DNA from: Methanomassiliicoccus sp.
GTDB taxonomy: Archaea; Thermoplasmatota; Thermoplasmata; Methanomassiliicoccales; Methanomassiliicoccaceae
NCBI GenBank assembly: GCA_018262895.1
Contig: JADFDJ010000010.1
Coordinates: 81,199 to 114,150 of the forward strand
Length of the DNA stretch: 32,952 bases
Reading direction: 5' to 3'
Within the stretch, counting starts at the first letter, position 1, and each line of letters starts with the position of its first letter. Shown here one piece after another: positions 1-32,952 of the stretch. Below the pieces are notes generated by a model. That model was not told where the DNA came from. It did not search any database and saw only the letters and a list, made by a program, of their open reading frames with translations. The position numbers and the translations under genes are program-made.

Positions 1-1183
1 CCCCCGCGGCCGATGCTCCATCCGCGAACGCCCTCGCCTTCCCTCGATCACGGATGCACAGGGCGATGGTCTGCACCTTCCGGGTTATGTGCGCTATCAC
101 GTCGTTGAGGTCATCCACCTCGCGCACGAACACGCACCTGCCCTGTACCGGCTCCGGCAGGCCCTCCTCCCTGTCAAGAAGTATGGTCCATCCCAGGTCA
201 TGGGGCATGATCAGGTCCCGGTCCTCGGACAGCAGGTAGTAACCGCGGGCACTGATGACCTCCAGGCACTGCCTCTCCGGCATCTGGGTACGCCTGAGCT
301 TCATGGGCAGGCCCTCGAAGCCCCTGCTCAGCGCCTCCGCGAACTTACGTGCGGAGACCGCTCCCTTCTCCAGCACTACCACCTGGGGCGAGGAGCAGGC
401 GGTCTGATCGAAAAGCACCACGTCCTGCGCCAACTTCTTCAGGACGTCCTCCAATCCTTTACCTGCCAGGAATGCCTGGTCGAAGACCGCCATCGAGTAC
501 TTCGGCCCGAAGATGATGGTGTCGCACGTTTCCTTCTGCGGCAGGGCAGCGACCGCGCGGACCGCCTCTCCGCTCCCCCATGCGATCTTGACGTCCGCGG
601 CCAGGGACAGCATCGTGTTGTCCGCGGCGCTGGAGGAATCGAAGGATATCATGCACACCGAGCGCACTATGGTCGCCCCCTCGACCCTCCTGCCCTGGCG
701 CTCGATAACCATCCCCTTCAGTTTTTCCAGCACGGCGGTGAGGACCGGTCGGTTGATGTCCGACACCTTCAGTATGGAGGCGTTCTTGGAGAGAACGGCC
801 AGCATGAGGGAGAAGAAGGACATCACGGGGACGTTGTTGGGAAGCCAGTGGCATGAGGTCCCTCGGGGCTGGCACCTCATCTCCGTTCCAGACCAGACGC
901 CGAGGAACTGGTCCGCCCGGTGCCGGTCCCCGTAGTTCAGGTCGCATAACCTCTCCAGGTTATCCGCCCTCAGCCACAGGCTGATGTATGTGGCCCCGTC
1001 CGTCCGGCTCAGCTCCGGGTCCTTTATGAGCTGCTTGCCCAGATTAGCTAGCAGGGCGATGATGTCGTCCATCGAGAGAGCGCATAGCTCCTCCCTCCTG
1101 CGGTCCAGGAGCGCCACAACCGGGCCCAGGTCCGAGATCTCCTGGTCCACGGTATCGCCGTCCAGCAAGAAGCATCTGGCCAT
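1..1183 (-). CDS. luxC: LuxC-like acyl-CoA/acyl-protein reductase, 3' end cut by window edge
   Basis: Acyl reductase of the LuxC family, which reduces an activated acyl group (acyl-CoA or acyl-enzyme) to an aldehyde with NADPH. I translated this frame by hand: ATG at 1183, open for 394 codons to the left edge, so roughly the last 80-90 residues of a typical LuxC are missing. The signature is the segment DQTACSSPQ, with candidate nucleophile Cys263 (codon 397-395), which matches the LuxC active-site region. A GGTGAG ribosome site lies just before the ATG. The gene starts 4 bases after the luxE-like gene ends, so the two are translationally linked as in luxCDABE-type systems. No luciferase genes are visible. 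The aldehyde product here is more likely used in glycan or lipid chemistry than in light emission (inference). The family call is strong; the natural substrate is unknown. Confidence 0.85.
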   Translation of the reverse strand, partial: MARCFLLDGDTVDQEISDLGPVVALLDRRREELCALSMDDIIALLANLGKQLIKDPELSRTDGATYISLWLRADNLERLCDLNYGDRHRADQFLGVWSGTEMRCQPRGTSCHWLPNNVPVMSFFSLMLAVLSKNASILKVSDINRPVLTAVLEKLKGMVIERQGRRVEGATIVRSVCMISFDSSSAADNTMLSLAADVKIAWGSGEAVRAVAALPQKETCDTIIFGPKYSMAVFDQAFLAGKGLEDVLKKLAQDVVLFDQTACSSPQVVVLEKGAVSARKFAEALSRGFEGLPMKLRRTQMPERQCLEVISARGYYLLSEDRDLIMPHDLGWTILLDREEGLPEPVQGRCVFVREVDDLNDVIAHITRKVQTIALCIRDRGKARAFADGASAAG

Positions 1184-1187
1184 GCTC

Positions 1188-2288
1188 TCACCGCTCCCTG
1201 AACGTATCCCCACAGCCCCGTACCTCGGCCTGCTCCGCTCTACCCTCCACTACGAAGTACCGCCCCTTCCGACCGCAGGGACAGTCATCGGTGCCCAGCA
1301 ACCGGCCCACGTCCTCCGTGAGCACGGCCTGGCTGTAGTAGCTGTCACCCAGCACGCTCATGACCTCGATAAGGCCCCGCTCCCCCACACGGCATTCCTC
1401 CATCGTCCGCACATCTCGGATGATGACATGGCCGAAGACCGGTACATGCTTATGGCCCAGCTCGCAATCGACGAAGATTACCCCCGTCTGCTCCGCCATG
1501 CCGTAAAAGTCCCTTATCTCTGCCGGGGGGCAGCCCAGCAGACCTGCCAGGCGCTGAGAGAACTCCTCCCTGCTGACCTTCTGGTCCTTCAGTTTCTTCC
1601 ATCCGCCTCCGTGGAACACCACCGCCCGGGGAAGGTCCAGCTTAAGCTGCCGCTCCTCCATCTCCTTGCAGAACACCGACCATATGATGAACGTGAAGCC
1701 GAAGACGTATACCTCCTGGGTCTCGGCGAGGCGGCGCGCCTTTTCCAGCGCCTCCATGTCCAGGACCAGCCTGCCGTCCTCCTCCCTGAGCAGATAAACG
1801 ATGTCCTTGGCGTAGATCGACAGGCCACGGACCCCGGCCCCCCTGGCGGTAAGCTCGCGAGCGGGGCTGTTCACCCCCGGATGGTCAATGACAAGCATCA
1901 CCCTTCTCTTGTCCCCCAGGTATGCGCCCAGGATGCTCCTCAGCGCCTTGGTCTGGTTGGATGCGGTGGTCTTGTTGAGCGGCACCACGCTGGCATGTTG
2001 AGCGGTGGTGCCGCTGGAGCGTAGCACCCTGGTCACCTCCGACCTATCCACGGTGGAGAGGTCGAAGCTCTTGAACATGCGGACCGGGACCGCAGGAACC
2101 TCGTGCAGCTCTTGCATCCCCTCGGGCTCGATGCCCAGCTTGGAGTACATCGAGCGAATGTGGGGGTTCATGCACGCCTTCCGGGCCCCTTGCCGTATCA
2201 GCGGTAGGAGCAGCTCCTTCCTCCCCTGCTCCCCCTGGGAGTACGGGGGCATCGTCAGAAGAGCCTCCAGCCCCTTCTCATCGGACAT
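1188..2288 (-). CDS. luxE: LuxE-like acyl-protein synthetase
   Basis: Family of LuxE, the acyl-protein synthetase that activates a carboxylic acid with ATP and passes the acyl group to a cysteine for reduction by LuxC. The 366 residues contain an adenylation loop RSSGTTAQ (90-97), FHGGGWKK (225-232), FYGMAEQ (261-267) and a C-terminal acidic turn TEDVGRL (324-330). Length is close to the bacterial enzymes. From memory, LuxE uses a cysteine near its C terminus; Cys359, eight residues from the end, is the best candidate here, and a CPCG motif (336-339) is also present. The ATG at 2288 follows a strong GGAGGGTGA ribosome site. The gene overlaps the end of the upstream ligase by 11 bases and is followed after 4 bases by the LuxC homologue. 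Linkage to ACP suggests that the acyl donor or acceptor may be acyl-ACP. Confidence 0.88.
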   Translation of the reverse strand: MSDEKGLEALLTMPPYSQGEQGRKELLLPLIRQGARKACMNPHIRSMYSKLGIEPEGMQELHEVPAVPVRMFKSFDLSTVDRSEVTRVLRSSGTTAQHASVVPLNKTTASNQTKALRSILGAYLGDKRRVMLVIDHPGVNSPARELTARGAGVRGLSIYAKDIVYLLREEDGRLVLDMEALEKARRLAETQEVYVFGFTFIIWSVFCKEMEERQLKLDLPRAVVFHGGGWKKLKDQKVSREEFSQRLAGLLGCPPAEIRDFYGMAEQTGVIFVDCELGHKHVPVFGHVIIRDVRTMEECRVGERGLIEVMSVLGDSYYSQAVLTEDVGRLLGTDDCPCGRKGRYFVVEGRAEQAEVRGCGDTFRER

Positions 2289-3756
2289 TCAGCTCACCCT
2301 CCGCCAGCATCTGCCTCAGTCTCACCTTGTCGATCTTGTTGGAGGAGTTCAGGGGCATCTCCTCCAGGAACACCACGAAGCTTGGGTTCTTGTAGGAGGG
2401 GAGCGACCTACGGCACTCCCTGAAGATCGTCGTTCTAACGGCCTCCGCCTCTGCTCCGTCCCTCCGGCGCACCACCGCCACTATGGCCTCACCCAAGATA
2501 TCGTCCGGCGTGCTCACCACTGCTACTGTGTCCACGCCTTCCATGGAGGCGATGAGGTTCTCTATCTCGTAGGGAGACACGCGATATCCAGCGCATTTTA
2601 TTATGTCCTTGGCCCGCCCCACGACGTAGATGTAGCCGTCCTCGTCCACGGTCGCCAGGTCACCGGTGTGGTACTTCCCGTCCTTCAGCACCGCCCTCGT
2701 TCCCTCTTCGTCCCCGTAGTAGCCCCTCATGATGTTGTCGCCGGTGGCCACGATCTCTCCGGTCTCCCCCGGCCTCACCGGACAGCCTTCCTCCCCCAAG
2801 ACCTCCAGGTGCACCCCGGGGATCCCTTTGCCGATGGATGCCATCCTGGTCCTGACCATCTCCGGAGGGAGGTAGGACATCCTTGCTGTGGCCTCGGTGG
2901 CCCCATACATTACGAAGAACCTGATATCAGGCAGGGAGTCGACGATCATCTGGATGTACCTCGGTTCCAGCTTCCCACCGGCCTGGGTCATGTAGCGCAG
3001 GCTGGAGAACCTACGCTGCAGCAGGTCGGAGCGGTTGATTAGTATCTGGTAGGTGCTGGGAACGCCTGCGAAGCCTGTGCACTGGTGCCTCTCGATCTCA
3101 TCCAGGACCGCTCCCAGGAAGATGCTGTTGCTGATGGTTAAGCTCCCCCCGACCCGCAGGTGGGTGTGAAGGAGGGACGCCCCGTAACAGTAGTAGAACG
3201 GCAGCACCACCATCATGCGGTCCCGCGATGTCAGCTCCAGGTACTCGATGATGGAGGTGGTGTTGGCTATGAGATTGCCGTGGGTGATCATCACCCCCTT
3301 CTTGGTGCCGGTGCTCCCGGAGGTGAAGACCACCGCCGCCAGATCGTCACGTCCAACCTGGCGGCGGTGGTCCTCCACGTCCTCCTCGGGCATATCGGAC
3401 TCGGTGATCAGGGGCAGGCCGGCCACGGCCTTAGCGGAGAGGCGCTGCTGCATGAACGCACCCACCGGCCGGCAGAACGACATCAGGGCGGCCAGCTCCT
3501 CCTTGCCGACCCTGGTCTCCACCAGCAGGGGTATGTTGCCGCTCCTCATGAGGGAAAGGTACGAGACCACGAAGAATACGCTGTTGTCCGCCAGAAGTAG
3601 GAATTCCTTGCCCGAGCCGTAGCGTTTGGAGATCCACTTAGAGGTCCTCTCCACCCGTTCGTACAGCTCGCGGTGGCTCACCCTCTCCTTCACACCGGTG
3701 ATGAAGCATTCCTCGCTTTCACAGCAGCTCGCGAAAAGGAACTCGACGAAGTTCAT
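2278..3756 (-). CDS. AMP-forming acyl-CoA/acyl-ACP ligase
   Basis: ANL-superfamily adenylate-forming ligase of 492 residues. It should activate a carboxylic acid as acyl-AMP and load it on CoA or on the phosphopantetheine of the neighbouring ACP. Motifs in order: FTSGSTGTKKGVMITHG (144-160, phosphate loop), MYGATEAT (283-290), YHTGDLATVDEDGYIYVVGR (362-381, containing the ATP-ribose aspartate), the hinge region following it, and NSSNKIDK (470-477) with the catalytic lysine of the mobile C-terminal domain. No carrier or transferase domain is fused. It starts 20 bases after the ACP stop and its end overlaps luxE by 11 bases. That position makes ACP a plausible acceptor (inference). The acid it activates cannot be read from the sequence. 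Confidence 0.9.
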   Translation of the reverse strand: MNFVEFLFASCCESEECFITGVKERVSHRELYERVERTSKWISKRYGSGKEFLLLADNSVFFVVSYLSLMRSGNIPLLVETRVGKEELAALMSFCRPVGAFMQQRLSAKAVAGLPLITESDMPEEDVEDHRRQVGRDDLAAVVFTSGSTGTKKGVMITHGNLIANTTSIIEYLELTSRDRMMVVLPFYYCYGASLLHTHLRVGGSLTISNSIFLGAVLDEIERHQCTGFAGVPSTYQILINRSDLLQRRFSSLRYMTQAGGKLEPRYIQMIVDSLPDIRFFVMYGATEATARMSYLPPEMVRTRMASIGKGIPGVHLEVLGEEGCPVRPGETGEIVATGDNIMRGYYGDEEGTRAVLKDGKYHTGDLATVDEDGYIYVVGRAKDIIKCAGYRVSPYEIENLIASMEGVDTVAVVSTPDDILGEAIVAVVRRRDGAEAEAVRTTIFRECRRSLPSYKNPSFVVFLEEMPLNSSNKIDKVRLRQMLAEGELNVR

Positions 3757-3776
3757 CTGCGCTCACATCGGAAATT

Positions 3777-4016
3777 TCATCCTATGTACCTGCCGACGAT
3801 GTCCTTCGCTTTGCCGAAGTTCTCCATGCCTATGATGTCATCGACCTCCAGCTCGATAGAGAACGCCTCCTCGATACGGGAGACTAATTTGAGGTGGGTC
3901 AAGGAGTCCCAAGCCTCAATCTCGTTGTACGCGGTCGAGTCGACCAGTTCCTCTTCAGAAATACTAAGCTCCTCGCGGAAGATCGCTCTCATTATCTTGA
4001 TTTGGTCTTCGTTCAT
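3777..4016 (-). CDS. acpP: Acyl carrier protein
   Basis: Small acidic four-helix carrier protein of 79 residues. The phosphopantetheine attachment motif WDSLTHL carries Ser38 (counted from the chosen start), followed by the helix-II pattern KLVSRIEEAF typical of ACPs. I chose the ATG at 4016 because AGAAGG lies 9 bases before it. An ATG at 4025 in the same frame has that site immediately adjacent, which is too close. Its 5' end overlaps the acpS reading frame by 53 bases, so the carrier and the enzyme that activates it are made together. Most archaea have no ACP-based fatty acid synthesis, so a dedicated ACP with its own AcpS is notable. No ketosynthase is present here, so it probably carries a ready-made acid loaded by the adjoining ligase. 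Confidence 0.9.
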   Translation of the reverse strand: MNEDQIKIMRAIFREELSISEEELVDSTAYNEIEAWDSLTHLKLVSRIEEAFSIELEVDDIIGMENFGKAKDIVGRYIG

Positions 4017-4386
4017 AGGCATCATCCTTCTGGACCATCATGGCGAACGCGACGGCCTGCTCCTGGCCGTGGGAGATACTTAATAATATTTGGTAATTGC
4101 CAGCTAGGTCACAGGAAATGAGAGCCTTGGGTGCCCCCTGATCATCCCCTCTCAACTCGATGTCCCTGAAAAAAATCGTGGACCCCGGCCTTCCAGACCT
4201 CACCGCCTTTATGATCGCCTCCTTAGCGGCGAAGCGGCCTGCCAATGTGGGGGCCGGCTCCCTACGGCGGAAGATATCCTCAACCTCCTTCTCGTTGAGG
4301 AACTGAGCAACCACCTTGCTGTCCGGCCCCAACCCCCGGAACCTGGCTACCTCCACAATATCCACCCCTATCCCCATTACGTTCAC
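3964..4386 (-). CDS. acpS: Holo-[acyl-carrier-protein] synthase
   Basis: AcpS transfers 4'-phosphopantetheine from CoA to the serine of apo-ACP. The 140-residue product has the family motifs GIGVDIVEVARF (5-16, metal ligand Asp9), GRFAAKEAIIKA (50-61, Glu56 and Lys60) and SISHGQEQAVAFAM (103-116). The start is a GTG at 4386, chosen because GGAGGT at 4400-4395 lies 8 bases upstream. An in-frame ATG at 4377 would be 17 bases from that site. The domain ends near residue 120. The last 20 residues are an extension that overlaps the ACP gene, so the tail may exist only because of that overlap. It is 52 bases downstream of the LpxD-like gene and is the expected partner of the ACP. Confidence 0.9.
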   Translation of the reverse strand: MNVMGIGVDIVEVARFRGLGPDSKVVAQFLNEKEVEDIFRRREPAPTLAGRFAAKEAIIKAVRSGRPGSTIFFRDIELRGDDQGAPKALISCDLAGNYQILLSISHGQEQAVAFAMMVQKDDAYERRPNQDNESDLPRGA

Positions 4387-4438
4387 GGTGCTCTACCTCC
4401 GGTCACCACATCGACGTTCATCCCCTTCCCCCCCAGGC

Positions 4439-5350
4439 CTAGAGCTTCCTAATCGTGGGTCGGGCGGGATTGCCGGCCACGAATGTCCCGGGCTCCACGT
4501 CCCGAACCACCACCGAGCCCAGGGCCACCATGGCATCGTCCCCGATGCTGACGCCGGTGTTGATAGTGCATGACGGAGCGAGCCAACACCGGTCCCCTAT
4601 CCTAACGCTGCCCGCTATCTGGGCATGGGCGATGATAAGGCAGTCCTCTCCCACCTGCACATTGTGCGCTATGTGCACCAGGTTATCGATCTTGGTGCCG
4701 CGGCCGATGATGGTATCCACGAGCGCACCCCTGGCGATGCAGGCATTGCTGCCTATCTCCACATCATCCTCTATCACCACTCCACCTATCTGAGGGAACT
4801 TTTCCACCCTGCCCTCGGGGTCGCGGCTGTAGCCGAAACCGTCGGTCCCGATGACCGCTCCCGCATGAACGGTCACTCGACGCCCGATCCGGACATTGTC
4901 GTATATGGTCACAGACCCCAGGAGCCGGCTTCCGCCACCTATGGTCACATCATCGCCGATGGTGCAGAAGGGGCCGACGAAAGCGTCGGGAGATATGCTG
5001 ACGTTCTGACCGATGACAGCGGTATGGTGCACTCCGGTGGACCTCTCTTTGGCAAAGTATCTCCGGAGAACACGGGAGAAAGCCAGCCGGGGATCGTCGA
5101 CAAGTATGAATATACCGTCCTCTCGGTGGAGGCAGGTCTCCTCGTGATCCTTCAGGGTGATGACCACGCCGGCCCTGGTCCGGCAGAGCAGCGATCTTCC
5201 CCTGTCCCCCTGCTTATTGCAGAAGGTGATGGAGCGCTCGTCGGCGACATCGATGGGGAGCGCTCTCTCCACGATAGTTTCCCTCTCTCCCACGACCTTG
5301 TGCTCGCATCCGAGAGCATCCAGTATATCCTTGAGTTGGAGTTGAGGCAT
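4439..5350 (-). CDS. LpxD-like acyl-ACP-dependent sugar N-acyltransferase
   Basis: Left-handed beta-helix acyltransferase resembling LpxD, which in Gram-negative lipid A synthesis moves an acyl chain from acyl-ACP to an amino group on a UDP-sugar. The N-terminal region (about 1-95) fits the LpxD uridine-binding domain. Hexapeptide repeats run from about 105 to 290, with [10 protein letters not shown] near 168-177 and the LpxD-type sequence [13 protein letters not shown], whose His229 corresponds to the catalytic histidine of bacterial LpxD. The C-terminal end is short and ends VAGNPAR, more like sugar acetyltransferases, so total length (303) is below LpxD's usual ~340. I prefer the ATG at 5350, because LpxD proteins begin this way; a GTG at 5380 would add ten residues. 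Position before acpS-ACP supports ACP dependence. Donor chain and acceptor sugar are unknown. Confidence 0.82.
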
Positions 5351-5424
5351 GATATCAGGCCTTGAGGGCTCGGCATCCACGGACCTAGCTCACTGGATGA
5401 GGCCCAAGATAAGAACTCCCCTCG

Positions 5425-5433
5425 TTTCATAAA
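5425..5433 (-). promoter_or_regulatory. Possible internal TATA box before the acyl cassette
   Basis: TTTATGAAA on the minus strand lies about 75-80 bases before the LpxD-like start, in the only sizeable gap (117 bases) of this gene run. It would give the LpxD-AcpS-ACP-ligase-LuxE-LuxC block its own start point at about 5403. The match to a TATA box is moderate. Confidence 0.35.
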
Positions 5434-5467
5434 GTCTTCGTCGCGAGTGCTGGATATCGGGGCCGTC

Positions 5468-6601
5468 CTAGGGGGCCGACCGTCTTTGGGGCGACAGTAA
5501 TCGTTCGTAGGCACTCAGGAGCCTCTGGCCCATGACCCCCCAGTTGTACTCCCTTTCCGCGGCCTCCCGGCCCTTCCGCCCCATCTCCATCCTTGTGCTA
5601 TGGTCCCTCAGGACCTCCACGGCCGCCCTGAAACGTTCCTCGCTCCAGTCGAAGGTCATGCCGCACCCGTTGGCCTCAACGATGTCCCCGGTCAAGGTCC
5701 CCCGGGATGCCAGTATGGGGAGGCCGAACGCCATCCCCTCCCCCATCTTGTTGGCGATACCGGTGCGGTAGTTCTCGTTCGCAGGATCGGCCAGTATCAG
5801 CACCACGTCGGCCTTCGTGTACTGCTCCAGCAGTTCCGTGAACGGCAGGTGCCCCAGGTATTCCACGTTAGGATGCAACTGAGAGGCTCTTTCCACAGCA
5901 TCCTTCAGGCGACCGGAGCCGGCTATCCTGAGGATGCAGCCATCGATCTTGGACGCGGCCTCCATGCTCTCCTCTAGGTATCGCATGGGCTCGAAGGTGA
6001 CAGGGTTGAAGAGCACGATGGGCACGTGGTCCTCGTGCACCCTCATCTTCGATGGGGGAGGGAGCTCGATGACGTTCATCACCACCAGGACGTCATCCCG
6101 TGAATGCTTCCCAAGCCCATCTGCCATGACGTCATTGATGGTCACCACCAGGTCCGCCCTCGGTACCAGCATGTCCTCGAACCTCTGCACCGCCCTGGAG
6201 ATCGACCTGGGGACATCGAGCGCGATCATCTCCGCGTAGCGCTCATGGGCGTCGAAGACCAGGGGTATCCCCCTGAGGCGGGATATGAGAATGCCTATTG
6301 GCAAGGTGTCGAGGTCGTGGGCGTGGACCACATCAGGCCTGCTGCGTCTAGCCTCTCCGATGGAGCGCAGCAAGAACAGGGGGTAGTTCAGGGCCAGGGC
6401 GATCTGTCCTCCCACCTTGCGGGTGCGGAGCCGATGGACATGGACCCCTTCCATAACCTCACGGAGGGGTCGGGCCCAGGTCCGGTCCCAAGCAGCCACC
6501 ACCACATCGTAACCGCCCTGAAGGAGGGCTCTGGCCTCCTTATGGACACGGGGATCTGGCCGGTACTCGTTGGTAACCAGCATAAGAACGGAGCGGCCCA
6601 T
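5468..6601 (-). CDS. GT4-family glycosyltransferase
   Basis: GT-B fold, retaining glycosyltransferase of family 4, 377 residues from the ATG at 6601. The N-terminal half has LMLVTNEYRPDPRV (6-19), DVVHAHDLDTLPIG (90-103) and DAHERY (117-122). The C-terminal half has the sugar-nucleotide region NKMGEGMAFGLPILAS (284-299), whose Glu-rich loop matches the EX7E-type motif. An upstream in-frame GTG at 6643 would overlap the dehydrogenase gene. The ATG at 6601 has GGGGGA just before it and is preferred. It follows the dehydrogenase by 10 bases and probably transfers the amino sugar made by the preceding three enzymes to a lipid carrier or growing glycan. Sugar specificity cannot be read. Confidence 0.88.
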   Translation of the reverse strand: MGRSVLMLVTNEYRPDPRVHKEARALLQGGYDVVVAAWDRTWARPLREVMEGVHVHRLRTRKVGGQIALALNYPLFLLRSIGEARRSRPDVVHAHDLDTLPIGILISRLRGIPLVFDAHERYAEMIALDVPRSISRAVQRFEDMLVPRADLVVTINDVMADGLGKHSRDDVLVVMNVIELPPPSKMRVHEDHVPIVLFNPVTFEPMRYLEESMEAASKIDGCILRIAGSGRLKDAVERASQLHPNVEYLGHLPFTELLEQYTKADVVLILADPANENYRTGIANKMGEGMAFGLPILASRGTLTGDIVEANGCGMTFDWSEERFRAAVEVLRDHSTRMEMGRKGREAAEREYNWGVMGQRLLSAYERLLSPQRRSAP

Positions 6602-6611
6602 GTTCCCCCGC

Positions 6612-7565
6612 TCAAACGTTCGTTGCGACGGTCCTGCCCTCACGCAGGGATTCCAGGCTCTTTTCCAGCATCACCACGGTCTTCACCCCTATAACCCCGG
6701 AGTTCCTTGTCTCCGCGAAGGGATCGCCTATGGATTGCAGGAAGTGTACCAGCTCCGTTCGGATGGTATTGTTGCGCTCTATGCCCAGCTTGTATGTGTA
6801 CCCGCTCTCATATATGGTGACGTCCTGAGCCACGGCGTCGATGAGGGCAGAGCGGTTCTCCCCGATTATCTCGATCTGCCTGACCTTGCGCGGGGCGAGC
6901 CAATTGAGGGTGGCATGCGCGATCACCCCTGAAGGCATCTCGCAGGAAATGTACGCCGCCTCCTCCAGCTCCTTACGACGATAGGGCTTTCCGGTGCAGG
7001 TGATCTTCTCCGGCCAGTCATCGAAGATGAAATTGACCATGTCAAAGAAGTGAGGCGCCAGGTCGACTATGACGTCCCGGTCCGCGAAAGGCTGCTCCAG
7101 GTTCATCCATACGAAGTTCATGAGGTATGGCTTCCCGAAGAACTTCTGGGAGATCAGCCTCCGCATCTCCAAGAGGGCGTTGTTGAAGCGGTAGATGTGC
7201 CCTACGGACAAGGTAAGGTTCGATTCGCTGGCAAGGTCCACCAGCGCTTGTCCTTCCTGGGAGGATAGGGTGAGGGGCTTCTCCACGAGGACGTGCTTTC
7301 CAGCCTCCAGGGCGTCCCTGCAGGCCTGATAATGAAGACCGTTGGGAAGGCAGATGTTGACCGCCACGACATCCTCGTCCTTCAGGACCTCCCTGTAATC
7401 ATGGTAGAGGCCCTGGACCCCGTAACGGTCACGGCAGAACTCCAGGTTCGTGTCCATCTGGTCGGAGACCGCCTTCACGCGCACCCCCGGTATGTTGGTG
7501 TACTCGTCGACGATCTTCTTTCCCCAATAGCCGACCCCAAGAACGGCCACGTCGAAGCGCCTCAT
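6612..7565 (-). CDS. Gfo/Idh/MocA dehydrogenase (sugar-nucleotide 3-oxidation, WbpB/WlbA-like)
   Basis: NAD(P)-dependent oxidoreductase of the Gfo/Idh/MocA family, 317 residues. The Rossmann loop is GVGYWG (10-15). The EKP motif (95-97) supplies the lysine that binds cofactor and substrate. DLAPHFFD (168-175) contains the usual catalytic aspartate-histidine pair. Its 5' end overlaps the aminotransferase gene by 4 bases (ATGA). In bacterial WbpB/WbpE or GnnA/GnnB systems such a pair oxidises carbon 3 of UDP-GlcNAc or its uronic acid and then aminates it. This neighbourhood (dehydrogenase, DegT enzyme, hexapeptide acetyltransferase) fits that pathway well. Family is certain; the exact UDP-sugar is inferred. 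Confidence 0.9.
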   Translation of the reverse strand: MRRFDVAVLGVGYWGKKIVDEYTNIPGVRVKAVSDQMDTNLEFCRDRYGVQGLYHDYREVLKDEDVVAVNICLPNGLHYQACRDALEAGKHVLVEKPLTLSSQEGQALVDLASESNLTLSVGHIYRFNNALLEMRRLISQKFFGKPYLMNFVWMNLEQPFADRDVIVDLAPHFFDMVNFIFDDWPEKITCTGKPYRRKELEEAAYISCEMPSGVIAHATLNWLAPRKVRQIEIIGENRSALIDAVAQDVTIYESGYTYKLGIERNNTIRTELVHFLQSIGDPFAETRNSGVIGVKTVVMLEKSLESLREGRTVATNV

Positions 7566-8656
7566 TCCTTTCCTCCATAGTGCTCGATGATGCTGTCGCA
7601 GACCCGGTCCACGTCCTCATCTGTCATGGCTGGGAAGATGGGCAGGGAGAGAAGCCTTCCGGATTGCCTTTCGCTCTCCGGGTACGACCCTTGGCTGAAC
7701 CCGAAGGCATCGCGGTAAACGGGCTGCAGGTGTATGGGTACGGGGTAGTGGACACCGGTCTCTATGCCATTCGCGAGGAGATGCTTGGCAAGCTCGTCCC
7801 GGTCATCGGTCTGCACCACGAACAGATGGAACACAGGGGTTATGTCACGGCCTCCCATGGGTGGCAGCCGGACCTCCTCCACGTCCTTGAGCCTCTCCGA
7901 GTAACGGCGGGCAATGCCCCTCCTCCTCTCGTTCCAATCGTTTAGGTGCCTCAGCTGCACGCGGCCGACGGCGGCGTTGGCGGTGTTGAGGCGGGAGGTG
8001 AAGCCGAACACGTCGTGTATGTACCGGGAAGTCCGTCCGCAGTCACGCAGCTTCCGGATGTCGTCGGCCAACCTCTTGTCGTTGGTAGTGACCATCCCCC
8101 CGTCGCCGCCCACGGTCATGTTCTTGGTGGGGTAGAAGGAGAAGCAGCCCACGTCCCCGATGGCCCCCACCTTCCTCCCCCTGTAGGTCGCGCCGTGGGC
8201 CTGGCAGGCGTCCTCGATGATCTTGACCTTTTCCCCCGCGGCCTCACGGATCTCGTCCATCTGTGATGGGTAACCGAAAAGGTGGACCGGCATGACCGCC
8301 GCGGTGTCCTTGCCCACCCTTATCTCCCTGGGGTCCAGGTTATAGTCCTGAGGTGAGGAGTCGGCGAACACCGGGGTCGCGCCGGCATGCACGATGGCAT
8401 TGGCGGTGGCGATGAAGGAGAGGGGGGTGGTGACGACCTCCTTGCCTCTAACATTGAGGGCCAGCAGGGATAATATCAGTGCGTCGGTCCCGGACGATAC
8501 GGAGATGGCATAATCTGTTCCAATAAAGCGCGCGAACTCGTCCTCGAACTTGAAAACGCTCTCGCCAAGCACCATGCGCTCGTTGCGCAGGGCGTCGGAC
8601 ATGGCCTCTATCATCTCTTCGGTCACGGCAGGCCGTGATGTTGGGATCTTGTTCAT
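7562..8656 (-). CDS. DegT/DnrJ/EryC1/StrS-family sugar aminotransferase (WbpE-like)
   Basis: PLP-dependent aminotransferase of the DegT family, 364 residues, which aminates a keto-sugar nucleotide, usually with glutamate. Visible motifs: SSGTDAL (54-60, phosphate binding), EDACQAHGA (148-156, Asp contacting the pyridine nitrogen) and FSFYPTKNMTVGGDGG (172-187), with Lys178 forming the Schiff base. The ACQAHGA and KNMTVGGDGG signatures are those of 3-aminotransferases such as WbpE/WlbC and GnnB rather than of 4-aminotransferases, as far as I recall. It lies 4 bases after the acetyltransferase gene and overlaps the dehydrogenase by 4 bases. The three genes form one functional block for a 3-amino-3-deoxy sugar. 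Confidence 0.92.
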   Translation of the reverse strand: MNKIPTSRPAVTEEMIEAMSDALRNERMVLGESVFKFEDEFARFIGTDYAISVSSGTDALILSLLALNVRGKEVVTTPLSFIATANAIVHAGATPVFADSSPQDYNLDPREIRVGKDTAAVMPVHLFGYPSQMDEIREAAGEKVKIIEDACQAHGATYRGRKVGAIGDVGCFSFYPTKNMTVGGDGGMVTTNDKRLADDIRKLRDCGRTSRYIHDVFGFTSRLNTANAAVGRVQLRHLNDWNERRRGIARRYSERLKDVEEVRLPPMGGRDITPVFHLFVVQTDDRDELAKHLLANGIETGVHYPVPIHLQPVYRDAFGFSQGSYPESERQSGRLLSLPIFPAMTDEDVDRVCDSIIEHYGGKE

Positions 8657-8660
8657 GAGC

Positions 8661-9113
8661 TCACTTCCTCTCGATCTGATGTGCAGGATTTCCTACCACC
8701 AAGGCCCCCGGGGGAACGTCGCGGGTCACGACCGCACCAGCGCCCACCAGGGCGTTCTCTCCGATGGTCACCCCGCAGACTATCACGGCCCCGGCGCCTA
8801 TGGAGGCGCCCTTCTTGACGGTGGTAGGCACAATGTCCCAGTCCCCGACCGCCTTGGGGTAGAGGTCGTTGGTGAAGGTCACGCGAGGTCCGATGAAGAC
8901 CTCGTCCTCGATGGTTACTCCAGTTGGAATGAAGGCAAAAGCCTCTATCTTGCAGCGGTCCCCGATGGCGACGTTGCGCTGTATCTCGACATAAGCTGCT
9001 ATCTTGCAATCGCGGCCTATCCTGCAACCGTAAAGGTTGACGTAGTCGCGTACCACTGTTCCCTCCCCGATCTCACAATCGACGATCGAGTGATACTTGG
9101 CCAAGAGCTTCAT
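8661..9113 (-). CDS. Hexapeptide-repeat N-acetyltransferase (WbpD/WlbB-like)
   Basis: Left-handed beta-helix acetyltransferase of 150 residues, built of hexapeptide repeats from the first residues to VVTRDVPPGALVVGNPA near the C terminus. The segment FIGPRVTFTNDLYPKA (73-88) resembles WbpD/WlbB, which acetylate the 3-amino group of UDP-2-acetamido-3-amino sugars with acetyl-CoA. The protein is somewhat shorter than WbpD (~190), because it lacks a C-terminal tail. It is the first gene of the minus-strand run, with an AT-rich promoter element just upstream. Together with the LpxD-like gene the run therefore encodes two beta-helix acyltransferases, which could serve two different amino groups or two sugars. 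Confidence 0.86.
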   Translation of the reverse strand: MKLLAKYHSIVDCEIGEGTVVRDYVNLYGCRIGRDCKIAAYVEIQRNVAIGDRCKIEAFAFIPTGVTIEDEVFIGPRVTFTNDLYPKAVGDWDIVPTTVKKGASIGAGAVIVCGVTIGENALVGAGAVVTRDVPPGALVVGNPAHQIERK

Positions 9114-9493
9114 CTGGAAATCGTAGTATCTCCTTGGCCATAAATATTTCCTACTGGGTAATCGGAGATAACGCCAGCTGGTCTTCGAATTCTTGACAAC
9201 CTTGTGAGCCCTGACCCTATGACGTCCTGGGAAAAGGAAGAGGATCGAACACTGTCTGCGGTAAGTGAAGGATGCATCCTCTGGTTGTGCGATCGATATC
9301 TCTACTTTTTATCTGTTTGGGGTCCCTCGGCAGCAAGTGGCTGGCTTCATGACAAAAAGGAAGAACGGAGACGCGAATAGGTTGAGTGAGGAAGGTACCT
9401 AAGCCTGCTTGGCAAAGTCGATGCGTGAGTTTAGGGCTTCCATCCACCACATAAATGGTGTATCCCCTGGGATGAAGATGGGAAAGGGTTTGT
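9114..9493. other. 380-base stretch without a recognisable gene
   Basis: Apart from the promoter at 9141-9149 I see no supported gene. A minus-strand open frame at 9217-9450 has no recognisable motif, no good start context and an unremarkable composition. No strong hairpin followed by a T run is visible. The stretch borders the lower-GC dehydrogenase gene and may be the scar of an insertion. Confidence 0.4.
9141..9149 (-). promoter_or_regulatory. TATA box of the amino-sugar/acyl gene run
   Basis: AAATATTTA on the minus strand is centred about 32 bases before the ATG at 9113 and would place transcription start near 9119, giving a leader of about six bases. It is the only convincing promoter at the head of the ten-gene minus-strand run. 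Confidence 0.55.
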
Positions 9494-10942
9494 TCAGACC
9501 CGAATGTCGTGGCTGTTCTTGTCCCCTCTCCCGATTCCCTTGTATACGAAACCTAGGTCAATGTATCTGTCTGGTGCCACCACGTTGCGGCCATCGATGA
9601 TGACAGGGTTTTTCTGACCGGTCAGCTCTTTGATCCTTGCTGGATCAAGATCGAAATAATTAGAATGGGCAGTCATGACTGCGATGCAATCCGCCCCTCT
9701 TACGACTTCATCTATATCCCTGTACAGTTCTACATCCGGGTAACTTAGCACGTGCGGATCGTGAACGGTGACTTTGGCCCCCGCATCCAGCAACAGATCC
9801 CGATATGCCTCTGAGGGAGGATTTCGCGCATCGTCCGAATCATTGATGAAAGCCCAGCCCAGCATAGCAACATTCGATCCCTTTAGGCTCTTGCCGATGC
9901 GGTCCAGCGCGCTCACCGTCAGGTTAAACATATGTCTTGGCATAAAGTCGTTAACCTTTCTGGCAAGAACGTATATCGAATCCGCTCCTTCAGGATAGTC
10001 TAGATTGCTACCACGGACCTTCACGCCTCGTTCTAGGTGGTATGTGTCCTTTGTCAAGCAGTGGCCACCTACGCCAGCTCCTGGCCATAGAATAGCACGT
10101 GTGATTCCTTCGCCCTTCAAGCTGTCGATGCCTGCTCTCACATCATACACATTCACGCCCATTGCTTCGCAATATAGGGCCAGCTGATTTACGGCTGCGA
10201 TCTGGAGGTCCCTGAATGTGTTCTCAGCGGTTTTTGTAACCTCCGCTGCGGTGGCCGTCATCTTAATGATCTTTCCTTTCGTCAGAACGGGAGCATAAAG
10301 CTCGACAGCTCGCTGAGTGCTTGCATCATCGATGCCTCCAACAATCCTATCGTGTTCCTGGATATTCTTTAAGAGACGCCCTACCATGACCCTCTCGGGT
10401 GCATGTGCCAATGCAAAGTCCTCCCCTGCGACGAGCCCTGATTCCTCTTCAAGGATCTGTCGAGCCATTCCGTCAGTGGTACCGGGGGTGATGGTTGATT
10501 CCAGAACTACCAACATACCTGGTCGTAAATATTTTCCTGCATTACGAATGCCCTCGTTCAGAGCCCCGAAATCGGGCTCGAGATCCTTTGGGTTCGCAAA
10601 GGGCGTCTGGATGGCCAAGGCCACTGCATCCATCTCTGAGATCTTCGAAAAGTCAGATGTGCACTTGAATTTCTCGGCCTTCACAACTTTAGATAACAGC
10701 TCCTCAAGTCCTGGCTCATTGCCCTTCAAGGGACATTCTCCCTTGTTCAGCATGTCAATCTTATATCCAGAGGAACTGGATGCTCGTTGAAACCCTAATA
10801 CAAGATCAAATTTTTGGACATCGGCGAAAAGGGCTGCGGCAGGAATTCCCACATATCCCATACCTATCACGCCTATCTTCCTGATGGGGCCCCTCTTCAT
10901 CAACAACGACTGCAGTTTATCCGTCATAACAAACCAACTCAT
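9494..10942 (-). CDS. UDP-GlcNAc/UDP-ManNAc 6-dehydrogenase (WbpA/WecC-like)
   Basis: Nucleotide-sugar dehydrogenase of the UDP-glucose/GDP-mannose family, 482 residues. It oxidises carbon 6 of a UDP-N-acetylhexosamine to the uronic acid in two NAD-dependent steps. Motifs: GVIGMGYVGIP (24-34, NAD binding), ESTITPGTTD (148-157), AAEVTKTAENTFRD (232-245) and GAGVGGHCLTKDT (288-300), with catalytic Cys295. The first ATG (10942) sits only about 19 bases after the centre of a TATA box. The ATG at 10927 (residue 6) fits a short-leader transcript better, so the true start is uncertain. GC content is visibly lower than in neighbouring genes (29 and 31 of 60 in two sampled lines, against 39 of 60 in a line of the DegT gene), which suggests later acquisition. 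It would supply the uronic acid for a UDP-GlcNAc3NAcA-type sugar. Confidence 0.92.
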   Translation of the reverse strand: MSWFVMTDKLQSLLMKRGPIRKIGVIGMGYVGIPAAALFADVQKFDLVLGFQRASSSSGYKIDMLNKGECPLKGNEPGLEELLSKVVKAEKFKCTSDFSKISEMDAVALAIQTPFANPKDLEPDFGALNEGIRNAGKYLRPGMLVVLESTITPGTTDGMARQILEEESGLVAGEDFALAHAPERVMVGRLLKNIQEHDRIVGGIDDASTQRAVELYAPVLTKGKIIKMTATAAEVTKTAENTFRDLQIAAVNQLALYCEAMGVNVYDVRAGIDSLKGEGITRAILWPGAGVGGHCLTKDTYHLERGVKVRGSNLDYPEGADSIYVLARKVNDFMPRHMFNLTVSALDRIGKSLKGSNVAMLGWAFINDSDDARNPPSEAYRDLLLDAGAKVTVHDPHVLSYPDVELYRDIDEVVRGADCIAVMTAHSNYFDLDPARIKELTGQKNPVIIDGRNVVAPDRYIDLGFVYKGIGRGDKNSHDIRV

Positions 10943-10957
10943 GCAAATTTATCTGAC

Positions 10958-10964
10958 TTTATAG
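10958..10964 (-). promoter_or_regulatory. TATA box of the UDP-sugar dehydrogenase
   Basis: CTATAAA on the minus strand predicts a start site near 10935. That favours the second ATG (10927) as the translation start of the dehydrogenase. Confidence 0.45.
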
Positions 10965-11042
10965 GCAAGCGGTAATGCGCCTTCCAACGACCCTTCATAA
11001 CATATTCGCACAGGGATATAATTTTGTCCCTTGATTCATTCC

Positions 11043-11073
11043 ACTGTCCTTGGACAGTTTAAAACACACTGTC
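11043..11073. promoter_or_regulatory. Operator-like palindrome with three half-sites
   Basis: ACTGTCC-TT-GGACAGT is a perfect inverted repeat (11043-11058). After nine bases ACTGTC recurs at 11068-11073, forming a second, overlapping inverted repeat with GACAGT. It lies beside an AT-rich TATA-like run. This is typical of a dimeric repressor site, but no regulator gene is in the window. Confidence 0.45.
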
Positions 11074-11492
11074 TTTTATAATTTTTGGTATTACCATAAT
11101 TAGGCAGAAACCAAGATGGAATGTTGATACCCTAGGTCTCCACCTATGACCTTGAAGAAACCATAAGGAATGCGGGGCCGAGGGTGGGCATAAAAGGAAA
11201 CTTAGCTCTCTTTCTCACCGCTAAAAGATGTGGTCCGCCATCGTTGGCTCGTACCGGATTCTTGTAGGGCCTGACCTGATCTTGAATATGCTGCTCCGTC
11301 GAGACATAGAATGTCTTTATCCCTTTCGATCGACATTACGACTGGCAATCTAACCAACCTGCGTCGATGAGACCGACATGGGTTGTCTCAATTTCTCTCG
11401 GGATAAGAGACTAAAATTGGATAGGTGAGTGGTCTCAGGTTGCGCTCCCATTTGACAAAAGATTAAGAAACAGTTATCGCACTCTCCGGAAC

Positions 11493-12467
11493 ATGCTGAG
11501 GATGGGCGTAATCGGCGTCGGCTCAATGGGACAGAACCATGCAAGGATCTACTCTGAGATGGGGTGCTTGGAGGGCGTGTACGATGCCTTCGCCGAGTCC
11601 GCCCAGAGGATATCCAAGAAACTGGACACCCCTGCCTACCCGGATGTCACCTCTCTGCTGGAGAAGGTCGATGCGCTGAGCATCTGTACGCCCACCACGA
11701 CCCACTTCGAGACGGCAAGGCAGGCCATTGAGATGGGCAGGTCCGTGCTGGTGGAGAAGCCCTTCACCGGCGATGTGGACAGAGCTAGGGAGCTCTGCGA
11801 GATGGCCGAGGACAGGGGAGTGACCTTGGCCTCAGGGTTCGTGGAGCGGTTCAATCCCGTTGTCGAGGCGACCAAGAACTCGCTGGCGTCGGGGAGGTTC
11901 GGGAGCGTGGTGTCCATCGCCTCCAGGAGGGTCTCCTCATTCCCATCCCGGATAAGGGACGTGGGGGTGGTCATGGACCTTGCCATCCACGATATTGATG
12001 TCATCCGTCACCTCTCCGCCAAGAAAGTGGAGTCGGTATATGCCCTCGGTGGGAAACTGGCCAACGACCGCTTCGAGGACCATGCGGTAATCCTTCTGGA
12101 GCTGGAAGGCGGGGCCACGGGGATGGTGGAGGTTAACTGGCTCACCCCTATGAAGGTCCGCAACGTCACCCTCACCTGCTCCAACGGCCTGGCCCAGATG
12201 GACTACATCGACCAGAGCCTGAGATTCTCGACGGCCAACATGATGGGTGTGGACCTCGCCAACATGTCCCAGATACCAATGGAGCTGGACACACACCATG
12301 TGCTGGTGCGCAAGGAGGAGCCGTTGAAGAGAGAGCTGGCATCCTTCATGCATGCGGTGGAGACCTCGACCCGCCCGGACTCCGACGGCTGGAACGCCCT
12401 GACCAACATCTCCGTGGCATCCGGTGCCCTGGCCTCCATGAACCAGGGTTGCCGCGTGGACCTCTGA
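11493..12467 (+). CDS. Gfo/Idh/MocA dehydrogenase (UDP-GlcNAc 3-dehydrogenase-like)
   Basis: Second Gfo/Idh/MocA oxidoreductase of the window, 324 residues. The nucleotide loop is GVIGVGSMGQNHA (5-17), EKP is at 89-91, and the catalytic region reads MDLAIHDIDVIRHL (161-174). This sequence and the short length are typical of the archaeal UDP-N-acetylglucosamine 3-dehydrogenase group described in methanogens (from memory). It differs clearly from the dehydrogenase at 6612-7565, so the two probably act on different sugars or at different oxidation states. It starts a plus-strand group with two GT2 enzymes and has no obvious strong TATA box directly upstream; the transcript may begin further up in the 550-base region. 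Confidence 0.88.
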   Translation: MLRMGVIGVGSMGQNHARIYSEMGCLEGVYDAFAESAQRISKKLDTPAYPDVTSLLEKVDALSICTPTTTHFETARQAIEMGRSVLVEKPFTGDVDRARELCEMAEDRGVTLASGFVERFNPVVEATKNSLASGRFGSVVSIASRRVSSFPSRIRDVGVVMDLAIHDIDVIRHLSAKKVESVYALGGKLANDRFEDHAVILLELEGGATGMVEVNWLTPMKVRNVTLTCSNGLAQMDYIDQSLRFSTANMMGVDLANMSQIPMELDTHHVLVRKEEPLKRELASFMHAVETSTRPDSDGWNALTNISVASGALASMNQGCRVDL

Positions 12468-12524
12468 CGTGTCCTGCCAGGAACGCCACCTATCGTTATC
12501 ATGCCACGGTCCTACGTCCTAGTC

Positions 12525-12533
12525 CTTTTTATG
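12525..12533 (+). promoter_or_regulatory. TATA box of the first GT2 gene
   Basis: CTTTTTATG is centred about 30 bases before the ATG at 12560. The mRNA would be leaderless or nearly so, which supports the short start chosen for the gene. Confidence 0.5.
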
Positions 12534-12559
12534 CCTGGGCTACATACATCCGGTCCATC

Positions 12560-13375
12560 ATGTTGGTCAGTGTGGTCCTGAACATTATGAACGAGGAGAG
12601 GTACATCGCCGATCTGCTCGACAGCCTAGTGATCCAGGAGCAGCCCATCGAGATAATCGTGGTCGACGCTGATTCCAAGGACCGTACACGTGACGTGGTG
12701 AACAAATTCGTAAAAAAGTATCCGTTCATCAAGCTGTACGTGCACCCTGGGACCAGGGGGGAGAGCACCAACTTCGGCATATCCCAGGCTACAGGAGATG
12801 TGATCGCCTTCACCGGCGGGGACGATCTCGCCAACCCTAACTGGATCAAGGAGCTGCGCAGAAGCTTCTCCGAGGGCGCGGATATCGTCGCTGGCCGCTC
12901 CATCATGATAGGGCTGAAGGCCTGGGAGGACCTTGATCGGGTCGAGCTGTACCACAGAGGCTATGATGTCTCCTATCCCTCAGCGAACATGGCCTTCCGC
13001 CGGGAGGTCCTGAAGAAGGTGGGAGGGTTCGACACGTGGTTCATCACCGCTGAGGACATCGACCTAAACTATAGGTCCATCGATGCTGGTTATTCAATAA
13101 CCTGGAACCCTGAGGCCATCGTCTACCGCAGGACCAAATCCACGGTATATGGTTTCTTCCACCAGGCGTTCTGGAACGGGGCGGGAAGGAAGCAGCTCAC
13201 GCTTAAGCACGGGAGCCTGTGGGACCGCTACGATCCGCTCCGCATGTTCAAGCAGAAGATGACCTTCTGGGCCCTGGTGCGGCTGGCGGTTGCGCTGATG
13301 GGCTACGTTGGTTTCAAGGTCTTCTCGGACAAGGGCCCATATGGCAAGAAGCGGGCTGGACCAACTACGTTATGA
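12560..13375 (+). CDS. GT2-family glycosyltransferase with C-terminal membrane helix
   Basis: Inverting GT-A glycosyltransferase of family 2, 271 residues from the ATG at 12560. The frame stays open further upstream, but the family begins with SVVLNIMNEERYI, and a TATA box lies between the two possible starts. Motifs: VVDADSKDRT (34-43, nucleotide binding), FTGGDDL (84-90) and TAEDIDLNYR (163-172, catalytic-base region). A hydrophobic segment near 233-254 suggests membrane anchoring. It probably adds one sugar of the surface glycan on the cytoplasmic face. It is 43 bases before the next GT2 gene. Acceptor and donor are not readable. Confidence 0.88.
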   Translation: MLVSVVLNIMNEERYIADLLDSLVIQEQPIEIIVVDADSKDRTRDVVNKFVKKYPFIKLYVHPGTRGESTNFGISQATGDVIAFTGGDDLANPNWIKELRRSFSEGADIVAGRSIMIGLKAWEDLDRVELYHRGYDVSYPSANMAFRREVLKKVGGFDTWFITAEDIDLNYRSIDAGYSITWNPEAIVYRRTKSTVYGFFHQAFWNGAGRKQLTLKHGSLWDRYDPLRMFKQKMTFWALVRLAVALMGYVGFKVFSDKGPYGKKRAGPTTL

Positions 13376-13418
13376 AGGCGAAAACCTGACCCTGGCCATT
13401 ATAAATGAGCACCGCCTT

Positions 13419-14135
13419 ATGACAACTGGGTCTACCTTGAGATTGAGCGTTATTATCCCCACCCTAAATGAGGAAGAGTGCATCGGCCAGGTGATCGATG
13501 ATGTGAACGCCAGCCTCCGGGACAAGGGCTTTGATTATGAGATCATGATAGTGGACGGCAGGTCCACCGACCGCACCAGGGACATATCCAGGGAAAAGGG
13601 GGCCGTAGTGGTCGAGGAGCCGCGGAAGGGATATGGCAGGGCCTACAAGACAGGCTTTGAGAATGCCCGGGGGGAGGTCATCGCCACCCTTGATGGGGAC
13701 TGCACCTACCCTACGGAGAGCATCGTTCCTCTAATGGAGATGCTGGACAAGGATGATCTGGAGTTCATTACCACTGACCGCTTCGGGCACATGGAGGAAG
13801 GGGCGATGAGCAACATGCACAAGATAGGGAACCTGGCTCTATCCTTCACCACCCGGCTCCTTTTCGGCCGCATCATCAGGGACTCCCAGAGCGGGATGTG
13901 GGTGTTCCGACGGGAGGCGCTGAAGAAGATAAACGTGGAGGCGGACGGGATGCCGTTCTCTGAGGAGATCAAGATCGAGGCTTTCCGAAAGCTTCGATCA
14001 CGGGAGGTCATGATAGTCTACCGCCGCAGGGTGGGAGAGGTCAAGCTGTCGTCCTGGAAGGATGGCTGGAACAACTTCAAGTTCCTTTGGACAAAAAGGT
14101 TCTTCGGTCCTCGAGACAGGTCCTTGCGATCCTGA
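13419..14135 (+). CDS. GT2 glycosyltransferase, dolichyl-phosphate sugar synthase-like
   Basis: GT-A family 2 enzyme of 238 residues, similar in layout to DPM1-type polyprenyl-phosphate sugar synthases. It has SVIIPTLNEEECIG (10-23), IVDGRSTDRT (44-53), LDGDCTYP (91-98, the metal-binding DXD-like motif) and DSQSGMWVFR (155-164). No transmembrane extension is present, so it is the soluble DPM1-like form. I chose the ATG at 13419; longer starts would run into the preceding gene. TTATAAAT at 13399-13406 could be a promoter, though it is close to the ATG. The last 59 bases overlap the convergent uracil-DNA glycosylase gene. It may charge the lipid carrier used for glycan assembly (inference). Confidence 0.87.
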   Translation: MTTGSTLRLSVIIPTLNEEECIGQVIDDVNASLRDKGFDYEIMIVDGRSTDRTRDISREKGAVVVEEPRKGYGRAYKTGFENARGEVIATLDGDCTYPTESIVPLMEMLDKDDLEFITTDRFGHMEEGAMSNMHKIGNLALSFTTRLLFGRIIRDSQSGMWVFRREALKKINVEADGMPFSEEIKIEAFRKLRSREVMIVYRRRVGEVKLSSWKDGWNNFKFLWTKRFFGPRDRSLRS

Positions 14136-14637
14136 ACGTCTCCCTTAGGCTGTCCTTGACCTTGGCGTTGTAGATGCTGGCCGCAGGGTGGTAAGCGGGG
14201 ATGAGCAACTTCTTGCTGCCCCTGATGGTTATTTCCTGGGGCCGGTTCACCTCATCCTTCAACCTCACATCCCGCCTCAGGAGGTCACGTGCCGCCGAGC
14301 GGCCTAAGGTTATGATCACCACGCGGTCCGCCAGCTCCTCCTCGAGGAAAGGGAAGCAGACGTCCATCTCCTCCTGGGTAGGGGCGCGATTGCCAGGCGG
14401 GCGGCACTTTACGGTGTTGGTTATGTACACCGTGGACCGGGACAGGCCTTCCTCCTCCAGGAGGCGGTCCAGCAGCTTCCCTGACCTTCCCACGAACGGC
14501 CTTCCCTGCTCATCCTCCTTGGCCCCCGGTGCCTCTCCGACCAGCGCCAGGGGGGAGCGGGGGTCCCCGTCTGGCATCACCAGTCGGGCGCGTCCCTCGC
14601 ACAGCCGGCACCGCTGGCAGTCGTCCTCCGGCCTCAT
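14077..14637 (-). CDS. udg: Family 4 uracil-DNA glycosylase, [4Fe-4S]
   Basis: Removes uracil from DNA as the first step of base excision repair. The 186 residues show the type 4 motif GEAPG (34-38), followed by GRPFVGRSG (45-53), and the C-terminal HPAA (150-153). The iron-sulphur cluster ligands are visible as an N-terminal cysteine group (Cys7, Cys10, Cys13) and the pair Cys78 and Cys94 with the expected 15-residue spacing. It overlaps pyrE by 4 bases at its start. Its 3' end overlaps the opposing GT2 gene by 59 bases. Length is slightly below the ~200 usual for the family. The family identification is secure. Confidence 0.93.
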   Translation of the reverse strand: MRPEDDCQRCRLCEGRARLVMPDGDPRSPLALVGEAPGAKEDEQGRPFVGRSGKLLDRLLEEEGLSRSTVYITNTVKCRPPGNRAPTQEEMDVCFPFLEEELADRVVIITLGRSAARDLLRRDVRLKDEVNRPQEITIRGSKKLLIPAYHPAASIYNAKVKDSLRETFRIARTCLEDRRTFLSKGT

Positions 14638-15173
14638 CGCCTCAGGATTTCTTCTGCAGTGACCAGCGAGCTGAGCCTCACGTCGATATCGCGGAGCTTG
14701 ACCTCACCGCCCTCCTGCCTGTTCACCACGCACAGCACGTCCTCCACAACGCCTCCCGCGGCCCGGACAATGCCGATGGCCTCGACGACCGAGCCGGCGG
14801 AGGTGATCACGTCCTCCACCATCAGCACTCGCTCCCCCGCCTCCAGGGAGCCCTCGATCATCTTCTGGGTCCCATGGTCCTTCTTGTCCCTGCGCACCAT
14901 GATGTACGGGACCTTGGTCCTTAGCGAGAGAGCCACGGCCAAGGGTATGGAGCCCAGCACCACTCCTGCGATCTTGTCGTACCTCAGGCCCCTCAGCTGG
15001 ACCTCCCTGGCCATCTCGTCGGCGATCGTCTCCAGCACATCTGGGTCTGTGCTAGCTCTCTTGATATCGATATAGTACTGGCTTTTCTTGCCTGACGCCA
15101 GCGTGAACTCGCCGTACATCAAGGCCTTGCATCGGACCAGTACCTCCTTTACTCTTGCGTGCAATTTCACCAC
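14634..15173 (-). CDS. pyrE: Orotate phosphoribosyltransferase
   Basis: PyrE joins orotate and PRPP to form OMP in pyrimidine synthesis. The 179-residue protein has YGEFTLASGKKSQYYIDIK (20-38), a typical OPRTase N-terminal segment, and the PRPP-binding motif VLMVEDVITSAGS (116-128). RRDKKDHGTQK (94-104) supplies the flexible catalytic loop. It overlaps the CDP-archaeol synthase gene by 7 bases and the udg gene by 4 bases, so the three are translated from one message. No other pyrimidine gene is in the window. Confidence 0.95.
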   Translation of the reverse strand: MVKLHARVKEVLVRCKALMYGEFTLASGKKSQYYIDIKRASTDPDVLETIADEMAREVQLRGLRYDKIAGVVLGSIPLAVALSLRTKVPYIMVRRDKKDHGTQKMIEGSLEAGERVLMVEDVITSAGSVVEAIGIVRAAGGVVEDVLCVVNRQEGGEVKLRDIDVRLSSLVTAEEILRR

Positions 15174-15730
15174 GGCTCCTTCTTCTTACCGAGCTTGAAA
15201 CCAATTATGTTGACGCTGCGGTGGAGGAGGGGGACGAACACCAGCAGGGCCACTAGAGCTATCACGGCCTCACCGTTGAGATAGTGGGCCGAGAGCCATC
15301 CGGGAAAGGTTAGAGCGGTCAGCCCCAGTGCCCCCATGACGAAATCGTATTGGTCCAGTCCCGGGGCTTTCTGCCCCCTCTTCATACCCAGGCGGCGCTT
15401 GATGAAGGCTCCTGCCATGTCCCCCAGGAGGGAACCTAGGGAGAGGGAGAACACCACCCCGATGGGCATCAGCCCCAAGCCCCACCTCCAGCTTTCCGAA
15501 GCATCGAGGGCCATGGTCAAGATGGCCAGGAGGAGCCCCAGCGACGTACCCGCCGAGACCCCTCCGACCAGGCCTCTCCACGTCTTACCATCGCCCAGGA
15601 TGCGCTTTCCCCTCCAGCTACGTCCAAAGTCCACAGGGGTCCCTCCACCGAAAAGCACCGCTGCGGAGTTCGGGAGCAGTGCGGGCAGGAACAGGAATAT
15701 GCCGCTGATGGCGGACACTAGGAGGTCCAT
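15167..15730 (-). CDS. carS: CDP-archaeol synthase
   Basis: Membrane enzyme (former DUF46) that transfers CTP to unsaturated archaetidic acid, giving CDP-archaeol, the branch point for archaeal polar lipids. The 187 residues contain about five hydrophobic segments, the N-terminal LPNSAAVLFGGGTPVDFG (19-36), the conserved RILGDGKTWRG (43-53) and SLLGDMAGAFIKRRLG (99-114), whose aspartates are the likely metal ligands. It is the first gene of the carS-pyrE-udg run. No clear TATA box is visible at the usual distance. It confirms that the host is an archaeon with isoprenoid ether lipids, which makes the fatty-acyl genes at 1-5350 more notable. Confidence 0.94.
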   Translation of the reverse strand: MDLLVSAISGIFLFLPALLPNSAAVLFGGGTPVDFGRSWRGKRILGDGKTWRGLVGGVSAGTSLGLLLAILTMALDASESWRWGLGLMPIGVVFSLSLGSLLGDMAGAFIKRRLGMKRGQKAPGLDQYDFVMGALGLTALTFPGWLSAHYLNGEAVIALVALLVFVPLLHRSVNIIGFKLGKKKEPW

Positions 15731-15861
15731 AAGTCAGGAATGACCATCCCGTAGATTAGCATTGCCCACTGCGAGAGGGATTCGACCATACTAGCAGCCT
15801 TTCATGAGGGGGGTAACGTAAAAAAATGGTATATGGGGAGAGACATTACTTAGAGGTTTGA

Positions 15862-15871
15862 AAAAGAAAGG
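15862..15871 (-). terminator. Possible oligo-T terminator after the acetate transporter
   Basis: On the minus strand the transporter gene is followed after about 70 bases by a short CCGG-CT-CCGG repeat and TTTCTTTTTC. Archaeal RNA polymerase often stops at such T-rich runs. The hairpin itself is weak. Confidence 0.25.
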
Positions 15872-15939
15872 CCGGAGCCGGTGAGGGCAACCAAGGCCAG
15901 TTGTGTTTTTTATCCAATCCTTTGCTCACCAGGTTCTGA

Positions 15940-16581
15940 TCAATGGGCTATGGGATCGTCCTTGCTACCCCGGTCTTTTGGTTGAGCAACGGGGAAGATC
16001 GGGACCACGGTCCGTCCCAGGGACTCGTTGAGCACCTGCGCCATGGCCAGATAGAATGCCAAGGCACCGGTGAGCAGGCCAAGGTGTCCAGCGATGCTCT
16101 TGATGTCAGCCGAGACCAAGGCTTCCGACGCTGCCAGCAGGAAGAACACAATGGTCAGGGTGAGGAACACCATCTGCATGATCCTGTTCGTGTTCAGGGT
16201 ACCGACGGTCAAGAAAGCGGAGAATACGCCCCAGAGTAGGAAGAACCATGCCATGGCCTCCGTCGTCTCAGCTCCCGCCAGGCCCAGAATGGGGAACAGC
16301 AGGATGGCGACAACGGCCAACCAGAAGGCGCCGAAAGATATGAAAGCAGTAGTGCCGAAGGTATTGCCCTTCTTCCATTCCATCATCCCGGCCATCATCT
16401 GTGCTGAGCCTCCGAACACCAAACCCAGGGCCAGTATCGCGGCTCCCAGGGAGATATATCCAGCATTGTGCAGGCTTAGCATCAGTGTGGTCATCCCAAA
16501 GCCCAACAGGCCCAGGGGTGCCGGATTCGCAGTGCGGTCCCGTACTGTGATCTCGTTCTCCTTTGCGCTCATGAAATTCAT
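15940..16581 (-). CDS. AceTr-family (GPR1/FUN34/YaaH) acetate transporter
   Basis: Integral membrane protein of 213 residues with six hydrophobic segments, of the SatP/YaaH acetate-succinate transporter family. The family signature NPAPLGLLGFGMTT (19-32) is intact at the start of the first helix. I chose the ATG at 16581, because a TATA box lies 24 bases upstream and the longer frame (to 16674) would overlap the helicase gene. An ATG at 16572 is also possible. It stands alone and probably moves acetate or another short monocarboxylate with protons. Direction and substrate are not readable. Confidence 0.9.
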   Translation of the reverse strand: MNFMSAKENEITVRDRTANPAPLGLLGFGMTTLMLSLHNAGYISLGAAILALGLVFGGSAQMMAGMMEWKKGNTFGTTAFISFGAFWLAVVAILLFPILGLAGAETTEAMAWFFLLWGVFSAFLTVGTLNTNRIMQMVFLTLTIVFFLLAASEALVSADIKSIAGHLGLLTGALAFYLAMAQVLNESLGRTVVPIFPVAQPKDRGSKDDPIAH

Positions 16582-16600
16582 TGATTGCCAGGCGCTGTGA

Positions 16601-16609
16601 TTAATAAAA
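16601..16609 (-). promoter_or_regulatory. TATA box of the acetate transporter
   Basis: TTTTATTAA is centred 24 bases before the ATG at 16581, which predicts a leaderless mRNA. Confidence 0.55.
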
Positions 16610-16651
16610 TTACCGCTACATAATGAAGAAAATAATAATATCGATCCGCTT

Positions 16652-18550
16652 TCAAATGTTCTTCCTTCGAACAAAGAAGTTCAGAACATCGTTGACCACG
16701 GTGGAGGACGTGTTGACCTCTAGGCGGTCGGAGAACTGGTTCGCCCGCCGGTCAAGGATGACGGCCACCCCCACATCGGTCTCCGTGCGTATGAGCCGAC
16801 CTATCGCCTGAAGCAGCTTCCTGGTCACGGGAGCCTTCACCGTGTACTCCCAACCCCGTCCGAACCTTACCTCGTAGTAATGCAGCAGTGCCCGTTGCTT
16901 GGCTGTTGGCTTAGGGTAGGGAATGCCTGCCACGATGGCGACCTCCAGCTCCTTGTCTGGGAAATCGATCCCCTCGCTAACCCTTCCCCCCATAACCGCC
17001 AGGAGCACCGCGCTCTCGGGGGAGCCCTTGAAGCGCCCCACCTCCTCCATCAGATCGCTCTGGCCCATACCGCGCCTCTCCGTGTACACGGTCCTATGTA
17101 TGCGGGACAGAAGGCCATCGTCCAGGAAGCGGTCCATGAGGGCATAAGATGGGAAGAAGACTACCGTGTTCCTGTCCAGTACGTTGCACAGAGAGACGGT
17201 ATGGTCCTCCATCCGCCGGATTATCTCCTCGTCCTTCACAATATCCTCGTACCTCGTTGTGACGTCCTCGAGATAGAACACCTTGCGGTTCTCGGGCGGG
17301 AACGGTGATGGGAGGGTCATCAGGGGCGTCCCCTTCGGTAGGCCGGTGGAGTCTCGGTACTCATTCAATGGGCGCAGAGTGCCCGACATGTGCACCGAGG
17401 CGTGGCATTCCGTTAAGACCCTGCAAGCCAGCCCCGGGTCCATGCAGTACGCCTCGAACGTAGGGTTTTCACCACCAACCACCAATTTCACATAGCACTC
17501 CTCATCCAGCTCCAGCCAGAACTGGAGGAAGCTACCCAGGGAGTGAAGGTAGGATCGTGGGAGCCGTCCGCCCTTGCGCTTTTCCTCCCTTATCACCTCC
17601 CCATACGCCATCAACGATCTGGCCATGTTGAGAAGCCCCTTGGTGGTGGTGGTGAAGGTGCTCATCAACCCCTCTTCGACGAAAGGAGGGGGGATCAGGC
17701 CATCATCCTCTATGAGGAACTCCTCCAAGGCCTCCCGCAGCCTCCTGCGGCATGCCTCCACCATATCCAGGGAGCTTACCCCTTCGGCGATCTCGGGGTC
17801 CCCCTGCTCATCCGCCTCCTTGGCCACCAGGTCCAGGAGACGAGTGGACAGCGAGACCGAGCGTATCTCCCGGGCGTACTCGAGCAGGTTGTGGGCCTCG
17901 TCCACGATGACCACAGCATCGGAGATGGGGATGTTCATCCAGTCGAGGAGATTGTGCCTTATGAAGGGCATGAAGAAGAAAGCATAGGGAGCAGTCACCA
18001 CGTTGGCCTTGGGCAGGAGGTCCTTGATAAGCTCGTGAGGGCATAGGCCTGATCCATCGCAATAGGTGATGAACTCCTCCACCGTGGGGAGCTCCTCCCT
18101 GAAGTAGTGCTCGACGTCGGCGAAGTCCGTGGACAGGACGGCCTCGTAGAACCTGCACCCGCCAGTCCTTCCCGCCCGTGACCTTGCCTTCCGCTCCGCG
18201 CACAGTTTGGACAGCTCCTCGGGGGTCCCGCCCCGAAGATCAGGGTCCCTTTGGATCAGTGGGCACGTGCTCTGCCGACCCTGGAGGCCTACGCCCAGGA
18301 CCGGACGCGACCTGCTGATCTTCCTCAGCTCCAGCATGACCTGCCGTTGCTGGGAGTTGGTCCGGGTGAGGTAGATGACCTTCTTATCCTGTTCCAGCGC
18401 GGCCTGCAGGGTTCCCGATAGGGCACATATGGTCTTGCCCGTTCCCGTACCCGACTCCACCACAAGATGCCCCCGAGAACGGACACAGGTGGATATGGCA
18501 TTGACCAATTCCATCTGGTGAGGCCTTGGGGTATAAGGGAACAGGTCCAT
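16652..18550 (-). CDS. XPD/Rad3-family superfamily 2 DNA helicase
   Basis: ATP-dependent 5'-3' DNA helicase with an iron-sulphur cluster, 632 residues. Motifs in order: SGTGTGKT (33-40, Walker A); four cysteines fitting the cluster domain (Cys96, Cys117, Cys132, Cys170, the last in LCPHEL); DEAH (217-220, Walker B); MSGTLRP near 387; GGRVSEGIDFPDKELEVAI (motif V) and QAIGRLIRTETDVGVAVILD (motif VI, 581-600). Archaeal XPD helicases of this size act in repair-like unwinding, although an archaeal TFIIH complex is not known. It is transcribed alone from a promoter at 18577-18587, and a palindrome covers its start codon. XPD versus a DinG-like relative cannot be fully separated by eye, but length and cluster pattern favour XPD. 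Confidence 0.92.
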   Translation of the reverse strand: MDLFPYTPRPHQMELVNAISTCVRSRGHLVVESGTGTGKTICALSGTLQAALEQDKKVIYLTRTNSQQRQVMLELRKISRSRPVLGVGLQGRQSTCPLIQRDPDLRGGTPEELSKLCAERKARSRAGRTGGCRFYEAVLSTDFADVEHYFREELPTVEEFITYCDGSGLCPHELIKDLLPKANVVTAPYAFFFMPFIRHNLLDWMNIPISDAVVIVDEAHNLLEYAREIRSVSLSTRLLDLVAKEADEQGDPEIAEGVSSLDMVEACRRRLREALEEFLIEDDGLIPPPFVEEGLMSTFTTTTKGLLNMARSLMAYGEVIREEKRKGGRLPRSYLHSLGSFLQFWLELDEECYVKLVVGGENPTFEAYCMDPGLACRVLTECHASVHMSGTLRPLNEYRDSTGLPKGTPLMTLPSPFPPENRKVFYLEDVTTRYEDIVKDEEIIRRMEDHTVSLCNVLDRNTVVFFPSYALMDRFLDDGLLSRIHRTVYTERRGMGQSDLMEEVGRFKGSPESAVLLAVMGGRVSEGIDFPDKELEVAIVAGIPYPKPTAKQRALLHYYEVRFGRGWEYTVKAPVTRKLLQAIGRLIRTETDVGVAVILDRRANQFSDRLEVNTSSTVVNDVLNFFVRRKNI

Positions 18551-18570
18551 TCAGGCACTCACCCCTGAAT
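18549..18570. promoter_or_regulatory. Palindrome over the helicase start codon
   Basis: ATTCAGG (18549-18555) and CCTGAAT (18564-18570) form a perfect 7-base inverted repeat with an 8-base spacer, between the TATA box and the ATG at 18550. It could be a repressor site or a short mRNA hairpin that masks the start. Confidence 0.35.
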
Positions 18571-18576
18571 GGAGGA

Positions 18577-18587
18577 TATGTTATTTT
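18577..18587 (-). promoter_or_regulatory. TATA-like element of the XPD helicase
   Basis: AAAATAACATA on the minus strand is about 32 bases before the ATG and predicts a leader of only about six bases. Confidence 0.4.
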
Positions 18588-18620
18588 CGGTAAGAGGAGC
18601 GAAAACCATTTTGGGGGAGC

Positions 18621-19034
18621 TCAGTCCACCCTGCTCCTCTGCCAGGCTTCCTCGCCCAGTTCGTCGTATACGGACAGCTGACCGGTCACGTCGCCTTCCA
18701 GGGAGCCGCTGTCGTCGATAAGCTCATAGATGCGTTCCTTTCGGAAAAGCCAATAGTGGATCCTCCATTCCCTTCCGTCATAGAGCGTGGTCTCCTCCCT
18801 CTCCGTGGTGAGGATTCCGGTGTCCTCGAGCATGTAGAACGCGTCCCTGTCCTCAGGCTCCAAAATGTTATCGATTATTCTCTCGCTGTAACCGAAGAAG
18901 TTGAGAATATGCTGGGCCATCTGCTTGGCTTGATCATCCGGCATGCCTTCCTTATCGATCCCGTTCCTTATGGCAAGGGTCAGCTCATCCAAGGTCAGAG
19001 TGGTATCGTGGGCCATCTTATCGCTTTTCATCAT
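18621..19034 (-). CDS. Uncharacterised small acidic protein
   Basis: 137 residues from the ATG at 19034, which follows GGAAGGT by seven bases; the frame remains open far upstream, but that part has non-coding composition. Another ATG directly follows and a third is six codons in. The protein begins with a helical stretch containing LTLDELTLAIRNGIDKEG and then AKQMAQHILNFFGYSERIID, and ends with a winged-helix-like or mixed alpha/beta region (GILTTEREETTLYDGREWRI). It resembles small uncharacterised proteins of Thermoplasmata (DUF6015-like, from memory and uncertain). A TATA box and an inverted repeat lie upstream. No enzymatic motif or metal site is visible. It could be a regulator, but that is only a guess. 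Confidence 0.75.
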   Translation of the reverse strand: MMKSDKMAHDTTLTLDELTLAIRNGIDKEGMPDDQAKQMAQHILNFFGYSERIIDNILEPEDRDAFYMLEDTGILTTEREETTLYDGREWRIHYWLFRKERIYELIDDSGSLEGDVTGQLSVYDELGEEAWQRSRVD

Positions 19035-19102
19035 CGTTTTACCTTCCAAGGGATATCTGGCTAAACTGTTATCTTTTAGAGTACCGATGCTTTGGTAGCG
19101 GT

Positions 19103-19110
19103 CATATAAA
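19103..19110 (-). promoter_or_regulatory. TATA box of the uncharacterised gene at 18621
   Basis: TTTATATG on the minus strand predicts a start near 19080 and a 45-base leader containing the GGAAGGT ribosome site. One arm (19109-19116) of an AAACTGTT/AACAGTTT inverted repeat touches it; the other arm is at 19063-19070. Confidence 0.5.
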
Positions 19111-19208
19111 CAGTTTGAGAGATATTTATCGTTTCGGAGAACGATTGTTCCCTCCTCTGTTCCTGAGCTGTACCTTGCATAGGTCCTACTGTTCTTTCTG
19201 AGCGAGCG

Positions 19209-19218
19209 GTATATAAAC
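19209..19218 (+). promoter_or_regulatory. TATA box of the MTH1187-family gene
   Basis: GTATATAAAC is a textbook archaeal TATA box. It is centred about 38 bases before the ATG at 19252 and gives a leader of about 12 bases. Confidence 0.6.
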
Positions 19219-19251
19219 ACGGAGGGTCTCAATACCAAATGTGATTCCATC

Positions 19252-19545
19252 ATGATTGCGGAGTTCAGCGTCGTGCCTATAGGTGTGGGAGAGTCCCTGA
19301 GCACATATGTGGCAGAGTGCCTCAAGATCGTCGAGAAGAGCGGCCTTAGATACCAGCTGACGCCGATGGGCACGATCCTGGAGGGGGATTTCCACAAGGT
19401 CATGGAGACCATCGGCCAGTGCCATTTGAGGGTCCGGTCAATGTCCAGGAGGGTGACGACCACGATACGCTTGGATGACCGTGAGGCACACACAGATGAG
19501 ATGTCGAGGAAGGTCAGGAGCGTAAAAGAAAAAATGGGAGATTGA
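19252..19545 (+). CDS. MTH1187-family thiamine-binding protein
   Basis: Small ferredoxin-like fold protein of 97 residues, in the MTH1187/YkoF-type family (former DUF77), some members of which bind thiamine or its pyrimidine part. Family features are the N-terminal strand MIAEFSVVPIG (1-11), followed by a helix, then YQLTPMGTILEG (34-45), the usual binding-loop region, and a second helix with HKVMETIGQCH (48-58). The start is supported by the TATA box at 19209-19218. It is divergent from the small gene at 18621 and convergent with serA, with only 9 bases between the two 3' ends. No thiamine synthesis or transport gene is nearby. Its function in this host is undetermined. Confidence 0.88.
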   Translation: MIAEFSVVPIGVGESLSTYVAECLKIVEKSGLRYQLTPMGTILEGDFHKVMETIGQCHLRVRSMSRRVTTTIRLDDREAHTDEMSRKVRSVKEKMGD

Positions 19546-19554
19546 GAAAGGGTT

Positions 19555-21165
19555 TCAGATCTGGAGGTAATCCCTGTTCCCGATGTCGCTGAGCTTGATG
19601 AAGCGGACCTCCTCGAATCCCTTTATCGCAGCAAGCTCCTTCACCGTGTCCTCGGTTACGGGATTGTCCACAGATACCAGCATGAGAGCCCTTCCTCCTT
19701 TCTTATCCCGCCCCAGGCCCATCCGTGCGATGTTTATGTCTCGGCTCCCCAACGTGGTGCCGATGCGGCCGATGATACCCGGCACATCAGCGTGGACGGA
19801 CATGAGGAAGTCACCCTCGAGGGGCATGTCGAGATCGTAGTTGTCGATCCCCAGGAGGCGAGGTTCGGACCCTGGGAAGGCCGTGCCACGAACCTCCCTT
19901 TTGATCCCGTTGGACTGCAGGGAGATGGATATCATGTTGACATAGCGGTCGGACTCCTCGACCTTGGACTCCACGACCTGGACCCCTTTTTCCTTGGCTA
20001 TTATCTCGGCATTGATTATGTTTGGCTGTTCCCCGGAAAGGTTGGAAAGTACGCCCATGAGAGCGGAAACGGTCAGCATCTTCGAGTCCACAGAGGCCAG
20101 GTCACCGTGGACAGTGACCTGCAGCTTGGCCACGGGGGCATCGGTGAGCTGCACGGCGAACGCTCCTAGGCGCTCTGCGACGGAGATGAACGGCACCACC
20201 TTGGGGTCCATGCCCCGCACCGGCGCATTGACGGCGTTGGAGATGCGCTTGTCCACCAGGAACATCTTCACGTGCTCGGCCATCTCCGCGGACACCTTCT
20301 CCTGGGCCTCCTTGGTGGAAGCACCTAGGTGCGGAGTGACCACGATGTTGTCCAAGGTTAGCAGGTTGGATCCTGTAGGTGGTTCCTTGGAGAACACGTC
20401 TAGGGCAGCGCCGGCTATCTTCTTGTCCCGGAGGGCCTCGTAGAGGGCTTCCTCGTCGATCAGCTCCCCGCGGGCAACGTTAAGGATGATGGCGGTAGGC
20501 TTCATCTTGGCGATCAGTTCCTTGCTGATCAGATGGTGGGTGCTGGGAGTGAGGGCCGCGTGTATGGTGATGACGTCCGCCTCCTCTATCACCTGCTCCA
20601 GGGGCATGAGCCTTACACCGAGCTTGACGGCTACCTCTGGCGGGATGTAGGGGTCGAACCCTACCAGCTTCATCTGGAAGGACTTGGCGCGCTTGGCCAC
20701 CTCCCCACCCACTCTGCCGATGCCCACGATGCCCAGGGTCTTCCCGTTCAGCTCGAAGCCGGTGAACTTGGAACGCTTCCATTCGCCTTTCTTCAGGGAG
20801 GCGTCCGCCCACACGATGTTTCGGGCCAGGCTCATCATCAACGCCATGGTATGCTCCGCGGCGGAAATGATGTTGGCCGCAGGAGTGTTCATGACCAGTA
20901 TGCCCTTGCGGGTGGCAGCCTTGACATCCACGTTATCGACGCCAACACCGGCCCTTCCCACCACCTTGAGATTCTTGCCGGCCTCTATCACCGCTGCATC
21001 CACCTTGGTGCCGGACCGGATGATTATGGCATCATAATCGCCGATTATTTTGATAAGTTCATCGTGAGCAATTCCCGGCCTGATGTCCACTTGGACCTGA
21101 CCGCCGCTCTTGAGCATCTCCAAGCCTTCCTTCGAGAGCTCGTCAGTGACCAACAGTTTTATCAT
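19555..21165 (-). CDS. serA: D-3-phosphoglycerate dehydrogenase (long form)
   Basis: SerA oxidises 3-phosphoglycerate to 3-phosphohydroxypyruvate, the first step of serine synthesis. The 536 residues are the long form: substrate domain, NAD domain with GIGRVG (148-153), catalytic Arg232 (NVARGELID), Glu261 and His279 (TPHLG), then an intervening domain (about 315-455) and a C-terminal ACT domain (about 458-536) with DVPGIIGRIGTTLGSRDINI. The ACT domain is the usual site for feedback control by serine. It overlaps the upstream aminotransferase by 4 bases (ATGA), so both are translated from one message. The phosphoserine phosphatase gene is not in the window. Confidence 0.96.
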   Translation of the reverse strand: MIKLLVTDELSKEGLEMLKSGGQVQVDIRPGIAHDELIKIIGDYDAIIIRSGTKVDAAVIEAGKNLKVVGRAGVGVDNVDVKAATRKGILVMNTPAANIISAAEHTMALMMSLARNIVWADASLKKGEWKRSKFTGFELNGKTLGIVGIGRVGGEVAKRAKSFQMKLVGFDPYIPPEVAVKLGVRLMPLEQVIEEADVITIHAALTPSTHHLISKELIAKMKPTAIILNVARGELIDEEALYEALRDKKIAGAALDVFSKEPPTGSNLLTLDNIVVTPHLGASTKEAQEKVSAEMAEHVKMFLVDKRISNAVNAPVRGMDPKVVPFISVAERLGAFAVQLTDAPVAKLQVTVHGDLASVDSKMLTVSALMGVLSNLSGEQPNIINAEIIAKEKGVQVVESKVEESDRYVNMISISLQSNGIKREVRGTAFPGSEPRLLGIDNYDLDMPLEGDFLMSVHADVPGIIGRIGTTLGSRDINIARMGLGRDKKGGRALMLVSVDNPVTEDTVKELAAIKGFEEVRFIKLSDIGNRDYLQI

Positions 21166-22232
21166 TTCATCGCCTCCAGGACCTCGTCCATTTTCTTCAG
21201 TAGCTCGCGTATCTCCGCTACGGTCAGGTCCCCCATGTGGCCTATCCGGAACGTCGTTTCCTTTATGTTCCCATAGCCATTAGATATTTCGCAACCGCGC
21301 TCCTTCAAGCCCTTGTTGAGCTTGCTGAAGTCTATGTCGCCACGGTTCAGCACCGTGATGGTATGGGACATGTAACCAGGCTCCGCGAACAGACCATGGT
21401 GGGCCATGGCCCATTTGTGGACCTCTTCCGCCATCTCCTGATGACGGCGGTACCGGGCGGCCATCCCCTCTTTTAGGATCCTTTCCAACTGGAAGTCGAG
21501 AGCGTACATAAGGGACACGGGAGGAGTGGTGAGGGAGTAGTTCTTGTCGGCCATCTTCTTCATCTGCAACAGATCGAAGTAGTAGCCCCTGCCCGGCACC
21601 GTCTTGGCCTTTTCCAGCAATCTGTCGGAGCAGCAGATGATGGCCAGACCTGGCGGTAATGCCAGTGCCTTCTGGGTCCCGAAGACGAGAGCGTCAAGGT
21701 CCAGCTCCTTGATCCTGAGGTCGGAGCCGTATATTGCTGTGACCCCATCGACGAACATCAGGGGATCGTGCTTCTGGCGGACGGCCTCGACTATCTCCCT
21801 CACAGGGTTCAGCACACCTGTGGAGCTCTCATTGGCCACAAGGGTCACGGCCTCGATGTCATCGCTGATCTGGCCCTCCAGATCGGCCGGTTTGATGGCC
21901 TTCCCCCACTCCCCATTGAGCTTCTTGACATCCTTGCCGTTCTCCGTGCCGATACCTTGCCAGCGGTCGCCGAAGGAGCCGTTGGAGATGCCCAGCATCT
22001 TGCTCTTTACACCATTGCGTACGCACGCTTCCAGCAGCCCGGATGCGGATGCGGGGGACAGCATGATGTTCATGTCGGTGTCCAGGGTCTTGTGGAGCTT
22101 TTCCACTACGCTCGCCTGGAGCTGCTCGTATTCCTTGCTCCGATGGGTTATCATCGGCCTGGTCATGGATTCGAGGACCTCCTTTCGGACCTCGACCGGA
22201 CCTACGGTGAACAGTGTATGATTCAAAGACAT
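21162..22232 (-). CDS. Class V aminotransferase, probable phosphoserine aminotransferase
   Basis: PLP enzyme of the alanine/serine-glyoxylate aminotransferase group, 356 residues. It starts LFTVGPVEV, typical of the group; Asp in FVDGVTAIYG and Lys188 in FGTQKALALPPG bind PLP. I chose the ATG at 22232, which has GGGGG directly before it; a GTG at 22304 would add 24 residues of unlikely composition. The 4-base overlap with serA makes phosphohydroxypyruvate the probable substrate. A class V enzyme of this type was shown to be the phosphoserine aminotransferase of Methanococcales (from memory, MJ0959). Alanine-glyoxylate activity cannot be excluded. A possible small leader gene precedes it. Confidence 0.9.
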   Translation of the reverse strand: MSLNHTLFTVGPVEVRKEVLESMTRPMITHRSKEYEQLQASVVEKLHKTLDTDMNIMLSPASASGLLEACVRNGVKSKMLGISNGSFGDRWQGIGTENGKDVKKLNGEWGKAIKPADLEGQISDDIEAVTLVANESSTGVLNPVREIVEAVRQKHDPLMFVDGVTAIYGSDLRIKELDLDALVFGTQKALALPPGLAIICCSDRLLEKAKTVPGRGYYFDLLQMKKMADKNYSLTTPPVSLMYALDFQLERILKEGMAARYRRHQEMAEEVHKWAMAHHGLFAEPGYMSHTITVLNRGDIDFSKLNKGLKERGCEISNGYGNIKETTFRIGHMGDLTVAEIRELLKKMDEVLEAMK

Positions 22233-22257
22233 CCCCCGGAATAACTTCCAGGACCGC

Positions 22258-22401
22258 TCAGGCCAGGAGAGGGGGGGACATCTGAGACCGTCCTCCACAT
22301 CCACATCCCGATCCGCTCACGGTCGACTCCATGCCTAGCACGTGGCCTATCCGGGATGGGTAAGAAAAATCCATTCTGGGTAGCTTGTTAGGGCCTGGCA
22401 T
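22258..22401 (-). CDS. Possible 47-codon leader peptide of the serine operon
   Basis: An ATG at 22401 opens 47 codons ending in TGA at 22258, 25 bases before the aminotransferase start. The TATA box at 22428-22436 predicts transcription from about 22406, so this ATG would be the first codon of the message. The peptide contains seven serines and two cysteines (GSGCGCGG), which is suggestive in front of a serine synthesis operon. No protein family is recognised and it may be chance. Confidence 0.3.
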   Translation of the reverse strand: MPGPNKLPRMDFSYPSRIGHVLGMESTVSGSGCGCGGRSQMSPPLLA

Positions 22402-22427
22402 GTTGATTTCCGGTATCATGGAGATAT

Positions 22428-22436
22428 GAATATAAA
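22428..22436 (-). promoter_or_regulatory. TATA box of the serine operon
   Basis: TTTATATTC on the minus strand lies about 200 bases before the aminotransferase start. If it is the operon promoter, the leader is about 175 bases, long for this genome, and spans the small open frame at 22258-22401. Confidence 0.5.
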
Positions 22437-22533
22437 CCTTACGATGACCGTGGACTAGGTCCGACCTGAGAACCTGAGATCCCTATGGCCATCATCTATT
22501 TTCACATTCCCATTTGGGATGGGTACTGACCCC

Positions 22534-22863
22534 CTAAAGCCTTCCACCCAGGGTCTTCAGGACATCCAAGTCTCTCTCGCGAGCTTGCTTCAGAGACTCG
22601 ATGGGGACCGTCTCCACGTCGAAGATTTCAGAGCATGGGAGCTGGGAGATGGTGTCGTCGAGGGTCTGTTCGTCCTCAACGCTCATGACGAACGCGGCCG
22701 AGCGCTGGCCGCCAAAGAAGCCTCCGCTGAGCATGCCCTCCTCTTCCATGGAGATGAGCATATCGATGCTGGGCAAGATCTTCTTCTCAAGTATCTCCTT
22801 GTTCTCCTCATCGGTCTTGCCCACGCCTCTCTCGCTCAGGGTCATCAATATCAGGTACTCCAT
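22534..22863 (-). CDS. Small YCII-like/dimeric alpha-beta barrel protein
   Basis: 109 residues, starting MEYLILMTLSERGV. The pattern strand-helix-strand-strand-helix-strand and the segment SMEEEGMLSGGFFGGQRSAAFVMSVEDEQTLDDTI (split as residues 38-72) resemble YCII-related and muconolactone-isomerase-like proteins of the ferredoxin-like barrel fold. These are often small homodimers of unknown role. An ATG at 22863 is supported by a TATA box 32 bases upstream (22891-22900). It is a single-gene unit between the serine operon and a 450-base gap. No catalytic residue set is evident. The fold assignment is tentative. Confidence 0.78.
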   Translation of the reverse strand: MEYLILMTLSERGVGKTDEENKEILEKKILPSIDMLISMEEEGMLSGGFFGGQRSAAFVMSVEDEQTLDDTISQLPCSEIFDVETVPIESLKQARERDLDVLKTLGGRL

Positions 22864-23252
22864 AATGTCGCCGAATCATAATGGATCAAGCTATATGATA
22901 TTCCTTCCTAAGCTCTGAAGGGGGCGGTCGTCTCATCCAGAGCGGCGCCATCTCTGGATACTGTTAGAAATCATGGTTGCTCAGAGAGAACATAGAAAGG
23001 TCCTTCTCGGACACGGTGCTGGATGACGAAATCGAGAGCAGAAGGGCCGGTAGGGGGATGGAGCCAATCCGAAGATTGAAGTGCGAGCATGTCACCAGGC
23101 CCCGTTCCCGGTTGGTCCTTAAGGAAAGGCTCATCCATCTTAATACTTATGTGCTCAGATTCGTGCATCGGGATTTTCCAGACCTGCCAGTCCTCCTCGC
23201 TCTTCCTATCGATGCCCTGCGAAATCAACGTAGCTTAGCGTCCTTGATCGTT
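22864..23252. other. About 390 bases without a supported gene
   Basis: Besides the TATA box at 22891-22900 there is an inverted repeat ATCCAGA/TCTGGAT (22935-22959). Two overlapping open frames (minus 22971-23228 and plus from 22977) both rely on TTG starts and show no family motif, so I do not call them. The right border is the terminator hairpin of the symporter operon. Confidence 0.4.
22891..22900 (-). promoter_or_regulatory. TATA box of the YCII-like gene
   Basis: TATCATATAG on the minus strand is centred 32 bases before the ATG at 22863, giving a leader of about six bases. Confidence 0.5.
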
Positions 23253-23290
23253 AAAAAGGGTAGGAGGGGCGATTCCCCCTTCGCCCCTCC
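23253..23290 (-). terminator. Hairpin terminator of the symporter operon
   Basis: On the minus strand GGAGGGGCGA (23290-23281) pairs perfectly with TCGCCCCTCC (23272-23263) around an 8-base loop and is followed by TACCCTTTTT. It lies 20 bases after the symporter stop codon. This is the clearest terminator in the window. Confidence 0.75.
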
Positions 23291-23310
23291 CTTGGACTCT
23301 CGGATCAAAC

Positions 23311-24921
23311 TTACTCTTGTGCGCCCATTCGGCCGTTGGCCCCTGTCTCCTCCCTTAACCTGTGCGTATCCACCGCCCAGCCGATCGCCAGGGCAGCTAT
23401 GGATATGGGCAGGGCGATCACCAAGGAATCGACCACGGTCCACGGAGCTCCCAGGATGGCATCCTGCCCAAAGAGGAACTTGCTGATGCCCAGGGCCTGC
23501 GATTCCTTCAGGTGCACAAATGCCGTCCAAAAGAACCAAGAAACGGCTCCCAACCCCATGGACAGCTTCGCCCCCAGGGCCGACGGGTTCTTGCTGAACA
23601 GCCCGTGAACAAAGGCTGGCAGGAAGGCACAGGCACACAGGCCCATGAACATGGAAGTGGCCCGGGCGATGATGCTTCCCGGCATTATGAACGCCAACCC
23701 CACGCTGAGCACGATCATGATGAGCGTCCCGACCTTGTTGGCCCTCAAAGATGGTAGAGGCAGCTCCGACGCCTTGGTCCTCACACGCTTGATATGGGAC
23801 CACAGGTCGAAACCTGCCGTAGTCCCCATGGTATGAAAGATGGCGCTCAGGGTGGACATGGCTGCCGCCAGTAACACCAGCATGAATATGATCACGAACA
23901 GGTCGGGCATGGCGGAGTTGATGAACAGCGGCATGATGTTGTCCACATTGCCGTTGGCCGCAGTGATGGCTATCACCCCGAGCTTCTCGAAGAAGTACAC
24001 ATTTGTCAGTGGCCCAACTGTATAGACAATGCCGGTGGTGAGCAGGATGAACAGCCCTCCGATGGGGACCGCCCGGTTAAGGGCCCTGTTGTCCTTGGCG
24101 GTCATGAAGCGGACCACCAGCTGCGGCTGCGCAAGCACTCCGATACCCACTCCCATTATGATGGTGGTCACCAGGACGTACCATATCTCCGACCCGAACG
24201 TGGGCAGCGCCGTCCAGCTGAACATGCCCTTGCTCGACAGGGCCGCAGGTATCTGCGGGGACAGGTCGCTAAGCTTCGTGAACGCGGTTGCGGGGTCCCC
24301 CAGAAGAGAGAACGTGAGGAAGAGAAGGACAACCATTCCCACGAGCATGATGATGCCCTGCATGGCATCGGTGTACATGACCGCGATGAGTCCCCCTGCG
24401 ATCACATATACGGCCGTGATCAGGGCGAAGGCCAGGAGAGCGAGGTTGAAGTCCACACCCAGGGTGGTCTCGACGAACCTCGATCCTCCTATCAGTACAG
24501 CGGCAGCATATAGTGGCATCGATACCAGTATGACGACCGCCGCAGCGTACTGCATGAAAGATGATTTGAACCGCTTTCCCATGAGATCGGGGAACGTCAC
24601 GGCCTTCAGCTTCTTACCCAGGCTCCTCGTCCTCTTGCCGAAGAACGCAAAGGCTAGAAGCACACCTACAGCGATGTTCAGCATGGCCAGCCATATCAAG
24701 CCCATGCCATACTGGGCAGCGATACCACCGAACCCTACTATCGCCGAAGTGGAGATGAAGGTGGCACCGTAGGACAGCCCGATGATCCAGGGGTGTATGT
24801 GCCGTCCAGCGAGCATGAAGTCTTCGGAGGCTCTTGTTTTCTTATAACCAAGATAACCGAGAAGAAGGGTGACGGCAATGTAAATAATCGCGAAGATCCA
24901 GAACGTGGTAGTATCTACCAT
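23311..24921 (-). CDS. Sodium:solute symporter (SSS family)
   Basis: Integral membrane sodium:solute symporter of 536 residues with about 13 hydrophobic helices, as usual for the PutP/PanF/ActP family. The first helix is at 5-25. The segment YGATFISTSAIVGFGG (51-66) corresponds to the unwound sodium- and substrate-binding helix, and GGLIAVMYTDAMQG (about 177-190) is a family signature. The end is a short charged tail. Substrate (acetate, another monocarboxylate, proline or similar) cannot be decided by eye. It starts one base after the 37-residue protein at 24923-25036 and ends before a strong terminator, so the two form a complete two-gene operon. Confidence 0.93.
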   Translation of the reverse strand: MVDTTTFWIFAIIYIAVTLLLGYLGYKKTRASEDFMLAGRHIHPWIIGLSYGATFISTSAIVGFGGIAAQYGMGLIWLAMLNIAVGVLLAFAFFGKRTRSLGKKLKAVTFPDLMGKRFKSSFMQYAAAVVILVSMPLYAAAVLIGGSRFVETTLGVDFNLALLAFALITAVYVIAGGLIAVMYTDAMQGIIMLVGMVVLLFLTFSLLGDPATAFTKLSDLSPQIPAALSSKGMFSWTALPTFGSEIWYVLVTTIIMGVGIGVLAQPQLVVRFMTAKDNRALNRAVPIGGLFILLTTGIVYTVGPLTNVYFFEKLGVIAITAANGNVDNIMPLFINSAMPDLFVIIFMLVLLAAAMSTLSAIFHTMGTTAGFDLWSHIKRVRTKASELPLPSLRANKVGTLIMIVLSVGLAFIMPGSIIARATSMFMGLCACAFLPAFVHGLFSKNPSALGAKLSMGLGAVSWFFWTAFVHLKESQALGISKFLFGQDAILGAPWTVVDSLVIALPISIAALAIGWAVDTHRLREETGANGRMGAQE

Positions 24922-24922
24922 T

Positions 24923-25036
24923 CTATCCCTCTTCTACCTCGTTCCTCTTCCACCAACCATAAAGAACGCATGCTATGGTGAAGCCGATAGCCAATCCATA
25001 CCCGATCAATATCCAAGGGTCGTCGATGCCCCACAT
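24923..25036 (-). CDS. Symporter small accessory protein (37 residues)
   Basis: Very short gene found by reading the minus strand upstream of the symporter: ATG at 25036, TAG at 24923-24925, 37 residues. It begins MWGIDDPWILIGYGLAIG, has one hydrophobic helix (about 8-27) and ends in a charged tail KRNEVEEG. A strong GGGAGG ribosome site lies seven bases before the ATG, and the stop is separated from the symporter ATG by one base. The MWGIDDPW start is the hallmark of the small accessory proteins encoded next to SSS symporters in archaea and bacteria (from memory). It probably sits in the membrane with the transporter; its exact role is unknown. Confidence 0.85.
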   Translation of the reverse strand: MWGIDDPWILIGYGLAIGFTIACVLYGWWKRNEVEEG

Positions 25037-25130
25037 TGTTTTTCCTCCCTCAATCACCAGCGGATATGGTCCAGACTAGAGCTTCCTGTTGGTACCCTTT
25101 TCCTCCGGCTCAAATGAATTACAATACAAC

Positions 25131-25140
25131 TATTTTAAGT
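25131..25140 (-). promoter_or_regulatory. TATA box of the symporter operon
   Basis: ACTTAAAATA on the minus strand predicts a start near 25109 and a leader of about 70 bases. Directly upstream is a direct repeat CATGCTAG (25145-25152 and 25160-25167), a candidate regulator site. Confidence 0.4.
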
Positions 25141-25184
25141 GTGCCATGCTAGACAGGTGCATGCTAGCATTTATCTCACTGGCA

Positions 25185-25616
25185 TCATGTGAACTGGGAC
25201 ATCTCCAGCAAGCGCGTTCCAGAGGCCAGGAGCTTCTCTATCGCTGAATCGATATCCTCTACCCGGATGATAAGGACCGCACATTTGCGGCCCGAGTAAG
25301 CGTATGAGTACTCGATGTTGATCCCCGCCTCTCCTAGGTAGGCGATGGCGTCGTACAGACCTCCCGGCCTGTCCTCCATCTCTAACGCAAGGACATCGGT
25401 GTACCTGACGATATAACCCATGCCATGAAGCTTGGCGAAGGCCTTCTCGGGCTGGTCCACCAGCATGCGTATAACGCCATAACCTGCGCCCTCGGCTATG
25501 GAGAACGCAAAGATGTTGATGCCTTCATCCTTGATGGCCTTGGCCACAGATGCTAGGCGTCCCGGGCGGTTCTCCGAGAAGATGGATAGCTGCTTGATGT
25601 GGTACATTTCGCTCAT
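25185..25616 (-). CDS. Tandem ACT-domain protein
   Basis: 143 residues made of two ACT-like domains: LSIFSENRPGRLASVAKAIK (10-29) opens the first, and LALEMEDRPGGLYDAIAYLG (75-94) the second. ACT domains bind amino acids and control enzymes. The start codon overlaps the stop of the upstream ligase gene by one base (TGATG), so synthesis is tightly coupled. Ligase-ACT pairs of this kind are widespread in anaerobic archaea and bacteria, often near indolepyruvate ferredoxin oxidoreductase genes, which are not seen here. The protein is probably a ligand-sensing partner of the ligase, with an aromatic amino acid as one possible ligand (inference). Confidence 0.9.
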   Translation of the reverse strand: MSEMYHIKQLSIFSENRPGRLASVAKAIKDEGINIFAFSIAEGAGYGVIRMLVDQPEKAFAKLHGMGYIVRYTDVLALEMEDRPGGLYDAIAYLGEAGINIEYSYAYSGRKCAVLIIRVEDIDSAIEKLLASGTRLLEMSQFT

Positions 25617-26917
25617 CAGAATTCCCTCTTGTCCACCACGAACCTGGACTTGCCCTCGTACCGAGGGAGGGTGCCGGGCTCCACCAGTTCCACCGTGGCG
25701 CCGACGTTGAGGCTGTTCTTGAGCCGATGGGCAATCCTCTCTCGTATCTCCATCAGCTTGACGATGTTGTCGGTGAAGGCCTCCTTCTTAATCTCTACCT
25801 TGACCAGCATGGTGTCCAGCGTTCCCTTGCGTTCGACGATTATCTGGAAATGCTCTCCCACTTCAGGTATGCTCATGAGAGTGTGCTGCACCTGAGAGGG
25901 GAACACATTTATGCCGCGGACTATGAGCATATCATCGACCCTGCCGAAGATACGCCTTATCCGTGGATGGGTGCGTCCGCAGGGGCAGGGCTCTGGATCG
26001 ATGGATGTGATATCGCCGATGCGAAATCGAACGATAGGCAACGCCTCCTTTTGAAGCATGGTAAGCACCATCTCGCCCTTCTCCCCGGGAGCGACGTGTT
26101 CCCCGGTCTCAGGATCGATTATCTCAACATAGGCCATATCACCCCAGATGTGGATGCCGTCCCTCTCCGAGCACTCTGAGAACATCGGGCCTGACAGCTC
26201 CGATGTTCCATAACAATTGTAACCTTTCACCCCTAACCAGTCCTCGATCCGGTCCCGCATCTTGATGGACCAGGGCTCAGCTCCCAAGAGCCCGACCCTA
26301 AGCTTGGTATCGTTCTTGATGGATATGCCCATCCTCTCCGCCACCTCCCCCAAGTGAAGCATGTATGAGGGGGTGGCGGCCATAGCGGTAACGCCCAGAT
26401 CCTGAATGAGCTCTATCTGTCGTTCGGTGTTTCCTGTAGAGGCGGGCACAACTGCCGCCCCGATACGCTCTGCCGCATAGTGGAAGCCGATTCCTCCGGT
26501 GAACAGTCCATAGGTGTTGCTTATTTGTATGACATCGTTCGGGCCCAGCCCGATAGAGGTGAGAGATCGTGCCAAGGAATTGGTCCAGTTCTCGATGTCA
26601 TTCTTGGTGTAGCCAACGATGGTCGGCTTACCTGTCGTGCCCGAGGAGGCATGGTATCTCACAACCTCCTTACGTGGGACCGCGAAGGTCTTATCGGGGT
26701 AGCCATCACGGAGGTCCTTCTTGCTCATGAACGGTAATTTGGTAACATCCTTCAGGCTCCTAATATCGTCGGGATGAACGTTAGCCGCCCTCATCCTTGC
26801 GTGGTAGAATTCCGAGAAGGAGTAAAGTCTGTACACCAGAGTTTTCATAGAACGGTACTGGAGCGCCTCCAGCTCCTCTGGTGGCATGTTCTCGATGCGG
26901 GGTTCCCAAACGACCAT
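25616..26917 (-). CDS. paaK: Phenylacetate-CoA ligase-like AMP-forming enzyme
   Basis: Adenylate-forming ligase of the PaaK family, 433 residues, which converts an aryl or aryl-acetic acid to its CoA thioester. Motifs: HASSGTTGKPT (89-99, phosphate loop), YGTSELSGP (236-244), FRIGD (298-302), CPCGRTHPR (311-319) and GRVDDMLIVRG (325-335), followed by the small C-terminal domain. Length matches the family. It is the first gene of a two-gene unit with the ACT protein and has a TATA box overlapping its immediate upstream region. In anaerobes the reaction can run with aryl acids derived from aromatic amino acids. The substrate here is not proven. Confidence 0.92.
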   Translation of the reverse strand: MVVWEPRIENMPPEELEALQYRSMKTLVYRLYSFSEFYHARMRAANVHPDDIRSLKDVTKLPFMSKKDLRDGYPDKTFAVPRKEVVRYHASSGTTGKPTIVGYTKNDIENWTNSLARSLTSIGLGPNDVIQISNTYGLFTGGIGFHYAAERIGAAVVPASTGNTERQIELIQDLGVTAMAATPSYMLHLGEVAERMGISIKNDTKLRVGLLGAEPWSIKMRDRIEDWLGVKGYNCYGTSELSGPMFSECSERDGIHIWGDMAYVEIIDPETGEHVAPGEKGEMVLTMLQKEALPIVRFRIGDITSIDPEPCPCGRTHPRIRRIFGRVDDMLIVRGINVFPSQVQHTLMSIPEVGEHFQIIVERKGTLDTMLVKVEIKKEAFTDNIVKLMEIRERIAHRLKNSLNVGATVELVEPGTLPRYEGKSRFVVDKREF

Positions 26918-26940
26918 CGGTCCTCACCATACGGGCGGTC

Positions 26941-26950
26941 AAATTTAAAG
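26941..26950 (-). promoter_or_regulatory. TATA box of the paaK-like gene
   Basis: CTTTAAATTT is centred 28 bases before the ATG at 26917 and predicts a leaderless mRNA. Confidence 0.55.
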
Positions 26951-27039
26951 GATCGAGACCAGACCGCCCTGGAACAGCCCGCTCCTATTGTTCGACCGGA
27001 AGCTCATCCCGGTGCGGAGTGAGCGGTGATAACATGTAG

Positions 27040-27050
27040 CATTTAAATTC
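27040..27050 (+). promoter_or_regulatory. TATA box of the charged protein gene
   Basis: CATTTAAATTC on the plus strand predicts a start near 27071, about 44 bases before the ATG at 27115. Confidence 0.45.
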
Positions 27051-27114
27051 TTATTGAAAACCGAGCACCAACTCAGCGGAACATTCATTGCCACGATGCG
27101 ACTATCGAGAGAGC

Positions 27115-27417
27115 ATGGTTGACAAACTCGACTACCTCTACGCGATGCTTGATGATCTAGATGATGACCTTGGCGCCATGCAGGAGGACCTGGAGATAGT
27201 CCTGGAACTACTTGATGAGGGTGAGGTGGAGAAGGCCCGGATCATGCTGGCTGAAATGAATAACTTCCTCATCGACTTCCTGGAACCTGAGGAGTGCGAT
27301 GATGAGGAGTGCGAGTGCCACGCTATGGAGGACGAGGAGGAAGAGGAGGAAGAAGAGAAGCCTGCACCCAAGGTCGAAAAGAAGAAGGAAAAGGCGAAGA
27401 AGCCTAAGAAGAAGTGA
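27115..27417 (+). CDS. Small highly charged protein, acidic body and basic tail
   Basis: 100 residues from the ATG at 27115; an upstream in-frame TTG at 27088 is less likely. The first 60 residues (LDYLYAMLDDLDDDLGAMQE onwards) form an amphipathic, probably helical or coiled-coil segment. Then comes a cysteine-containing acidic patch CDDEECECHA, a run of nine acidic residues or more, and finally a lysine-rich tail ending KKPKKK. The acidic-then-basic arrangement suggests a protein that binds nucleic acid or a charged partner, and the Cys-X-Cys-X-His patch could bind a metal; both are inferences. I recognise no family. A promoter and a likely terminator frame it as a single-gene unit. The low-complexity tail makes homology searches unreliable. 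Confidence 0.78.
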   Translation: MVDKLDYLYAMLDDLDDDLGAMQEDLEIVLELLDEGEVEKARIMLAEMNNFLIDFLEPEECDDEECECHAMEDEEEEEEEEKPAPKVEKKKEKAKKPKKK

Positions 27418-27443
27418 GGTGTAAACACCCCCGGAGGGCTTTT
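27418..27443 (+). terminator. Probable terminator of the charged protein gene
   Basis: Directly after the stop codon lies GGTGT-AA-ACACC (27418-27429), then CCCCCGGAGGG, a short stem, followed by CTTTTC. It also separates this gene from the convergent threonine aldolase. Confidence 0.4.
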
Positions 27444-27471
27444 CGCTGCGAGATAACTGTGGTGGAAAGGA

Positions 27472-28506
27472 TCACTCCGTTACCATGTCCTCAATGATAG
27501 AGGCGGCTCGGTCCACATCCTCCCGGGATATGCCATAGTGTGTCACCAAGCGGACCTTTCCCGGACCAAAGCTCGACACACATAAACCCCGTTTCCTGGC
27601 CTCGGCCCGGAACTCATCGTCAGATATTCCTGTCGCCGTCACGTCCACTACTACGATGTTGGTCTGAACCGAGGCGAGATCGATGCTTAATGCATCCAAT
27701 TGGGAGAGCGTTTGCGCCAGGTGCTTGGCGTTGTCATGGTCCTCTTTCAGACGCCCGATCATGGTATCAAGAGCTACGATTCCCGGGGCGGCGATGATCC
27801 CTGCCTGGCGAAGACCTCCTCCGACCATCTTGCGCTTCTTACGACAGGATTCAATGAATTCGTAGTTGCCCACTACCAGTGAACCTACGGGACAGCTCAG
27901 TCCCTTGGATAAGCAGAACTGGATAGAATCAACATGCCGGGAATATTCCTTAACATCGACATCCAAGGCCACGGAGGCATTGAAGATGCGGGCGCCATCG
28001 ATATGCACCTTCATCCCTAGATCGTGGGCAGCCCGAGCGGCATCGGCGACCTGTGATGGTGTCCAGCACGTACCTCCCGCCCGGTTATGCGTATTTTCTA
28101 TTTCCAATAATCGGGCAGGTGGGAAATGGAGATCGTCTCCTCGTACGGCCTCCTGCACCTGATGGCCGGTGAATGTTCCACGGTCCCCTTTGATCAGGCG
28201 AGGCATCACCCCTGCTATGGCGGCGATGTTGCCGACCTCATAGTAGTAGAGGTGAGCTTCCGTTTCCAATATGATCTCGTCTCCATGATGGCAATGCGCC
28301 ATCACCGATATCAGGTTACCCTGCGTACCACTGCTGACTAACAACGAAGATTCCGTGCCGAACAGCCGAGCGGTCTTTTCCTGCAAAGCATTGACGGTGG
28401 GGTCGGCCTTGACGACATCGTCCCCTAGGGGAGCCTCTCTTATGGCATCCATCATCTGTGGTGTAGGTAATGTTACCGTGTCGCTCCTAAGATCAATAAT
28501 CTTCAT
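27472..28506 (-). CDS. ltaE: Low-specificity L-threonine aldolase
   Basis: PLP enzyme that splits L-threonine or allo-threonine to glycine and acetaldehyde. From the ATG at 28506 it has 344 residues. The family start is DLRSDTVTLPTP (5-16). His85 stacks on the PLP ring, Asp170 and Arg173 (HIDGARIFNA) contact the cofactor, and Lys201 (FCLSKGLSCPVG) forms the Schiff base. GGAGGGC lies seven bases before the ATG and fixes the start; the frame upstream to 28623 is untranslated. A TATA-like CATATTAG at 28562-28569 may drive it. It stands alone and could supply glycine independently of the serine pathway encoded at 19555-22232. Confidence 0.94.
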   Translation of the reverse strand: MKIIDLRSDTVTLPTPQMMDAIREAPLGDDVVKADPTVNALQEKTARLFGTESSLLVSSGTQGNLISVMAHCHHGDEIILETEAHLYYYEVGNIAAIAGVMPRLIKGDRGTFTGHQVQEAVRGDDLHFPPARLLEIENTHNRAGGTCWTPSQVADAARAAHDLGMKVHIDGARIFNASVALDVDVKEYSRHVDSIQFCLSKGLSCPVGSLVVGNYEFIESCRKKRKMVGGGLRQAGIIAAPGIVALDTMIGRLKEDHDNAKHLAQTLSQLDALSIDLASVQTNIVVVDVTATGISDDEFRAEARKRGLCVSSFGPGKVRLVTHYGISREDVDRAASIIEDMVTE

Positions 28507-28639
28507 CGGAAGCCCTCCAATTCCATAAGGGGCTGTTGAGGATGCAAACGAACGAACTACTCTAATATGAATTGTATTTTCGTCTGATTGTCCCAGTAAA
28601 GGATCTTGGAAGAGACAGAGCATTTTCTCTTCAGGAAGG

Positions 28640-28649
28640 GTGATATAGC
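28640..28649 (+). promoter_or_regulatory. TATA box of the Trm112-like gene
   Basis: GTGATATAGC is centred about 32 bases before the ATG at 28677. It lies so close to the earlier ATG at 28659 that the later one is preferred. Confidence 0.45.
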
Positions 28650-28676
28650 ATCCAATACATGTTGTGGAAGATTTTA

Positions 28677-28859
28677 ATGAGGTTGGCCCTTCTAGACATT
28701 CTGGCCTGTCCCGTATGCAAAAATCATCCCCTACATCTGCAGACCATAAAGGAGGATGATGAGGGAGTGGTCGAGGGGAGGCTCAAATGCCTCCAGTGCA
28801 AGGCCGAGTATCCCATAACAGATGGGATACCGGACCTGATACCTCTCAAGGACGGATGA
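28677..28859 (+). CDS. Trm112-like zinc-ribbon protein
   Basis: 60 residues, of the Trm112/YcaR family (PF03966). The zinc site is formed by CPVC (Cys11, Cys14) and CLQC (Cys38, Cys41). The start LALLDILACPVCK and the end YPITDGIPDLIP are typical of the family. In eukaryotes and archaea Trm112 binds and activates several methyltransferases acting on tRNA, rRNA and release factor. No methyltransferase gene of that kind is adjacent; the nearest is nep1 at 31179, which is not a known partner. An ATG at 28659 would add six residues but conflicts with the promoter position. Confidence 0.88.
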   Translation: MRLALLDILACPVCKNHPLHLQTIKEDDEGVVEGRLKCLQCKAEYPITDGIPDLIPLKDG

Positions 28860-28900
28860 AGGGCCGGGGCACTGCATCGCAACAATGGAAGGGCGGCCCA

Positions 28901-30055
28901 TCAGAGCTTTTCGAGGGCCTCTTTTATCCTGATCATGCCCTTCTTAATGTCCTCTCGGGAGCAGGCGTAGGATATTCTGAAGTGACCTTCTCCGGAGGGG
29001 CCGAACGCAGCGCCTGGCGTTACCGCTACATGCGCCTTATCCAGAAGATAGGCGGCCATGTCCTCGGAGCTCATCTTATGATCATATGCGGGGAATAGGT
29101 AGAACGCTCCTTTTGGCTCAGGGCAATGCAACGTCGGTATGTCCCTGATGAGGGACATTATGAGGTCCTTTCGGGCCCGGAACTCATCGACCATCATGCC
29201 CACGGAATCCTGAGGGCCCTTTAGGGCCTCCACGCCCGCCTTCTGCACGAACGAGGTGACGCAGGTGAGGGAGTGGGTCTGCAGGGTGTTCAATCCCTTG
29301 ATGTATTCTTGGGGTGCTATCGCCCAGCCAAGCCTCCAGCCGGTCATGGCATAGGTCTTGGAGAGGCCGTTGACGGTGATGGTCCTCTCGAACATGCCGT
29401 CGAGAGAGGCGATGGAGTGGTGCTTCTCCCCGAAGATGACCTTCCAATAGACCTCATCGCTCAGCACCTGAAGGTCGTGGTCCTTGGCCAGGTCAGCTAT
29501 TCCCTTGATGTCGTCGAACGTGAGCACGGAGCCGGTCGGGTTCGCCGGTGAGTTCAACAGGATCATCTTGGTCCGGGGACCGATGCACTCGGCCACCTTC
29601 TCGGGGGTCATTCGGTACTCGCATTCCGCTTCCAGGTGCACATACCGAGGTATCCCGCCTGCCAGACGGACGCATGCCTCATATGTCCCCCAAGTAGGAT
29701 CCGGCAGTATGACCTCATCACCCTCATCGAGCATGGCCAGCATCGAAAGGAAGATTGCCTGCTTGGTAGGAGTGATTATAACGTTGGCCTCTGTGCAGGG
29801 TATACCGTTCTCCTTTCGCGTCCTCTCGGCCACGGCCTTGCGCAGCTCGGGGATGCCTGCCGAGGGAGTATAGTGAGTGAAGTGATCATGGATGGAGCTT
29901 ATGCACGCCTCGTTTATGTTTTCGGGGGTCGGAAAATCGGGTTCTCCCATGGAGAAAGACACCACGTCCGCGCCCTCCTGCTTCAGCCTGCTAACGATAT
30001 TGGCAATCTTTACGGTACCGGATTCGGGCACGTTGTTGAGGCGCCTTGATAGCAT
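28901..30055 (-). CDS. Class I/II aminotransferase (aspartate/aromatic type)
   Basis: PLP-dependent fold-type I aminotransferase of 384 residues, close to archaeal aspartate aminotransferases. Motifs: GEPDFPTP (37-44), HYTPSAGIPELR (61-72), NSPANPTGS (168-176), SDEVYWKVIF (199-208) with Asp200 and Tyr203, and NGLSKTYAMTGWRLGW (229-244) with Lys233 as Schiff-base lysine. FRISYA near the C terminus holds the arginine for the substrate carboxylate. It is a single gene with its own TATA box 31 bases upstream and is divergent from pdxS. Aspartate, aromatic amino acid or alanine specificity cannot be separated by eye. Confidence 0.92.
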   Translation of the reverse strand: MLSRRLNNVPESGTVKIANIVSRLKQEGADVVSFSMGEPDFPTPENINEACISSIHDHFTHYTPSAGIPELRKAVAERTRKENGIPCTEANVIITPTKQAIFLSMLAMLDEGDEVILPDPTWGTYEACVRLAGGIPRYVHLEAECEYRMTPEKVAECIGPRTKMILLNSPANPTGSVLTFDDIKGIADLAKDHDLQVLSDEVYWKVIFGEKHHSIASLDGMFERTITVNGLSKTYAMTGWRLGWAIAPQEYIKGLNTLQTHSLTCVTSFVQKAGVEALKGPQDSVGMMVDEFRARKDLIMSLIRDIPTLHCPEPKGAFYLFPAYDHKMSSEDMAAYLLDKAHVAVTPGAAFGPSGEGHFRISYACSREDIKKGMIRIKEALEKL

Positions 30056-30080
30056 TGGAGCAGGGATATTGAGGTCATCG

Positions 30081-30090
30081 ATTTATACTT
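30081..30090 (-). promoter_or_regulatory. TATA box of the class I aminotransferase
   Basis: AAGTATAAAT on the minus strand predicts a start near 30060, five bases before the ATG at 30055. Confidence 0.55.
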
Positions 30091-30180
30091 GGCGTCACGA
30101 GCGCATGGTCGTGCTTCGGGGCCTAGCGCATTCCGTAGTAATTCCAGCGGAAGGCGAGGAGCGAACCTGGTCAGGAAATT

Positions 30181-30190
30181 TTCAAATATG
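30181..30190 (+). promoter_or_regulatory. TATA-like element of pdxS
   Basis: TTCAAATATG is centred 36 bases before the ATG at 30222. A GGTGA ribosome site lies at 30211-30215, so the gene would have a very short leader carrying it. Confidence 0.4.
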
Positions 30191-30221
30191 TGTCAAGATT
30201 AACGAATGTCGGTGAACAAAA

Positions 30222-31130
30222 ATGCCTTTCGAGTTGGATATGTCCAAGCTACGCTACGGAACCGACCTTGTTAAAAGAGGTTTTGCGAAGATGCAGCAGG
30301 GAGGTGTGGTCATGGACGTCACCAACGCTGAACAGGCCCTGATAGCGGAAGAGGCGGGTGCGGTCGCGGTCATGGCCCTGGAGCGAGTACCAGCGGATAT
30401 CAGGGCTCAGGGCGGGGTTGCGAGGATGTCGGACCCCGCTATGATAGAGAAGATAATCGATTCGGTCACCATCCCCGTCATGGCCAAGTGCAGGATCGGT
30501 CATTTCGTGGAGGCCCAGGTCCTGGAGTCCCTGGGAGTCGACATGATAGATGAGTCCGAGGTGCTTACACCCGCTGATCCCTTTTACCATGTGACCAAGA
30601 AGAACTTCACCGTGCCCTTCGTGTGCGGCGCGCGTGACCTAGGTGAGGCCTTGAGGCGTATCGATGAGGGTGCTGCCATGATAAGGACCAAGGGCGAAGC
30701 GGGCACCGGTAATGTCATAGAGGCGGTCCGCCACCAGAGGGTCATCATGGGCAAGGTCAGGGAACTGAAGGGGAAGGAAGAGCCGGAGCTGCGGACCGTC
30801 GCCCGGGAGATCCAAGCGCCGTTCTATCTCGTGGAAGAGGTGGCCAAGCTGCAGCGCCTGCCGGTCATTAACTTCGCCGCCGGCGGTATCGCGACCCCTG
30901 CGGACGCGGCTTTGATGATGCAGCTGGGATCGGACGGTGTGTTCGTCGGCTCAGGCATATTCAAGTCCGACGACCCCGCAAGAAGGGCCAAGGCCATCGT
31001 GGAAGCGGTCACCCACTTCGACGATCCGGCTGTCATCGCCAGCGTCTCCAAGGAGCTGGGTGGGGCCATGAAGGGCGTGGAGATCTCCACTATACCCGAG
31101 GACCAGAGGCTGCAGGAACGTGGCTGGTGA
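30222..31130 (+). CDS. pdxS: Pyridoxal 5'-phosphate synthase subunit PdxS
   Basis: PdxS builds PLP from ribose 5-phosphate, glyceraldehyde 3-phosphate and ammonia delivered by the glutaminase PdxT. The 302-residue (beta/alpha)8 barrel has the family start [20 protein letters not shown], catalytic Asp32, Lys89 in VMAKCRIGH (the first covalent lysine) and Lys157 in [12 protein letters not shown] (the second), and the phosphate site [12 protein letters not shown] near 247-258. Sequence is strongly conserved and full length. pdxT is not next to it, so the glutaminase must lie elsewhere. PLP is the cofactor of five enzymes in this window, but no operon link exists. Confidence 0.97.
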
Positions 31131-31136
31131 CCCGAA

Positions 31137-31154
31137 CCTCCTCATCATAGGAGG
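31137..31154. terminator. Hairpin between convergent pdxS and nep1
   Basis: CCTCCT-CATCAT-AGGAGG is a perfect inverted repeat six bases after the pdxS stop. No T run follows directly, so its role as a terminator is uncertain. Confidence 0.35.
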
Positions 31155-31178
31155 GGCTCGGCCCTCAAATCCCTTCCT

Positions 31179-31835
31179 TCACTTCTTATCCGTGAGCACT
31201 TTTGGTGTTGATTGAAGTATCTCCGAAATGACCTCAGGGGCCCTCATCATCCTCGGTCCCAAGGAGATGCTCATCTCGGCCATCTTTATTACAGGGCTTT
31301 TGTAGTCCCCTTCCGGGAACGCTCCGACGATGGCGAGGACCGTTCCTGAGGATCGGGACTCGAATAAACCTTTCAGCGGCCGTTCCTCCCCCTGGGGATG
31401 CATTGCGATGACCAAGTCCGCTCCCAGTTCGTTCACCAGTTCCCTCAAGGTCTTATTTGAAAGGCTGTACCCTGGAACCGCCCCTCCTTTAAGCAGGGCA
31501 CCGATGTCGTTCAGGAACTTGATGTAGTTAGGGGATATCTCCATTCCTGGCTCGATGGTGATGACCTTGTCATCACGGGTATGCACATAGACCCTGAGGA
31601 TGTTCTTCCTGTTGGGTATGGAGTTCTGGCACAGGGACAGACAATTATGTACTATATCCCCACGCCCCCGCCTGGTCGATTCGGGTAGCTTTTTGATCAG
31701 GTCGTGGTGGAAGAATGCATCTAGTACAGGGATCGAATGCATGGACTGTACGGCCTCTAGTTCTTCGTCCTTCGTCTCCTCAATGACAGGAACGAGCTCG
31801 ATCTCGGCGTCAGCTAGAATGATGATGAGCTTCAC
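31179..31835 (-). CDS. nep1: Ribosome biogenesis Nep1/Emg1, 16S rRNA pseudouridine N1-methyltransferase
   Basis: SPOUT-class methyltransferase of 218 residues that methylates N1 of a pseudouridine in small-subunit rRNA (position equivalent to 914 in Methanocaldococcus numbering). Family landmarks: LIIILADAEIELVP (3-16), RRGRGDIVHNCLSLCQNS (55-72), VYVHTRDDKVITIEP (82-96) and the SAM-knot region IVGAFPEGDYKSP near 168-180. The C terminus carries a short basic end. It overlaps purP by 4 bases. Nep1 is limited to archaea and eukaryotes, another sign of the host domain. Confidence 0.9.
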   Translation of the reverse strand: MKLIIILADAEIELVPVIEETKDEELEAVQSMHSIPVLDAFFHHDLIKKLPESTRRGRGDIVHNCLSLCQNSIPNRKNILRVYVHTRDDKVITIEPGMEISPNYIKFLNDIGALLKGGAVPGYSLSNKTLRELVNELGADLVIAMHPQGEERPLKGLFESRSSGTVLAIVGAFPEGDYKSPVIKMAEMSISLGPRMMRAPEVISEILQSTPKVLTDKK

Positions 31836-32905
31836 GATAGGACATAATCTAGCATGTTCATGTCCCTTGCGTCCTTAATTTCCTTGGCGATTCTCTGCCC
31901 TGTGCTCATGCCCGGCTGTATCATATCGGAATAGGGGGAGCCGGAGATGTATGGATTGGTGCCCGCGACTATCCGGCAGGATATCTCGAACACTTTGAAC
32001 TCCAACTTGTCCGTGACGATGGTCTCCAGGCAGAACGGACCAATTAGGCCACCGAACAGCTCATAGCTCTTCTGGATGACGTTCTCCCCCATCTCCAAGA
32101 CCTGTGACAACAAGCTCTCGCGTATGACGATGGGGATGTTACCAGTGACCACCAGGGAGGGGAACATGCCATGCTTCTTCAGCTCCTCGGTGGAGCCTAG
32201 CTTGTAGAGCTCGTCTATGTTGCTCTCATCCCTGCGGTCCATGGAGAGGAGCTCCAACGCGCCTTCTCCCACCCGATAACCGGACTTACGGATGGGGGAG
32301 TAGAAATAGTGAAGATAGTACCTGGTCCCGAGCACGTACTCCTGTATGGTGTATGATTCCTGGCTGAGGTCGATGCCCATCTTGAACTCCATGTAGTCCT
32401 TGGCGATGAAGAAACCGCGGCCTCCTTTTGCCCCGTTATACTTTACCAGGACCGGCTCTTTGATATCCTTGGCATCAGCTATGCGCTTTGGCATCTGGAT
32501 GCCGGCAGATTCGAGCCAAGAGCGTTGGATATCGCGGTCCTCCTCCCAGCGCAGGACGGAACGGTTTCCGAAGGTAGGGACCTCCATGGCCTCGAACCTC
32601 TTGGTCCCCATGTACTCCACGAAAGAACCGTGAGGTATGATGATTACGTTGCGGTCGGTCAGCTCCGACGCCCTGTCCACGAAATCATCGTAGCTGTCGA
32701 ACCTCATGAACTCGTCAGGCTTTGACAGTGGAAAGGCATCGTAGAACCTGGTCTTCTGGTTGACCGCTAACCCCAGGGTCTTGAACCCTTCCTTCTTGGC
32801 GCCGTTGAACAACTGAAGTGAAGTATGAGAACACAGCGTGGCGATGGTGATGTCCTCAGGATCATAATCTTTGACGATCTCATTGATCCTTTTCCTTGGG
32901 ACCAT
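31832..32905 (-). CDS. purP: Formate-dependent 5-formaminoimidazole-carboxamide ribonucleotide synthetase
   Basis: PurP makes FAICAR from AICAR, formate and ATP, the archaeal alternative to PurH formylation. The 357 residues start with the family motif DITIATLCSHTSLQLFNGAK (18-37, substrate part), have the ATP-grasp loop VKYNGAKGGRGFFIAKD (154-170) and the metal-binding end FEISCRIVAGTNPYISGSPY (306-325). A TATA box 26 bases before the ATG at 32905 predicts a leaderless mRNA. It overlaps nep1 by 4 bases. Presence of PurP, not PurH, is typical of archaea including methanogens and needs free formate. Confidence 0.95.
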   Translation of the reverse strand: MVPRKRINEIVKDYDPEDITIATLCSHTSLQLFNGAKKEGFKTLGLAVNQKTRFYDAFPLSKPDEFMRFDSYDDFVDRASELTDRNVIIIPHGSFVEYMGTKRFEAMEVPTFGNRSVLRWEEDRDIQRSWLESAGIQMPKRIADAKDIKEPVLVKYNGAKGGRGFFIAKDYMEFKMGIDLSQESYTIQEYVLGTRYYLHYFYSPIRKSGYRVGEGALELLSMDRRDESNIDELYKLGSTEELKKHGMFPSLVVTGNIPIVIRESLLSQVLEMGENVIQKSYELFGGLIGPFCLETIVTDKLEFKVFEISCRIVAGTNPYISGSPYSDMIQPGMSTGQRIAKEIKDARDMNMLDYVLS

Positions 32906-32926
32906 AACAAAGCATTTCGAACCTTT

Positions 32927-32938
32927 CTGATAAACTTT
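32927..32938 (-). promoter_or_regulatory. TATA box of purP-nep1
   Basis: AAAGTTTATCAG on the minus strand is centred about 27 bases before the ATG at 32905, giving a leaderless transcript for the two-gene operon. Confidence 0.55.
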
Positions 32939-32952
32939 TCCTACAACCGATT

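Follow-up and report, generated by a model that had tools for sequence, protein, structure and literature searches.

The closest described counterparts of the locus analyzed here belong to bacterial glycan loci. In Vibrio cholerae, VC0248-VC0252 have been assigned to tetronate biosynthesis on the perosamine nitrogen (PMC3441752). VC0250 is an iron-containing alcohol dehydrogenase (Fe-ADH), VC0251 is an acyl protein synthase/acyl-CoA reductase (PMC9201469), and RfbL is said to activate 2,4-dihydroxybutanoate (PMC12208996). A cassette for ACP, FabG, AMP-ligase, LuxE and LuxC has been described in the flagellin glycosylation islands of Aeromonas group II and Enterobacteriaceae (PMC7874193, PMC4875605).

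Six genes with a comparable set of products are found on the minus strand at positions 1-5380 of the window, by which we mean the whole 32,952-nucleotide stretch of Methanomassiliicoccus sp. DNA. All six had been proposed in the initial annotation and were recovered by profile matches, with catalytic motifs intact in alignments. Genes for an acetyltransferase, a DegT aminotransferase, a Gfo/Idh dehydrogenase and a glycosyltransferase lie upstream, confirming that the cassette sits in an amino-sugar operon. The features are as follows:

2..1213, minus strand: LuxC-type acyl reductase (PF05893, 2.6e-53; active-site Cys motif FDQTACSSP intact in the motif alignment)
1188..2288, minus strand: LuxE-type acyl-protein synthetase (PF04443, 1.6e-50; SSGTT loop and C-terminal RGC cysteine intact in the motif alignment)
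2278..3756, minus strand: AMP-forming acyl-ACP/CoA ligase (PF00501, 4.2e-63; TSGSTG and C-terminal Lys motif intact in the alignment)
3777..4025, minus strand: acyl carrier protein, ACP (PF00550, 2.5e-06; DSL phosphopantetheine serine present)
3964..4386, minus strand: AcpS-type phosphopantetheinyl transferase (PF01648, 1.1e-13)
4439..5380, minus strand: LpxD-like hexapeptide N-acyltransferase (TIGR01853, 254.7 bits; LpxD matches in the PDB)
5468..6643, minus strand: GT4-type glycosyltransferase (PF13579/PF13439)
6612..7565, minus strand: Gfo/Idh/MocA dehydrogenase (PF01408, 7.8e-28; NF040723, 175 bits, under its cut-off)
7562..8656, minus strand: DegT-type sugar aminotransferase (PF01041, 4.1e-116)
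8661..9113, minus strand: left-handed beta-helix (hexapeptide) transferase (PF00132, 3.5e-29; TIGR03570, 83 bits, under its cut-off)
9494..10942, minus strand: UDP-sugar dehydrogenase (open reading frame, assigned by sequence and context)

Several cassette reading frames overlap in an operon-like manner, those of AcpS and ACP by about 60 nt. The 3' end of luxC lies about 110 nt past the window start. Two more genes are located directly past this start, one for a FabG-like SDR and one for a divergent PIG-L deacetylase. The Gfo/Idh/MocA enzyme may catalyze the C3 oxidation of a UDP-HexNAc-type sugar, and the left-handed beta-helix transferase is probably a sugar N-acetyltransferase. Judging from its sequence and context, the UDP-sugar dehydrogenase, whose gene adjoins the operon in loci L122 and L123, is a probable supplier of a UDP-HexNAc uronic acid. 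The role in glycan synthesis is well supported by the gene context, and it is very likely that the cassette is dedicated to the acyl-ACP decoration of a glycan.

In the host genome (G000, 99.7% complete), the ACP of the cassette was the sole PP-binding protein found and its AcpS the sole PF01648 match, i.e. the only phosphopantetheinyl transferase. The ketosynthase expected of type II fatty acid synthesis (PF00109) had no match across the whole genome. With one ACP, one phosphopantetheinyl transferase and no ketosynthase in the genome, the ACP serves the cassette only. The system had been described as self-contained and, for want of a ketosynthase, as using a ready-made acid; both statements hold at the level of the genome.

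The gene order was identical in independent assemblies of the same genus, which rules out a chimeric contig, a concern raised in the initial annotation. The cassette core is not peculiar to this archaeon: it was also found in Asgard archaea and in numerous methanogens, among them the cultured Methanogenium marinum DSM 15558 and Methanohalophilus profundi. The order AcpS-ACP-ligase-LuxE-LuxC-SDR is conserved in many methanogens, nearly every locus keeps LuxE and LuxC beside ligase and ACP, and split transketolase genes lie beside many cassettes. The Asgard loci L017 and L019 share the order ACP-ligase-Fe-ADH-LuxE-LuxC with a bacterial O-antigen locus (L160), and these are the enzymes described for V. 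cholerae tetronate. Kinship with the bacterial glycan-locus cassettes, as suggested earlier, is supported (PMC4875605, PMC7874193). Transfer between the domains, in one direction or the other, is likely; the LuxE/LuxC trees, in which gammaproteobacterial and gut proteins form a separate group, give no direction. The literature searched for archaeal ACP and transfer yielded nothing useful, and phage and plasmid searches added little.

In the O-antigen locus, LuxE and LuxC are fused into one RfbN-type protein of 825 residues. The window LuxE and LuxC matched this protein with 203 and 180 bits, and one lux-operon pair with only about 62 and 51 bits. By sequence, they are thus nearer to the RfbN-type enzyme than to the lux-operon pair. 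The scores for the bioluminescence fatty acid reductase families were also far below those required (79 of 750 bits for NF052251, 67 of 550 bits for NF052244). Family scores and weak lux-operon similarity together rule out a true lux-type fatty acid reductase.

Where the acyl pocket is presumed to lie, the ligase carries the motif LPFYYCYG.SLLHTHLR, which most archaeal cassettes retain and the bacterial ones largely share in the alignment. The ligase of the RfbN-type locus, which resembles the V. cholerae set by gene content, has MPLSHSFGMGRMRTT, different from the archaeal motif, so that the acid is not necessarily tetronate. The pocket-region motif makes amino-acid loading by the ligase appear unlikely. 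The SDR is FabG-like, with a TIGR01830 score (281.6 bits) slightly below the cut-off of 297.75. Among 105 loci scored, 69 had an SDR, 4 had an Fe-ADH, none had both and about 30% had neither (Fisher p = 0.012, in a test that is not independent because the loci are related). Fe-ADH is present in the Asgard loci and in the O-antigen locus, and the SDR takes its place in the window genome.

The LpxD-like protein exceeds the curated LpxD cut-off (254.7 vs 242.5 bits) and, like its relatives, retains the catalytic His (IAHNV motif) in the alignment. The C-terminal helices of true LpxD are present in locus L185 and absent from the window protein. Several loci have deacetylase genes next to the cassette or next to the LpxD-like gene. 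About 11 archaeal loci have hexapeptide transferases inside the operon, compared with about 10 such proteins in the entire host genome.

We give an even chance to a specific hydroxy-acid route, by which the cassette would produce a short and probably hydroxylated acyl group destined for an amino sugar in a surface glycan; the identity of the acid, the order of steps and the acceptor are our reading of the gene set. AcpS would activate the ACP. A small dicarboxylic acid of the malate, succinate or malonate type would be adenylated by LuxE at one of its carboxylates; LuxC would receive this carboxylate from LuxE as a thioester and reduce it to the semialdehyde. The neighboring FabG-like SDR would convert the aldehyde to the alcohol, as Fe-ADH would in the Asgard and RfbN-type cassettes, and the ligase would load the remaining carboxylate onto ACP. 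Alternatively, the steps from LuxE to the ligase may proceed on ACP itself. A dicarboxylic substrate would fit the presence of two acid activators in the cassette. Finally, the LpxD-like enzyme would acylate a sugar nitrogen with the hydroxyacyl group; this nitrogen would be one freed by the adjacent PIG-L deacetylase, following an LpxC/LpxD-like logic, or the one made by the DegT enzyme. Several observations run against this route: the ligase motif of the RfbN-type locus differs, the FabG-like SDR could act on 3-oxoacyl-ACP, the DegT amine may already be acylated by the separate hexapeptide transferase of the operon, and about 30% of the scored loci have neither SDR nor Fe-ADH.

A lipid-modified glycan or glycolipid, as the initial annotation had considered, would arise if the cassette attached a fatty acid of medium or long chain. 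This is suggested by the names of LpxD, LuxE, LuxC and FabG, which derive from fatty-acid enzymes, and by the 'liposugar' proposed for bacterial flagellin glycosylation islands (PMC4875605, PMC7874193). The missing ketosynthase, the affinity of LuxE/LuxC for the RfbN-type enzyme and the lack of the LpxD C-terminal helices argue against such a product, which we regard as improbable. True LpxD uses 3-hydroxyacyl-ACP. The ligase and ACP might take up a 3-oxo acid, for instance acetoacetate, which the SDR, being FabG-like, would convert to 3-hydroxyacyl-ACP for transfer by the LpxD-like enzyme. The LuxE/LuxC aldehyde would then belong to a separate step, perhaps with the split transketolases as users. 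Replacement of the SDR by Fe-ADH in the Asgard and RfbN-type loci is better explained by aldehyde reduction, however, and the near-constant proximity of LuxE and LuxC to ligase and ACP also speaks against a separate step, so that we give this scheme roughly one chance in five.

A further possibility is a carboxylic acid reductase line made up of ligase, ACP and LuxE/LuxC, from which a free aldehyde or alcohol, and no acyl amide, would enter the glycan. LuxE/LuxC do turn acids into aldehydes, and transketolase pairs adjoin many loci, but the operon encodes an acyltransferase with an intact catalytic His and hexapeptide transferases recur next to the cassette, leaving this line a poor prospect.

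Returning to the hydroxy-acid route, we tentatively extend it to an archaeal deacetylate-then-reacylate modification of glycans, analogous to LpxC/LpxD and using an ACP-bound short hydroxy acid from the LuxE/LuxC/SDR line, with the same chemistry possibly behind the 'liposugar' genes of bacterial flagellin islands. If true, it would also account for the 102 Da group of Aeromonas AH-3 (dihydroxybutyryl, 102.03 Da). The 376 Da Aeromonas sugar is compatible with a dihydroxybutyryl group (376.15 Da), a weak match as isomeric formulae fit too and the mass is not tied to the cassette.

The locus places acyl-carrier genes in an archaeon without ketosynthase. Gene sets of this kind are widespread in the glycan loci of bacteria and archaea, where they have been read as fatty-acid or lipid genes, and the proposal supplies a product for them that can be tested. 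If it is correct, flagellin, O-antigen and archaeal glycan loci would need new annotations, and the presence of the cassette would mark hydroxyacyl-amide sugars.

Among the known systems, the bacterial lux operon has luxC and luxE of the same protein families, including the catalytic cysteines, but similarity is weak (see above) and the partner genes differ. The LpxC/LpxD pair of lipid A synthesis likewise combines a deacetylase gene with an adjacent LpxD-family N-acyltransferase, whereas the deacetylase here is of PIG-L/NodB type, the LpxD-like protein lacks the C-terminal helices, and the genome lacks a ketosynthase. The flagellin island cassette shares its five enzyme types with our locus, its order resembles that of the gammaproteobacterial loci in this analysis and its ligase motif is largely common. 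As described, it is without LpxD-like protein or AcpS, both present in the window, and gammaproteobacterial and gut LuxE/LuxC group apart in trees. The V. cholerae O1 tetronate genes (rfbKLMNO/wbe), likened here by published descriptions, combine a carrier protein, AMP-ligase, LuxE/LuxC enzyme, alcohol dehydrogenase and acyltransferase in a glycan locus and provide an amino sugar with an N-acyl group (PMC3441752, PMC9201469, PMC12208996). Of the RfbKLMNO-type set, the window genome has ACP, AMP-ligase, LuxE and LuxC together and a hexapeptide acyltransferase (4439-5380), but no Fe-ADH. The archaeal version differs from that of V. cholerae in its separate LuxE and LuxC, an SDR in place of Fe-ADH, a dedicated AcpS, an LpxD-like acyltransferase and its archaeal host.

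All six genes named in the initial annotation, encoding an LpxD-like acyltransferase, AcpS, ACP, an AMP-ligase, LuxE and LuxC, were recovered on the minus strand as open reading frames with family profile matches. Several adjacent reading frames overlap, giving the cluster an operon-like appearance. Alignment revealed intact catalytic motifs in the ligase, LuxE, LuxC and the LpxD-like protein, and the motifs of ACP and AcpS, read straight from the sequence, are intact as well. The AcpS and ACP frames overlap by about 60 nt (window 3964-4025), and a similar overlap is present in loci L003 and L004. Upstream of the cassette lie genes for a glycosyltransferase, a Gfo/Idh dehydrogenase, a DegT aminotransferase, a hexapeptide acetyltransferase and a UDP-sugar dehydrogenase. 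At the other end, the LuxC gene extends past the window start, beyond which two further genes were found in the host genome (G000):

G000:C1:80347-81087, minus strand, FabG-like SDR
G000:C1:79688-80320, plus strand, divergent PIG-L deacetylase

The initial annotation had considered that this gene order might be unique to a chimeric contig. The host is a Methanomassiliicoccales archaeon, with the closest LuxE matches in PtaU1.Bin030 (95%) and MXMAG1 (75%), and the identical order recurs in same-genus assemblies (loci L003/L125, L004/L124, L122 and L123), which rules out an assembly artefact. SMC/ScpA/ScpB-type genes are located near the cassette in several of the same-genus assemblies. Within Methanomassiliicoccales, strong cassette-type LuxE matches were detected only in 5 of the 7 genomes of the host genus. 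A separate kind of LuxE/LuxC pair is found in another genus of the host's family (genome G016, L128:8644-12286), where the gene after LuxE encodes a LuxC that carries a fused AMP-binding domain; loci L181 and L182 are similar.

Genome searches agreed with the earlier proposal of a self-contained acyl system. The only PP-binding protein and the only AcpS-family protein of the host genome are both encoded in the cassette. The absence of a ketosynthase, previously noted for the window, extends to the whole host genome (99.66% complete), in which our search found none. A second LuxC match in the host (L084:8697-11482, contig 25; PF05893, 110 bits) belongs to a different system; its neighbours are an NAD-dependent epimerase-like gene and a gene for a 446-aa protein that gave no Pfam match at 1e-5.

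LuxE relatives with 50-55% identity were detected in Methanohalophilus, Methanoculleus, Methanogenium, Methanoregula, Methanocalculus and one Thermoplasmata genome, and relatives with 44-50% identity in Nanohaloarchaea, Asgard archaea, Omnitrophota and Clostridium. In the class of Methanogenium, 15 of 232 genomes contained a LuxE match passing 1e-25, most of these loci with the order AcpS-ACP-ligase-LuxE-LuxC-SDR. Quick trees of LuxE and LuxC, both with long-branch warnings, alike united ten archaeal rows (the window genus, Methanomicrobia-type methanogens, Methanohalophilus and one Thermoplasmata genome) in one clade, with SH-aLRT values of 99 and 98. Omnitrophota were placed next to this clade, and most gut and gammaproteobacterial forms fell apart from it. 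Near-identical LuxE proteins in two MAGs assigned to Calditrichaceae (L015) and Deltaproteobacteria (L016) suggest that the gene was transferred recently or that a MAG was misbinned.

In the alignment, the LpxD-like protein retains the catalytic His, but the C-terminal helices that characterise true LpxD are missing. Hexapeptide transferases are present in the cassette operon of about 11 archaeal loci, and the whole host genome encodes about 10 such proteins; since glycan loci are generally rich in these enzymes, their recurrence is context rather than proof. Deacetylases adjoin the cassette in the host genus and in loci L005, L006 and L211, and they also adjoin LpxD-like genes in L126 (a weak match, 2e-4) and its homologue L127, where lux genes are absent. 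These neighbours are consistent with a pathway in which a deacetylase would remove an acetyl group and N-acylation would follow. Alternatively, the acceptor may be the amine made by the DegT aminotransferase. In L127 (14767-18503), AMP-ligase and AcpS genes share a stretch with the LpxD-like gene, without LuxE or LuxC.

Among the 105 loci with LuxE and ligase, SDR was present in 69 and Fe-ADH in 4, but never both (p = 0.012, for loci that are related to each other). The two enzymes are read here as putative alternates for aldehyde reduction. Together with the presence of two acid-activating enzymes in one cassette, this suggests that the substrate may be a dicarboxylic acid, one end of which would undergo reduction while the other would serve for attachment to ACP. 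The SDR could instead act on a 3-oxoacyl-ACP. Split transketolase genes adjoin the cassette in L007, L009, L210, L212, L213, L216 and many bacterial loci, and could serve for two-carbon extension of an aldehyde.

For the chemistry of the acyl group, a bacterial O-antigen locus (L160) offers a comparison. It shares the order ACP-ligase-FeADH-LuxE-LuxC with Asgard loci L017 and L019, with LuxE and LuxC forming a single 825-aa protein in L160. Its enzyme types are those of Vibrio cholerae VC0248-VC0252, a likeness of types and not a species identification. The V. cholerae genes are assigned to tetronate on the perosamine nitrogen (PMC3441752); one paper names VC0251 as an acyl protein synthase/acyl-CoA reductase and describes VC0250 as an iron alcohol dehydrogenase (PMC9201469), while RfbL is stated to activate 2,4-dihydroxybutanoate (PMC12208996). 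Two Aeromonas masses (102 and 376.14 Da), compared with dihydroxybutyryl, are compatible with such a group, a fit rather than proof. Because the L160 ligase motif differs from the archaeal one in the alignment, the acid used by the archaeal cassette may be a different one. The window LuxE and LuxC match the L160 protein with 203 and 180 bits, respectively, compared with about 62 and 51 bits for a lux-operon pair.
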